Shown here: in pieces, positions 1 to 64,000 of the stretch
Layout of the letters: each line of letters opens with the position of its first letter
How positions within the stretch are numbered: the first letter of the stretch is position 1
NCBI RefSeq assembly: GCF_022557175.1
Contig: NZ_CP092915.1
Location: 3,720,001-3,784,000 of the forward strand
Direction of reading: 5' to 3'
Length of the DNA: 64,000 bases
Source of the DNA: Mycolicibacterium sp. YH-1
GTDB lineage: Bacteria > Actinomycetota > Actinomycetes > Mycobacteriales > Mycobacteriaceae
Notes under the pieces: generated by a model
What the model saw: only the letters and a program-made list of their open reading frames with translations
Databases searched by the model: none
What the model was told of the DNA's origin: nothing
Made by a program: the position numbers and the translations under genes

Positions 1-510
1 CAGCGACTCGGCCGCCGCGGTGTACTCACTTCCGCCGTCACCGACGTCGAGCATCACGGGGACCAGTTCGAGGAAGACGCCCTCGAGCATCCGGTCCAAC
101 TCATCGACGACGACACCGTCGGCACCGACCTTCAGCACCAGCGCGCTGACACCCTCGGTCAGGGCGGCCAGCACGGCCCCGTTGCCGTCGGTGACCGAGA
201 CCTGCCCGGCGGCCGGGAACGCCTCGGCGACCTTCCATCCGGACTTCACGTCGCGCAACGCGTCGCCGCCTCGAACGAAGGGCCACTGACCGGGCAGCGG
301 CTGCTCAGGCAGCGAATCAAGCGCGGTGTAGAGGGGGCGGACCCCGAAGCCGTCATAGGTGGGCGAGTCAAGGAGTCGCTCTGGCTCTTCGCCGAGGTCG
401 GCCGGGTCCTTTCGGCTGCTCTTCGCCAGCACACCCGCCACACCCGCGCGCCAGGCCGCGAGATCGGACTCGATGGTGCTGGAGCTGGAACCAGATCCCT
501 GTACGGACAC
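1..510 (-). CDS. mutA: Methylmalonyl-CoA mutase small subunit, N-terminal part (cut by window start)
   Basis: The minus-strand frame from a GTG at 510 stays open to base 1, giving 170 codons without a stop, so the 3' end lies outside the window. The protein contains the family stretch TYDGFGVRPLYT, followed by PGQWPFVRGGD, typical of the substrate-binding barrel of methylmalonyl-CoA mutase. The small subunit partners the B12-binding MutB subunit, which interconverts methylmalonyl-CoA and succinyl-CoA in propionate metabolism. I chose GTG 510 because GGGAGG lies 5 nt upstream; another in-frame GTG at 516 lies directly against that ribosome site. It is divergent from the DedA-like gene, as in the M. 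tuberculosis Rv1491c-Rv1492 arrangement. Confidence 0.85.
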   Translation of the reverse strand, partial: MSVQGSGSSSSTIESDLAAWRAGVAGVLAKSSRKDPADLGEEPERLLDSPTYDGFGVRPLYTALDSLPEQPLPGQWPFVRGGDALRDVKSGWKVAEAFPAAGQVSVTDGNGAVLAALTEGVSALVLKVGADGVVVDELDRMLEGVFLELVPVMLDVGDGGSEYTAAAESL

Positions 511-535
511 CGGCACCTCCCTGTCGTCGCAGCTT

Positions 536-547
536 GTGACTCGTCAC
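536..547. promoter_or_regulatory. Inverted repeat between mutA and the DedA-like gene
   Basis: GTGAC and GTCAC arms flank a 2-nt spacer in the 53-bp gap between two divergent genes. This is a possible operator. The short arms make it weak evidence on its own. Confidence 0.25.
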
Positions 548-563
548 CCGGCCATCAGGCTAA

Positions 564-1415
564 ATGATGACCATCACGGTCATGACCGCCGGGCGGGTGA
601 GTCTCAGTCCGGCGGTGGACGCGTCGACGCGAGCACTAGCGCTACGCCACGTACCCTTGGCAGACGTGAAGCCCGTCGTCAGAACGTTGCGCGCGGTACG
701 CGGCGCGATCGTCGCGACGGCGGCTCAGGTCCCGCGCCGCCGAGCAATCACCATCGCGGTCGCCATTGTGATTCTTGTCGCAGTCGCGCTCCTGGTCCCG
801 TTGCCCACCGCGGTGCAGCTTCGCGACTGGGCCACCTCGGTCGGCCCGTGGTTCCCCCTGGCATTCCTGGCCGCGCACATTGTCATCACCGTGCTCCCCT
901 TCCCGCGAACGGCGTTCACGCTGGCGGCCGGTCTGCTGTTCGGTCCGATCGTGGGCGTGACCATCGCCGTGGTCGCCAGTGCGGTCAGTGCGGTCATCGC
1001 CCTGCTGCTGGTGCGCGCGGCCGGTTGGCATCTCGACCGGCTTGTCAAGCATCCGAGGGTGGACACCCTCAACACTCGACTCGCCGAACGTGGCTGGCCG
1101 ACAGTGCTGTCGATGCGGATGATCCCGGCAGTGCCGTTCTCAGTGCTCAACTACGCCGCGGGCTCGTCTGCGGTGCGGGTGGTGCCCTACACGCTGGCGA
1201 CATTCGCCGGGCTGCTCCCAGGCACCGCGGCGGTCGTCATTCTGGGAGACGCACTGACCGGCAATGTCAGCCCGCTGCTGTTTCTCGTGTCGGTGTGCAC
1301 GGCCTGCCTCGGCATCGCCGGACTGTTCTACGAGTTCCGCACGCATCGCAGAAGCCACAATCGCGAGCCCGAGTCGGACCCTGAGCCGGTCAGTGAACCG
1401 GTCGTCGCTCCCTGA
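564..1415 (+). CDS. DedA/TVP38 (VTT-domain) family membrane protein
   Basis: The 283-residue protein has about 60 hydrophilic or basic N-terminal residues, then several membrane segments. It carries the TVP38/DedA signature around residues 176-215: SMRMIPAVPFSVLNYAAG followed by a glycine-rich membrane segment ending in LLPGTAAVV. Related proteins in bacteria support membrane homeostasis and undecaprenyl-phosphate or lipid flipping; the substrate here is unknown. It corresponds by position to Rv1491c. ATG 564 is followed by a second ATG at 567, and an in-frame GTG near 597 is another possible start. The C-terminus is acidic (EPESDPEPVSEP). Confidence 0.8.
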   Translation: MMTITVMTAGRVSLSPAVDASTRALALRHVPLADVKPVVRTLRAVRGAIVATAAQVPRRRAITIAVAIVILVAVALLVPLPTAVQLRDWATSVGPWFPLAFLAAHIVITVLPFPRTAFTLAAGLLFGPIVGVTIAVVASAVSAVIALLLVRAAGWHLDRLVKHPRVDTLNTRLAERGWPTVLSMRMIPAVPFSVLNYAAGSSAVRVVPYTLATFAGLLPGTAAVVILGDALTGNVSPLLFLVSVCTACLGIAGLFYEFRTHRRSHNREPESDPEPVSEPVVAP

Positions 1416-1426
1416 CGTCTACCGGC

Positions 1427-1496
1427 CTGCTCCTCACGTCCGCGCTACCCGACTGCTCCGCACGTGCGCGCTACCCGACTGCTCCTCACGTCCGCG
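1427..1496. repeat. 26-bp tandem repeat (2.7 copies) over a gene end
   Basis: Units at 1427-1452, 1453-1478 and 1479-1496 (partial) begin CTGCTCCTCACGTCCGCG. The middle unit has two substitutions. The first unit contains the stop codon of the minus-strand DoxX-like gene, so the protein tail (DVRSSRVART) is itself repeat-encoded. Confidence 0.9.
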
Positions 1497-1840
1497 GGCC
1501 CCTTCACCGTCAACGCTCCGTAGATGGCAAGCAAAGTGGTCGCGGCCGCGGCATTTCGGCCGAAATCCCGAGCCCGGACGTGGGCGCCCACCGCCAGCAC
1601 GAAGTACACGGTCAGCATGAGGGTGGTCAGCCGGGCAAGCGCCGGATACCGCCGCACCGACAGCAGCCCGACCGCGGACGCAGCCTTGATCACCGAGAAG
1701 ATCCATCGATTCTGCTTGGGGAATCCAACGTCGTCGAGGCATTCGGTGACCGTCCGGACGGGAATGGCGCAGATGACGGCGTCGCCGGCCTGACCCGCGG
1801 CCAGCAGCGCGTAAGTCCGATTGTCGGTCAGGACGCTCAT
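1445..1840 (-). CDS. Small DoxX-like four-helix membrane protein
   Basis: The 131-residue hydrophobic protein has about four membrane segments, around residues 12-28, 47-62, 72-90 and 98-112, and the pattern RWIFSVIKAASAVGLLS followed by LARLTTLMLTVYFVLAVGAHVRARD, which resembles the DoxX/DoxX-like family. Function is unknown; family members are often tied to redox or membrane stress. ATG 1840 overlaps the stop of the upstream SPFH gene as TAATG, so it is probably translationally coupled and belongs to the NfeD-SPFH operon. The last 15-20 residues come from a tandem repeat and are probably not conserved. Confidence 0.65.
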   Translation of the reverse strand: MSVLTDNRTYALLAAGQAGDAVICAIPVRTVTECLDDVGFPKQNRWIFSVIKAASAVGLLSVRRYPALARLTTLMLTVYFVLAVGAHVRARDFGRNAAAATTLLAIYGALTVKGPADVRSSRVARTCGAVG

Positions 1841-3060
1841 TATTCGGGCGAGCCGTGCCGCGGGGCCGGTGCCGGCGCCTGCTGCCCGTAGTCAGTCACC
1901 GGCGGCTGCACCTGCTGAGACAGCGGCGGGTACTGCGTCGGCGGGTCGATGGAGGACACCGGGGTACGGGCCTCGGCCACCGCCTGAGCAACGGCCTGCG
2001 CGATCTCCGGATCTGTCTTCGTGTTGAACCACTCCGCCACCTCGGCGGAATCGTCCTCAGGCTTGGGCAGGTCCTCCTCCACCGGCGACGGCTCATACCG
2101 GAAGACGCCGTCCTGGCCGGGCGCGCCCAGCATCTTGGTGAAGCCCTGGAGCGCCGTGCCGAAATCGCTGGGCACCAGCCAGACCTTGTTCGCCTCACCC
2201 TTGGCCATCAGGGGCAGTGTCTGCAGGTACTGGTAGGCCAGCATCTCGGGCGTCGGCCGGCCGGCCTTGATAGCCGCGAACGTCTTCTCGATCGCCTTGG
2301 CCTGACCCTGAGCCTGCAGGTAGGACGCGGCGCGTTCACCCTGCGCGCGCAGCATCCGGGACTGCCGATCGGCCTCGGCGGCCAGGATGGCCGCCTGCTT
2401 GGCGCCCTCGGCCGACAGGATCTGGGCCTGCTTCTGCCCCTCGGCCTGCTTGATCGACGCCTCCCGGTTGCCCTCGGCGGTCAGGATCATGGCGCGCTTC
2501 TCGCGATCGGCGCGCATCTGCTTCTCCATCGAGTCCTGGATCGACGGTGGCGGGTCGATGCTGCGCAGCTCGACACGTGCGACACGCAGGCCCCACCGGC
2601 CGGTGGCCTCGTCCAGCACGCCACGGAGCTGGCCGTTGATCTGGTCGCGGGACGTCAGGGTCTGTTCCAGGGTCATACCGCCGACGACGTTGCGCAGCGT
2701 CGTGGTGGTCAGCTGCTCGACGCCGACGATGTAGTTGCTGATCTGGTAGACCGCGGCCTGTGGGTTGGTCACCTGGAAATAGACGACGGTGTCGATGTTG
2801 ACCGTCAGGTTGTCCTCGGTGATCACGGGCTGAGGCGGGAAGCTCACCACGCGCTCGCGAAGATCGACGCGGGCGCGGATCTTGTCGATGAACGGCAGCA
2901 GCAGCGTGAGCTGACCTGAGACGGTCCTGCTGTAGCGACCGAGCCGCTCGATGACCGCGGCCTCAGCCTGCGGAATCACCTTGACCGACTTGGCCACAAC
3001 GATGACCGCGAAGATCACCAGCACGGCAACCAGAACTAATCCGGCGACAGCACCCTCCAT
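1840..3060 (-). CDS. SPFH/Band 7 (stomatin/prohibitin-like) membrane protein
   Basis: The 406-residue protein has one N-terminal membrane helix (about residues 3-25, AVAGLVLVAVLVIFAVIVV). An SPFH domain follows (about 30-200, including VRVDLRERVVSFPPQPVITEDN), then an Ala/Gln/Glu-rich coiled coil (about 200-280), and a Pro/Gln-rich tail. Such proteins form cage-like membrane microdomain scaffolds and usually pair with NfeD proteins, as here. I chose ATG 3060 because GGAAGG lies just upstream; the frame is open 15 nt further. It corresponds by position to Rv1488. The gene end overlaps the DoxX-like start. Confidence 0.88.
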   Translation of the reverse strand: MEGAVAGLVLVAVLVIFAVIVVAKSVKVIPQAEAAVIERLGRYSRTVSGQLTLLLPFIDKIRARVDLRERVVSFPPQPVITEDNLTVNIDTVVYFQVTNPQAAVYQISNYIVGVEQLTTTTLRNVVGGMTLEQTLTSRDQINGQLRGVLDEATGRWGLRVARVELRSIDPPPSIQDSMEKQMRADREKRAMILTAEGNREASIKQAEGQKQAQILSAEGAKQAAILAAEADRQSRMLRAQGERAASYLQAQGQAKAIEKTFAAIKAGRPTPEMLAYQYLQTLPLMAKGEANKVWLVPSDFGTALQGFTKMLGAPGQDGVFRYEPSPVEEDLPKPEDDSAEVAEWFNTKTDPEIAQAVAQAVAEARTPVSSIDPPTQYPPLSQQVQPPVTDYGQQAPAPAPRHGSPE

Positions 3061-3077
3061 TGCAGATCCTTCCAATC

Positions 3078-3509
3078 TCAGACGCTTTTGAAGACGACGG
3101 CGGTCGCGCCGTCGATTCGCATGACGGTGACGTGGTCGCCGGGCTCATAGACATCGCCATCGCTCAGTGGCCGCGCGGTCCAGACCTCACCGTCGAGTTT
3201 CACCTGGCCCTCGTGGCGCGTCACCCGGTCGAGCACCAGCGCGTTCCTGCCCTCGAGTGCCTTCATCGGTTCCGGCAGACCCGTGCCCGCCGCGAACCGA
3301 CGCCGCAGCGCGGGACGGACGAGGACTAGCAGCAGGATCGACACAACAGCGAAGACCACGCCGTCGATCACGAAGTTGTCGATGAGAAGGCTGGACCCGA
3401 CCGCGGCCAGCGCACCGCCGCTGAGCATCAGCAGGAACAGATCACCCGTCAGCGCCTCCGCGCCGGCCAACGCAACGGCGGCGACCAGCCAGAGCAACCA
3501 AACGGGCAT
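3078..3509 (-). CDS. NfeD-like membrane protein
   Basis: The 143-residue protein has membrane helices in the first 65 residues (PVWLLWLVAAVALAGAEAL and DGVVFAVVSILLLVLVRPAL). A soluble OB-fold NfeD C-terminal domain follows at about 80-143 (GRNALVLDRVTRHEGQVKLDG ... GDHVTVMRIDGATAVVFKS). It is the short, protease-less NfeD class that partners SPFH proteins. It lies 17 nt upstream of the SPFH gene in the same operon, which supports a joint membrane-microdomain role. It corresponds by position to Rv1487. Confidence 0.88.
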   Translation of the reverse strand: MPVWLLWLVAAVALAGAEALTGDLFLLMLSGGALAAVGSSLLIDNFVIDGVVFAVVSILLLVLVRPALRRRFAAGTGLPEPMKALEGRNALVLDRVTRHEGQVKLDGEVWTARPLSDGDVYEPGDHVTVMRIDGATAVVFKSV

Positions 3510-3561
3510 GTGACCAGCCTAACGTGTCTCGGCTCACTCGGTCGGCAACAACTACACTCCG

Positions 3562-4428
3562 GTGATCATGTGGTGTCCAAGTGTTTCGCTGGCGGTGTGG
3601 GCCAACGCCTGGCTCGCGGGCAAGGCTGCGCCCGACGACGTCCTGGACGCCCTATCACTCTGGGCGCCAAGACATTTAGTCACCGCCTACGACTCCGCCG
3701 CCGCCACACGAACGGGTCTGCCGTGGCCTGACCTGACCGATGCAGGCGCGGTGTCGATGCTGCAGACGCTGCGTACCGCAGCCGGCCCCACGACCGGCGA
3801 ACCCGCCATGTCGATCGCCCTGCCGGTACCCGGCGACGTGCGCGGGCTGGCCGCGGGCACCCAGTTCCAACTCGACGCGATCGCCGCCGGGGAGGCCATT
3901 GTCGTCTCCCGTGCGGGGGTCGACGCGGTGGGCCTGGTGCCGGAGTTCGCCTACCCCGACGTCGATCCGGAGTTCGACGACGAGGCGGAGTACGGCGAGC
4001 CAAGCTCACTGTCGTGGACCGTCTACTCGCTGCCCACGGTGCCCGTACCGGCGTACGGCGACCTCGGTCAGGCCGAATATGACCTGCGTTCGGCGGTGCG
4101 GTCGGCCGCCGATGCGCTCGGCATGCTGCGGGCCGGAGCGACAGACCCCGACGTGGCCGACCCGCGCGGACTCGTCGAGCAGATCCTGGAGTCCGGCCGG
4201 TTGCACCACGCGCCCGACCACGCGCCGACCCGCGCGCTGCGGGTGCTGGAGAACGCCGCGCACGTCGACGCGATCATCACGGTGAGTTCCGGGCTTATGC
4301 CCATCGGCTTGCAGACCTCATCGGAGATGCAGATAGCCAACGATGCGCTGCAGCCGCTGACGGGTGTGGTTCGGACGGCACGGATGGCCGCGGTTATCGA
4401 GATCCTGCACTCGGCGTGGCAGGCCTGA
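3562..4428 (+). CDS. Conserved mycobacterial protein of unknown function (Rv1486c-like)
   Basis: The 288-residue, soluble, Ala-rich protein has no signal peptide or membrane helix. I recognise no catalytic motif. It starts [29 protein letters not shown] and sits where M. tuberculosis has Rv1486c. The start may be GTG 3562 or the ATG two codons on (3568). It is convergent with ferrochelatase, and the last 35 bp of the two genes overlap (4394-4428), so no terminator can sit between them. Function is not inferred. Confidence 0.7.
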
Positions 4429-5482
4429 CCGCCGGGCCGTTCTCCTTCGCGGTCTCGCGGACGCACCGCGGCGACTCCGCGCAGGGTTGCCCGTCGAGGT
4501 CGTAACCGCAGCCGGGCGCGGGGTCGGGCCCATCGAGGCGCGCGGCTGGACGATCGGCACGGAGTTCGTCGATAAGGTCTGCCGCCAGACGGGCGAACCG
4601 AGGGTCGACGTTGGGCGTGCCCGCGCGGGCGAAGGCGATCCCCAACCGCTCCGCCTGCTCCGCCAGTTCGTTGTCGAGGTCCCACACGACCTCGATGTGG
4701 TCGGCGACGAAGCCGATCGGACACACGATCACGGCCCTGGTGCCGGTCGCGGCGAGCGCCGAGAGATGGTCGCCCACATCGGGTTCCAACCACGGCACCT
4801 GTGGTGGACCAGAACGTGACTGCCACACCTGGTCGTACTCGGCGTAACCCGCCGCCGCTGCCACCAAACGCGTCGCATAGGCCACCTGCCGGCTGTACAG
4901 GTGCGGGCCGTATCGCTCGTCGGCCGCAATGGGTATCGAGTGGGCGGTGAACACCAGCCGGGCGTCGGCGGCCATACCGTCTGGCAGCGTCGCCGCGGCG
5001 GCCGCGATACCGTCGGCGAACATCTCGACGAACAGCGGATGGTCGAAGTAGTGCCGCAGCTTGACCAACTGCGGCGCACCCTCACCCGCGGATGCCAGTC
5101 CCCTGGCGATGTCCTCGACGTATTGCGTGCAACTCGAGTAACCGCCCCAGGCCGACGTCGCGAACACGGCTGCACGGCGAACGCCGTCATCGCGCATGGC
5201 CGCCACGGTGTCCTCGACGAAGGGCTCCCAGTTGCGGTTGCCGAAATAGACGGGCAGCGGTGTGCCGCGGCGCTCCAGCTCACTGCGCAGCAGCGCGATG
5301 AGCTCCCGGTTGATGCCGTTGATCGGCGAGACACCGCCGAAGTGCAGGTAGTGCTCGGCGACCCCGTCGAGACGCTCGGGTGGGATGTTGCGTCCGCGCG
5401 TCACATTCTCCAGGAACGGCCGCACCTGCTCGGGTCCCTCCGGTCCTCCGAAGGAGAGCAGCAGAACGGCATCGAAGTCCAC
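4394..5482 (-). CDS. hemH: Ferrochelatase (coproporphyrin ferrochelatase type)
   Basis: The 362-residue protein begins [19 protein letters not shown], the family N-terminus. It has the catalytic histidine in VFTAHSIP and the later ENDWEE-type acidic region. It inserts ferrous iron into the porphyrin; actinobacterial enzymes are now considered to act on coproporphyrin III. The tail carries three cysteines, C325, C334 and C340 ([10 protein letters not shown] then ESPRC); with an internal cysteine these bind a [2Fe-2S] cluster in the characterised M. tuberculosis enzyme. The start is GTG 5482, 13 nt after inhA, so it is the third gene of fabG1-inhA-hemH, as in M. tuberculosis. The 3' end overlaps a convergent gene. 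Confidence 0.95.
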
Positions 5483-5495
5483 GGCGCGACGCCGC

Positions 5496-6305
5496 TCAGA
5501 GCAGCTGTGTGTGGGCGCCGCCGTCGGCGTAGACGATCGTTCCGGTGGTGGCGGGCAACCAGTCGGACAGCAGGGCGCAGACGGTCTTCGCGACCGGCGT
5601 GGGGTCCTTCATGTTCCAGCCCACGGGTGCACGCTGGTCCCAGCCCTCCTCGAGCAGCCGCATCTGGTCGCCCGCCTCGGCACCCAGCGCACCACCGACG
5701 ATGGCACTCATGGCCAGCGTGCGGATCGGTCCTGCGGCAACGAGATTCGAGCGAACGCCATGCGGGCCCGCCTCGCGGGCGACGAACCGGTTGACCGACT
5801 CCAGCGCACTCTTTGCGACCGTCATCCAGTTGTAGGCAGGCATCGCCCGGGTCGGGTCGAAGTCCATGCCGACGATACTGCCGCCCGCATTGATCACCGG
5901 CAGCGTCGCCTTGGCCAGCGAGGCGTACGAGTACGCAGAGATGTGGATGCCCTTGGCGACGTCCTCGTAGGGTGCGTCGAAGAACGGGTTGATGCCCATG
6001 CCGGTCTGCGGCATGAAGCCGATCGAGTGCACGACACCGTCGAGCTTGTTGCCCTCACCGATCACCTCGGTGACACGGTCGGCGAGCGTGGCGAGGTGCT
6101 CCTCGTTCTGCACGTCGAGTTCGAGAAGTGGCGCCGGGTTCGGCAGCCGGTCGGCGATCCGCTGAATCAGCTTCATCCGGTTGAAACCGGTCAACACCAA
6201 CTCCGCACCCGCCTCCTGGGCGACCTTGGCGATGTGGAACGCGATCGACGAGTCGGTGATGATGCCTGTGACGAGGATCCGCTTGCCCTCGAGAATTCCT
6301 GCCAT
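5496..6305 (-). CDS. inhA: NADH-dependent enoyl-ACP reductase InhA
   Basis: At 269 residues it has the same length as M. tuberculosis InhA and is collinear with it. It shows the Rossmann start [19 protein letters not shown]94 in [10 protein letters not shown], and the catalytic Y158 and K165 ([11 protein letters not shown]). It performs the last reductive step of FAS-II elongation for mycolic acids and is the target of isoniazid-NAD and ethionamide. The residue usually altered in resistance (S94) is wild type. AAAGGAG lies 8 nt upstream of ATG 6305. The gene lies 51 nt after fabG1, and that gap has a direct CCAGAACT repeat. Confidence 0.98.
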
Positions 6306-6356
6306 GGTGCTGACTCCTTTTTCAGGGGAAGAGTTCTGGTGAGCGAGAAGTTCTGG

Positions 6357-7130
<774 letters not shown>

Positions 7131-7139
7131 TCACGCGCA

Positions 7140-8147
7140 CTACCCAGGCAGGCGGCGGTTGAGCAGCAGTGCCGCCAGCGCGGCCAACGCGAGCACAAGC
7201 GCACCCAGTCGGAGCCATCCGACGCTGGCGTCGCCCTTGATCGTCTCGTAGCCGATCTGCTGCTGCAACGATGAGAACACCTGTTTGAGCTGTTCCAGGC
7301 TGGACGCGGTGAACGCCTCACCCCCGGACAACTCCGCGATCCGTCCGAGCATCTCGTCATCGACGGGAACCGGCTGACGCTGGTCATTGATCTCGACGTA
7401 GCCGTAGGCAGTGCCGAATGACACCGTCGAGATGGGCACCCCCTGGTCCTTGGCGGTGCGTGCCGCCGTGTACGCGCCCTTGGGGTTGTCGGGGTTCGAC
7501 GGCACCGTCTCCTTGCCGTCGGACATCAGCACGATGCGTGCCGGCGGCGGTTCGTCACCGCCGCCGATCACCGCGCCGACGGTGGCAATGGCCTGCAGCG
7601 CGGTGAAGATGCCCTCACCCGTGGCGGTGCGGTCGGCCAGTTGCAGCTTGTCGATCGCGGCCTTCGTGGAATCCCGATTCGTGGTCGGTGCCACCAGCAC
7701 CGTGGCCGTGCCCGCGTAGGCGATCAGGCCGAGGTTGATGCCGGGGGTGAGTTCATCGGCGAACTGCTTGGCCGCCTCCTGCGCGGCGACCAGGCGACTC
7801 GGCGCCACGTCGGTGGCGCGCATCGACTGCGACACGTCGATCACCAACATGACCACGGCGCGGTTGCGCGGGATCCGGACGTCGTTGGTGGGCCCGGCCA
7901 TCGCGACGGTGAACAGCAGCATTGACAGCACCAGCAGGATCGCAGGCAGATGCCGCCAGCGCGACGAGCGCTTGGGCGCGATGCTCTCCAGCAGTTCCAT
8001 GTTGGCGAAGCGCAGCATCCGCTTCTGACGCGCCATCTGCATCACGATGTAGAGCCCGATCACCACGAGCACCACGAGTAGGAACAGCAGGTACCAGACG
8101 TGTTCGAAGCCCGACAGCGTCATCGGTCCGAGCAGCGGTAATGTCAT
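7140..8147 (-). CDS. VWA-domain membrane protein (BatA-like, Rv1481-like)
   Basis: The 335-residue protein has two N-terminal helices (about 15-37 and 67-84), a von Willebrand A domain and a C-terminal helix (about 311-330). The metal-ion-dependent adhesion site DVSQS (D104, S106, S108) is intact, with GEG and MSDGKET later in the fold. It is the third gene of moxR1-DUF58-VWA; such sets pair a MoxR ATPase with VWA proteins and act in protein maturation or envelope assembly. The N-terminal membrane part matches the BatA/aerotolerance family. The end is 66 nt before the fabG1 ATG, so the fabG1 promoter lies in the intervening gap. Confidence 0.9.
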
Positions 8148-8195
8148 GTACGACTTATCATTTCAGTGTTGTGGGTGCACTCTGGTCGTTACCCG

Positions 8196-9130
8196 TTACC
8201 GGCCGGACAGGCGGCGGTGCGCCACGAACCGCACCACGTCGGCGATCCAGTCCCGATCGGTGCGCAGCGTCATCAGCGGCGCGTTGCACCGTCGCAGCGT
8301 GCGCGCCACCTCGGCGCGGTGGGCTTCGGCCGCCTTGGCGAAGTCCTCGCGCAGCTGGGCGTCGATGGTGAACTCACGGGTCACACCGGACTCGGTGTCC
8401 TGCAGGATCACCTCGCCGACATCGGGAAGCTCGACGTCCCGTGGGTCGACGATCTCGATGCCGAGCACCTCGTGACGTCCGGCGATGGCACGCAGCGGCT
8501 TCATCCAGGTGATCGGCCCGAGGAAGTCGCTGATGATCACGGCCATGCCGCGCCGACGCTCAGGCCTGCGCAGCGCGTCGATGGCCGAGGCCAGGTCGCC
8601 GCGGACGCCGACTGGCGCCTTGGGCATGGTGGCGACAGCGCGCAGCAGTTCCTGCTCGTGCATCCGGCCGGACAGCGCTGGCACGCGTCTGGTGCTCTCA
8701 CCGTTGGTGATCACCGCGCCAAGGCGATTGCCACCTCCGCTGTTGAGGAAGGCGACGGCGGCTGCGGCGGCGACCGCGAGATCACGCTTCTCGCATCCGG
8801 CCGTGCCGAAGTCCAGGCTGGCGGACACGTCGATAACCAGCCACGTCTCCAACTCACGGTCGGCGATCATCTGCCGCACGTGCGGAGTCGTGGTCCGCGC
8901 GGTGACCGACCAGTCCATGCGGCGCACATCGTCGCCGGGCTGATAGATCCGGGACTCCCCCGGCTCGGACCCCGGGCCGGGGATCAGACCCTGATGGTCA
9001 CCGTGCAAGACACCGTCGAGCTTGCGGCGCACCGTCAGCTCGAGCTTGCGCAGTGCCGCCGAGAGCTCGGGGTCGCGGATCTGCCCCCGTTGCAGTGACG
9101 GTAGGTCGACCGTGCGGCCCTGGGTCGGGG

Positions 9131-9134
<4 letters not shown>
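8196..9134 (-). CDS. DUF58 (VWA-like) protein, Rv1480-like
   Basis: The 312-residue soluble protein carries the DUF58 signature PGSEPGESRIYQPGDDVRRMDW (about residues 55-77), followed by a VWA-like fold starting WLVIDVSASLDFG. Partner of MoxR AAA+ ATPases. The GTG start at 9134 overlaps the moxR1 stop as GTGA. A much longer upstream reading (to 9431) would lie inside moxR1 and is rejected. The VWA gene follows about 48 nt downstream. Confidence 0.9.
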
Positions 9135-10267
<1,133 letters not shown>

Positions 10268-10379
10268 TCAGGTTCCTCCCACATTCGTTCGCGCCGAACT
10301 CGCCGCGCTTTACACCGCCCGCACTTGATCTGCAGGCGCTCGCCGTCAACTATTCCAGGCTGTTCGGAATCCGTCGACG

Positions 10380-10396
10380 TCGCCGGTCACCGGCGA
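10380..10396 (-). terminator. Hairpin downstream of ripB
   Basis: TCGCCGG and CCGGCGA arms (7 bp) flank a TCA loop 20 nt after the ripB stop. There is no U-tract, as is common for mycobacterial terminator-like hairpins. The rest of the 148-bp gap leads to moxR1. Confidence 0.45.
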
Positions 10397-10415
10397 GTCC
10401 CGACGGTCGGTCCGA

Positions 10416-11120
10416 TCAGGACTCGATGATGCGCACCAGATAGGGCTGCAGGCCTGCCGTCCGCACCGGGCTTACCGTGACCTTCTCCGCGCTGCCCGCT
10501 GCCTCGAGCATCTTTCCGCCGCCCAGGAAGATGGCGACGTGCTGGCTGCCGCCGGGGCCCCAGAACAACAGATCACCGCGCTTGGCCTGCGACTGCGGCA
10601 CCTTGCGGCCCGCGTTGTACTGGTCACCTGAGTACTTGGGGATCTGCACGCCAACACCCGCGAAGGCATAGCGAGTGAAGCCTGAGCAGTCATAGCCGAT
10701 CTTGCCTGCGTCATAGTCCACACCAGCGCTAGGCCCATTCAGCGCGCCACCACCCCAGGAGTACGGCACGCCCAGCTGCGAACCGCCGCGCCGGATGACG
10801 TACTCGATCGCCTGCGGACCGCGCACCCGCGCGCCCGCGGGCAGGCCAGCCGACGGCGTGGGAGCCAGCCCGATGCTCTGCAGGAACTTGCTGCCGAGGT
10901 TCTGGGTGGTCTCCAGCGCGAGCTGACTGACCGAGAACGCCGCATTCGCGGCGGCGACGGGATCACCGGGACCCCCGGAGCTGACGATCTTGGGCAGCGT
11001 CGGATCCCACTGACCGCCATCGGGCTCGGCCGCGGCGGGCATGGCGAGGCCGATGGCGAGTGCCAGCGCACAGAACACCGTGGCCAGCGCTTGGAGAGGA
11101 CGAACAGAAGTCAAACGCAA
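10416..11120 (-). CDS. ripB: NlpC/P60 peptidoglycan endopeptidase RipB
   Basis: The 234-residue secreted protein has a signal peptide (about 1-31, ending MPAAAEP) and a C-terminal NlpC/P60 domain. The catalytic triad is C145 in YDCSG, H194 in SQHVA and E206 in MLEA. It cleaves D-Glu-meso-DAP bonds in the peptide stem during septal and cell-wall remodelling. Unlike RipA it lacks a long inhibitory coiled coil. It starts 10 nt after ripA, so the two are co-transcribed. Confidence 0.95.
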   Translation of the reverse strand: MRLTSVRPLQALATVFCALALAIGLAMPAAAEPDGGQWDPTLPKIVSSGGPGDPVAAANAAFSVSQLALETTQNLGSKFLQSIGLAPTPSAGLPAGARVRGPQAIEYVIRRGGSQLGVPYSWGGGALNGPSAGVDYDAGKIGYDCSGFTRYAFAGVGVQIPKYSGDQYNAGRKVPQSQAKRGDLLFWGPGGSQHVAIFLGGGKMLEAAGSAEKVTVSPVRTAGLQPYLVRIIES

Positions 11121-11130
11121 GGCAATCCCA

Positions 11131-12600
11131 TCAGTATTCGATCATTCGAGTCACATAGGGCGTCATACCGCTGGTCCGCACCGGCGAGACCTTGACGTGT
11201 GACCCGGTGTACGGCGCCTCGAGCATCTGGCCATTGCCCAGGTACATCGCGACGTGCTGACTGGCGTTGGGTCCGTAGAAGATCATGTCGCCGCGGCGCA
11301 TCTGCGACGACGGGATCTTGCGGCCTGCGTTGTACTGCGAGCCTGTGTAGTGGTCGAGCTTGATGCCGACACCGGCGAACCCGTACAGCATCAGTCCGGA
11401 GCAGTCGAAACCGACTGTGCCCGCACCGGAGTCGATACCCCTACTGGCACCGGCAGCGTTACCGCCACCCCATGAGTAGGGCACGCCCATCTGCGACTGC
11501 ATCCGCTGGATGACGTACTCCGAGGCCTGACGACCGTAGACGCGGGGTATCGCGCCGTTGGTGATTCCCGTTGGCGTGGGCAGGATCCCGAGCTTCTGCA
11601 GGAATCCGCGACCCAGGTCCTGGGTGACCTGGAAGGAGGACTGCGCGATCCCGAGGATCGTGTTGATGATCGCAATCGGGTCACCGCTGACGAACGCGCT
11701 CGGGATGGCGGGCAGCGTCGTGTCCCACTCGGAGGCCTGGCCGGCCTGCGGCTGCGCGCCCGGGGTGCGGTCCCAGTCCGGCGACGCGTTGGCCCCGGGA
11801 GCCGGATTCGCCGCCGCGGGAGCCGGGCTGGCCCCGGGAACCGCAGCGGCTTGCGGCTGCGCTGCGGCGGCGGGTGCCGCCTGCTGACGCGCGGCGGCCA
11901 GTTTGGCTTGCGCAGCGGATCTTTCGGCGGTCAGTCTGTCCAGCTGCACCTGCTGGTCGCCAAACGTCTTCTGCGCCTGCGTGAGCGCGTCAACGGCGGA
12001 GTCCTGACTGCTCTGGGCGTCGGCAACTGCCTGATCGGCCTTCTGCTTGGCCAGCCGGGCGGCGGACTCGTGATTGACCTGCTCGGTTCTGGCCTGCTGG
12101 AGATCGGCCATCACCTGCTGCGACGAGATCATCAGAGTCTGTCCGGCCGTGGCGGTGTCGATGATGTCCGCGGGGTCGGTGGCTGTGACGTACGACGCCG
12201 CGGGCCCGTTCATGTAGGTCGATGCCGCGAACGCGTCGAACCGCTTCTGTGCGGCGGTGATGGCCGCATTGGCGTCCTTGAGGCCGACCTGGCTGGCCTC
12301 GACGTCGCGTTGCGCCGCAGCGGCATTGTCGCGTGCGGTCTGCACGCCGAGGATCGCCTGGTTGACGCCCTCCTGCTCGCTCTGGATGTTCGCGCCGAGT
12401 TCCTGCAGACGCTGATTGGCGTTGGCGACGTCGGCGACGAGGCCGGCGATTCCGGAGGGACTGCCGGGGTCAGCCACGGCGATCCCCGTGCCGTGGCTGA
12501 CCACCGACGTGACGACGATGCCGACCGCGAGCGAAGCCGCGCCGACCCTGCAGCACAGACGGTAGGCAGAGGCGCGAATGTTGCGTCTCATCGGACTCAC
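11131..12600 (-). CDS. ripA: NlpC/P60 peptidoglycan endopeptidase RipA
   Basis: The 489-residue protein has a signal peptide (about 1-43), a long coiled coil (about 60-240) that occludes the active site in characterised RipA, an Ala/Pro/Gln-rich linker (about 245-300) and an NlpC/P60 domain. The triad is C400, H449 and E461; the spacing equals C383-H432-E444 of M. tuberculosis RipA, with 17 extra residues upstream. It is needed for daughter-cell separation. The start is GTG 12600 just after GAGGAG; ATG 12591 is an alternative. The 210-bp upstream region is rich in possible regulatory sites. Confidence 0.95.
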   Translation of the reverse strand: MSPMRRNIRASAYRLCCRVGAASLAVGIVVTSVVSHGTGIAVADPGSPSGIAGLVADVANANQRLQELGANIQSEQEGVNQAILGVQTARDNAAAAQRDVEASQVGLKDANAAITAAQKRFDAFAASTYMNGPAASYVTATDPADIIDTATAGQTLMISSQQVMADLQQARTEQVNHESAARLAKQKADQAVADAQSSQDSAVDALTQAQKTFGDQQVQLDRLTAERSAAQAKLAAARQQAAPAAAAQPQAAAVPGASPAPAAANPAPGANASPDWDRTPGAQPQAGQASEWDTTLPAIPSAFVSGDPIAIINTILGIAQSSFQVTQDLGRGFLQKLGILPTPTGITNGAIPRVYGRQASEYVIQRMQSQMGVPYSWGGGNAAGASRGIDSGAGTVGFDCSGLMLYGFAGVGIKLDHYTGSQYNAGRKIPSSQMRRGDMIFYGPNASQHVAMYLGNGQMLEAPYTGSHVKVSPVRTSGMTPYVTRMIEY

Positions 12601-12650
12601 TGTCTCCTCGGATCCAACGCGAACGCCCCGGCACGTCCGTCGAGTTCTTG

Positions 12651-12668
12651 GTCACAGAGGCCACAAAA
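12651..12668. promoter_or_regulatory. Candidate MtrA box upstream of ripA
   Basis: Two adjacent 9-bp direct repeats, GTCACAGAG and GCCACAAAA, resemble the tandem GTCACA-type sites bound by MtrA, a known regulator of ripA in mycobacteria. A further GTCACA is at 12705-12710. Confidence 0.45.
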
Positions 12669-12738
12669 GACACTCCTGCAACATCAAGCACCATCTGCAC
12701 CGTACGTCACATGAAGCGCCAAAGAAACGTTCGTGACG

Positions 12739-12756
12739 AATTACAAACTTGTAATT
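12739..12756. promoter_or_regulatory. Perfect 18-bp inverted repeat upstream of ripA
   Basis: AATTACAA and TTGTAATT arms with AC between lie 139 bp upstream of the ripA start. This is an AT-rich island in high-GC DNA, so it is a likely protein-binding site. The regulator is unknown. Confidence 0.55.
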
Positions 12757-12780
12757 GAAACGGGCGTTATCGAATGGTGA

Positions 12781-12796
12781 TCTTCGAATTCGAAGA
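12781..12796. promoter_or_regulatory. Perfect 16-bp palindrome between the Rv1476-like gene and ripA
   Basis: TCTTCGAATTCGAAGA is self-complementary and lies 15 bp after the Rv1476-like stop. It could be a transcription-factor site or a terminator stem; the spacing of a mycobacterial SOS box does not fit. Confidence 0.45.
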
Positions 12797-12810
12797 ACGC
12801 CGAATTCGCG

Positions 12811-13353
12811 TCAGTTCGCCGGAGGCGCAGGCGCTTCCGGCGCGGGCGCGGCGACGGACCGTCGGGCCCGGACCTGCAGCATTCGCGTGGCCACCGCGGC
12901 GGCCAGTACCCCGATGATGAGCACTATCGACAAAGCCGTCCACGGAAAGTGCGTCTCAGTCAACTCGCCCGCAAAATTCTTCGCCGACTGCACGGGATCA
13001 CCCGGAACCTTTGCCAGATCCTGGCCGGCCTCGAGGGTCACACGGTCGAATTGTTCGCTGTAGGTACCTGCGAACGAGGGGCTGATCGCCAGCACCGTCG
13101 AACCCGGGTTGGCCTCACCGACCTCGGTGGCGATATCGCGTAGCGGTGTGTCGATCGGCGGGTTCGTGGGTATGACGACGATCTTGAGGTCGACGCCGTC
13201 CGCACGGGCGTCGGCGACCACCTGCTTGAGCCCTGGCACGTCCTCGGCGGGCGCGCTGACCCCGTCTGCGGCAACGGCGGCGATCACGGCGTTGATGTCG
13301 ACGTCGGCCGGGATGTACGCCGGCAGCGACGGGATGACGTGCGGACCTGTCAC
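12811..13353 (-). CDS. Membrane-anchored protein of unknown function (Rv1476-like)
   Basis: The 180-residue protein has a soluble domain of about 135 residues (alpha/beta pattern, LKIVVIPTNPP and STVLAISPSFAGTY), then one membrane helix (about 139-158, TALSIVLIIGVLAAAVATRML) and an Ala/Pro tail. By position it is Rv1476. I assign no activity. It is divergent from acn across 161 bp and lies upstream of ripA on the same strand, separated from it by 210 bp of probable regulatory DNA. Confidence 0.8.
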   Translation of the reverse strand: MTGPHVIPSLPAYIPADVDINAVIAAVAADGVSAPAEDVPGLKQVVADARADGVDLKIVVIPTNPPIDTPLRDIATEVGEANPGSTVLAISPSFAGTYSEQFDRVTLEAGQDLAKVPGDPVQSAKNFAGELTETHFPWTALSIVLIIGVLAAAVATRMLQVRARRSVAAPAPEAPAPPAN

Positions 13354-13435
13354 ACGGGCAGGCTACGCGATAGGTGCGGAAACGATTGGCAGCACGCGCT
13401 GATCAGGACAAGACTGGGACCCATACCCGCAAGGG

Positions 13436-13462
13436 TTTACAGGACAAGCGTACTGCTAGGAT
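13436..13462 (+). promoter_or_regulatory. acn promoter
   Basis: TTTACA (13436-13441) and an extended -10, TGC followed by TAGGAT (13457-13462), have a short 15-nt spacer. They lie 53 nt upstream of the aconitase GTG. Confidence 0.6.
13440..13455. promoter_or_regulatory. AcnR operator in the acn promoter
   Basis: CAGGACAAGCGTACTG matches every defined position of the AcnR consensus reported in Corynebacterium glutamicum, CAGNACNNNCGTACTG. It lies across the -35/-10 spacer, where binding would block transcription. A half copy, CAGGACAAG, is at 13404-13412. Confidence 0.8.
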
Positions 13463-13502
13463 TGAGGGCGCCGCCGACACAGCCCGTCGCGGCGATGACT
13501 AA

Positions 13503-16328
<2,826 letters not shown>

Positions 16329-16373
16329 CCGGAATCGATAAGAGCCGGAACCGCAGAAGAGAAGGGCATCTCG

Positions 16374-16937
16374 TTGCCCCGGGTAACCGACGACCACCTT
16401 GCGGCGCGCCGTCGCCAGATCCTTGACGGCGCCCGCAGGTGCTTTGCTCAGTACGGCTATGAGAGTGCGACCGTGCGACGGCTCGAACAGACAGTCGGGC
16501 TGTCGCGCGGCGCGATCTTTCATCACTTTCGGGACAAGGACACACTGTTCTTCGAACTCGCGCGTGAGGACGCCGAGCGGATGGCCGACGTCGCGGCACG
16601 CGAGGGACTGATCCAGGTCATGCGTGACATGTTGGCCGCCCCAGACCAGTTCGACTGGTTGGCGACGCGGCTGGAGATATCCCGCAAGCTGCGCAATGAC
16701 CCCGCGTTCCACGCCGGCTGGGCGGAACGCTCAGCCGAACTGTCGACGGCGACCACCGAACGGCTCCGTCGCCAGAAGCTCGCGGGACGGCTTCGTGACG
16801 ACGTGCCGGCCGGCGTGCTCCAGATCTATCTGGATCTCGTTCTCGACGGCCTAATCGCCCGCCTGGCCGCAGGCGACGATCCGGAGAGTCTCAGCGCGGT
16901 ACTCGACCTCGTCGAGGAGTCGGTTCGACAGAGGTGA
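16374..16937 (+). CDS. acnR: TetR-family repressor AcnR
   Basis: The 187-residue regulator has an N-terminal helix-turn-helix (about 13-60; RQILDGARRCFAQYGYESATVRRL and LSRGAIFHHFRDKDTLF) and an all-helical ligand domain. It lies directly downstream of acn, as in corynebacteria and mycobacteria (Rv1474c), where AcnR represses aconitase. The start is TTG 16374 with AGAAGGG upstream; no better ATG or GTG keeps the whole HTH. The operator identified at 13440-13455 supports the assignment. Confidence 0.88.
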   Translation: MPRVTDDHLAARRRQILDGARRCFAQYGYESATVRRLEQTVGLSRGAIFHHFRDKDTLFFELAREDAERMADVAAREGLIQVMRDMLAAPDQFDWLATRLEISRKLRNDPAFHAGWAERSAELSTATTERLRRQKLAGRLRDDVPAGVLQIYLDLVLDGLIARLAAGDDPESLSAVLDLVEESVRQR

Positions 16938-16958
16938 GGCCGGCTTGCGCGTGCGGTG

Positions 16959-17147
16959 CTAGCTGCGGGTGCGGTGATTGGGTCCGCCACGACTGCGCAT
17001 GGGCGTTCCGGACTCCCTCAGCATGGCGTGAATAGACCCGTATGACCGGCCCGTGTCCGCCGCCAGCGTGCGAATGCTGGCTCCCTGCTCGTAGGCACGG
17101 CGCAGCTCATCGAGTAACTGATCGCGCGACTTGTCTGCGTAGTTCAT
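16959..17147 (-). CDS. Small helix-turn-helix protein (Rv1473A-like)
   Basis: The 62-residue protein, basic at its C-terminus, carries a single HTH of the resolvase/Lsr2-tail kind (LRRAYEQGASIRTLAADTGRSYGSIHAML). By position it is Rv1473A. I chose ATG 17147 because GGGAGG precedes it by 5 nt; an in-frame ATG at 17186 would add 13 residues but places the start inside a hairpin loop. It follows the ABC-F gene on the same strand, 109 nt away. DNA binding is inferred; targets are unknown. Confidence 0.75.
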   Translation of the reverse strand: MNYADKSRDQLLDELRRAYEQGASIRTLAADTGRSYGSIHAMLRESGTPMRSRGGPNHRTRS

Positions 17148-17160
17148 CGGCACCTCCCAG

Positions 17161-17208
17161 CGTCCATCGTGGACGGTTACCCGCATTGCTGCGGGTTCAA
17201 CCTGAACC
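17161..17208 (-). promoter_or_regulatory. Three consecutive perfect hairpins before the HTH gene
   Basis: Inverted repeats at 17161-17175 (CGTCCA/TGGACG, 3-nt loop), 17179-17196 (ACCCGCA/TGCGGGT, 4-nt loop) and 17194-17208 (GGTTCA/TGAACC, 3-nt loop) fill the gap between the ABC-F stop and the HTH start. They may be the ABC-F terminator, a leader structure or an autoregulatory site. Confidence 0.6.
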
Positions 17209-17256
17209 GCCCCCGATGCCGCGTTAGATGCCGTGTGCAGCGTTTTACGGTCGCAC

Positions 17257-18885
17257 TCAAGCCAATTCGATGAGGTCCCGGTACTCGTCGGACCAGTAGT
17301 CCTCAGTTCCGTCGGGTAGCAATACGACGCGCTGCGGATCCAACGCCTCGGCGGCGCCCGGATCGTGGGTGACCAGCACGACCGCGCCCTGGTAGCTACG
17401 CAGCGCGTCGAGCACCTGCTCACGTGATGCGGGGTCGAGGTTGTTGGTGGGTTCATCGAGCAGGAGCACGTTCGCGGTGGACGCGACGAGTCCCGCCAGC
17501 GCGAGACGGGTCTTCTCGCCGCCGGACAACGTGCCCGCGGGCTGATCGAGCTGTGGACCGGTGAACATGAAGGCACCGAGCAGGCTGCGCAGATCCTGTT
17601 CGCCGGTGTCGGGTGCGGCGAACCGGATGTTCTCCCACACCGACGCGAGCCCGTCGATGGTGTCGTGCTCCTGCGCGAAGTATCCGAGCTTGAGACCGTG
17701 TCCGGGCTCGATCGCACCCGCGTCCGCAGTCTCGGCTCCCGCGAGGATGCGCAGCAGCGTGGTCTTACCCGCGCCGTTGAGGCCGAGGATCACGACGCGC
17801 GAGCCCTTGTCGATCGCCAGGTCGACGCCGGTGAAGATCTCCAGCGAACCGTAGGTCTTGGTCAGCCCCTTGCCCACCAGGGGTGTGCGACCGCAGACGG
17901 CGGGCGTGGGGAACCTGATCTTGGCCACCTTGTCGGCCACCCGCTCGTCGTCGAGTTCGGCGATCATGCGCTCGGCACGCCGCAGCATGTTCTGTGCCGC
18001 AACGGCCTTGGTGGCCTTGGCACCCATCTTCGCTGCCTGGGTACGCAGGGCGGAGGCCTTCTTCTCGGCGTTAGCGCGTTCCCGGCGGCGACGCTGTTCG
18101 TCGGTGGAGCGGGCGTCGAGGTACTTCTGCCAGCCCATGTTGTAGACGTCGGCCTCGCCGCGCACGGCATCGAGGAACCACACCCGGTTCACGACGTCGG
18201 CGAGCAGATCCACATCGTGGCTGATCACCACGAGGCCCCCGGTGTGCCCCTGCAGGAACGTCCGCAGCCAGCCGATGGAGTCGGCGTCGAGGTGGTTGGT
18301 TGGCTCGTCCAGCAGCAGCGTGGTGTCCGATCCCGAGCCGGTGTCCGACGCTGCGAACAGGATGCGGCTCAGCTCGACGCGGCGGCGCTGACCGCCCGAC
18401 AGGGTGCGCAGGGGCTGCGTCAGAATCCGTTCCGGTAGACCGAGGCTCGCGCAGATCCGGCCTGCCTCGCTCTCGGCGGCGTACCCCCCGAGTGCCGCGA
18501 AGCGCTCCTCGAGCTCACCGTAGCGGCGTATGGCCTTCTCCTGGGCGGCGTCGTCGACCACCTCGGCCATGATCGCCTGCTGCTTCTCCAGGTCGGCCAG
18601 CAGTGTGTCGAGCCCGCGCGCCGAGAGCACCCGGTCTCGCGCCAGCATGTCCAGGTCACCCTCGCGGGGATCCTGTGGCAGGTAGCCGATCTCGCCGGTC
18701 CGCTCGATGGAGCCCGCGTAGGGCTCCCCCTCGCCCGCGAGGATCCGCATGGTGGTGGTCTTGCCTGCGCCGTTGCGCCCGACGAGGCCGATGCGGTCGC
18801 CCGGCTGGATCCGCAGGGCGGCGCCCTCAATGGACAGCAGCGTGCGCGCGCCGGCGCGGACCTCGAGGTCCGTTGCGGTGATCAC
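17257..18885 (-). CDS. ABC-F family ATPase (Rv1473-like)
   Basis: The 542-residue protein has two ABC domains in tandem and no membrane segments. Walker A motifs are GRNGAGKTT (about 36) and GLNGAGKTT (about 368). Signatures are LSGGQRRRVELSR and LSGGEKTRLALAG, with DEPTNHLD and DEPTNNLD. A charged linker between the domains (about 240-310, RRRRERANAEKKASALRTQ) is the P-site tRNA-interaction motif of ABC-F translation factors. These act on the ribosome, some giving ribosome-protection resistance; whether this one does is unknown. The ATG is at 18885. Confidence 0.9.
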   Translation of the reverse strand: MITATDLEVRAGARTLLSIEGAALRIQPGDRIGLVGRNGAGKTTTMRILAGEGEPYAGSIERTGEIGYLPQDPREGDLDMLARDRVLSARGLDTLLADLEKQQAIMAEVVDDAAQEKAIRRYGELEERFAALGGYAAESEAGRICASLGLPERILTQPLRTLSGGQRRRVELSRILFAASDTGSGSDTTLLLDEPTNHLDADSIGWLRTFLQGHTGGLVVISHDVDLLADVVNRVWFLDAVRGEADVYNMGWQKYLDARSTDEQRRRRERANAEKKASALRTQAAKMGAKATKAVAAQNMLRRAERMIAELDDERVADKVAKIRFPTPAVCGRTPLVGKGLTKTYGSLEIFTGVDLAIDKGSRVVILGLNGAGKTTLLRILAGAETADAGAIEPGHGLKLGYFAQEHDTIDGLASVWENIRFAAPDTGEQDLRSLLGAFMFTGPQLDQPAGTLSGGEKTRLALAGLVASTANVLLLDEPTNNLDPASREQVLDALRSYQGAVVLVTHDPGAAEALDPQRVVLLPDGTEDYWSDEYRDLIELA

Positions 18886-18909
18886 GCTGTTCTCCTCAGT
18901 GTGTGGGTG

Positions 18910-19749
18910 TTACTTGTCGTCGGTGAAGGTCGCGGGTCGGTTTTCGGCGCGCGCAGCGACCGCTTCCTCAAAGTTGGCGGTGAGTAGACGCACGAACAGC
19001 TGACCCAGGCCCTCGGCCTGCATATGGCCCTCCAGGCTACCGGCGTCCAGTCCACTCCAGAGCGTGCGCTTGGTCAACTCGATTCCCGGCCGCGAGAACC
19101 CCGCGATACGGTCCGCCATCTGGAGACAAGTGTCGAGGAGCTCCTCATCGGGCACGGTGCGCGACACCAGCCCGATGCGCTCGGCCTCCTGTGCGTCGAC
19201 GTCGCGGCCGGTCAGCATCAGCTCGAACGCCCGTGACGTGCCAATTGCCCGTGGGAGCAGGTAGGACAGGCCCAGTTCGCTCGCCGTCAGACCGTTGTTG
19301 ATGCCCGCCGCCCGGAAGTACGCGCCCTGTGCGGCGACACGGATATCGCACGCCAACGCCAGGCACAATCCGCCTCCGATCGCCGCCCCGTTGACCGCGG
19401 CGATGACCGGCTGATGCAGCTTGCGTATGGCCAGAATCACATCATCGAGCAGCTCCATCGACCGCAACGCGAACGTGGGCCGGGTCAACCCGTCGACATG
19501 CGGTACCGAACCCGCCGACTTCTGGTCGGCTCCCGAGGAGAAGCCGCGACCGGCACCCGTCAGTACGACCGCGCGCACCGCGTTGTCGTGGGTGATCTCA
19601 TCGAGCGCCTTCTTCAGCGGGACCATGACATCGAATGCCATGGAGTTCATCCGCTCGGGCCGGTTCAACGTCAGTACTGCCACGTACGGCTTCGGACGGT
19701 CGACAAGCACCAGGGGTGACGCCGTGGCCTCGTTGTTCTGCTCGCTCAC
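18910..19749 (-). CDS. echA12: Enoyl-CoA hydratase/isomerase family protein (EchA12-like)
   Basis: The approximately 279-residue crotonase-fold protein has the oxyanion-hole stretches GAGRGFSSGADQKSA and NGAAIGGGLCLALACDIRVA. It closely resembles my recollection of M. tuberculosis EchA12 (Rv1472), including RPERMNSMAFDVMVPLK. It probably acts on enoyl-CoA in lipid metabolism; the substrate is unknown. Start choice is uncertain: GTG 19749 (SEQNNE) or GTG 19758. A TAGCGT box lies 5 nt before GTG 19749 and no ribosome site is visible, which would suit a leaderless start. Confidence 0.88.
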   Translation of the reverse strand: MSEQNNEATASPLVLVDRPKPYVAVLTLNRPERMNSMAFDVMVPLKKALDEITHDNAVRAVVLTGAGRGFSSGADQKSAGSVPHVDGLTRPTFALRSMELLDDVILAIRKLHQPVIAAVNGAAIGGGLCLALACDIRVAAQGAYFRAAGINNGLTASELGLSYLLPRAIGTSRAFELMLTGRDVDAQEAERIGLVSRTVPDEELLDTCLQMADRIAGFSRPGIELTKRTLWSGLDAGSLEGHMQAEGLGQLFVRLLTANFEEAVAARAENRPATFTDDK

Positions 19750-19787
19750 ACGGTGCACGCTATCGCGCGCACCGCGGCCGCCAGTGT

Positions 19788-20153
19788 CTACTGTCCGTCG
19801 GCGGCCTTCTGCGCGGCCAACGCGGCCTCCACGTCGAGTTCCTTGAGCTGGACGATGATGTCCTCGAGGGCCTTAGGAGGAAGCGCACCGGACTGCCGGT
19901 ACACCAACACGCCCTTCTTGAACCCCATGATGGTGGGGATGCCCTGGATCTCGGCCTCCCGTGCCAGGGCCTGCTCGGCGTCAGTGTCCACCTTGGCGTG
20001 CACGACGTCGGGGTGCTTCTCGGACGACGCCTTGAAGGTGGGGGCGAACGCCTTACACGGGCCGCACCAGTCCGCCCAGAAGTCGACCAACACGATCTCG
20101 TTGTCGGCGATGGTTGCGCTGAACTCTGCAGCAGTGATGTCTTGCGTGCTCAC
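19788..20153 (-). CDS. trxB1: Thioredoxin
   Basis: The 121-residue protein has one thioredoxin fold with the active site WADWCGPCK (C30, C33), the cis-proline region QGIPTIMGFKKG, and an Ala-rich tail. It is a cytoplasmic dithiol-disulfide reductant. The start is GTG 20153 with AGGAG upstream; the open frame further upstream lacks thioredoxin similarity. It corresponds by position to Rv1471. It lies 34 nt upstream of echA12 and may share its transcript. Confidence 0.93.
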   Translation of the reverse strand: MSTQDITAAEFSATIADNEIVLVDFWADWCGPCKAFAPTFKASSEKHPDVVHAKVDTDAEQALAREAEIQGIPTIMGFKKGVLVYRQSGALPPKALEDIIVQLKELDVEAALAAQKAADGQ

Positions 20154-20241
20154 GCCTCTCCTAACGTCGCTGTCCCGGGCAGTATTCCCAGCTGGGGCGC
20201 TGCCGGACTTCCTCGGCGAGTCTATCGAGAGTGTTCGCCTG

Positions 20242-21147
20242 TCACGGTTGGCCGAGCCGTACCTGCTCCGGCGTGGGCAGCTGCCAGTGCTTGCCCTGCT
20301 CGACGTCGAACGCCATCGGCCGGTACCGGAGCAACCCACTGCCGGGGTATGGGGTGTACTCCCCGAACCAGACGTCGCCGTCGACCGCGTACAGGTCGAT
20401 CCTGATGAAGTCCCAGCCCGACCCCAGCGTGCTGGCGATCTCCAGCATCGTCTCCAGCTCCGGCGGCCGGGGTTCGTCGGCCACAGGCATGATTCTCCAG
20501 CACACGTCCAGTCGGTTCCAGTCGGTGTCTAGGAATGTGGCGGTCTGGGATGAGAACCGATCCCGGTTCACCTGAATGAGTTCCACCCGACCGTCGAAGA
20601 CGAAGAACTTGTAGTCGGTCGGCGCCGCGCCGTCGGGGGTCGGGATGCGCTCCTCGAGCAGCAGACCCGGCTGTGCCTCGCTGTAGCCCCACTCGCCCAG
20701 CGCCAACGGGCCCTTGTTGCCCCAGCCCTGCGTCTGCTTCAGTAGCGCCGCCATATCGGTCTGCGGATCGGGCCCGAAGAGGACGTGGCCACTGCTGTGG
20801 TTCGGCTTCAGCACCCATGGCGGCAGAAGCGCCAGGTCCGGGGCGTCGCGCAGATCGGTGCCGAACCAGTAGGTCTCGGGGATGCGCAGCTGTGGACCCG
20901 GGTATGCCGCCCGCGCCATCTCCTTCATGCGCATCTTGTCGCAGGCGGCGGCGATCCGGTCCCGCCGGTCGTGAAAGATCCGCCAGTTGGCCTTCTCGTT
21001 GAAGGTGCTCGGCCGACGGAAGTTACCGGGCTTGCGGATCATCCACAGGTAGAGGAGGTGGCGCATCAGCCGTAGCGGTATTACGCGCACTGTCACCCAG
21101 TGCACCGCCCGTTCCACCGCACGCAAGGACGCTTTGACCGACTGCAC
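20242..21147 (-). CDS. TupA-like ATP-grasp protein, predicted envelope-glycan modification
   Basis: The 301-residue protein resembles the TupA-like ATP-grasp family: RRPSTFNEKANWRIFHDRRD at the start, then MKEMARAAYP, WVLKPNHSSGHVLF (ATP-binding lysine loop), LLLEERIP, DYKFFVFDGRVELIQVNRDR and FIRIDLYAVDGDVWFGEYTPYPGSG (metal and ATP acidic residues). Family members occur among cell-wall polymer and capsule genes and are thought to form amide bonds; the substrate is unknown. I chose GTG 21147 because GGAGAAGGGGG lies 4 nt upstream; the frame is open to 21351. It is divergent from a formyltransferase and absent from the M. tuberculosis order here. Confidence 0.78.
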   Translation of the reverse strand: MQSVKASLRAVERAVHWVTVRVIPLRLMRHLLYLWMIRKPGNFRRPSTFNEKANWRIFHDRRDRIAAACDKMRMKEMARAAYPGPQLRIPETYWFGTDLRDAPDLALLPPWVLKPNHSSGHVLFGPDPQTDMAALLKQTQGWGNKGPLALGEWGYSEAQPGLLLEERIPTPDGAAPTDYKFFVFDGRVELIQVNRDRFSSQTATFLDTDWNRLDVCWRIMPVADEPRPPELETMLEIASTLGSGWDFIRIDLYAVDGDVWFGEYTPYPGSGLLRYRPMAFDVEQGKHWQLPTPEQVRLGQP

Positions 21148-21242
21148 GAGGCCCCCTTCTCCGCGTCCGCGATCAATGAGCGCGACCAAGGTCTGCGATT
21201 TGAGCAACTGGTTCACCACGGTTCCGCCGTCACCTTCATGCC

Positions 21243-21285
21243 GTAGGTAGTACCAAACGCCGACAGTTCTGTGGGCGCTACCTAC
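21243..21285. promoter_or_regulatory. Inverted repeat in the divergent gap upstream of the ATP-grasp gene
   Basis: GTAGGTAG (21243-21250) and CTACCTAC (21278-21285) are exact complements 27 nt apart. The 306-bp gap 21148-21453 also has an AT-rich stretch, 21354-21376, with TAACAT on the plus strand and TATGTT on the minus strand, probably the start sites of both genes. Nothing else is seen in the gap. Confidence 0.4.
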
Positions 21286-21453
21286 CGGGCGCACCTGGCC
21301 GGGCGTGGTTCGACCGAAGGCCGGTGTGATTGCGGCGACCCAAATAGCCAACGAACTTAGCAGAGGCTAACATAACTACCCGTCGTGGCAGCAACGTTTC
21401 TCGAGTGTCAGGAACGCCGCCGCCCGGCTTCGACTTCTTGAAGGGATTTGGCA

Positions 21454-22392
21454 ATGCGCATCGTCTTCTTCGGCTTCCAGACTTGGGGGCGTAGGACCCT
21501 GCAGGCCTTGCTCGACTTGGGCCACGATGTGCCGCTCGTGGTCACACATCCCGCTAGCACGCAGTCCTACAAGGCCATCTTCTCGGACTCCGTCGAGGAA
21601 CTCGCGCGTGAGCGCGGCATCCCGGTCCACCTCACCGACCGGATCGACGCCGAGACCATCGATCTCGTCAAGCGATCCGAGCCCGAGGTCAACGTCGTGA
21701 ACAGCTGGTACACCAAGTGGCCAGTCGAGTTGTACGACCTGCCGCCGCACGGCACGTTGAACTTCCACGACTCGATGCTGCCCAAGCTCACCGGGTTCTC
21801 CCCCGTCCTGTGGTCACTGATCAGCGGCGAGAGCCACACCGGACTGACCGTCCACCGCATGGACGAGAGCCTCGACACCGGAGACATCCTCGTTCAACGA
21901 TCAATGCCGATCGGCCCGAAGGACACCGGCACCGACCTGGTGCTCCGAACCATGGACCTGATCCCCGACGTACTACGCGAGGCACTCGAGGCACTCGAGA
22001 CCGGCAACGCCGTGTGGCGACCGCAGAACAAGGCCGAGCGAACGTACTTCCACAAGCGCTCCGAGCACGACAGCCTGCTCGACTGGACGCTGCCTGCGGA
22101 GGAACTGGAGAGGTTCGTCCGCGCGCTGTCCGACCCGTACCCGTCGGCGTTCAGCTTCTATCGCGGAGAGCGGATCGAGGTGCTGGCTGCGCATGTGTCC
22201 GAGGTGCGCTACGGCGGCACAGTGGGCCGTGTCATCGTGCAGGAGGGCGGCGGAGCCGTCGTGTGCGGCCCGAACGCACATCGGGGCACCAACCGTGCGC
22301 TGGTGATCACGCGAGTGCGGGAAGCCGACGGAACCGAGCGTCCCGGCAGCGAGGTGTTCGCCCGCGGTGGCTACCTGAGCCACCAGCCCTAG
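21454..22392 (+). CDS. Formyltransferase (methionyl-tRNA/sugar formyltransferase-like)
   Basis: The 312-residue protein has the N10-formyl-THF-dependent formyltransferase fold. The catalytic triad is conserved: N103 and H105 (TLNFHDSMLPKLTGFSP) and D141 (LDTGDIL). A C-terminal OB-like domain (about 205-312) follows. It resembles Fmt and ArnA-type or amino-sugar N-formyltransferases, but the N-terminus and substrate loop (NVVNSWYTKWPVELY) differ from housekeeping Fmt. The neighbour is a TupA-like ATP-grasp gene, so I infer formylation of an amino group on an envelope glycan or peptide. ATG 21454 has GAAGGGA upstream. Confidence 0.82.
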   Translation: MRIVFFGFQTWGRRTLQALLDLGHDVPLVVTHPASTQSYKAIFSDSVEELARERGIPVHLTDRIDAETIDLVKRSEPEVNVVNSWYTKWPVELYDLPPHGTLNFHDSMLPKLTGFSPVLWSLISGESHTGLTVHRMDESLDTGDILVQRSMPIGPKDTGTDLVLRTMDLIPDVLREALEALETGNAVWRPQNKAERTYFHKRSEHDSLLDWTLPAEELERFVRALSDPYPSAFSFYRGERIEVLAAHVSEVRYGGTVGRVIVQEGGGAVVCGPNAHRGTNRALVITRVREADGTERPGSEVFARGGYLSHQP

Positions 22393-22412
22393 GCCGACCG
22401 CGGTCGGCCTAG
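22389..22412. terminator. 24-bp perfect palindrome, bidirectional terminator holding both stop codons
   Basis: The arm CTAGGCCGACCG is followed directly by its exact complement. The formyltransferase TAG (22390-22392) and the minus-strand sufT TAG (22411-22409) sit at mirror positions in it. Confidence 0.75.
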
Positions 22413-22762
22413 ACGGTGAAGCCGAGTGCCCGCAGCTGCTCGCGGCCGTCGTCGGTGATCTTGTCAGGCCCCCACGGCGGGTTCCACACCCAGTTGATCT
22501 TGATCTCCTTGACCAGACCCGCGCCGACGAGGGCGGTACGCGACTGGTCTTCGATCACATCGGTCAGCGGGCAGGCCGCCGAGGTCAGCGTCATGTCGAT
22601 GAGTGCAACCTTGCCGGTGTCACCCTCCTCGGTGGACAGGCCGTAGACGAGGCCGAGGTCCACGACGTTGATCCCGAGCTCGGGGTCGACGACATCGCGC
22701 ATCGCCTCCTCCAGGTCTGCGATGAACTCCTCGTCGGGTTCGGTCGGTGCTGCGTCGCTCAT
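22409..22762 (-). CDS. sufT: SufT, MIP18/DUF59 family Fe-S assembly factor
   Basis: The 117-residue protein has the DUF59 core VVDPELGINVVDLGLVYGL and the conserved cysteine in TLTSAACPLTD, ending with NWVWNPPWGPDKITDDGREQLRALGF. SufT supports maturation of Fe-S proteins. ATG 22762 overlaps the sufU stop as ATGA, with GGAGG upstream. It is the last gene of the suf operon (Rv1466 position). Confidence 0.93.
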   Translation of the reverse strand: MSDAAPTEPDEEFIADLEEAMRDVVDPELGINVVDLGLVYGLSTEEGDTGKVALIDMTLTSAACPLTDVIEDQSRTALVGAGLVKEIKINWVWNPPWGPDKITDDGREQLRALGFTV

Positions 22763-23247
22763 CGTCGTTCCTCCACGTCCTGGCTGGCCGGAGCCAGCTC
22801 TTGGTCCAATGGCTTGGCCTCCGCCAAGGCGGCCTTGAATGCCATCCAACCCAACAGCGCGCACTTGACGCGTGCCGGGTACTTGGCGACGCCGGCGAAT
22901 GCCACACCGTCGCCAATCACGTCTTCATCGCCCTCGATATTGCCGCGCGACGAGATCATCTCGGTGAACGCGGCCACCGTCTTGAGTGCATCGCCGACGC
23001 TCTCACCGATTACCTGATCGGTCAGCACCGACGTCGCTGCCTGGCTGATCGAGCATCCCTGCCCGTCGTAGGACACATCGGTGACCGTCTCGCCGTCCTC
23101 GGACAGGGTGACCCGCAGCGTCACCTCGTCACCACAGGTCGGGTTGACGTGCTGCACCTCGGCGGCGAACGGCTCGCGCAGCCCGCGGTGATGCGGGTGC
23201 TTGTAGTGATCGAGGATCACTTCCTGATACATCTGCTCCATTCGCAC
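22759..23247 (-). CDS. sufU: SufU, zinc-dependent sulfur-transfer/scaffold protein
   Basis: The 162-residue SufU protein has C38 and D40 (PTCGDEV), C65 (GQGCSIS) and C129 (RVKCALLGW), the zinc ligands and sulfur-acceptor site. It takes persulfide sulfur from SufS in Gram-positive-type SUF systems. The GTG at 23247 has GAGGT upstream; an ATG two codons later (23241) is possible. It lies 8 nt after sufS and overlaps sufT. Confidence 0.95.
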   Translation of the reverse strand: MRMEQMYQEVILDHYKHPHHRGLREPFAAEVQHVNPTCGDEVTLRVTLSEDGETVTDVSYDGQGCSISQAATSVLTDQVIGESVGDALKTVAAFTEMISSRGNIEGDEDVIGDGVAFAGVAKYPARVKCALLGWMAFKAALAEAKPLDQELAPASQDVEERR

Positions 23248-23255
23248 GGCAGACC

Positions 23256-25290
<2,035 letters not shown>

Positions 25291-25292
25291 GT

Positions 25293-26501
25293 TTAGGCAT
25301 TTCTCGATTCGGTGATGGCCAGTTCTCGTTCGATGGCTTCGGTGAGGCGCTCACGCACCTCGGGGACGGCGATCTTGGCGATGATCTCGCCGAAGAAGCC
25401 GCGCACCACGAGGCGGCGGGCCTGAGCTTCTGGGATGCCGCGGGCGCGGAGGTAGAACAACTGCTCGTCGTCGAAACGCCCGGTGGCACTTGCGTGTCCG
25501 GCGCCGACGATCTCGCCGGTCTCGATCTCGAGGTTGGGCACCGAGTCGGCGCGCGCGCCGTCGGTGAGCACCAGGTTGCGGTTCGCCTCGTAGGTGTCGG
25601 TGCCGGTGGCCTCCGCGCGGATCAACACATCGCCGATCCACACGGTGTGTGCGTCAGGCTTCCTGGAGTCCGGATCGCCCTGCAGCGCACCCTTGTACAG
25701 CACATCGGACTTGCAGTTGGGCTGTGCGTGATCGACCAGCAGACGCGACTCGAAGAACTGGCCGTCGTCGGCGAAGTAGGTGCCGAGCAGCTTGGCATCG
25801 CCACCGGGGCCGTCGAAGCGCACGGTCGCCGAGGTTCGGACGACCTCTCCGCCGAGCGTGACGTTGACGTGCCCGAGCACAGCGTCCTTGCCGAGGCGAG
25901 CGTGGTGGGCGCTGACGTGCACCATGTCATCGGCCCAGTCCGCGATCCAGATCACGCCGAGGCCCGCCGAGTCACCGACGATGATTTCGATGTTGTCGGC
26001 ATAGGTTCCGCTACCGCGCAGATCGACGACGACGATGGCGCGGGACAGCTCCTCGACCCGGATCTGTAGATGCCCATACGCCACCGCGCCCTCACCGGGA
26101 CCGGTGACGACGATCTCGATGGGTTCGGCCACCTCGGTGTCGCGAGCGACGGTCACCACCGTCGCGGAGTTGAACGATGAGAATGCCTGAGCGGCAACAC
26201 GATCGGTGGGCACACCCCCCTGGCCGAGTCGCTCGTCACCACGCCGGACCGTTTCAACCGTGACACCGGGCCGTTCGGTCACCTCGATGCGCGCGCTTCC
26301 CGTGGCGACCGCAGAACCGTCGTGCAGCCCGCGCAGTCGCTTGAGCGGCGTGAAACGCCACAGCTCGTCGCGACCGCCCGGCACCTCGAAGGCATCGACA
26401 TCGAACGAGGCGAACAGCTCGCCCTTGTTCTTGATGATCCCCTCGGCCGCTTCGGTCAGATTCGCCCCCACGTGAGAACCCGTTGCTTCGCTCGCTCCCA
26501 C
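25293..26501 (-). CDS. sufD: SufD scaffold subunit
   Basis: The 402-residue beta-helix protein of the SufBD family pairs with SufB in the SufBC2D scaffold. The core has FADDGQFFESRLLVDHAQPNCKSDVLYKG, and the C-terminus has FDDEQLFYLRARGIPEAQARRLVVRGFF. The GTG start at 26501 shares its G with the sufB TAG. The first codons are made of a 17-bp sequence also found before pgk, so an in-frame GTG 10 codons on (26471) may be the true start. Confidence 0.95.
   Translation of the reverse strand: MGASEATGSHVGANLTEAAEGIIKNKGELFASFDVDAFEVPGGRDELWRFTPLKRLRGLHDGSAVATGSARIEVTERPGVTVETVRRGDERLGQGGVPTDRVAAQAFSSFNSATVVTVARDTEVAEPIEIVVTGPGEGAVAYGHLQIRVEELSRAIVVVDLRGSGTYADNIEIIVGDSAGLGVIWIADWADDMVHVSAHHARLGKDAVLGHVNVTLGGEVVRTSATVRFDGPGGDAKLLGTYFADDGQFFESRLLVDHAQPNCKSDVLYKGALQGDPDSRKPDAHTVWIGDVLIRAEATGTDTYEANRNLVLTDGARADSVPNLEIETGEIVGAGHASATGRFDDEQLFYLRARGIPEAQARRLVVRGFFGEIIAKIAVPEVRERLTEAIERELAITESRNA
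26479..26495. repeat. 17-bp repeat, copy 1 (sufD start)
   Basis: CCCGTTGCTTCGCTCGC, identical to 55735-55751 at the gap-pgk junction. Here it lies over the first codons of sufD. Confidence 0.85.
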
Positions 26502-27928
26502 TAGCCGACCGCACCTTCCATTTGCAGCTCGATGAGCCGGTTGAGTTCCAGGGCGTACTCCATCGGGAGTTCCTTGGCGATGGGCTCGACGAACCCGCGC
26601 ACGACCATGGCCATTGCCTCGTCCTCGGTCATGCCGCGGCTCATCAGGTAGAACAGCTGATCCTCGCTGACCTTCGACACCGTGGCCTCGTGACCCATCG
26701 TGACGTCATCCTCACGGATGTCGACGTAGGGGTACGTGTCGCTGCGACTGATCGTGTCGACCAGCAGCGCATCGCATTTCACGCTGGAACGCGAACCGTG
26801 CGCGCCCTTGTTGATCTGGACGAGGCCGCGGTAGGACGCACGGCCACCGCCGCGCGCTACCGACTTGGACACGATGTTGGACGATGTGTTGGGCGCCAGG
26901 TGCAGCATCTTGGCACCGGTGTCCTGGTGCTGGCCCGCGCCGGCGAACGCCACCGAGAGCACCTCACCCTTGGCGTGCTCGCCAGTCATCCAGACTGCCG
27001 GGTACTTCATGGTGACCTTGGAGCCGATATTGCCGTCGACCCACTCCATCGTGGCGCCCGCCTCGGCACGCGCGCGCTTGGTGACCAGGTTGTAGACGTT
27101 GTTCGACCAGTTCTGGATCGTCGTGTAGCGGCAACGACCGCCGGGCTTCACGATGATCTCGACGACCGCAGAGTGCAGCGAGTCGCTCTTGTAGATCGGC
27201 GCGGTGCAGCCCTCGACGTAGTGCACGTAGGCGTCCTCGTCGACGATGATCAGCGTCCGCTCGAACTGACCCATGTTCTCGGTGTTGATCCGGAAGTAGG
27301 CCTGCAGCGGGATGTCGACGTGCACACCCTTCGGCACGTAGATGAACGATCCGCCCGACCACACCGCGGTGTTCAGCGCGGAGAACTTGTTGTCACCCGC
27401 CGGGATCACGGTGCCGAAGTACTGCTTGAACAGCTCCGGGTGCTCCTTCAGCGCGGTGTCGGTGTCCAGGAAGATGACGCCCTGGGCCTCGAGATCCTCA
27501 CGGATCGAGTGGTAGACCACCTCGGACTCGTACTGTGCGGCGACACCCGAGACCAGGCGCTGCTTCTCCGCCTCGGGGATGCCGAGCTTGTCGTAGGTGT
27601 TCTTGATGTCTGCGGGCAGGTCATCCCACGTGGCGGCCTGCTTCTCGCTCGAACGCACGAAGTACTTGATGTTGTCGAAGAAGATGCCCTCGAGGTCGGA
27701 TCCCCAGTTCGGCATCGGCTTCTTCTCGAACGTGCGCAGCGCCTTCAGACGCGTCTCGAGCATCCACTCGGGCTCGCTCTTCTTGGCCGAGATGTCGCGC
27801 ACAACGGCCTCCGAGAGACCGCGCTGCGCGCTCGCGCCCGCGACGTCGGAATCAGACCATCCGTAGCCGTAGGTACCCAGGGAGGCAATTGTCTCCTCCT
27901 GGGTGAGCTGCTCGGGTGTGGTCGTCAT
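26501..27928 (-). CDS. sufB: SufB scaffold subunit, without intein
   Basis: The 475-residue SufB is continuous. The conserved site [14 protein letters not shown] (C241), where M. tuberculosis SufB to my recollection carries a large intein, is uninterrupted. It has [20 protein letters not shown] and the C-terminal [22 protein letters not shown]. It assembles nascent Fe-S clusters with SufC and SufD. AAGGAG lies upstream of ATG 27928, which overlaps the sufR stop as ATGA. Confidence 0.97.
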
Positions 27929-28704
27929 GTCGACGCTCCTTGACTGGTAGTGGATTCGGCGCGGGCAGTGAGCCGAACGGGTTGACGCACTTCATGAATC
28001 GGATCAGGAACAAGTGGTACGTGCGTGGTGCAGGCACAGTCGCCGTTGACGATGGTCGCCAACCTCTGGACGTGAGTTCCCAGGATCTCGGCGAAGGCCT
28101 GCTGTTCGGCCTCACACAGCTCCGGGAACTCGGAGGCGACGTGGGATACCGGACAGTGATGCTGACAGATCTGCACGCCGTCGATCGGACCGGCCACACG
28201 TGTCGTGGTGGTGGCGTACCCGGCGTCGGTCAGTGCGGCCGACACGTCCTCGGCGGCGCTCTGCACGTCACCGTCTGCGGCGCTCTCCACACCGGCCAGG
28301 ATCGTGTCGATCCGGCGGCGGGCGAACGTCCGGATGGCCTCATCGCCACCGATCTCGCGCAGCTGTCGCATCGCGGCGGCAGCCAGATCGTCGTAGGTGT
28401 GGCCGAGCTTGCCGCGGCCGGCGGCCGTCAGCTGGTATCGCTTGGCGGGCCGGCCCCGACCGTTGTGCTGCCAGGTGGCCGCGGCGTTGGCCTCGGCGTC
28501 TCCGGCGTCGATCAACGCGTCGAGGTGGCGCCGGACTCCCGCCGCGGAGATGCCCAGCCGGTCACCGATCTGACCAGCCGTCGTCGGGCCCTCGAGCAGC
28601 AGCTGGACGATGGCGCTCCTAGTGTGTCCGTCAGAGGACGGCAGCACGCCGCCAGGCACCGCGACGGCCGGAACCGTCACAGGAGCCTCCGATCGGATTT
28701 TCAC
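27925..28704 (-). CDS. sufR: SufR, Fe-S-binding repressor of the suf operon
   Basis: The 259-residue regulator has an N-terminal winged HTH (about 28-95; [28 protein letters not shown] and [11 protein letters not shown]). Cysteine-rich motifs follow: C180 and C184 (ICQHHCPV), C197, and C223 and C225 (GDCACTT), which bind a [4Fe-4S] cluster in SufR proteins. It represses suf when its cluster is intact. I chose GTG 28704 (MKIRSEAP); the frame is open to 28842 but the start codon lies in a perfect operator-like palindrome with a -10-like CACAAT 6 nt upstream. Confidence 0.94.
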
Positions 28705-28717
28705 AACACCATTGTGA
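28701..28717. promoter_or_regulatory. SufR operator candidate covering the sufR start
   Basis: TCACAACACCATTGTGA: 6-bp arms TCACAA/TTGTGA around a 5-bp spacer. It covers the sufR GTG and the -10-like CACAAT, so bound SufR would block the whole suf operon. Confidence 0.75.
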
Positions 28718-28782
28718 CGGAATTCGACAGAGCGGTCTAGCAAGGTGACCCTTAGGTGGACGATCCCCCATATGTGGGCCGT

Positions 28783-28788
28783 TACTCT
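28783..28788 (+). promoter_or_regulatory. mptB -10 element (leaderless)
   Basis: TACTCT ends 6 nt before ATG 28795, and no ribosome site is present. Confidence 0.5.
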
Positions 28789-28794
28789 GCTCTG

Positions 28795-30510
28795 ATGGCA
28801 GCCCGCCTGCAGTCCCTCAGTTCGGCGGTCGCCCGATGGCACGCCGACGAGGTCACCGTTGCCTCGCCACTCACCGGCGCCGAGGTGGCCTCACTTCGGC
28901 GTACCCGAGTTTTCGGCGCGACTGGCACGGTCCTCATGGCGATCGGCGCGCTCGGCGCGGGCGCGCGGCCGGTGATACAGGATCCGACGTTCGGCGTCCG
29001 CCTACTGAACCTTCCGTCGCGCATCGCGACGGTGTCACTGACCATGACCACCACCGGCGCGGTGATCATGGCGCTGGCATGGCTCATGCTCGGCCGGTTC
29101 GCGCTTGGGCCCCGCCGCATGTCCCGCAGCGACCTGGATCGCACATTGCTGCTGTGGGCGCTGCCCCTGCTCATCGCTCCCCCGATGTACAGCAAGGACG
29201 TCTACTCCTATCTGGCGCAGAGTCAGATCGCCCGCCTCGGACTGGATCCCTACACCGTGGGACCCGCCCCCGGCCTGGGTCTCGACCACGTGTTCACGCT
29301 GTCGGTCCCGAGCCTGTGGCGCGATACGCCCGCACCGTACGGTCCGCTGTTCCTGTGGATCGGGCGCGGCATATCGGAGGTCACCGGCGACAACATCGTG
29401 GCCGCGGTGCTGATGCACCGCTTGGTGGTGCTGCTCGGAGTCGGCCTCATCGTCTGGGCCACACCGCGTCTGGCGCGGCGCTGCGGTGTCGCCGAGGTCA
29501 GCGCGTTGTGGCTGGGGCCATGCAACCCGTTGTTGTTCATGCACCTCGTCGCGGGCATCCACAACGAGGCCCTGATGCTCGGCCTGATGCTGGCCGGCAC
29601 CGAGTTCGCACTGCGGGGCGTCGACGCGGCGGGGCCCCTGCTGCCGCGCCCGCTGCGGCTGCCCCAGAGCCGGGAGGAGTGGCAGAGGTGGACTCCGCTG
29701 GCGATGCTGCTTACCGGCACCGTCCTGATCGCCCTGTCCTCCCAGGTGAAGCTGCCGTCGTTGCTGGCGATCGGATTCGTCGCCATGGCACTCGCATGCC
29801 GGTGGGGCGGAACCGTCAAGGCCTTCTTCATCGCGGGCGGCTCGCTGGCCGCGGTGTCGGTGGCGGTGATGGCTGTGGTCGGCTGGGCCAGCGGCCTGGG
29901 CTTCGGCTGGCTGTTCACCCTCGGCACCGCCAATGTCGTGCGGTCCTGGATGTCGCCGCCGACGCTGATTGCGCTGGGCACCGGTCAGGTGGGCATTCTG
30001 CTCGGCCTCGGCGACCACACGACCGCGATCCTGGGCCTCACCCGCGCGATCGGTGTGATGATCATCGCAATTCTGGTGACGTGGCTTCTGCTCGCGGTGT
30101 TGCGGGGCCGGCTGAACCCGGTGGGTGGTCTCGGTGTCGCGCTCGGCGCGACGGTTCTGCTGTTCCCCGTCGTTCAGCCCTGGTACCTGTTGTGGGCCAT
30201 CATCCCGCTGGCGGCGTGGGCCACGCGACCGGGATTCCGCGGTACCGCGATAGCGTTGTCACTGGTCGTGGGCATATTCGGACCGACGGCCAACGGGGAT
30301 CGGTTCGCCTTGTTCCAGATCGTGGACGCCACGCTGGCGAGCGCTCTGATCGTGCTGCTGCTCATCGCGATCACCTACCGGCGCCTTCCGTGGCGCGCGC
30401 TGCCCGACTCGAACGGTGCCTCGCCGAGCGCCGAACCGCCGACCGAACCCGGCTCTGGGCCACCAGTGCCACCGACGTCCATACCGGACGCCTACGCTGA
30501 ATCCCCGTGA
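28795..30510 (+). CDS. mptB: Polyprenol-phosphomannose-dependent alpha-1,6-mannosyltransferase MptB-like
   Basis: The 571-residue GT-C glycosyltransferase has about 13 membrane helices. The early loop MYSKDVYSYLAQSQIARLGLDPY has the acidic pair typical of GT-C catalytic loops. PAPYGPLFLWIGRGI and VVQPWYLLWAIIPLA also match MptA/MptB proteins. It starts the alpha-1,6-mannan core of lipomannan/LAM from decaprenyl-phosphomannose, on the periplasmic face. It corresponds to Rv1459c. I chose ATG 28795 over GTG 28756. The stop overlaps the ABC gene as GTGA. The C-terminal tail is Pro/Ser-rich. Confidence 0.88.
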   Translation: MAARLQSLSSAVARWHADEVTVASPLTGAEVASLRRTRVFGATGTVLMAIGALGAGARPVIQDPTFGVRLLNLPSRIATVSLTMTTTGAVIMALAWLMLGRFALGPRRMSRSDLDRTLLLWALPLLIAPPMYSKDVYSYLAQSQIARLGLDPYTVGPAPGLGLDHVFTLSVPSLWRDTPAPYGPLFLWIGRGISEVTGDNIVAAVLMHRLVVLLGVGLIVWATPRLARRCGVAEVSALWLGPCNPLLFMHLVAGIHNEALMLGLMLAGTEFALRGVDAAGPLLPRPLRLPQSREEWQRWTPLAMLLTGTVLIALSSQVKLPSLLAIGFVAMALACRWGGTVKAFFIAGGSLAAVSVAVMAVVGWASGLGFGWLFTLGTANVVRSWMSPPTLIALGTGQVGILLGLGDHTTAILGLTRAIGVMIIAILVTWLLLAVLRGRLNPVGGLGVALGATVLLFPVVQPWYLLWAIIPLAAWATRPGFRGTAIALSLVVGIFGPTANGDRFALFQIVDATLASALIVLLLIAITYRRLPWRALPDSNGASPSAEPPTEPGSGPPVPPTSIPDAYAESP

Positions 30511-31442
30511 CCTCCGGTTCTGATGATGTCCCCGTGTCGTTGCGAGGGGTCACCAAGCGCTATGGATCGACGACTGCCGTCGACGGTCTCGATCTCGAGG
30601 TGCAGCGCGCCGAGGTGCTAGCGCTGCTCGGGCCCAACGGCGCCGGCAAGACCACGACGGTCGAGATGTGTGAGGGCTTCCTGCGTCCGGATGCGGGCAC
30701 CATCAGGATCCTGGGTCTCGATCCCCTGACCGACAACGACCGGCTGCGCGAGCGGGTCGGAGTCATGCTGCAGGGCGGCGGCGGCTACCCGGCCGCCCGC
30801 GCCGGCGAGATGCTCAACCTGGTGGCGGCCTACTCGGCGAACCCCCTGGATCCCGCGTGGCTGATGGACGTGCTCGGCCTCACCGATTCGGCCAGGACCA
30901 CCTACCGGCGGCTGTCCGGTGGACAACAGCAGCGCCTGGCTCTCGCGTGCGCCGTCGTCGGCCGCCCAGAGTTGGTGTTCCTCGACGAGCCGACAGCGGG
31001 CATGGACGCGCACGCCCGAATCGTGGTGTGGGACTTGATTGACGGGCTGCGCCGCGACGGCGTCACCGTGGTGCTGACGACCCATCAGCTCACCGAGGCC
31101 GAGCAACTCGCCGACCGGATCGTGATCATCGACCATGGCGCTTCGGTCGCCACCGGCACTCCCGCCGAACTCATGCAGCGGGGCGCGGAGAATCAGCTGC
31201 GCTTCACGGCCCCGCCGAAACTCGATCTGTCGCTGCTGGTGTCCGCACTGCCCGAGACGTATCGGGCCACTGAGGTCGGTCCCGGTGAATACCTCGTCGA
31301 GGGGCCTATCGATCCACAGGTGCTCGCCACCGTCACCGCCTGGTGCGCACGGCTCAACGTCCTGGCCACCGGCATGCGGGTCGAGCAGCGCAGCCTCGAG
31401 GATGTCTTCCTCGATCTGACCGGACGGGAGCTCAGGTCGTGA
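30507..31442 (+). CDS. ABC transporter ATP-binding protein (Rv1458c-like)
   Basis: The 311-residue protein has an ABC domain with Walker A GPNGAGKTT (about 43-51), the signature LSGGQQQRLALA, Walker B LVFLDEPTAGMD and H-loop TTHQL. A C-terminal extension of about 80 residues is common in DrrA/antibiotic-export ATPases. It forms a two-gene exporter with the next permease (GTGA overlap) and overlaps mptB, so it is one operon. The substrate is unknown; neighbours suggest envelope lipid or heme-related traffic. Confidence 0.9.
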   Translation: MTSGSDDVPVSLRGVTKRYGSTTAVDGLDLEVQRAEVLALLGPNGAGKTTTVEMCEGFLRPDAGTIRILGLDPLTDNDRLRERVGVMLQGGGGYPAARAGEMLNLVAAYSANPLDPAWLMDVLGLTDSARTTYRRLSGGQQQRLALACAVVGRPELVFLDEPTAGMDAHARIVVWDLIDGLRRDGVTVVLTTHQLTEAEQLADRIVIIDHGASVATGTPAELMQRGAENQLRFTAPPKLDLSLLVSALPETYRATEVGPGEYLVEGPIDPQVLATVTAWCARLNVLATGMRVEQRSLEDVFLDLTGRELRS

Positions 31443-32212
31443 CGAATCGTTTTGCGCCGGGCACGTTCACGCCTGACCCTCGCCCCGCGACCGTGCCGAA
31501 GATGTTGGCCGCACAGTTCGGGCTCGAACTGCGCCTGCTGCTCCGCAACGGTGAGCAGCTCCTGCTGACGATGTTCATCCCGATCACCCTGTTGGTCGGA
31601 CTGACGTTGCTGCCGCTTGGGTCATTCGGATCCAATCGCGCGGCCACATTCGTGCCGGCGATCATGGCGCTGGCCATCATCTCCACGGCCTTCACCGGCC
31701 AGGCCATCGCGGTCGCCTTCGACCGTCGCTACGGCGCGCTCAAACGTCTTGGCGCCACCGCTCTACCGGTGTGGGGCATCATCGCGGGCAAGTCCCTCGC
31801 GGTGGTGACCGTGGTGTTCATGCAGTCGATCCTTTTGGGCGCCATAGGGTTCGCCCTCGGCTGGCGGCCGGCGATCGCGGGTCTGGCGCTGGGCGCGGTG
31901 GTCATTGCTCTCGGCACGGCAGGTTTCGCCGCGCTCGGACTTCTGCTGGGCGGCACGCTTCGCGCCGAGATCGTGCTGGCGGTGGCGAACCTGCTGTGGT
32001 TCGTCTTCGCCGCTCTCGTGGCGTTGACGCTCGAGGGCGGGTTGGCCTCCGGCGCCCTGCGGACCATCGCTCGGCTGACGCCGTCGGGCGCTCTGGCCGA
32101 AGCCCTGACCCAGGCGATGTCACTGTCGGTGGACTGGTTCGGTCTCGCGGTGCTCGCGGTGTGGGGCGTGCTGGCTGCGCTGTGCGCGCTGCGCTGGTTC
32201 CGCTTCACCTGA
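31439..32212 (+). CDS. ABC-2 type permease (Rv1457c-like)
   Basis: The 257-residue protein has six membrane helices from about residue 40 onward and the ABC-2 (DrrB-like) layout, including ATFVPAIMALAIISTAFTGQAIAVAFDRRYGALKRL, the cytoplasmic coupling segment. The GTG start at 31439 overlaps the upstream ATPase stop. It makes up an exporter with Rv1458c-like ATPase. A longer open frame back to 31343 lies within the ATPase gene and is rejected. Confidence 0.9.
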   Translation: MTNRFAPGTFTPDPRPATVPKMLAAQFGLELRLLLRNGEQLLLTMFIPITLLVGLTLLPLGSFGSNRAATFVPAIMALAIISTAFTGQAIAVAFDRRYGALKRLGATALPVWGIIAGKSLAVVTVVFMQSILLGAIGFALGWRPAIAGLALGAVVIALGTAGFAALGLLLGGTLRAEIVLAVANLLWFVFAALVALTLEGGLASGALRTIARLTPSGALAEALTQAMSLSVDWFGLAVLAVWGVLAALCALRWFRFT

Positions 32213-32218
32213 GGCCCT

Positions 32219-32233
32219 ACTACGAGTTGTAGT
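32219..32233. promoter_or_regulatory. Inverted repeat upstream of ctaA
   Basis: ACTAC and GTAGT arms around GAGTT, 11 bp before the ctaA -10. It is preceded by CT, giving CTACTAC as also seen upstream of ctaB. Confidence 0.4.
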
Positions 32234-32244
32234 TAACCCTGCTC

Positions 32245-32250
32245 TACGAT
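32245..32250 (+). promoter_or_regulatory. ctaA -10 element (leaderless)
   Basis: TACGAT ends 6 nt before GTG 32257; no ribosome site is present. Confidence 0.55.
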
Positions 32251-32256
32251 CGGTCC

Positions 32257-33213
32257 GTGCCCGCCGGACGCTTGTTTCTGAGGTGCGTCGATGTGCTGCC
32301 TCTCCCCAGCACCCGGACGCAGCGACTCATCGCCATCGCGGTGATCCTGACCCAGGGCGGCATTGCCGTCACCGGCGCGATCGTGCGGGTCACCGCATCG
32401 GGCCTCGGCTGCCCCACCTGGCCGCAGTGCTTCCCCGGTAGTTTCACCCCGATTCCGCACCCCGAGGTGGCGGGCATCCATCAGGCGGTCGAGTTCGGCA
32501 ACCGACTGATCACGTTCCTGGTGGTGCTGACGGCGGCGCTGGCGGTGCTGGCCGTGACGCGGGCCCGCCGCCGCCGCGAGGTGCTGGTCTACGCGTGGCT
32601 GATGCCGGCGTCCACCGTGGCGCAGGCGGTGATGGGCGGTATCACCGTGCTCACCGGCCTGCTGTGGTGGACCGTGGCGATTCACCTGCTGGCGTCGATG
32701 ACGATGGTGTGGTTGTCGGTGCTGCTGTTTGTCAAGATCGGCGAACCCGACACGGGCGTTCCCAGGCTCGTCGTGCCGCCGCCGCTGCGCTGGTTGACAG
32801 CACTCACCGGGATCGCGCTGGCCGCGGTACTCGTCACCGGCACGCTGGTGACCGCCGCCGGACCGCACGCCGGCGACAAGAGCATCGAGCGGCCGGTCCC
32901 GCGTCTCATGATCGAGATCACGACGCTTGTGCACACGCACTCGTCGCTACTGGTGGCCTACCTGTCGCTGGTGGTGGCGCTCGGATTCGCCTTGCTCGCC
33001 GTACGGGCGCCCCGGGCCGTGATGATCCGACTCGGCGTCCTGCTCGCGCTAGTGCTCGCCCAGGGCCTGGTTGGCGCGGTGCAGTTCTTCACTGGCGTCC
33101 CGGCGGCACTTGTCGCCGTGCACGTCGCCGGTGCGGCCGCGTGTACCGCGGCCACCTCAGCTCTGTGGGCCTCGATGCGCCAACGGGCCGAGCCCACGCC
33201 TGTCGAGCGCTGA
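32257..33213 (+). CDS. ctaA: Heme A synthase (CtaA/COX15)
   Basis: The 318-residue membrane protein has eight helices. Heme-ligand histidines are in GIHQAVEFGNR, AIHLLASMTM, LVHTHSSLLVAY and AVHVAGAAA. ASGLGCPTWPQCFPG gives the paired extracellular cysteines of the CtaA family. It oxidises the heme O methyl group to make heme A for cytochrome aa3 oxidase. The GTG is at 32257. The 3' end overlaps the convergent ATP-grasp gene by 57 bp. CtaB, which supplies heme O, lies 2.3 kb away. Confidence 0.94.
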   Translation: MPAGRLFLRCVDVLPLPSTRTQRLIAIAVILTQGGIAVTGAIVRVTASGLGCPTWPQCFPGSFTPIPHPEVAGIHQAVEFGNRLITFLVVLTAALAVLAVTRARRRREVLVYAWLMPASTVAQAVMGGITVLTGLLWWTVAIHLLASMTMVWLSVLLFVKIGEPDTGVPRLVVPPPLRWLTALTGIALAAVLVTGTLVTAAGPHAGDKSIERPVPRLMIEITTLVHTHSSLLVAYLSLVVALGFALLAVRAPRAVMIRLGVLLALVLAQGLVGAVQFFTGVPAALVAVHVAGAAACTAATSALWASMRQRAEPTPVER

Positions 33214-34101
33214 CTCGACACCCAGCGCGAACGTGCGCTGGGCCAGGCCGCGCGCCTCGTCGTCGAGCTGGCGCCAGCCCAGCGACGGTTCGACGAGTTC
33301 CAGTTCCAGCACGTGCGGATCGTCGCGACCGCCGATGACGTCGACCCTCGCGTAGAGGAAGTCCGCCGTGGAGATGCCCAGCCGCTCGGCCGCCGCACGC
33401 AATGCCAGGTAACCGATGTCCCACAGCTCGAAGTCGGGGTCGGCCGGTTGCAGCGACTCCTCGGCGTAGGTTCCTGACTCGTCCATCGCCGCGCTGGCGC
33501 CCGGCGGCGGCAGCAGCGGACCCTTGGTGAACGCGTGCGACTGCTCACCGGCCAGGAACACCAGTGCGGTCTCGCCCACCTCGATCCTCGGGTCATACGG
33601 CTGCACCAGCACGGTACGGCCCGCGGACTGCAACTCACCGGCATGGGCGCGTGCGGCGGCGGCACTGACGAAACGTTGCGCGCCAACCGATCCCGCGCCG
33701 ACGGCAGGCTTGACCACTACCTCACCCGACGGGATCCGGACCGGCTGCCCCGGCGCGAAGAAACGACTCGGCACGATCGGCACACCCGCTTCGGCGAGGT
33801 CGGCCATGTAGCTCTTATCGCTGTTCCAGGCCACCACGTCGGGCGCGTTGAGCAGGTTGGGGACACGTCGTGTCCACGCGAGGAACTCATCGAGACGCTC
33901 GGTGTAGTCCCATGTGGCCCGCAGGATCACCAGATCGGCCCGCTCGGTGGCCGGGTCGTCCCACGCCAGCCAGCGGGCATGCAGACCGCGCGCTCGCAGC
34001 GCCGCCACGAGCCCGGCGTCATCGCCGTCACCCTCGATCAAGGCCTGACAACCAGCGAAGACGATGCGGGGATGCCCAACGTTGGGCCGTGCGAGCTTCA
34101 C
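33157..34101 (-). CDS. ATP-grasp domain protein (Rv1455-like)
   Basis: The 314-residue protein has the ATP-grasp layout: VILRATWDYTERLDEF, NSDKSYMADLAEAGVPIVPS, GEVVVKPAVGAGSVGAQRF (lysine loop), VLVQPYDPRI and LYARVDVIGGRDDPHVLELELVEPS (acidic metal ligands). This resembles glutathione-synthetase-like ligases; the substrate is unknown. The GTG start is at 34101, 6 nt after a TATCAT -10 box, so it is probably leaderless. It is divergent from qor by 18 bp and overlaps ctaA at the 3' end. Confidence 0.85.
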   Translation of the reverse strand: MKLARPNVGHPRIVFAGCQALIEGDGDDAGLVAALRARGLHARWLAWDDPATERADLVILRATWDYTERLDEFLAWTRRVPNLLNAPDVVAWNSDKSYMADLAEAGVPIVPSRFFAPGQPVRIPSGEVVVKPAVGAGSVGAQRFVSAAAARAHAGELQSAGRTVLVQPYDPRIEVGETALVFLAGEQSHAFTKGPLLPPPGASAAMDESGTYAEESLQPADPDFELWDIGYLALRAAAERLGISTADFLYARVDVIGGRDDPHVLELELVEPSLGWRQLDDEARGLAQRTFALGVESALDRRGLGPLAHRGPQS

Positions 34102-34106
34102 GTTGG

Positions 34107-34113
34107 AATGATA
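34107..34113. promoter_or_regulatory. Overlapping divergent -10 elements
   Basis: TATCAT on the minus strand (34113-34108) and AATGAT on the plus strand (34107-34112) share bases. They lie 6 and 7 nt from the two start codons (34101 and 34120). Confidence 0.55.
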
Positions 34114-34119
34114 GGTGCC

Positions 34120-35094
34120 ATGTACGCCATCGAAGTCGCCGAGACCGGCGGGCCCGAAGTCCTTGCACACGTCGAGAAGCCACAGCCCTCCCCCGGTCCG
34201 GGTCAGGTCCTGATCAAGGCTGACGCGATCGGCGTGAACTTCATCGACACCTACTTCCGTTCCGGGCAGTACCCCCGCGAGGTGCCGTTCGTCGTCGGCA
34301 CCGAGGTCTGCGGCACCGTCGCCGCCGTGGGCGAGGACGTCGCGGCACTGGCCGTCGGCGACCGGGTGGTGACCGCACAGGCCGACGGCGCGTACGCCGA
34401 GTACTGCGTAGCCCCTGCTGACTTCGTGGCCTACGTGCCCGATGCGGTGTCGGCGGAGGTGGCCGCGTCCGCCTTGCTCAAGGGCATGACCGCGCACTAC
34501 CTGATCAAGTCGGTCTATCCGGCCGCCCAGGGTGACGTCGTGCTCGTGCATGCCGGGGCGGGCGGGGTGGGCCTGATCCTCACCCAGTGGGCCACCAGCA
34601 TGGCGGTGCGGGTCATCACGACGGTGTCGACGCCTGCCAAGGCGGAGCTGTCGCGGCAGGCGGGTGCCATCGAGGTGCTCGAGTATCCCGATGACCCCGC
34701 GGAGTTCGGCGCCAAGATCCGCGATCTCACCGGTGGTGTCGGTGTGGCCGCGGTGTACGACGGGGTGGGTGCGTCGACGTTCGAGGCGAGCCTGGCAAGC
34801 CTCGCCCTGCGCGGCACGCTCGCGTTGTTCGGTGCGGCCAGCGGCCCGGTTCCGCCGTTCGACCCGCAGCGGCTCAACAGCGCGGGCTCACTGTTCCTGA
34901 CCCGGCCGACGCTGGCGCACTACACCCACACCGCCGACGAGTTCTCCTGGCGTGCGGGCGAATTGCTCGACGCCATCGCCACGGGGACTCTGTCCGTCAC
35001 CGTGAGCGAACGCTATCCCCTGGCCGAGGCGGCCAGGGCGCACGACGATCTGCAGAGCCGCAGGACGGTTGGATCCGTGGTGCTGGTGCCCTGA
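34120..35094 (+). CDS. qor: NADPH:quinone oxidoreductase (Qor-like)
   Basis: The 324-residue zinc-independent medium-chain dehydrogenase has VGTEVCGTVAAVGEDV, the nucleotide loop HAGAGGVGLILTQWA and the quinone-reductase region FSWRAGELLDAIATG. It reduces quinones with NADPH. By position it is Rv1454c. The ATG at 34120 lies 7 nt after a -10-like box and no separate ribosome site is present. It is divergent from the ATP-grasp gene. Confidence 0.92.
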   Translation: MYAIEVAETGGPEVLAHVEKPQPSPGPGQVLIKADAIGVNFIDTYFRSGQYPREVPFVVGTEVCGTVAAVGEDVAALAVGDRVVTAQADGAYAEYCVAPADFVAYVPDAVSAEVAASALLKGMTAHYLIKSVYPAAQGDVVLVHAGAGGVGLILTQWATSMAVRVITTVSTPAKAELSRQAGAIEVLEYPDDPAEFGAKIRDLTGGVGVAAVYDGVGASTFEASLASLALRGTLALFGAASGPVPPFDPQRLNSAGSLFLTRPTLAHYTHTADEFSWRAGELLDAIATGTLSVTVSERYPLAEAARAHDDLQSRRTVGSVVLVP

Positions 35095-35102
35095 TCCGCG
35101 CC

Positions 35103-35108
35103 TACCCT
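35103..35108 (+). promoter_or_regulatory. arfB -10 element (leaderless)
   Basis: TACCCT ends 7 nt before GTG 35116. Confidence 0.45.
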
Positions 35109-35115
35109 TATCGGC

Positions 35116-35547
35116 GTGGCAGAGGACCTGGTCGTGACGCGGACCCTGGTGGTACCCGCGCGCGATCTGAGTGAACGGTTCTCCAGGTCATCCGGCCCGG
35201 GCGGGCAGGGCGTCAACACCACCGACAGCCGCGTCGAGCTGTCCTTCGACGTGGCCCGCTCGCCATCGGTACCCGAACACATGCGGTACCGAATGCTGTG
35301 TCGGCTGCGCGGGCGCCTCACCGACGGCGTGCTCACCGTCACCGCCAGTGAGCATCGTGCGCAACTTCAGAACCGCGCGGCGGCCCGTGAGCGCATGGCC
35401 GCTCTTCTACGGGCCGCGGCGGCAGCACCCGCTCCGATACGTCGGCCGACAAAGCCCACCAGAGGGTCCAAGGAACGCCGGATAGCCGAGAAGAAGCGAC
35501 GGGGCGCAACCAAACAGGGACGTCGCGGAAGCTGGGACGCGAACTAG
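35116..35547 (+). CDS. arfB: ArfB-like (YaeJ/ICT1) ribosome-rescue peptidyl-tRNA hydrolase
   Basis: The 143-residue RF-1 domain protein has the catalytic GGQ motif (29-31, [10 protein letters not shown]) and lacks the codon-recognition domains of release factors. The basic tail ([26 protein letters not shown]) enters the mRNA channel of stalled ribosomes in characterised ArfB. It releases nascent chains on ribosomes lacking a stop codon. The GTG is at 35116. The 3' end overlaps ctaB by 4 bp in a convergent pair. Confidence 0.93.
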
Positions 35548-36473
35548 CCGAACAGCGTGGGCAACGCCAGGGCCGAGTCGACGGCCAGCGCACAGAACAC
35601 GACGGCCAGATAGTTGTTGGACTGCAGGAACAGGCGCAGCGGCTTGACCGGTTCGCCCCTCTTCACCCCGCTGTACAGCTGGTGAGCCATCGTCAGGAAC
35701 CACGCACCGGCCAACACGGCGACGGCGGTGTACAGCCAGCCGGTGGCGAGCGCGAGCGCCAGCGTCGCGATGACCGTCGCCCAGGTGTAGATCACGATCT
35801 GCCTGGTGACCTGACGCTCGGTGGCCACGGCAGGCAGCATCGGCACGCCGGCCGCCTTGTAGTCGTCCTTGTAGCGCATCGCCAACGCCCACGTGTGCGG
35901 CGGCGTCCAGAAGAAGATGATGGCGAACATCACCAGCGCAGGCCACTGAATCGTGCCCGTGACCGCAGACCAGCCGATCATGACGGGCATGCAGCCCGCC
36001 GCCCCGCCCCACACCACGTTCTGCGACGTGCGGCGCTTGAGCAGCAGGGTGTACACGAAGACGTAGAACGCGATGGTGGCCACGGCCAGCACGCCTGAGA
36101 GCAGGTTGGTGGCCAGCCACAGCCAGAAGAACGACCCGACTGACAGCGCCAGTCCAAAGATCAGCGCGTGTCTGGTGGGAACGGTCGCCCGCGCCAGCGG
36201 TCGCAGCGCGGTGCGCTTCATCACCTTGTCGATATCGGCATCGGCGACACAGTTCAGGGTGTTCGCGCCCGCGGCGGCGAGCAGCCCGCCCACCAACGTG
36301 TTGAGAATCAGCAGCGGATCGACGGTCCCACGATCGGCCAGCAACATGGCCGGAATCGTGGTGACGAGCAGCAATTCGATGACGCGTGGCTTCGTCAGCG
36401 CCAGGTATGCCAATAACGTCGTTCGGATCCGACCAACCGCTCCGCCGGAGAGACGGCGCTCGCGAATGCTCAC
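35544..36473 (-). CDS. ctaB: Protoheme IX farnesyltransferase (heme O synthase)
   Basis: The 309-residue UbiA-type prenyltransferase has about eight helices and two Asp-rich motifs: [15 protein letters not shown] and [14 protein letters not shown]. It attaches farnesyl to heme B to make heme O, the CtaA substrate. The GTG start at 36473 has TAGGAG 9 nt upstream. It is convergent with arfB and divergent from tkt. Confidence 0.96.
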
Positions 36474-36511
36474 GCAGTTGACTCCTAAAGGTTTCGCGGC
36501 AGCGCGCAGCT

Positions 36512-36532
36512 TCTACTACAGACGATGGTAGA
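36512..36532. promoter_or_regulatory. Inverted repeat upstream of ctaB
   Basis: TCTAC and GTAGA arms are 11 bp apart, and the left side reads CTACTAC as at ctaA. TACCAT (36530-36525) on the minus strand may be the ctaB -10. Confidence 0.35.
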
Positions 36533-36625
36533 CCGCGCCCCTGTGAGCCGAGCACCGCAGGGTCGGTTCGAGCGGTCGAGACGGTCGGCTGCAGACGCCG
36601 CCTGCGACGCCGCCACCTTCGGCAC

Positions 36626-36631
36626 TAGGGT
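36626..36631 (+). promoter_or_regulatory. tkt -10 element
   Basis: TAGGGT lies 36 nt before GTG 36668, which has GAGGAG as its ribosome site. It probably drives the tkt-tal-zwf-opcA-pgl operon. Confidence 0.45.
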
Positions 36632-36667
36632 ATTGGTGACCGGCTTGCCTACCCGAGGAGTGAGTTC

Positions 36668-38761
36668 GTGACCACTGTGGAAGAAATTTCCGCACTCACC
36701 CAGCCCAACCATCCCGACGACTGGACCGAGCTCGACTCGGTCGCCGTCGACACGGTCCGCGTGCTGGCGGCCGACGCGGTACAGAAGGTTGGCAACGGCC
36801 ACCCCGGGACGGCCATGAGCCTGGCCCCGCTGGCCTACACGCTTTTTCAGCGTCAGATGCGGCACGACCCCAGTGACGTGCACTGGCTGGGACGTGACCG
36901 CTTCGTGCTGTCCTGCGGGCACAGCAGCCTGACGCTGTACATCCAGCTGTACCTCGGCGGATTCGGTCTGGAGCTGACCGATATCGAGTCATTGCGGACC
37001 TGGAAGTCCAAGACCCCGGGCCACCCCGAATTCCGTCACACCAGAGGCGTGGAGATCACGACGGGCCCCCTGGGCCAGGGTCTGGCGTCGGCGGTGGGCA
37101 TGGCGATGGCCGCGCGGTACGAGCGCGGGCTCTTCGATCCGGACGCGGCGCCGGGCGACAGCCCGTTCGACCACTTCATCTACGTGATCGCCTCCGATGG
37201 CGACATCGAGGAGGGCGTCACCAGCGAGGCGTCGTCACTGGCGGGCACGCAGCAGCTCGGCAACCTCATCGTGTTCTACGACAAGAACCAGATCTCGATC
37301 GAGCACGACACCGACATCGCGCTGTCCGAGGACGTCGTGGCGCGCTACCGGGCGTACGGCTGGCATGTGCAGGAGGTCGAGGGCGGCGAGAACGTCACCG
37401 ATATCGAGGCGGCTATCGAGGAGGCCAGGAAGGTCACCGACAAGCCGTCCTTCATCGCGGTCCGCACCATCATCGGCTATCCCGCCCCCACCAAGATGAA
37501 CACCGGCGGCGTGCACGGCTCGGCGCTCGGTGACGAGGAGGTCGCCGCCACCAAGAAGATCCTCGGGTTCGATCCCGAGAAGAACTTCGAGGTCCGCGAC
37601 GAGGTCATCGAGCACACCCGCAAGCTGGTCGATCGGGGCCGCGAGGCCCACGAGAAGTGGCAGGCCGGTTTCGATGCATGGGCGCTGCGCGAGCCCGAGC
37701 GCAAGGCGCTTCTGGACCGGCTGCTGGCCCAGGAACTGCCCGAGGGCTGGGACGCCGATCTGACCTACTGGGAGCCGGGCTCCAAGGCGGTGGCCACCCG
37801 CGCCGCCTTCGGCCAGGTGCTCAACGACGTCGCGCCCAAGTTGCCCGAACTGTGGGGTGGCTCAGCCGATCTCGCCGGCAGCAACAACACCACCATCAAG
37901 GGTGTGAAGTCGTTCGGCCCGCCGTCGATCTCGACGTCTGACTTCACCGCCGACTGGTACGGCCGGGTGCTGCACTTCGGCATCCGCGAACACGCGATGG
38001 GCTCGATTCTGTCCGGCATCGTGCTGCACGGGCCGACGCGCGCCTTCGGCGGGACGTTCCTGCAGTTCTCCGACTACATGAGGCCAGCGGTGCGCCTCGC
38101 GTCGCTGATGGACATCGACACCATCTACATCTGGACGCACGACTCGATCGGTCTCGGTGAAGACGGTCCGACGCACCAGCCGATCGAGCACCTCGCGGCG
38201 CTGCGCGCCATCCCGAACCTGTCCGTCGTGCGGCCCGGTGACCCGAACGAGACGGCCTACGCCTGGCGCAACATCATCGCGCGCGGCGCGAGCAGTGGTC
38301 CGGTCGGCTTCATCCTGACCCGCCAGGGCATTCCGGTCCTCGAGGGCACCGATTCCGACGGTGTGGCCAAGGGCGGTTATGTGCTCGGCGGCGGCAATCC
38401 GGCCGATGACGCCGACGTCATCATCATCGCCACCGGCTCCGAACTTCAGCTCGCCGTTGAGGCCCGGAAGCAGTTGGCCGAGAAGGACGTTGTCGCCTAC
38501 GTGGTGTCGATGCCGTGTGTCGAGTGGTTCGAGAGCCAGCCCAAGGAGTACCGCGACAGCGTGCTGCCGCCCGAGGTCTCCGCTCGCGTGGCCGTCGAGG
38601 CGGGCATCGCACAGAGCTGGCACAAGCTCGTCGGCGACACCGGCGAGATCATCTCGATCGAGCACTACGGCGAATCCGCCGACGACAAGACGTTGTTCCG
38701 TGAGTTCGGCTTCACCGCGGAGGCAGTGGTGGCCGCCGCGGAACGATCGATGGACAACTAG
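36668..38761 (+). CDS. tkt: Transketolase
   Basis: The 697-residue thiamine-diphosphate enzyme of the non-oxidative pentose phosphate pathway has [17 protein letters not shown] (about residues 42-58), the ThDP motif GDGDIEEG-like [18 protein letters not shown], and the pyrimidine domain with [13 protein letters not shown] and [20 protein letters not shown]. The GTG at 36668 has GAGGAG upstream. It leads the pentose phosphate operon. The stop codon lies in the first unit of a tandem repeat. Confidence 0.97.
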
Positions 38762-38808
38762 CGCGACCCGCGCGTGGACAACTAGCGCGACCCGCGCGTG
38801 GACAACTG
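38751..38808. repeat. 24-bp tandem repeat (2.4 copies) over the tkt stop
   Basis: Units at 38751-38774, 38775-38798 and 38799-38808 begin TGGACAACTAGCGCGACC. The period is a multiple of three; the in-frame TAG of tkt is repeated in unit 2. Confidence 0.92.
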
Positions 38809-38850
38809 ACAACCACCAAGCGAACTAGATCAAGCACTAAGGAGCATGGG

Positions 38851-39969
38851 ATGACTCAGAACCCGAATCTCGCGGCGCTCAGTGCCGCGGGCGTTTCCGT
38901 ATGGCTCGACGATCTGTCGCGTGAGCGTCTGCAGACCGGCAACCTGCAGAACCTCATCGACACCCGCAGCATCGTCGGGGTGACCACCAACCCGTCGATC
39001 TTCCAGGCGGCGTTGTCAAAGGGCACCGCCTACGACGCGCAGGTCAAGGAACTCGCCGAGCGTGGCGCCGACGTGGACGCCACCATCCGCACAGTGACCA
39101 CCGACGACGTGCGCAACGCGTGTGACGTGCTCGCGAAGGCCTACGAGGCGTCCGAGGGCGTCGACGGCCGCGTGTCCATCGAGGTGGATCCGCGGCTCGC
39201 CCACGACACCGACAAGACCATCCTTCAGGCGATCGAGCTCTGGAAGATCGTCGACCGGCCCAACCTGCTGATCAAGATTCCCGCGACGCTGGCCGGCCTG
39301 CCTGCGATCACCGCGGTGATCGCCGAGGGCATCTCGGTCAACGTCACGCTGATCTTCTCGGTCGAGCGCCACAAGGCGGTCATCGACGCGTACCTGGCCG
39401 GCCTGGAGAAGGCCAAGAGTGCGGGCCACGATCTGTCCAAGATCCACTCCGTCGCATCGTTCTTCGTCTCCCGCGTGGACACCGAGATCGACGCCCGGCT
39501 GGAGAAGATCGGCTCCGATGACGCGCTGGCGCTTCGCGGCCAGGCCGGTGTGGCCAACGCCCGACTCGCCTACGCCGCTTACGAGAAGGTTTTCGTCGGC
39601 GGTGACCGCTTCGAGGCGCTCAAGGCCGACGGCGCCCGCGTTCAGCGCCCGCTGTGGGCGTCGACGGGCGTGAAGAACCCGGACTACTCGGACACCCTCT
39701 ACGTCACCGAGTTGGTGGCCCCGAACACCGTTAACACCATGCCGGAGAAGACACTCGAGGCCGTCGCTGACCACGGCGAGGTCAAGGGCGACACGATCAA
39801 GGGCACCGCGGACGCCGCGCAGGGTGTGTTCGACAAGCTCGAGGCCATCGGCATCGACCTCGTCGACGTATTCAAGGTTCTCGAGGACGAGGGCGTGGAC
39901 AAGTTCGAGAAGTCATGGAACGAGCTACTCGAGGCGACGCAGACGCAGTTGGACGAGAAGAAGTCCTAG
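38851..39969 (+). CDS. tal: Transaldolase
   Basis: The 372-residue protein matches actinobacterial transaldolase. [13 protein letters not shown] is near the start and the Schiff-base lysine is in [16 protein letters not shown], with [16 protein letters not shown]. It transfers dihydroxyacetone between sugar phosphates. The ATG at 38851 has AAGGAG upstream. It lies 89 nt after tkt, past the tandem repeat. Confidence 0.96.
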
Positions 39970-39995
39970 GGCTCGCGGAACAGCTGGGGACGCAC

Positions 39996-41543
39996 ATGAG
40001 CGACTGCAGCAGCCAGCCGACAGACTGGGTGAATCCGCTGCGCGACAAACGCGATAAGCGGATGCCGCATATCGCCGGTCCGTGCGCGGTGGTCATCTTC
40101 GGCGTGACGGGCGATCTCGCCCGTAAGAAGCTCATGCCGGCGATCTATGACCTGGCCAACCGCGGGCTGCTGCCACCGTCGTTCGCCCTGATCGGGTTCG
40201 CCCGGCGGGACTGGGCCGACGAGGATTTCGGCAAGGTGGTCTACGACGCCGTCAAGCAGCACGCGCGCACCCCGTTCCGTCAAGAGGTGTGGGATCGGCT
40301 GGCCGAGGGAATCCGCTTCGTCCAGGGCACGTTCGATGACGACGCCGCCTTTGCGCGGCTGTCGGACACGTTGACCAAGCTCGACGTCGAACGCGGTACC
40401 GGCGGCAATCACGCCTTCTACCTGTCGATCCCACCCAATGCGTTCCCCGTGGTGTGCGAGCAGCTGTCGAAGTCCGGGCTGGCCAACAAGCCCGAGGGCT
40501 GCTGGAGCCGGGTGGTCATCGAGAAGCCGTTCGGCCACGACCTCAAGAGCGCCGAGGCACTCAACGGGGTGGTCAACAGTGTGTTCCCGGAGTCGTCGGT
40601 GTTCCGCATCGACCACTACCTCGGCAAGGAGACCGTCCAGAACATCCTGGCGCTGCGCTTCGCCAACGAGCTGTTCGAGCCGATCTGGAACGCCCACTAC
40701 GTCGACCACGTCCAGATCACCATGGCCGAGGACATCGGATTGGGTGGTCGCGGAGGCTATTACGACGGAATCGGCGCCGCCCGCGACGTCATCCAGAACC
40801 ATCTGATCCAGCTGCTGGCACTCACCGCGATGGAGGAGCCCGTCAGCTTCCAGCCGCACGAGTTGCAGGCCGAGAAGATCAAGGTCCTCTCCGCCACCCG
40901 GCTCGCCGAACCGCTCGACGAGACGACGTCACGCGGGCAGTACGCGGTGGGCTGGCAGGGCGGCGAGAAGGTGGTCGGTCTGCTCGACGAGGAGGGCTTC
41001 TCCAAGACGTCGGTCACCGAGACGTTCGCGGCGATCACACTGGATGTCGACACCCGCCGGTGGGCTGGGGTGCCGTTCTACCTGCGCACCGGAAAACGAC
41101 TGGGCCGCAGGGTCACTGAGATCGCGCTCGTGTTCAAGCGGGCACCGCACCTGCCGTTCGACGCGACTATGACCGAGGAGCTCGGCCAGAACGCCCTGGT
41201 CATAAGGGTGCAGCCCGATGAGGGCATCACGCTCCGGTTCGGTTCCAAAGTGCCGGGCAATGCCATGGAGGTCCGCGACGTCAACATGGACTTCTCCTAC
41301 GGTTCGGCGTTCGCCGAGGAGTCCCCCGAGGCCTACGAGCGGCTGATCCTCGATGTGCTGCTCGGCGAGCCATCCCTCTTCCCGGTCAACGCCGAGGTCG
41401 AGTTGTCCTGGAAGATATTGGATCCCGCCCTGGAGTACTGGGCCTCCCACGGCAAACCCGACCCGTACGAATCGGGCACGTGGGGGCCGAAGTCGGCGTT
41501 CGAGATGATGCATCGGACCGGCCGGGAATGGAGGCGGCCATGA
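39996..41543 (+). CDS. zwf: Glucose-6-phosphate 1-dehydrogenase
   Basis: The 515-residue enzyme has the NADP fold FGVTGDLARKKLMPAIYDL and the substrate site RIDHYLGKETVQN. It makes NADPH and 6-phosphogluconolactone. I chose ATG 39996 with GGGGA upstream; the frame is open into tal. The stop overlaps opcA as ATGA. It matches M. tuberculosis zwf2 (Rv1447). Confidence 0.97.
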   Translation: MSDCSSQPTDWVNPLRDKRDKRMPHIAGPCAVVIFGVTGDLARKKLMPAIYDLANRGLLPPSFALIGFARRDWADEDFGKVVYDAVKQHARTPFRQEVWDRLAEGIRFVQGTFDDDAAFARLSDTLTKLDVERGTGGNHAFYLSIPPNAFPVVCEQLSKSGLANKPEGCWSRVVIEKPFGHDLKSAEALNGVVNSVFPESSVFRIDHYLGKETVQNILALRFANELFEPIWNAHYVDHVQITMAEDIGLGGRGGYYDGIGAARDVIQNHLIQLLALTAMEEPVSFQPHELQAEKIKVLSATRLAEPLDETTSRGQYAVGWQGGEKVVGLLDEEGFSKTSVTETFAAITLDVDTRRWAGVPFYLRTGKRLGRRVTEIALVFKRAPHLPFDATMTEELGQNALVIRVQPDEGITLRFGSKVPGNAMEVRDVNMDFSYGSAFAEESPEAYERLILDVLLGEPSLFPVNAEVELSWKILDPALEYWASHGKPDPYESGTWGPKSAFEMMHRTGREWRRP

Positions 41544-42451
41544 TTGTCGATATGCCGGGCACCAGCACCGGCGCCATCAGCAAGAAGATCGTGGCCCTGC
41601 GCGAGGAGGGTGGCGCGATAACCCTGGGACGGGTCCTGACGCTGGTCATCGCGCCCGACAGCGAGGCCATGCTGGAGGACTCGATCGAGGCAGCCAACGC
41701 CGCGAGTCGCGAGCATCCATGTCGCGTCATCGTCGTCGTCCCGGGTGACCGGCTCGCCACCGATGCCCGCCTCGACGCGCAGCTGCGTGTCGGCAGAGAC
41801 GCGGGCGCAAACGAGGTGGTGGTGCTGCGACTCTCCGGTCCCCTCGCCAATCACGCCTACAGCGTCGTCGTCCCGTTCCTCCTGCCCGACACCCCGGTCG
41901 TGACGTGGTGGCCCGACGTTGCACCGCCGGTACCCGCGCAGGATCCCCTGGGACAGCTGGCGATTCGCCGCATCACCGACGCCACCAACGTCGCCGATCC
42001 GATGGCGTCGATTCACGGCAGAAACACGGGATACACCTCCGGTGACACCGACCTGGCGTGGAGCAGGATCACGTACTGGCGCGCGCTGCTCACCTCCACG
42101 TTGGATCAGGGACCGTTCGAACCCGTCGAGTCGGCTGTGGTTTCGGGGCTGAAGACCGAGCCGGCGCTGGACCTGCTGGCCGGCTGGCTCGCAAGCCGAA
42201 TCGACGGTCCCGTGACTCGCGTCGTCGGCGACCTGCGGGTCGAGTTGGTCAGGGCCAGCGAGACCATCACGCTGAGTCGCCCGCAGGAGGGCGTCACCGC
42301 CTCTCTGACCCGCACGGGTCGGCCCGACGCGCTGGTTCCTTTGGCGCGCAGAGAGACTCGTGACTGCCTCGCCGAGGATATGCGCCGCCTCGACGCCGAT
42401 GAGATCTACCACGAGGCCCTAATGGGCATCGAGAGGGTGCAGTATGTCTGA
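41540..42451 (+). CDS. opcA: Glucose-6-phosphate dehydrogenase assembly protein OpcA
   Basis: The 303-residue OpcA-family protein has [30 protein letters not shown] and [15 protein letters not shown]. It is an allosteric or assembly partner of G6PDH in cyanobacteria and actinobacteria. The ATG overlaps the zwf stop (ATGA) and its end overlaps pgl by 8 bp. Confidence 0.95.
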
Positions 42452-43211
42452 GACCGTCATCGAGAAGTACGCCGACGCAGACGCTTTGGTCACCGCCGCG
42501 GGTGACCGCCTGGTGGAGGCGATCACGTCCGCGATCGAGGCACGCGGAGCGGCCTACGTGGTCCTCACCGGAGGCGGCACCGGCGTCAAGCTGCTCAAGC
42601 ACGTCGGCAACAACGACGATGACATCGAATGGTCCAAGGTGCACCTGTTCTGGGGTGACGAACGCTACGTGCCCGCCGCCGATGACGACCGCAACGACAA
42701 GCAGGCGCGCGAGGCGCTGCTCGACCACATCGACATTCCAGCGTCCAACGTGCATGCGATGCCCGCCAACGACGGTGAGTTCGGCGATGACATCGACGCC
42801 GCGGCACTGGCCTACGAGCAGGTGCTGGCCGCCAATGCACCGGACGGCGGACCAACACCGAGTTTTGACGTGCATCTGCTCGGCATGGGTGGTGAGGGAC
42901 ACATCAACTCGCTGTTCCCGCACACCGCAGCCGTCCGCGAGACCACTCGCCTGGTCGTCGGCGTCACCGACTCCCCCAAACCGCCGCCCCGGCGGATCAC
43001 CCTGACGTTGCCCGCGGTTGCGCGGTCACGACAGGTGTGGCTGGTGGTTGCGGGCGCCGAGAAGGCCGATGCCGTCGCCGCCGCGGTGAATGGTGCGGCA
43101 CCCGTGGACATCCCGGGCGCAGGCGGTGTCGGACGAGATTTGACGGTATGGCTCCTCGACGAAGCCGCAGCGGCCAAACTCTCGCCCACGCATACTGAAC
43201 ACCATGGCTGA
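42444..43211 (+). CDS. pgl: 6-phosphogluconolactonase
   Basis: The 255-residue DevB-type lactonase has [46 protein letters not shown] and the late [12 protein letters not shown]. It hydrolyses the Zwf product. It overlaps opcA (8 bp) and the next gene (8 bp). Confidence 0.96.
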
Positions 43212-43581
43212 CACCTCCGGTCGCACACCGCGCCCCCGCACGGGACGCGAACGCATCAAGACACTGACCCAGGCCGCGCTCAACGCCGATGTCACCGTGG
43301 AACAGGTCGACGCGGTCCTCGGCGACCTCGGCGACGCGCTGTCAGACCTGGGTAACTCGACGGTCGCCCTCGACGCCACCCTGGCCCGGTTCAACGAAAC
43401 CATCACGCGCATCGATGAACTGGCGCCTCGTCTCATCGGTGTGGTGGAGCGTCTGGAGGCCATCGTCGATCGCGTCGAGCGCATCGTGGGGCTCGGCGAG
43501 TCAGTGATGGCCCCGTGGGCCGCGACCGAGAATGCGGTGCGTGGCGCGGTGAACGCGGTGCGCAAGAGCACCGGCCTCTAG
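43204..43581 (+). CDS. Small helical protein of unknown function (Rv1444c-like)
   Basis: The 125-residue protein is predominantly helical with heptad-like repeats ([29 protein letters not shown] and [21 protein letters not shown]). It has no membrane segment and a basic N-terminus. By position it is Rv1444c. It overlaps pgl by 8 bp (ATGGCTGA). Function is unknown; it resembles phasin-like or coiled-coil scaffold proteins. Confidence 0.7.
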
Positions 43582-43584
43582 TCG

Positions 43585-44865
43585 GTGCCTGCGCCGCAGG
43601 ACACTCTGCCCACCGCCGTGGGCGTCGGCCTCCCGTGGGATGTCCCCGTGGACGATGCCGTCGCCGCGATCGCCGAGGCCCGTGCCCGCCACGGTGACTC
43701 CTTCGTCGTGGTGAGCGGCGGCAATCACATCCTGTTCACCTTCTCCCCCACCGGCGTCGAATCGTTCTACGCACTGCTCGAGGAGACCGCCAGCAAGGGT
43801 GTGGCCGACTACCTCATGCTGCGGCGCAAGCTGCCCGACGAGATCTTCGCCGGCCGCCGCACACTGCCCGGTTCGCTCTTCCGGCGTGATGACGTGACGT
43901 CCTATTTGACCAACCTCGAACACGCGCTGGACGCGACCGATGCCGAGTTGGGCGATCGCGGGTCGGTGGATCTGTTCGCGCTCACCCGCAGGCTCGGGCA
44001 CCGGATGGGGCTGGCGTCGTGGGGAGCACCGGGCTGCGCGGACGGCGACGCGTTTGAACGCCTGGTCCGCGCGTTCGACACACTCGACGGGTCAGACGCG
44101 TTCGTTCACCCGGATGCGATGGCGGAGGTTGCGGCATCGCAGATGTCCGCTGAGCGCGCGGCACTCGACGATATCGCCGATGTGATCGCAACAGCACTGG
44201 ACCACAGCGATTCCGAGCCCGAGGGCACGCTGTTCGACCGGATCGTGCAGGCCTGGTCCGATGAGTCGCACGACGTGCGACACCGGGGTATTGCGATGGA
44301 TGTCGCGTTGATTCACATCGCGTCGATGTCGAACCTGATGGCCGCCCTCGGCTGGGCGATCGTCGATCTCATCGAGCACCCCGACATCCTGCGCGAGGTC
44401 ATCGCGGGCGACCGTGAGCTGGCCCAGCGCTGCGCACTGGAGAGCACCCGGATGGCGCAGCGTTCGATAATGTCGCGTGCCACTGTGGCCCCAGTGACGT
44501 TCGACACCGGCAACGGCGTGGTGGAGGTCCCTGCGGGGTGGACGATCGCGACACTGCTGCCGCTGCTGAACACCTCGGCCGCGCCGGGGCTGGACTCCTG
44601 GGATCCCGATCATTGGCATCGTCACCGTCTGGCCGACACCACCGCGCTTGCCTCGCCGATGCTGGTAACCGCCTTCGGCCACGGTCGACACACCTGCCCC
44701 GCGCAGCCGTTCTCGCTGTCCGCGATGAGCGCCGCCATGATCCATCTGCTCGGCCGGTACCGATTCGTGCCGGGCTGGCGGACACACCCGCGTCCCGTGC
44801 CGGCACAGATCGGCGGTGTGGCCCGCGCGGCCGACGCGTGCCCGGTCGACTACGAGCGGGCCTGA
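43585..44865 (+). CDS. Cytochrome P450 with non-canonical I-helix
   Basis: The 426-residue protein has the P450 heme loop FGHGRHTCPAQ with C371 as thiolate ligand and the ExxR motif E286-R289 (ALESTRMAQR). The I-helix oxygen-activation motif is not AGxDT: residues 243-251 read IHIASMSNL, so the acid-alcohol pair is replaced by S249-N250. Similar I-helices occur in CYP7/CYP8-type enzymes. The GTG at 43585 is 3 nt after the previous stop, so the gene is part of the NADPH-producing operon. Substrate unknown. Absent at this place in M. tuberculosis. Confidence 0.8.
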   Translation: MPAPQDTLPTAVGVGLPWDVPVDDAVAAIAEARARHGDSFVVVSGGNHILFTFSPTGVESFYALLEETASKGVADYLMLRRKLPDEIFAGRRTLPGSLFRRDDVTSYLTNLEHALDATDAELGDRGSVDLFALTRRLGHRMGLASWGAPGCADGDAFERLVRAFDTLDGSDAFVHPDAMAEVAASQMSAERAALDDIADVIATALDHSDSEPEGTLFDRIVQAWSDESHDVRHRGIAMDVALIHIASMSNLMAALGWAIVDLIEHPDILREVIAGDRELAQRCALESTRMAQRSIMSRATVAPVTFDTGNGVVEVPAGWTIATLLPLLNTSAAPGLDSWDPDHWHRHRLADTTALASPMLVTAFGHGRHTCPAQPFSLSAMSAAMIHLLGRYRFVPGWRTHPRPVPAQIGGVARAADACPVDYERA

Positions 44866-44869
44866 GTTC

Positions 44870-45808
44870 ATGGCCATGCTCGACGTCGGTGACGGCCAGC
44901 AGGTCTACTGGGAGATCGGCGACAACCCGGACGGCATGCCGGTGGTGTGTGTGCACGGCGGGCCGGGAGGTGGCGGAAGTCGCGGCAGCCGGAAACTGTT
45001 TGACCCGTTGGTGTTCCGTCCGGTGATCTTCGACCAGCGCGGGTGCGGTGAGAGCCTGCCGAACGCCGCCGATTCCTCGGTGAGCCTGGCCGAGAACACC
45101 ACGTGGCACCTCGTCGAGGATATGGAACGGCTACGCGAACACATCGGTGTCGACCGATGGATGGTCTACGGCGGATCCTGGGGAGCCACGCTGGCCCTCG
45201 CCTACGCGCAGCGCCACCCCGAGCGCGTCCTCGGCATGCTTCTGGTCGCGGTGACGACGTCGTCCCCGGCCGAGATCGAGTGGCTCTACGGTGGCGCGGC
45301 GCGGTTCCGGCCCGGCGAGTGGGACGCCTTCCGCCGGGGTGCGGGCATCACGACCGCCGAACCCGACACCTACGACCTCATCACCGCCTATCTCGACTTG
45401 GTGAGCAGCCCCGAGGAAGCGGTGCGTGAACGCGCCGCCTACGACTGGTGTGCGTGGGAGGACTCTCTCATCGCCCACGAATCCGATGGGCGGCCGGGGA
45501 GCTACGGGCAACGGATGGGGCCCGACCGCATCGCGTTCGTGCGATTGTGCGCGCACTACTTCGGCAACCGGGCGTGGCTACGGCCCGATCAGCTGATCGA
45601 CGACGTGCACCGGATCGCCCACATTCCCGCCGAACTCGTCCACGGTCGCCACGATCTGAGCTGCCCGCCCGACACCGCCTGGCGACTGGCTCGGGCGTGG
45701 CCGGCCGCCAACCTGCAGATCGTCGAGGACTCCGGGCACACCGGTTCACCGGCATTCGTTCAGGCACTGCGAACCGCGGTCGACCGGCTCGCCGCCCTGC
45801 ACCTCTGA
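44870..45808 (+). CDS. pip: Alpha/beta hydrolase, proline iminopeptidase type
   Basis: The 312-residue protein has HGGPGGGGSRGSRKLFDP, the family oxyanion loop, FDQRGCGES, the nucleophile S103 in YGGSWGATLALAYA, and the acid and base in VHGRHDLSCPP and DSGHTG. It matches S33 proline iminopeptidase, which releases N-terminal proline; other substrates are possible. The ATG is at 44870, 4 nt after the P450, so it is probably co-transcribed. It ends 2 bp before the convergent ppc stop. Confidence 0.9.
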   Translation: MAMLDVGDGQQVYWEIGDNPDGMPVVCVHGGPGGGGSRGSRKLFDPLVFRPVIFDQRGCGESLPNAADSSVSLAENTTWHLVEDMERLREHIGVDRWMVYGGSWGATLALAYAQRHPERVLGMLLVAVTTSSPAEIEWLYGGAARFRPGEWDAFRRGAGITTAEPDTYDLITAYLDLVSSPEEAVRERAAYDWCAWEDSLIAHESDGRPGSYGQRMGPDRIAFVRLCAHYFGNRAWLRPDQLIDDVHRIAHIPAELVHGRHDLSCPPDTAWRLARAWPAANLQIVEDSGHTGSPAFVQALRTAVDRLAALHL

Positions 45809-45810
45809 CG

Positions 45811-48648
45811 CTATCCGCTGTTGCGCAACGCGGTCGCCAGCCCGCTCATGGTGAGCAGGATGCCGCGCTGCACGAGTTCCTCGGCGTCGCCCGCGCGGAA
45901 GCGGCGCAACAGTTCGACCTGCAGGTGATTGAGCGGTTCCAGGTACGGGAACCGGTTGAACACCGACCGCGCGAGCGCCGGGTTGTCGGCGAGCAGATCG
46001 TCCTGACCGGTGATCAGCTTGTGCATGCGCAGGGTGCGGCGGTACTCGTCGACGATCTTGTCGAAGACCCTGTGCCGCAACGCGTCATCGTCGACCAGTT
46101 CGGAGTAGCGCGCCGCCAGACCCATATCGGCCTTGGCCATCACCTGGGCCATGTTGGACAGCACGGTGCGGAAGAACGGCCAGCGTGCGTACAGGCTCTG
46201 GAGCACCTCGATGCGCGCCTGCGGGGTTTCGGGGCCTGCGGCGATCCACTCCTCGAACGCCGTACCCGTGCCGTACCAGCCAGGCAGCATCACTCGCGAC
46301 TGGCTCCAGGCCAGCACCCACGGTATGGCGCGCAGGTCGGAGATCGCCGTGGTGGGCTTGCGGGAGGCGGGTCTGCTCCCGATGTTGAGCGCACCAATCT
46401 CACTGACCGGCGTGGACTCCTTGAAGTACTCCACGAAACCCGGTGTCTCGTGCACCAATTCGGAATAGGACCGCTGTGCTCTTGCGGCCAGATCGTCGAG
46501 CACCGCGTAGGCGGGCTCGGCCTCGTCTCCCAGGCCCTCAACGTCGAGCAGTGTCGATTCGAGTGTCGCGGCCAGAAGCGTCTCGAGGTTGCGGTGGGCT
46601 GCGCGCGGCTCGGCGTACTTGGCCGCGATGACCTCACCCTGCTCGGTGATCCGCAGCGAACCCTGCACCGCTCCGGGCGGCTGCGCGAGGATGGCGTCAT
46701 AACTGGGACCACCTCCGCGACCCACGGTGCCGCCGCGGCCGTGGAACAGCCGCAACCGGATCCCGGTCTTGCTGGCCGACTCCACCAGGTCCAGCTCGGC
46801 GCGATAGAGCGCCCAGTTCGCCGCGAGGTAGCCGCCGTCCTTGTTCGAGTCGGAGTAGCCGAGCATCACCTCCTGGTGCTCGCCGCGGGCGTGCACCAGT
46901 GCGCGATACAGCGGGAGGTCGAGGGCGGCTTCGAGTATCGACGAGCCGCGCTGCAGATCGTCGATGGTCTCGAACAGCGGCACGATGCCGACGGGGCAGT
47001 ACACCCCTCCCGCAGGAGCCGCTCCGGCGGCGACCTCGCCTTGGGACGCGTCGAGTAGGCCTGCCTCCTTCAACAGGATCGCCGCCTCGAGCATGTCCGA
47101 CACCGACTGACACATCGAGATGATGTAGTTCGGCACCGCCTTGGGCCCGAACACCCGCACCGCCCGGCTCGCGGCCGCCACGATGTCGAGTTCCTTGCGG
47201 GCGAGCTCGGAGAGCTCAGCGCCCGCGCCGACGAGCGGTCTGCGAGTGGCGAGTTCGGCGACCAGTACCTCGATGCGCTGCTCCTCGGGCAGCGATCGGT
47301 AGTCGGCGTGCACTCCCGCCCACGCCAGCAGTTCGGCGACGACCTCCTCGTGCACGTCGGAGTTCTGCCGCATGTCGAGGCCGGACAGGTGAAAGCCGAA
47401 GACCCGCACGGCCTCCCGCAGCCGGGCCAGCCGATCGTCGGCCAGCAGCACGCTCCCGTTGGACCGCAGTGAGCTGTCCACGACGTCGAGGTCGGCCAGA
47501 AACTCCCCCGGCGTCTCGTATCGCGGCACGTCGAGGGCCAGGAGACGCTCCGGTTGGCGGTCGAGAATCTCCGCGGCCGTCGCGGTGAGCCGGCCGTGGA
47601 TCACCCGCAGGGCTCGCCGGTAGGGCTCGTCGGCCCGCGCCGGTTCGGCGCACGCGTCGGCCAGGGCAGCCAGTTCGTCGCTGATCGACACCAGCCGCAC
47701 CGACATCGACAGCTCCTCCTCCAGCGAGGTGAGCTCGTCAAAGTAGTGCGCAAGCGCCGTGTGGGCCGCGCTTCCGGTCGCCAGTCGCACCACCTCGGCG
47801 GTGACGTTCGGATTGCCGTCGCGGTCACCGCCGATCCAGGACCCCGGCGCCAGGATCGGCTCGTCCAGGATGTGCGCGTCGGGCCAGCGCGCCTGCAGCG
47901 CGGCGCGCACCTCAGCGTTGACCGCAGGGATGACCTCGAAGAAGGCTGCCGGGTAGTACCGCAGACCGGTCTCGATCTCGTCCTGGATCTTCAACCGCGA
48001 CAGCCGGATCAGCGCCGTCTGCCACAGCACCAGAATGTTGCGGCGAAGCTCGAGTTCAATGCTGCGACCGTCGTCGGTACGGGTGTGACCCTGGGCGTGC
48101 AGACGCATCAGCTCGGTGACGCGGTGCTGGGTGTCGAAAACGGTGCGGCGGCGCGTCTCGGTGGGGTGCGCGGTGATCACGGGTGACACCAGCGCACCGG
48201 TGAGCGCGTCGGCGACCGTGGCGGCGTCCAGGTCGGCCGACTCCAGCTTCAGGTACGTCGCCGCCAGGCTGCTGTCCTGCGGCGGTTCGCCCGCCGCGAC
48301 GTGGACGGCTCGTCGACGCTCCCGGTGGATGTCCTCGGCGACGTTGGCGAGCAGGGCGAAGTGTGTGAAGGCACGGATGACGGGGATGGCCTGGTGGATG
48401 TCGATGTCGTCGAACAGACCCGCGAGTTCGCTGCGGTCGATCTCGGACCGGCGAACCCGGAACGACTCGACCCGGGCACGCTCGACGAGGTCGAACACCG
48501 CTTCGCCACTCTGCTCGCGGACGGTGTCGCCCAGGATCGTGCCGAGTAGCCGAATGTCCTCCCGCATCGGCTCGGTGGCCTCACGACCGACCTCGGTGCG
48601 ACGTACCGAGCCGATGGGTTCGAGACTGATGTCCGCGCCGTCTGCCAT
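45811..48648 (-). CDS. ppc: Phosphoenolpyruvate carboxylase
   Basis: The 945-residue enzyme makes oxaloacetate from PEP and bicarbonate. It has [17 protein letters not shown] (catalytic histidine), [36 protein letters not shown] and the C-terminal RNSG. The ATG at 48648 lies 6 nt after GATACT, so it is probably leaderless; the frame is open to 48708. It lies divergent from an mmpL gene. M. tuberculosis lacks this gene to my knowledge. Confidence 0.96.
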
Positions 48649-48654
48649 GCGTCC

Positions 48655-48660
48655 AGTATC
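48655..48660 (-). promoter_or_regulatory. ppc -10 element (leaderless)
   Basis: GATACT on the minus strand ends 6 nt before ATG 48648. Confidence 0.5.
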
Positions 48661-48744
48661 GGTGTGCGCGGAACCCGTCGCAGGGCGAGGGTCCACGGCG
48701 CCTGGCAATTACCTGTGAATGTGCTGTGAGCTGCGAGGATGGGT

Positions 48745-48769
48745 GGTCGCGCCCGACGGTCGCGCCCGA
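48745..48769. repeat. Tandem 12-bp direct repeat before the mmpL promoter
   Basis: GGTCGCGCCCGA occurs at 48745-48756 and 48758-48769 and abuts the -35 box at 48770. It could bind an activator or repressor. Confidence 0.7.
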
Positions 48770-48799
48770 TTGACAGCAGACACTTTGACAGGCTAGATA
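48770..48799 (+). promoter_or_regulatory. mmpL promoter
   Basis: TTGACA (48770-48775), 18-nt spacer and TAGATA (48794-48799): an almost consensus housekeeping promoter. The leader to GTG 48880 is about 75 nt and has a CCTCCG/CGGAGG hairpin (48838-48854). Confidence 0.65.
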
Positions 48800-48879
48800 G
48801 ATGACGCGCGACGGCGCACCGTGTGACGCGTCGGCCTCCTCCGGCCCACGGAGGACGGCCTGATCTAGGGGGCAAGCGA

Positions 48880-51795
48880 GTGGACGTCGAGTCGAGTCCA
48901 GGGCATTCGAAGGCAGCGCATTCGAAGCCCGAGCGACCGAGGATCGCGCGGGCCATCCACCTCCTGGCAGTCCCCATCGTGCTCGGCTGGCTGGCACTGA
49001 CGGTGTTCACCAATGTCGCCGTACCGTCGCTTGAGGAGGTCGGCCAAGCGCACACGGTGTCGATGAACGCCAAGGACGCACCGTCGATGGTGTCGATGAA
49101 GCAGATCGGCAGCAACTTCGAGGAGTTCGACTCCGACAGCAGCGCGATGATCATCCTGGAGGGCGAGCAGCCGCTGGGGGCCGACGCCCATCGCTTCTAC
49201 GACGAGCTGGTCAAGAAGCTCCAGGACGACACGGTTCACGTCGAGCACGTGGCGGACTTCTGGAGTGATCCGCTGACGGCCTCGGGCTCGCAGAGCAATG
49301 ACTCCAAATCCGCCTACGTCCAGATCTATCTGCGCGGCAACATGGGCGAGACGCTGTCCAACGAATCGGTCGACGCCGTCCGCTCCATCGTTGACGAGAC
49401 ACCTGCGCCGCCGGGCATCAAGGCGTACGTCACCGGTGGCGCGGCGCTGACGGCGGATCAACACCACGCCGGTGACAAGAGCATGATCAAGGTCACCGTC
49501 ATCACCCTTCTCGTGATCGCCGGCATGCTCCTTGTCGTCTACCGATCCTTCGCCACCATGATCCTGGTGCTGCTGATGGTGTTCGTCGAGCTCGGGGCCG
49601 CCCGTGGCATCGTCGCGTTCCTCAGCTACTACGAGATCATCGGGCTGTCGACGTTCGCGACAAGCCTGTTGACGCTCATGGTGATTGCGGCGGGAACCGA
49701 CTACGCCATCTTCGCCATCGGCCGATACCAGGAGGCGCGCGGCGCGGGTGAGGACCGAGAGTCCGCCTTCTACACCATGTTCGGCGGCACCGCCCACGTC
49801 GTGCTGGGGTCAGGTCTGACCATCGCCGGCGCCATGCTGTGCCTGTCCTTCACTCGACTGCCGTACTTCCAGACCATGGGCGTGCCATGCGCGGTGGGCA
49901 CGTTCGTCGCCGTCATCGCCGCGCTGACCCTGGGGCCCGCGGTGATCCTGCTGGGCGGACGCTTCGGCCTCTTCGAACCCAAGCGCAGCATCCGGTCGCG
50001 TGGCTGGCGCCGGGTGGGCACCGTCGTCGTCAGGTGGCCCGGCCCAATTCTGGTCGCGACCATCGCCCTGGCCCTTGTCGGCCTGCTCACGCTGCCCGGC
50101 TACGCGACCAACTATGACAACCGCGTCTACGTGCCCGCTGACATGCCGGCCAACCTCGGCTACGCCGTCGCGGACCGGCACTTCGACACCGCCCGGATGA
50201 ATCCGGAACTGCTGATGGTCCAGAGCGATCACGACCTGCGGAACTCCACCGACTTCCTCGTCATCGACAAGATCGCCAAGACGATCTTCAAGACCCCGGG
50301 CATCGCGCGGGTCCAGACCATCACGCGGCCCGAGGGTAAGCCGATCGAGCACACCACGATCCCGTTCATGCTCAGCATGCAGGGCACCACGCAGACGCTC
50401 AACGACAAGTACACCCAGGACCGCAACGCCGACATGCTGGTGCAGGCCGACGAGATGCAGCGCAACGTCGACACCATGGAGAAGATGTCGAGCCTGATGA
50501 CGCAGATGGCCGACGTCACTCACCAGATGGTGGCTCAGACCAGGAACATGACGATCGACGTCGCCGAATTGCGCGACAACATCGCCAATTTCGACGACTT
50601 CTTCCGTCCGATGCGCAACTTCTTCTACTGGGAACCGCACTGCTACAACATCCCCGGCTGCTGGGCGATCCGATCCATCTTCGACACGCTTGACGGCATC
50701 AACACCATGACCGACGACATCCAGGCACTGCTTCCAGACCTGGAACGCCTCGATTCGCTGATGCCTCAACTGGTCACACTGCTGCCTCAGCAGATCGAGA
50801 CCATGAGGTCGATGAAGGACATGATGCTGCGGCAGTACGCCACGCAGCAGGGCCAGCAGCTTCGGCAGCAAGAGGCCTCGGAGAACTCGACCGCGATGGG
50901 CGACGCCTTCGATCAGGCTCGCAACGACGACTCGTTCTACCTGCCGCCGGAGATCTTCGACAATGAGGACTTCAAACGCGGTATCAAGAACTTCATCTCA
51001 CCCGACGGCAAGTCGGTCCGGTTCATCATCAGCCACGAGGGCGACCCGGCGACGTCGGAGGGCATATCGCACGTCGACAAGATCAGGACCGCAGCCAAGG
51101 AGGCCATCAAGGGCACTCCGCTGGAGGGCTCCACGATCTACCTGGCCGGCACCGCCGCCACCTACAAGGACATGCGGGACGGGGCGCACTACGACCTGCT
51201 GATCGCCGGAATCGCCGCGGTGACACTGATCTTCATCATCATGCTGGTCATCACGCGCAGTGTGGTCGCATCGGCGACGATCGTCGGCACGGTGCTGCTG
51301 TCCCTCGGCGCGTCGTTCGGCCTATCGGTGCTCCTCTGGCAGCACCTCATCGGTCTGGAACTGCACTGGATGGTGCTGCCGATGTCCGTCATCCTGCTTC
51401 TGGCGGTGGGGTCTGACTACAACCTGTTGCTTGTCTCGCGGCTCAAGGAGGAGCTGCCCGGTGGCCTGAAGACCGGCATCATCCGCGCGATGGAGGGCAC
51501 CGGCTCGGTCGTCACCTCGGCCGGCCTCGTCTTCGCGGCCACCATGGCGACATTCGCCTTCAGCGATCTGAAGGTCATGGCCCAGGTCGGCACCACCATT
51601 GCGCTGGGGCTGCTGTTCGACACGCTGATCGTGCGATCGTTCATGACCCCGGCCATCGCGTCGCTTCTGGGGCGCTGGTTCTGGTGGCCGCAGATCGTCA
51701 GGACCCGCCTTCACCGCGGGTGGCCCAAGGTCCCCGATCCCGACAGGGACGCAGACCCGGACAAGGACACCACCTCCGTCACCGCAGGGGTGTGA
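48880..51795 (+). CDS. MmpL-family RND transporter
   Basis: The 971-residue protein has 12 membrane helices and two large periplasmic loops. It carries the proton-relay Asp-Tyr pairs D274-Y275 (AAGTDYAIF) and D846-Y847 ([10 protein letters not shown]). The second loop has a coiled-coil region (about 510-640, [26 protein letters not shown]), as in MmpL4/MmpL5. It exports lipids or siderophores across the inner membrane. No mmpS gene lies beside it. GTG 48880 has AGGGGG upstream. Confidence 0.92.
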
Positions 51796-51879
51796 CGGGG
51801 CCTCACGGGCCCGACACCGAATTCTGTTGCACGAAGCGCGGTTTTATGTCCTCTGCGGCAGGCCGATAGCGTCGGATTC

Positions 51880-53331
51880 ATGGAGCGAAGTTTTCAGTCG
51901 GCCGAAGATCTCGCGACGGCGTTGCGTGCCGGTGAGGTGACATCGGTGGAACTGACCGAGGAGGCGATCGCCCGCATCGAGCGGGACGACAACGCGATCA
52001 ACTCGGTCTGTGTGCCGGACTTTGATCGTGCGCGGGTCGCCGCACGCGGTGCCGACCAGGCGCGCGCTCGCGGCGAGGATCGGCCGCTGCTCGGTATCCC
52101 CGTGACGGTCAAGGAGTCCTACAACATCGCCGGGCTGCCCACGACCTGGGGCATGCCCCTGCACAGGAACTACATGCCGGCCGAGGACGCAGTCCAAGTG
52201 GCGCGGCTCAAGGCCGCTGGCGCGGTGGTGCTCGGTAAGACCAATGTGCCGTTCATGCTGCAAGATCTGCAGAGCTTCAATGCGATCTACGGCACCACCA
52301 ACAACCCGTGGGATCACGATCGCACGGCGGGCGGATCCTCCGGTGGATCAGCGGCTGCCCTGGCGTCCGGATTCGGCGCGTTGTCCATCGGCTCGGACAT
52401 GGCCGGCTCACTGCGCACCCCCGCGCATTTCTGCGGCATCTACGCACACAAGCCCACACTCGGGCTGGTGGCCGACCGCGGTATGGTCCCGCCGCCCGCA
52501 CCTGCATTGCCTGCCGTCGGCGACCTAGCGGTCGTCGGTCCGATGGCACGCACTGCCCGCGACGTCGCGCTGCTGTTGGACGTGATGGCTGGACCGGACC
52601 CGCTGACACTGGGTGTTGCGTTCGACTTGGCTCTGCCGCCAGCGCGCCACGCACGGCTGTGCGACTTCCGTGTCCTGGTCCTCGACGAGCATCCGCTCAT
52701 TGCGACCGGGTCCGCTGTGCGAGCGGCCGTGGATCGGGTCGCCGACGCGCTTGTCGACGGCGGCGCGACGGTCCAACGGCACAGTCCGCTGCTACCTGAC
52801 CTGGTCGAAGCCGCCACGCTCTACATCGAGCTACTGACGTCGTATGCCGCCGCGAGTTATCCCGTGGAGAAGTACGAACAGCTGCGGACCGACGCCGCTG
52901 GACTGAACCCTGACGAACGGGAATTCGACACGGCGTGGTTGCGCGGCCCGGTGTTCAGCCACCGCGACTGGATCGAGGCGAACAACCGTCGCGAACTCCA
53001 CCGCCACCGCTGGCGCCAGCTCTTCGCCCAGTTCGACGCCGTGGTGTGCCCGATAACGCCCACTCCCGCGTTCCCCCACGACCACGACCTCACCCTGGCG
53101 GAGCGGCACATCGACATCGACGGCGTCGAGTACCCGTTCGCCGACCAATTCGTCTGGGCCGGCCTGGCGACCATGCCCGGCCTGCCCGCCACCGCCATAC
53201 CAGCGGGACGCTCACCCGAGGGCCTACCGGTGGGAGTTCAGCTCATCGGCCCGATGTTCGAGGACCGCACCCCACTGCGGCTGGCCGAACTACTGGAACA
53301 GAGCATCGGCGGCTTCCACCCACCGAAATAG
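51880..53331 (+). CDS. Amidase-signature family enzyme
   Basis: The 483-residue protein has the Ser-cisSer-Lys triad: K78 (IPVTVKESYN), the GGSSGGSAAA loop (151-160) and S177 (GSDMAGSLRTPA). It hydrolyses an amide; the substrate is unknown. The length matches the family. ATG 51880 lies 7 nt after TAGCGT, so a leaderless start is possible. Confidence 0.9.
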   Translation: MERSFQSAEDLATALRAGEVTSVELTEEAIARIERDDNAINSVCVPDFDRARVAARGADQARARGEDRPLLGIPVTVKESYNIAGLPTTWGMPLHRNYMPAEDAVQVARLKAAGAVVLGKTNVPFMLQDLQSFNAIYGTTNNPWDHDRTAGGSSGGSAAALASGFGALSIGSDMAGSLRTPAHFCGIYAHKPTLGLVADRGMVPPPAPALPAVGDLAVVGPMARTARDVALLLDVMAGPDPLTLGVAFDLALPPARHARLCDFRVLVLDEHPLIATGSAVRAAVDRVADALVDGGATVQRHSPLLPDLVEAATLYIELLTSYAAASYPVEKYEQLRTDAAGLNPDEREFDTAWLRGPVFSHRDWIEANNRRELHRHRWRQLFAQFDAVVCPITPTPAFPHDHDLTLAERHIDIDGVEYPFADQFVWAGLATMPGLPATAIPAGRSPEGLPVGVQLIGPMFEDRTPLRLAELLEQSIGGFHPPK

Positions 53332-53359
53332 GGTGCGCCAGCGGCCGTGGTCAGTGCAG

Positions 53360-53596
53360 CTAGACGCCGTACTTGATCTGCAGTCCAACGCCGATGATCG
53401 ACACCAGCCAGATGCCGGTGACGAAGTAGGTCAACCGGTCCAGGTTCTTCTCGACCACGGTCGAGCCCGAGAGGCTGGACTGCACGCCGCCACCGAACAG
53501 GGTTGACAGGCCGCCACCCTTGGCACGGTGCAGTAACACCAGCAACACCACCAACAGGCTGGTGACGACGAGGGTGATCTGCAGAGCCAGGAACAT
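53360..53596 (-). CDS. secG: SecG preprotein translocase subunit
   Basis: The 78-residue protein has two membrane helices (about 4-22 and 52-72) around a cytoplasmic loop with LLHRAKGGGLSTLFGGG. It is part of SecYEG. A TACTCT box ends 7 nt before ATG 53596, so it is probably leaderless. It lies downstream of tpiA with an 83-bp gap. Confidence 0.95.
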   Translation of the reverse strand: MFLALQITLVVTSLLVVLLVLLHRAKGGGLSTLFGGGVQSSLSGSTVVEKNLDRLTYFVTGIWLVSIIGVGLQIKYGV

Positions 53597-53603
53597 GGCG
53601 ACC

Positions 53604-53609
53604 AGAGTA
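53604..53609 (-). promoter_or_regulatory. secG -10 element (leaderless)
   Basis: TACTCT on the minus strand, 7 nt before the secG ATG. Confidence 0.5.
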
Positions 53610-53679
53610 CAGTCCTGGCACCGTCAGCCGGAAACCGCCTCGCCTACCGCAGGACCAAGTCCGAGGCGGCAGCCGCAGG

Positions 53680-54465
53680 TCAGGGCAGAGGTCCGCCCGC
53701 GGCGATCGCGGACAGGATCGCGAACTGCTCGCCGTCGAGTGACGCCCCGCCGACCAGGGCACCGTCGACATCGCCCTGGGCGACGATCTCGCCGACGTTC
53801 TTCGCGCTGACCGAACCGCCGTACAGGACCCGCACCGTTGCCGCGATATCGGCCGAGGCGAGTTCTGCGAGTTCGGTCCGGATCGCCGCGCACACCTCCT
53901 GGGCGTCGGCTGCACTGGCGACTCGTCCGGTGCCAATCGCCCACACCGGCTCGTAGGCGATGACCACTGCGGCGATCTGCTGGGCCGACAGGCCCGCCAG
54001 CGAGCCCTTGAGTTGGCGCACGTTGTAGGCAACGTGGTCACCGGCCTCGCGGATCTCCAGGCCCTCCCCGATGCAGACGATCGGGGTCAAACCGTGCTTG
54101 AGCGCCGCGGCGGCCTTGGCGGCCACCAACGCGTCGTCCTCGTTGTGATACGTCCGCCGCTCGGAGTGCCCGACGACGGCGAACGTGCACCCGAGCTTGG
54201 CCAGGAACGCACCGCTGATCTCGCCGGTGTATGCACCGGAGTCGTGCTGCGACACGTCCTGCGCACCGTAGGTGAGCCGCAGCTTATCGCCGTCAACAAG
54301 CGTCTGAACGCTGCGCAGATCGGTGAACGGCGGGATGACGGTGACATCGACCTTGTCGAAGTACTTGTCCGGCAACGAGAATGCGATCTTCTGTACCAGT
54401 GCGATGGCCTCGAAATGATTGAGGTTCATCTTCCAGTTGCCGGCGATCAGCGGCTTGCGGCTCAC
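53680..54465 (-). CDS. tpiA: Triosephosphate isomerase
   Basis: The 261-residue TIM barrel has N10 and K12 (AGNWKMNL), H100 (VVGHSERR) and E172 ([11 protein letters not shown]). It interconverts DHAP and glyceraldehyde-3-phosphate. It follows pgk in the gap-pgk-tpiA operon. Confidence 0.97.
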
Positions 54466-54489
54466 GTGTGACTCCTCGTTGGTCTGTAC

Positions 54490-54523
54490 TACTGAAGGAC
54501 GTCGGTGTTACTGAAGGACGTCG
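54490..54523. repeat. Duplicated pgk end (15-bp repeat, 19-bp period)
   Basis: TACTGAAGGACGTCG occurs at 54490-54504 and 54509-54523. The second copy holds the last codons and stop of pgk (minus strand); the first lies in the pgk-tpiA gap. Confidence 0.9.
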
Positions 54524-55719
54524 ATACCGGGCAGGTCCTTGCCCTCAAGGTATTCCAGGGATGCGCCGCCACCGGTCGAGATGTGCGAGAAGCCATCCTC
54601 GGGAAGTCCGAGTTGACGTACCGCTGCGGCTGAGTCGCCGCCACCGACAACGCTGAACGCGCCCTTGCCGGTGGCGGTGATGATGGCCTCCGCGACACCC
54701 TTGGTGCCTGCGGCGAACGCCGGGAACTCGAACACACCCATCGGCCCGTTCCAGAACACCGTCCTGGCGTTGGACAGCAGCGCGGTGAATCGCTTGACCG
54801 ACTCCGGGCCGATGTCCAGTCCCATCCTGCCGTCCGGGATCTGGTCCGCGGCCACCGTCTCGTGGGGCGAATCCGCGGCGAACCCGTCGGCCACCTCGAT
54901 GTCCACCGGCAGGTGGATCACGTCGCCGTAGGTCTCCAGCAGCTTCTTGCAGGTATCGATCATCTCGGCTTGACACAGCGAGTCGCCCACCGAAAGCCCT
55001 TGCGCGGCAAGGAAGGTGTAGCACATTCCGCCGCCGATGACGATGCTGTCGGCCTTGGTGGCCAGGTTCTCGATGACGGCCAGTTTGTCGGACACCTTCG
55101 AGCCGCCCAGCACGACGGCGTAGGGACGCTCCGTCGAACTGGTCAGCTGCTCGAGCACCTTCACCTCGGTGGCCACCAACGTCCCCGCGTAGTGCGGCAG
55201 CAGCGTCGCGACGTCATACACCGACGCCTGCTTGCGGTGCACCACACCGAAGCCGTCGGAGACGAAGGCACCGTCATCACCGACGAGTTCGACGAGCGCC
55301 TTGGCCAGTGCGAGTCGCTCGGCGTCGTCCTTGCTGGTCTCCCGCGGGTCGAAGCGGATGTTCTCCAGCAGGAGGACATCGCCGTCTGTGAGACCCTCGG
55401 CTCGGGCCAGCGCGTCGGTGCCGACCACATCACCGGCCAGCTGCACGTGCCTGCCCAGGTGTTCGCCGAGTGCCGCCGCGACCGGAGCCAGCGAGAACTT
55501 CGGATCCGGTCCGCCCTTCGGACGACCGAGGTGGGCGGTGACCACGACCTTGGCCCCGGCATCGGCGAGTGCCTTCAGCGTCGGCGCCGAGGCGATGATC
55601 CGGCCCGGGTCCGTGATGGCGCCAGTGTCGTCGAGCGGGACGTTGAGGTCGGAGCGCACCAACACACCCCGACCCTCGACGCCCTCGGCCAGCAAATCGT
55701 CAAGCGTCTTGACGGCCAT
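54508..55719 (-). CDS. pgk: Phosphoglycerate kinase
   Basis: The 403-residue enzyme has [32 protein letters not shown] and the ATP loop [12 protein letters not shown]. It makes ATP from 1,3-bisphosphoglycerate. The ATG at 55719 has GGGAGGA upstream, made partly from a 17-bp repeat. It lies 33 nt after gap. Confidence 0.97.
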
Positions 55720-55734
55720 GCGAGTGCCTGTCCT

Positions 55735-55751
55735 CCCGTTGCTTCGCTCGC
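55735..55751. repeat. 17-bp repeat, copy 2 (gap-pgk junction)
   Basis: CCCGTTGCTTCGCTCGC, identical to 26479-26495. On the minus strand it ends with the G-rich part of the pgk ribosome site. Confidence 0.85.
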
Positions 55752-55752
55752 C

Positions 55753-57176
<1,424 letters not shown>

Positions 57177-57216
57177 GCTCACCAGCGCGGATGCTGCCAG
57201 CACGTACCTGAGGAAT

Positions 57217-57230
57217 CACTGAACTCAGTG
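57217..57230. promoter_or_regulatory. Inverted repeat in the gap before the envelope cassette
   Basis: CACTGA and TCAGTG arms around AC lie between the divergent secreted-protein gene and the cassette. It is a candidate operator. Confidence 0.35.
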
Positions 57231-57256
57231 CGCGACCGGTTTCAACTGCGGAGTTC

Positions 57257-57289
57257 GGGTTGGCCAGCGTGGTCGCTCTCAGCCAACCC
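57257..57289 (+). promoter_or_regulatory. Leader hairpin before the envelope cassette
   Basis: GGGTTGGC (57257-57264) and GCCAACCC (57282-57289) form a perfect 8-bp stem with a 17-nt loop, 68 nt upstream of the first cassette gene. Confidence 0.4.
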
Positions 57290-57356
57290 TCAGCGCTTCG
57301 GGAGCAGGGTGAGCTCATCGGCCGTGCGGCTGATCCTCAGGAAGGGAACACCATCC

Positions 57357-57599
57357 ATGATCAAGCTCAGACAGCGACTCATCGCCACGGTCGGCACGTT
57401 GCTGATCGCGGGGACGATCGGCGGGGCGAGCATGGCGTTGGCGCACTCGACACCCGCACCGCCCTCGCCCACCACCGCTGAGCAGTGCGACACCGCCGAA
57501 CCCGGCGGCACCCCGGATCAGCCGGGAGCCCCGGACACCGTCGGCGGCCAAGACGGTGATCAGGGCGGCCCCGAGGTGCCCGACGTTCCCTGCGGGTAG
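57357..57599 (+). CDS. Small secreted Pro/Gly/Asp-rich peptide
   Basis: The 80-residue protein has a clear signal peptide (IKLRQRLIATVGTLLIAGTIGGASMALA, about 1-29). The mature part is a short acidic, Pro/Gly-rich chain with two cysteines (EQCDTAEP and VPCG) near its ends. The ATG has GGAAGGG upstream. It is the first gene of the cassette and has no recognised family. It might be a secreted signal or an accessory ligand of the system; this is speculation. Confidence 0.65.
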   Translation: MIKLRQRLIATVGTLLIAGTIGGASMALAHSTPAPPSPTTAEQCDTAEPGGTPDQPGAPDTVGGQDGDQGGPEVPDVPCG

Positions 57600-57643
57600 A
57601 AGCACGCGACACCGTCCGTGTCACCGAGCGAGACGAGGCAATC

Positions 57644-58261
57644 ATGACCGGAAGAAGCACTCCCCTCATGGCGTTCGCTGGCGGAGCCGCAGTCGTCGTC
57701 ATCCTCAGCGGCTGCGGCACGGCGGCGGGGCCACCCGTCGCGCCGGCGACGCAGCCTGCGGCCAGCTCGACATCACAGGCCGCTGAGTCGAACCCGCCTG
57801 GCGACATCCCCGACAACCAGGCTTTCGTGGTCTACACCGCCACCGACCACTCCTACTCCGTCAAATACCCCGAGGGTTGGGCACGCACCACCGCCGGTCG
57901 CGACGTGGTGTTCAGTGACAAGTTCAACACAATCACCCTGACCCCCCACGACGGCTTCTACGAGCCCACTGAGGCCTACGCCCGCACGGTGGAGGTACCT
58001 CAGATCGCGTTGTCCACAACAGGATTCACACCAGGTCGTATCAGCACCGTACAACGCCCCGCCGGTCAGGTCGTGCTGATCACCTATCAGGGCGACTCCG
58101 CGCCGAGCCCCGTCACCGGGAAGTCGGTCAAACAGGACGTGGCGCGCTACGAATTCTCCCGCTCCGGGCGCGGCGTGGCGGTGACGCTGGCCGCACCGGC
58201 CGGCTCGGACAACGTCGATCCGTGGCGCACCGTGACCGACTCCTTCACCTGGCTGCAGTAG
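57644..58261 (+). CDS. PsbP-like lipoprotein
   Basis: The 205-residue protein has a lipobox (ILSGCGT, C24), a Pro/Ser-rich linker and a PsbP/Mog1-like domain (HSYSVKYPEGWARTT ... DSFTWLQ). It would be anchored on the outer face of the membrane. Its stop is directly followed by the ATG of the ABC ATPase gene, which ties it to the transporter. Possible role: substrate-binding or accessory factor. Confidence 0.82.
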   Translation: MTGRSTPLMAFAGGAAVVVILSGCGTAAGPPVAPATQPAASSTSQAAESNPPGDIPDNQAFVVYTATDHSYSVKYPEGWARTTAGRDVVFSDKFNTITLTPHDGFYEPTEAYARTVEVPQIALSTTGFTPGRISTVQRPAGQVVLITYQGDSAPSPVTGKSVKQDVARYEFSRSGRGVAVTLAAPAGSDNVDPWRTVTDSFTWLQ

Positions 58262-58975
58262 ATGAGTACGGCGGTCAGCGACTCACTCCCCGCAGCTCCG
58301 CTCGGGGCCGAACCGGCGCCCGCTGTGGAGGCGCTGTCGTTGTACCGGTTCTTTCGTGCCGGCGATGAGGAGGTCCTCGCCCTACGAGGGGTCTCGTTGA
58401 CGCTCCGCCCCGGAGAGCTGGTCGCGGTCGTCGGCCCATCCGGATCCGGCAAATCGACCCTGCTGGCATGTCTGGCTGGGCTCGACGAGCCCGACGGCGG
58501 CACCGTGCGGGTGAATGGGCTGCGGATCAGCCACCAATCCGAACACCGGCGGGCACGGCTGCGCGCTCGACACATCGGCATCCTGTATCAGGAGCGTAAT
58601 CTGCTCGCGCACTTGACCATCGAACAGAACATAGTGTTGACGCAACGAATCGCGGACCGATGCCCGTCAGTGCATCCGGCGGTGCTGCTCGCGTCGTTGG
58701 ACATCGCCGATCGCGGCGCGGCATATCCCGATCAGCTCTCCGGCGGTGAGCTGGCCCGTGCGGGGCTGGCCGTCGCCTTGGCCAACGACCCACTCATCGT
58801 CCTGGCCGACGAGCCAACCGGCGAACTCGACACGACAACCGAAGCGGACGTGTTGGCGATGCTGCGCCGTCGCGCCGCGGCAGGGGCTGCGATCTTGATC
58901 GCCAGCCACAGTCCCGCCGTGGCCGCCGGCGCCGACCGCGTCATCGAGCTCGCCGACGGCCAGGTCGTCACATGA
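58262..58975 (+). CDS. ABC transporter ATPase 1 (MacB/LolD-type)
   Basis: The 237-residue ABC ATPase has Walker A GPSGSGKS (58-65), Q-loop ILYQERN, signature LSGGELARAGLA, Walker B LIVLADEPTGELD and H-loop IASHSP. The ATG is adjacent to the lipoprotein stop. It is one of two ATPases in front of a single permease, so the pair may form a heterodimeric motor. Confidence 0.92.
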   Translation: MSTAVSDSLPAAPLGAEPAPAVEALSLYRFFRAGDEEVLALRGVSLTLRPGELVAVVGPSGSGKSTLLACLAGLDEPDGGTVRVNGLRISHQSEHRRARLRARHIGILYQERNLLAHLTIEQNIVLTQRIADRCPSVHPAVLLASLDIADRGAAYPDQLSGGELARAGLAVALANDPLIVLADEPTGELDTTTEADVLAMLRRRAAAGAAILIASHSPAVAAGADRVIELADGQVVT

Positions 58976-58991
58976 GCACCGGGCAGACACT

Positions 58992-59696
58992 GTGACCACA
59001 AGAGTCCGCGACGACGCAGCGGTGGTTCGTACCGACCGGGTCACCCGTTGCTTCGGCGTCGGTGCCGCCACCGTCGTTGCCGTCCGCGGTGTGACCGCCG
59101 CGGTGTCCCCCGATGCGCGGATCGCGTTAACGGGCCCGTCGGCGTCGGGCAAGTCCACCCTGCTGTATCTGCTTGCCGGGCTGGAGCATCCAACTTCGGG
59201 CACGGTGACCTGGCCGGCGGCCAGCCGGCGCGCCGCGGGCACGCCCGACCATGTGGGGCTCGTCTTCCAGGGCCGCAGCCTGCTTCCCAGTCTTGACGTC
59301 ATCGAGAACGTGCGCCTTCCACTGCTTTTCGCCGGCTGTGCGGAATCCGAGGCGACCGCCCGAGCGGGTAGCGCGTTGGACAGACTGGACATCGCCGGGC
59401 TGGCCGACGCGCTACCCGACACGTTGTCGGGCGGGCAAGCCCAGCGGGTCGCCATCGCGCGGGTCCTGGCGACGGGGCCGCGGCTGATCCTGGCCGATGA
59501 ACCCACCGGCCAACTCGACCACGCGGCCGCCGCAGTCGTTATCGACGTGCTGATCTCAGCGGCCGACGACCTCGGCGCGGCGTTGATCGTGTCCACCCAC
59601 GACCGGCTGATCGCGCGCCGCCTCCCCACCGAGTGGGCGATGCGCGATGGCCGGCTGCGCATGGTGACTCCCGCCCACAACGCGATACCCCGATGA
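58992..59696 (+). CDS. ABC transporter ATPase 2 (MacB/LolD-type)
   Basis: The 234-residue ABC ATPase has Walker A GPSASGKS (48-55), Q-loop VFQGRSLLPSLD, signature LSGGQAQRVAIARV, Walker B LILADEPTGQLD and H-loop VSTHDR. The start is GTG 58992. The stop overlaps the permease ATG as ATGA, so it is coupled to it. Confidence 0.92.
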   Translation: MTTRVRDDAAVVRTDRVTRCFGVGAATVVAVRGVTAAVSPDARIALTGPSASGKSTLLYLLAGLEHPTSGTVTWPAASRRAAGTPDHVGLVFQGRSLLPSLDVIENVRLPLLFAGCAESEATARAGSALDRLDIAGLADALPDTLSGGQAQRVAIARVLATGPRLILADEPTGQLDHAAAAVVIDVLISAADDLGAALIVSTHDRLIARRLPTEWAMRDGRLRMVTPAHNAIPR

Positions 59697-62356
59697 CGCG
59701 GGTGTGGCTTGCCGGCCTGTTGCGCCGCCGGCGGGCGAGACTGATGGGAGGAGCGGCCGGGATCGCCGTGGCGGTGGCGCTGATCGCGTGCCTGGGGTCG
59801 TTTCTCGCCGGTTCACAGGCCACCATGACCGACCGCGCGGTGCGCAGTGTGGTGGTCGACTGGCAGGTCCAGCTCACCCCTGGCGCCGACACCGCCGGCA
59901 CCATCAGCGTGATCGAAGCCGGGCCCGGCGTACGCGCCACCACACCAGTCGGTTTCGCCCACACCAGCGGCCTGTCGGCGCTCACGGGGTCGAGTACCCA
60001 AACCACCGGACCCGGCGTGGTTCTCGGCCTGTCCCCCGCCTACCGCGCGATGTTTCCCGAGGAGATCCGCACGCTGGCCGGCGCTGGTACCGGAGCGCTG
60101 CTCGCACAGCAGACCGCGGCGAACCTGCACGCCGCCCCTGGTGACATCATCAGCATCGGCCGCACAGGCCTACCACCTGTCCCGGTGAGAGTCGACGGCA
60201 TCGTCGATCTGCCGCAGGCGAATTCACTGTTTCAGACCGTCGGAGCGCCGGCCAACGCACAGCCCGCCGCACCGCCGGACAATGTGGTGTTGATGCCCGA
60301 GTTGCAGTGGCATCAACTATTCGACCCGCTATCGGTCACGCGCCCCGATCTGGTGTCCACTCAAATCCACGTCCAACGTGACCACAGCCTGCCGCCCAAT
60401 CCGGCCGATGCCTACACCTCCGTGCGCGCGGCGGCGCGCAACCTGGAAGCCCGCAGCGCCGGTGCCGCACTGGTCGGTGACAACCTCGGTGCCGCTCTGG
60501 ACGCTGCGCGCGGCGACGCCGCCTACGCCCAGGTCCTGTTCCTATTTCTCGGTCTGCCCGGTGTCGTGGTGGCCGCGCTGCTGACCGCCACCATCTCCTC
60601 TGCCGGTGCGAGTCGGCGTCGCGCCGAGCAGGCGTTACTGCGGGTCCGCGGCGCGACCGCACGTCAACTGCTCGGCCTCGCCGCCGTGGAGGCTGCTCTC
60701 ATCGGCGTCATCGGGGCCGTGATGGGGCTGTTCGCAGCCGCGGCGGTGAACGCGGTCGCGTTCGGGTCGCCCCGACTGGGCTCCACCCTCGCCACCGCGG
60801 TCGGTTGGCCCGCGACTGCGGCGGCCGTCGGGATCGTGGTGGCCATGGCGACGGTACTGCTGCCGGCGCGTCGCGACCTGCGCGAGCACACCATCATGGC
60901 CGAACGCGCCCAGATCGATTCGCCCCGCCAGCCGATCTGGGCACGGCTGGGCCTGGACATCGCGGTCCTTGCCGGTGCGACGCTGGTGTTCTTCGCCACC
61001 ACGGGCACCGGCTACCAGTTGGTTCTGGCGCCCGAAGGCGTCCCGGCAATCTCTGTGTCCTACTGGGCGTTTGCCGGTCCCGCCCTGTTGTGGCTGGGGG
61101 CCGCTCTGGTGACCTGGCGGCTCGCCGACCTTCTACTCGGGCGCGGTCGCGGCCTGATAGCCGGGGTGCTGCGACCGTCGGCCGGGCAGCTGGCGGGCAC
61201 CATCGCGGCGAGCATGGCACGGCAGCGCCGGCCCGTGATTCGCGGCATCGTGATACTCACACTGGCGGTCGCCTTCGCGGCATCAACGGCGACATTCAAC
61301 GCCACCTATCGCCAACAGGCCGAAGTGGATGCACGGCTGACCAACGGCGCCGATGTGACCGTCACCGCAGCACCGGGGACGGCGGCCCCGCCGGAGACCG
61401 CCGCGATGCTGTCCGGTGTGCCCGGCGTGCGGGCGGTGGAGCCCATGCAACACCGATTCGCCTACATCGGCGCTGACCTGCAAGACCTCTACGGGGTCAG
61501 CCCCGCGACCATCACCGGTGCAACCGCCTTGCAGGACAGCTATTTTCCGCACGCTACCGCCACCGGGCTCATGGACGTCTTGGGTGCCAAACCGGACTCG
61601 ATCCTGGTCTCGGCGGAGACCGTCAACGACTTCCAACTGCAGCCGGGTGACCCGGTGACGCTGCGGGTCATCGACACCGCCACCGGGCAACCCCGCCCGG
61701 TCACCTTTCACTACGCAGGGGTCGTCTCGGAGTTCCCCACCGCCCCCAGGGACAGCTTCTTCGTCGCCAACGCCAGCTATATCGCCGCCAAGACCGGCAC
61801 GGCCAACCCGGGGGTGTTCCTGGTCGATACCGGTGGCCGCGACACCGCGGCGGTGGCCGGCCGAATCCGCGCCATGGTGGGCAACTCCGCCACGGTGACC
61901 GACATCGGGACCGTCCGCGCCAGTGTGGGTTCCAGCCTGACGGCGGTGGATCTGTCCGGGTTGACCCGTATCGAACTGTCCTTCGCGATGGCCCTCGCAG
62001 TCAGCGCGGGTGCCCTGGTGCTGGCGTTGAGTCTGGCCGAACGGCGCCGGACCTACGCCCTCATGTCCGCACTCGGAGCGCGAACACCCCACCTGCGTGC
62101 GATGGTGTTCAGCGAGACCGGGGTACTGACCGCCGTCGGGATGATCGCCGGCATCGCGACCGGATCCCTGCTGTCGGTGATGCTGGTCAAGGTGCTCAGC
62201 GGCGTTTTCGACCCACCGCCGGACGCTGTCGCCATCCCGTGGTTGTATCTGGCCACTGTCATCACGGTGACGACAGGCGCACTGGGCGCGGTCAGTGTCG
62301 CAGCGGTCGTGATCGTGAGTAAGGGCTCGACCGTGACCGCCATTCGTGACCTGTGA
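59693..62356 (+). CDS. FtsX/MacB-type ABC permease, duplicated
   Basis: The 887-residue permease has about ten membrane helices: one N-terminal, a large extracellular domain (about 40-275), a four-to-six-helix FtsX-like block (about 280-540), a second extracellular domain (about 540-755) and a final FtsX-like block (about 760-885; SFAMALAVSAGALVLALSLAERRRTYALMSALGA). This is the duplicated MacB/FtsX layout of exporters and antibiotic-sensing ABC systems. ATG 59693 overlaps ATPase 2. Confidence 0.9.
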   Translation: MTRVWLAGLLRRRRARLMGGAAGIAVAVALIACLGSFLAGSQATMTDRAVRSVVVDWQVQLTPGADTAGTISVIEAGPGVRATTPVGFAHTSGLSALTGSSTQTTGPGVVLGLSPAYRAMFPEEIRTLAGAGTGALLAQQTAANLHAAPGDIISIGRTGLPPVPVRVDGIVDLPQANSLFQTVGAPANAQPAAPPDNVVLMPELQWHQLFDPLSVTRPDLVSTQIHVQRDHSLPPNPADAYTSVRAAARNLEARSAGAALVGDNLGAALDAARGDAAYAQVLFLFLGLPGVVVAALLTATISSAGASRRRAEQALLRVRGATARQLLGLAAVEAALIGVIGAVMGLFAAAAVNAVAFGSPRLGSTLATAVGWPATAAAVGIVVAMATVLLPARRDLREHTIMAERAQIDSPRQPIWARLGLDIAVLAGATLVFFATTGTGYQLVLAPEGVPAISVSYWAFAGPALLWLGAALVTWRLADLLLGRGRGLIAGVLRPSAGQLAGTIAASMARQRRPVIRGIVILTLAVAFAASTATFNATYRQQAEVDARLTNGADVTVTAAPGTAAPPETAAMLSGVPGVRAVEPMQHRFAYIGADLQDLYGVSPATITGATALQDSYFPHATATGLMDVLGAKPDSILVSAETVNDFQLQPGDPVTLRVIDTATGQPRPVTFHYAGVVSEFPTAPRDSFFVANASYIAAKTGTANPGVFLVDTGGRDTAAVAGRIRAMVGNSATVTDIGTVRASVGSSLTAVDLSGLTRIELSFAMALAVSAGALVLALSLAERRRTYALMSALGARTPHLRAMVFSETGVLTAVGMIAGIATGSLLSVMLVKVLSGVFDPPPDAVAIPWLYLATVITVTTGALGAVSVAAVVIVSKGSTVTAIRDL

Positions 62357-62429
62357 CGGCCGCCGACATCCGCCCGGCGGGCCATCAGCTCTCAGCGGTT
62401 GTTCAGCGACCCTCACCGAAGCTGGCCGG

Positions 62430-63140
62430 ATGACCGACCGTGCCTGCACGCCGCGGGCGTGCAGCGTCGCAGCCCTGCTGGCGTCGCTGTTGCTGGGACT
62501 TGCGCTGATCGCCCACCACGCCGTCGCAGGCACCGCCCTCGACCACGCCGTGCTGGGCTGGATGGTTCACCATCGCAGTCCCGCGCTGACCTCCTGGGCG
62601 ATCGCGGTGACCGATGTCGGCAGCCCGGTCGGTATCGGGGTGCTGGCAATCGCGGTATCCGCAGTGTTGTGGTGGCGGCGCGGGTCGCCGTGGCCGGCGG
62701 TGGTGGTCCTGGCCACGGTGGCCGCGTCCGCGGCGATCAGCACCGCGACCAAGGTGGTGGTGGGTGCTCACCGTCCCGTGCAGACCCTGCAACTCGTCCT
62801 CGAGACCGATCCCTCGTTCCCCTCCGGCCACGTCACCGGCACCCTGGCCCTGCTGGGTGCACTCACCGTCGTCACCGCCCGCCATGTCGGGCCTGCCGCG
62901 CGAGCGGCCCTGATCACCGCCACGGTGGTCGGCACCGCGGTTGTCGCATCCACCCGTCTCTACCTCGGGGTGCACTGGCTGAGTGACGTTCTCGGCGGAG
63001 TTCTGCTCGGCGCCACCGCGGTGGTGCTCGCCCACATCGCCCTTCGGCTCGTCACTGCGAGCCGAACTCGTCAATCCACCAGCGCCACACCCGCCGATGC
63101 CGAACAATCGAGTACCGCTCCCGCCCGGCTCGGCAGATGA
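62430..63140 (+). CDS. PAP2-family membrane phosphatase
   Basis: The 236-residue protein has about five helices and all three PAP2 motifs: KVVVGAHRP (K108, R115), PSGH (131-134) and STRLYLGVHWLSD (R176, H182). Members include undecaprenyl-pyrophosphate phosphatases such as BcrC. Placement in an ABC/kinase cassette suggests lipid-carrier recycling. ATG 62430 was chosen; an in-frame GTG further upstream overlaps the permease end. C-terminal tail is Thr/Ser-rich. Confidence 0.88.
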   Translation: MTDRACTPRACSVAALLASLLLGLALIAHHAVAGTALDHAVLGWMVHHRSPALTSWAIAVTDVGSPVGIGVLAIAVSAVLWWRRGSPWPAVVVLATVAASAAISTATKVVVGAHRPVQTLQLVLETDPSFPSGHVTGTLALLGALTVVTARHVGPAARAALITATVVGTAVVASTRLYLGVHWLSDVLGGVLLGATAVVLAHIALRLVTASRTRQSTSATPADAEQSSTAPARLGR

Positions 63141-63195
63141 CGGCGAACAGGCCGAGACGGCAGGAAGCACCACCGAACAGACACCAGAGGGGACG

Positions 63196-64000
63196 ATGTC
63201 GTTCACTAGCAGGATGTCGCTCACTGGCCGTCTGGCACGGTGGACGGTGCGGACGCGGTCGACCGCGGCGGCCGCCCTGGTCGTGACCGTTGGTGTCGGC
63301 CTGGCGTCCGCCGCGATGTTGCTGGTGCTCTATCACACGTTGCAGCAGTCCACCCAAGCCGCGGGAGCGGCGCGCGCCGCGCAGCTCGTCGAGCAGCTGC
63401 GCAACGACGCCCCGGCCGACCTCGATCCCGGCCTGCTCGGCACCGACGGCCAGGTGGGGGTCATCCAACTACTCGACGAAAAGGGTTCTGTGATCCTGGG
63501 TTCCGCGGGGGCCCCGGCCACGGCGCTGGTGCCGATCGAGGTACCGCCCACGCAGTCGGTGTCGGTGGGCCGTGTGGAGTTCGCCGAAGATGGCGGCGAC
63601 TACTGGGTGACCGCACGCGGCGCCGACACCCCCGCCGGACCGGTGACCGTGTTGGTCGGCGCCGACCGCGAACCCGTCGAGACGATCGTGGCGACCGTCG
63701 CCCTGTTGCTGGGCATCAGCGGACCGTTGCTCGTCATCCTCGTTGCCTGGGCCACCTACCTGCTGGTGGGGCGCGCGTTGCGACCCGTGGAGCGGATCCG
63801 GGCACGGGTGTCCTCCATTTCCACCGCGCAGCTCGACGAACGCGTCCCGGTCCCACCGACCGGTGACGAGATCGCGCACCTCGCGCAGACCATGAACGAC
63901 ATGCTGGCCCGGCTGGAAGCCGGGCACGCCGCTCAGCGTCGATTCGTCAGCGACGCGTCCCACGAACTACGCAGCCCCCTGGCCGCGATCAGCACCGCAT
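63196..64000 (+). CDS. Sensor histidine kinase, N-terminal part (cut by window end)
   Basis: The open frame runs to the window edge with 268 codons. It has a helix (about 24-47, AAAALVVTVGVGLASAAMLLVL), an extracytoplasmic sensor domain (about 48-155), a second helix (about 161-185), a HAMP linker (LLVGRALRPVERIRARVSSIS) and the start of HisKA with the phospho-accepting histidine H256 (FVSDASHELRSPLAAIS). The start ATG 63196 has GAGGGG upstream. The rest of the kinase is outside the window; a response regulator is expected nearby but cannot be seen. Confidence 0.9.
   Translation, partial: MSFTSRMSLTGRLARWTVRTRSTAAAALVVTVGVGLASAAMLLVLYHTLQQSTQAAGAARAAQLVEQLRNDAPADLDPGLLGTDGQVGVIQLLDEKGSVILGSAGAPATALVPIEVPPTQSVSVGRVEFAEDGGDYWVTARGADTPAGPVTVLVGADREPVETIVATVALLLGISGPLLVILVAWATYLLVGRALRPVERIRARVSSISTAQLDERVPVPPTGDEIAHLAQTMNDMLARLEAGHAAQRRFVSDASHELRSPLAAISTA

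Follow-up and report, generated by a model that had tools for sequence, protein, structure and literature searches.

The end of the window, by which we mean the whole 64,000-nucleotide stretch of Mycolicibacterium sp. YH-1 DNA analyzed here, carries part of what we read, with a probability of roughly 0.45, as a mobile envelope-protection system that is controlled by a two-component pair and has a type VII (mechanotransmission) ABC machine at its core. The direct evidence consists of the gene content, the conservation of the module, the two classes of ATPase, the predicted folds and the placement of a repeat; the module probably serves to protect the envelope from toxic metals or comparable insults.

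Gene content of the locus

All seven genes predicted in the first-pass annotation are real, as confirmed by checks of reading frames and families (Table 1). What is more, the system extends past position 64000: the response regulator which that annotation had suggested looking for is found in L009, is of the OmpR/PhoB type with both a receiver and a winged-helix domain, and lies tail-to-tail with the kinase gene, and a gene for a DUF347 membrane protein lies beyond it. The next gene after DUF347 in L009 is whiA.

Table 1. Features of the locus, in window positions unless marked L009 (window-equivalent position = L009 position + 53999).
Feature	Position	Strand	Remarks
Predicted regulator box CTCAGC-N5-CTCAGC	57278-57294	+	before peptide gene; same arrangement in L017
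-10-like CAGGGT	57305-57310	+	10 nt past peptide-gene box
Secreted peptide	57357-57599	+	80 aa; without Pfam or NCBIfam match
PsbP/Mog1-fold lipoprotein	57644-58261	+	profile search, predicted structure, alignment
ABC ATPase 1, LSGGE signature class	58262-58975	+	104.9 bits
ABC ATPase 2, LSGGQ signature class	58992-59696	+	103.1 bits
Fused, duplicated FtsX-type permease, 887 aa	59693-62356	+	FtsX 69.9 bits, two stretches
Predicted regulator box CTCAGC-N5-TTCAGC	62391-62407	+	before PAP2-kinase unit; conserved in L017
GAAGCT	10 nt downstream of 62391-62407 box	+	then ATG at 62430
PAP2 phosphatase, probable revised start	62430-63140	+	59.6 bits (cut-off 27.2)
HAMP/HisKA/HATPase sensor kinase	63196-64000, on to window-equivalent 64614	+	complete = L009:9197-10615
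PhoB-type response regulator	L009:10588-11265	-	beyond window end; PF00072 88.6 bits, PF00486 91.6 bits
DUF347 membrane protein	L009:11400-12665	+	beyond window end

The PAP2 phosphatase had been described as having intact motifs, and KX6RP, PSGH and RX5HX3D, which we take to be the motifs of this family, are indeed all present. The GTG at 62346 is probably not its true start, and the ATG at 62430 is to be preferred, since a repeat of regulatory type lies at 62391-62407, ahead of that ATG. The sensor kinase has, by eye, an extracytoplasmic domain of approximately 110-120 residues between two hydrophobic stretches, with a HAMP domain from residue 189. Kinase and regulator match best the heavy-metal subfamilies (CzcRS/SilRS/CopRS; TIGR01386/TIGR01387), yet remain below the cut-offs (211.4 against 292.55 and 232.1 against 279.2), and no conserved His or Cys metal ligand is evident in the displayed part of the kinase sensor alignment. 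A sequence search of the PDB with DUF347 gave no match.

The first gene of the locus encodes an acidic, proline-rich peptide with a signal peptide. The two cysteines that had earned it the description of a Cys-containing secreted peptide are there in the window copy, but they are not a family trait, being absent from the relatives at L018, L051, L101 and L103. Most relatives read EPGDTPD where the window peptide reads EPGGTPD. A scan for the motif PGDxPD recognized the peptide in Mycobacteriales only; it misses the window's own copy (PGGTPD) as well as that at L049 (EPKDTPD), and one frame that it reports, L047, is spurious; relatives outside Mycobacteriales may thus have escaped it. A count of 11/32 from an iterated profile was set aside as unreliable, as the profile also matches the lipoprotein reading frame. 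Elsewhere in the genome we found no convincing paralogue of the peptide, the next best match having an E value of 0.07.

Conservation of a four-gene module

Searching with the permease alone, we found 43 loci, of which 36 have 3 kb or more of DNA upstream and 32 have both flanks; they are partly dependent, L017 and L086 being near-identical and L038 and L082 giving identical match lengths and scores. Judging by these sequences, the lipoprotein, the two ATPases and the permease form a near-fixed four-gene module, which occurs in Actinomycetota, Pseudomonadota, Deinococcus and a cyanobacterium. Many copies are plasmid-borne; most have a two-component system nearby, and DUF347 is a frequent neighbor. 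In particular, among the 36 loci the lipoprotein lies upstream of the permease in 33, the three exceptions being the distant L083-L085, and two ATPases are present in 34, while lipoprotein and permease distances over 42 loci are correlated with a Mantel r of 0.868, a value reached in none of 2000 permutations. The 32 loci with both flanks carry a histidine kinase in 29 cases, a response regulator in 30, DUF347 in 17 (missing at 15) and PAP2 in 13 (missing at 19), the PAP2 counts coming from a custom profile at other than Pfam's cut-off. On plasmids, lipoprotein, two ATPases and kinase or regulator are each found at 12/12 loci, DUF347 at 11/12 and PAP2 at 7/12; at one of these, L094, the two-component part is a kinase remnant only. 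The kinase of Streptomyces and Nocardioides loci often comes from a different family.

The expectation that these genes are linked and conserved together, sensor kinase included, is thus largely borne out. As to co-conservation of all seven families, the four module genes are near-constant and the two-component system is usual, whereas PAP2 is a frequent rather than a constant partner and the peptide, within the limits of the scan described above, was recognized in one order. On the locus counts we reject PAP2 and the peptide as core parts. DUF347, which lies outside the stretch covered by the earlier annotation, is common at module loci. On an Enterobacter plasmid, DUF347 accompanies a regulator and a kinase-like protein in a stretch from which the ABC module is absent.

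Could the ABC exporter, PAP2 and sensor kinase genes lie side by side merely by chance? PAP2 and the peptide are inconstant, kinases are common genes (their counts here are raw), and genomes G094 and G113 carry DUF347 and the permease on separate contigs. Nevertheless, such an accident is very improbable: gene order recurs across phyla, the PAP2 background is approximately 0.023 per 21.5 kb in 31 genomes of the phylum against 13/32 loci, DUF347 lies at most 6.4 kb from 5/5 permease loci in a 60-genome sample of the genus, and three of the seven genomic copies of the repeat described below fall in the cassette.

The ABC machine and its proposed outer partner

The ABC machine is a type VII (FtsX/MacB) system, as follows from its FtsX domain, ATPase families and structural matches. 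Its permease is, in the predicted model, a fused 10-helix protein of this type. Its closest relatives in fold are YbbP and BceB, and, as in YbbP, helices 1-2 and 7-8 are each separated by a large extracytoplasmic domain. The best full-length Foldseek match is YbbP (1.1e-18, against 2.4e-10 for BceB), while BceB is level with it in the Z score of the structure comparison; in sequence, the permease reaches neither the NCBIfam YbbP equivalog cut-off (18.8 against 999 bits) nor that of the ADOP duplicated permease family (TIGR03434; 28 against 622.3 bits). The label "MacB-like" was right in that the permease is large and belongs to a type VII system, but loose as regards its nearest relatives. MacB and LolCDE share with the module the type VII fold, related ATPases and outer partner proteins, but theirs are four-helix permeases that function as dimers, and the MacB ATPase is fused to its permease, whereas here a single fused, duplicated permease goes with ATPases from separate genes.

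The two ATPases score best with MacB, LolD and FtsE models, all under the equivalog cut-offs. In a tree limited to the 50 of 55 loci that have exactly two ATPase reading frames, the two classes are cleanly separated (no misplaced leaves, split support 0.925), and the catalytic K, E and H are intact in 50/50 members of each. On this sequence evidence the two ATPases are ancient and distinct, unlike those of YbbAP.

The lipoprotein has its lipobox cysteine at residue 24 and contains a GDI-x-D motif, usually GDIPD, that is invariant in an alignment of 33 rows, in which no conserved His or Cys metal ligand is evident. Its earlier description as PsbP-like holds in that the predicted fold (mean pLDDT 85) matches PsbP/Mog1 structures, though the Pfam PsbP (PF01789) score is below the gathering cut-off (21.1 against 23.5 bits). 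The model matches 40 chains at E <= 0.001, the best at 1.1e-5, including PsbP, Mog1 and LpqN; chains of Tsi3 and SciW/EagT6 match about equally well. A PDB sequence search gave one match only, weak and unrelated. In other words, the protein resembles the PsbP/Mog1/LpqN/DcrB group in predicted fold, but differs from it as a family of its own with the GDI-x-D motif.

A close parallel in architecture is YbbAP-TesA of Escherichia coli, with its fused, duplicated 10-helix permease, similarly placed outer domains and an extracytoplasmic partner. However, YbbAP-TesA uses two copies of YbbA and a hydrolase, TesA, where the module has two distinct ATPases and a PsbP-fold lipoprotein, and the module is sensor-linked and mobile. 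For YbbAP, extraction of hydrophobic compounds has been proposed (PMC12646458). This proposal, the Foldseek ranking of YbbP and the action of PAP2 on lipid phosphates would fit a housekeeping role, in which outer-leaflet lipids are repaired or trimmed, no poison is involved and the metal genes are plasmid passengers. We hold this to be unlikely in view of a distribution that is patchy, often plasmid-borne and sensor-linked, a true permease being present in 4/60 genomes of the genus and, at E <= 1e-30, in 19/396 genomes of the phylum.

Another parallel is the bacitracin system BceAB-BceRS, which likewise combines a 10-helix permease with a linked two-component system. On an antimicrobial view, in line with the first-pass annotation, the machine would clear the membrane of antibiotics that are peptides or act on lipid II, in the manner of BceAB, with PAP2/UppP as accessory and the two-component system as detector. 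That said, BceAB has a single type of ATPase and a single large extracellular domain, against two of each here together with a lipoprotein partner; BceS-type kinases lack an extracytoplasmic sensor domain, which the present kinase has; and Foldseek places YbbP well ahead of BceB. With metal-type neighbors recurring as well, as detailed next, antibiotic removal seems to us rather unlikely.

Metal-type neighbors

A permease resembling OFeT_1, of the iron-lead permease family, occurs by custom profile in 9/32 loci with both flanks and was confirmed by Pfam in 5/5 loci tested, while the match at L050 is without Pfam support (no OFeT_1 match in genome G035). The background in the genus is 2/60 genomes, which gives no fair ratio, as the module loci carrying OFeT_1 are mostly from other taxa. 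BacA/UppP adjoins the M. rufum copy of the module, a P-type ATPase lies near the Paraburkholderia copy, and a DUF1344 gene follows the permease in rhizobia. Such neighbors vary, however: matches to ZIP (33.4 against 35.1) and CusF_Ec (21.5 against 27) are below cut-off, and fluoride CrcB and DedA genes are also found at some loci. An array meta-analysis (PMC4531530), the one source of the DUF347-metal link, reports operons with UppP and DUF347 that are induced by lead, and in the pbr lead operon an iron-lead permease goes together with a UPP phosphatase (PMC3431237). The pbr operon of Cupriavidus metallidurans resembles some module loci in its PAP2-type enzyme and iron-lead-transporter-like permease, but differs from the present system, which has a two-component pair and an ABC machine; neither a MerR-type PbrR nor a P-type ATPase is among the ORFs annotated in L009. 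Taken together, DUF347, the iron-lead permease family and UppP/PAP2 make metal or membrane stress at least as likely a target as lipid II antibiotics; a role against lipid II-directed drugs stands as one option among others. The annotation had not recognized this gene combination as a described mycobacterial system, and among the matches listed from the open literature we likewise found no published description.

A direct repeat and a predicted regulon

The direct repeat YTCAGC-N5-YTCAGC, with an 11-bp period, stands before the peptide, PAP2 and DUF347 genes. Same-type repeats in these places point to three promoters and suggest one regulon in three units; the single seven-gene operon proposed earlier is too simple. 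The exact repeat has 7 sites in the 7.27-Mb genome (control pattern 4). Three fall within 19 kb where 0.02 are expected, and random clustering was equally tight in 23/200000 cases, but both figures are too favorable, as the pattern was first picked out by eye, using two sites in the locus itself; a fairer test is given by the third site and by other loci and genomes. The other four genomic repeats (L042, L043, L047 and L048) lie within or at the very start of plausible coding reading frames, two sense and two antisense, and none is an obvious promoter.

Among long-form DUF347 genes of Mycobacteriales, the box lies 70-71 bp ahead of the domain and is followed after 10 nt by TANNNT in 12/14 cases (11/13 if the near-duplicate L086 is left out), compared with 1/11 short-form genes of the same order and 0/24 DUF347 genes of other taxa; the repeat is mostly limited to Mycobacteriales. 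The boxed DUF347 loci L100-L103 are without ABC genes, but have a closely related kinase/regulator pair. Over whole genomes there is a modest enrichment, with means of 9.25 boxes in the 4 permease genomes, 4.1 in 17 with DUF347 only and 3.5 in 39 with neither (permease genomes differ from those with neither at P 0.001, where the control pattern gives P 0.22; all DUF347 genomes differ from those with neither at P 0.03).

Discussion

From these results we infer regulator binding, an ATPase dimer, transport, its substrate and the inducer, along the following lines. The kinase would sense an insult outside the membrane, most likely toxic metal cations or the damage that they do to the membrane, and activate the PhoB-type regulator, which would bind the repeat beside the -10 element and switch on three units, namely, peptide-lipoprotein-ATPase 1-ATPase 2-permease, PAP2-kinase and DUF347. 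The two ATPases may work as an obligate heterodimer on the fused permease, and the lipoprotein as its dedicated outer partner, a counterpart of TesA for YbbP and of LolA for LolC. ATP binding would then pull a hydrophobic or lipid-like substrate from the outer leaflet, to be handed to the lipoprotein or freed near it, while PAP2 would recycle polyprenyl diphosphate, releasing phosphate, and DUF347 would transport the toxic agent or act as a sensor of it.

One could go further and suppose an undescribed, widely mobile defense system in which the ABC machine, DUF347 and the polyprenyl-diphosphate phosphatase clear outer-leaflet lipids damaged or bound by metals, and in which the PEPGDTPD repeats of the peptide and the PPGDIPD of the lipoprotein may be variants of a single docking or cation-binding element. 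This we consider distinctly doubtful, the more so because the window peptide has PGGTPD.

For the wider family, a conserved four-gene transporter module is now defined in at least four bacterial phyla, together with a linked sensor and a few predicted target promoters. DUF347, a family of unknown function, and the PsbP-fold lipoprotein can now be tested as components of a single pathway, and the type VII class of ABC systems would come to include a heterodimeric machine whose outer partner is of a novel type. Finally, if the metal reading is true, this would be an ABC-based form of metal tolerance carried on the plasmids of soil bacteria.

Conservation of the Module

The module of lipoprotein, two ABC ATPases and fused FtsX-type permease is real and conserved and, as far as literature searches reach, unnamed; the parts are of known kinds, in a new combination. 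All seven open reading frames claimed by the first-pass annotation are present and, by ORF and family checks, belong to the families it stated. The window spans 3,720,001-3,784,000 on one contig of 7.27 Mb. The cassette has gapA on one side and whiA on the other: gapA, pgk and tpiA (names recognised from the translations) lie upstream on the minus strand, and whiA lies downstream. Extending the sequence past 64000 (L009, whose positions plus 53999 equal window positions) completes the kinase and reveals the response regulator that had been looked for there, an OmpR/PhoB-type protein encoded opposite to the kinase, whose tail it overlaps by 28 bp. Convergent kinase and regulator genes overlapping at their 3' ends, an unusual arrangement for a two-component system, were seen in 9 of 11 pairs picked for measuring (overlaps of 28-66 bp; L086 is a near-duplicate of L017). 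The small ORF before the cassette matched nothing in Pfam and NCBIfam scans; together with its relatives in L017 and L018, it is found at 3 of the 32 loci for which DNA on both sides is available.

Features of the cassette, its extension and related loci
Feature	Position	Strand	Remarks
Small ORF	56871-57203	-	hydrophobic N-terminus, two conserved cysteines; relatives near module
Relative of small ORF	L017:17070-17375	-	
Relative of small ORF	L018:13021-13707	+	
Repeat	57278		before peptide
Secreted peptide	57357-57599		contains EPGGTPD
Repeat	62391		before PAP2
Kinase, complete	L009:9197-10615		
Kinase/regulator overlap	L009:10588-10615		window-equivalent 64587-64614
Repeat	L009:11359		before DUF347
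DUF347 membrane protein	L009:11400-12665		421 aa; reads away from regulator; whiA next
Box before short DUF347	G038:C3:38070		genus genome
Box before short DUF347	G058:C25:13872		genus genome

Only the permease served as search query, and the remaining genes are therefore an independent test. In the genome collection this search found 25 loci, whose sources include Mycolicibacterium, Streptomyces, Nocardioides, Solirubrobacter, Mesorhizobium and Rubrivivax. A true copy occurs in 4 of 60 genomes of the genus (two extra matches of about 19 bits left out). Across the phylum, 19 of 396 genomes match at E<=1e-30, and 12 of these score more than 600 bits. Plasmid records matching the permease number 29 (Rhizobium, Mesorhizobium, Bradyrhizobium, Agrobacterium, Rhodococcus, Deinococcus, Paraburkholderia, Chroococcidiopsis, M. 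rufum), of which 12 were examined, along with two plasmids found via DUF347. Across 43 loci the order lipoprotein-ATPase-ATPase-permease is near-constant: where at least 3 kb of upstream DNA is available, the lipoprotein is present in 33 of 36 loci and both ATPases in 34. The 32 two-flank loci carry a kinase (29), a regulator (30), DUF347 (17), PAP2 (13), an OFeT-like permease (9) and a DUF1344/CusF-like gene (5). All 12 plasmid loci have the lipoprotein, both ATPases and a kinase or regulator (in L094 a kinase remnant only), 11 have DUF347 and 7 PAP2. Thus, of the seven families expected to be conserved together, the module's four genes are near-constant, while PAP2 is not.

Lipoprotein and permease distances correlate (Mantel r 0.868, 42 loci), and the two have thus travelled together. 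In the permease tree the broad division is between Actinomycetota and all other taxa, and a Rhodococcus plasmid copy falls among mycobacterial copies, a pattern that suggests transfer within groups.

DUF347 as a Partner

DUF347 occurs in 21 of 60 genus genomes, including all 4 with the permease (Fisher P 0.012), and lies 2.4-6.4 kb from it at each of five permease loci in that sample. In a phylum sample of 60 genomes it scores above cut-off in 3 of 6 permease-positive genomes versus 1 of 54 others (P 0.002); in G094 and G113, which are two of the three, the permease and DUF347 genes are on different contigs. The protein has a short form (about 253-286 aa; L040 has a broken copy whose two pieces fall below this range) and a long form (about 400-416 aa counted from where the domain begins, including an additional C-terminal region), the latter nearly confined to Mycobacteriales among the loci checked, L020 from Streptomyces being the exception. 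On an Enterobacter hormaechei IncHI2A plasmid (L091), IS elements flank DUF347 and the genes after it, which encode a response regulator and a kinase-like ATP-binding protein; the ABC module is absent from the stretch examined.

Likely Function

Recurrent neighbours are related to metals or polyprenyl lipids. PAP2 and OFeT_1 (above cut-off in L018, L028, L030, L032 and L041) are among them, M. rufum has BacA/UppP and a ZIP-like protein that falls short of its cut-off, and rhizobia have DUF1344. Deinococcus and Chroococcidiopsis carry a divalent metal cation transporter near the module, M. loti carries GDT1-type and cation transporters, and Rhodococcus carries CrcB and DedA. An array meta-analysis described within a Frankia paper gives lead-induced operons with UppP and DUF347, in an organism that may not be Frankia (PMC4531530), and the pbr operon combines an iron-lead permease and a UPP phosphatase, the latter reported to provide the phosphate with which precipitation occurs (PMC3431237). 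Given these neighbours and reports, we favour, with modest confidence, metal or metal-caused membrane stress as the candidate signal over the lipid II antibiotics proposed earlier. It should be noted that kinase and regulator scored below the cut-offs of heavy-metal family models, and no metal ligands stand out.

A Predicted Regulon

The 19-kb locus has three copies of the direct repeat YTCAGC-N5-YTCAGC, a predicted regulator site, against 0.02 expected, an expectation that is too favourable, the pattern having been chosen by eye from two of these sites; a fairer comparison comes from the PAP2 site and from all the other loci. Genome-wide, exact matches number seven, compared with four for the reversed control pattern, and when seven sites were placed at random, three lay this close together in 23 of 200000 simulations. 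Across seven Mycobacteriaceae loci (L009, L017, L018, L049-L052) 22 sites were counted; the repeat is largely missing from the Streptomyces, Nocardioides and rhizobial loci scanned.

Among all DUF347 genes in the retrieved loci covered by a dedicated check, the box preceded 12 of 14 Mycobacteriales long forms (11 of 13 without near-duplicate L086; misses L050, L104), 1 of 11 Mycobacteriales short forms and none of 24 genes from other taxa. Outside this check, two more genus genomes have boxes directly before short forms. Long-form boxes always lie 70-71 bp upstream of the domain, with TANNNT (TAGCGT, TAGGTT, TACGGT or TACGTT) always 10 nt downstream and the start codon read 7-8 nt beyond it (GTG at 2 nt is also possible in L049, L052 and L100). 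CAGGGT follows peptide boxes and GAAGCT or GACAGT PAP2 boxes; all these we infer to be putative -10 elements.

Peptide relatives beside other module copies and sensor-DUF347 loci share one to four PEPGDTPD-type repeats per protein (EPKDTPD in L049), and cysteine is not required. Those in L018, L051, L087, L101 and L103 resemble the lipoprotein's PPGDIPD stretch, a striking likeness, but a short one that could be due to chance.

The outline of the earlier interpretation stands; its single operon does not, given repeats before peptide, PAP2 and DUF347, nor does its view of which parts are constant. Since four box-positive loci (L100-L103) lack the ABC module and have a closely related kinase/regulator pair, the mycobacterial core looks like the sensor plus long DUF347, with the ABC genes, PAP2 and the peptide as further members.
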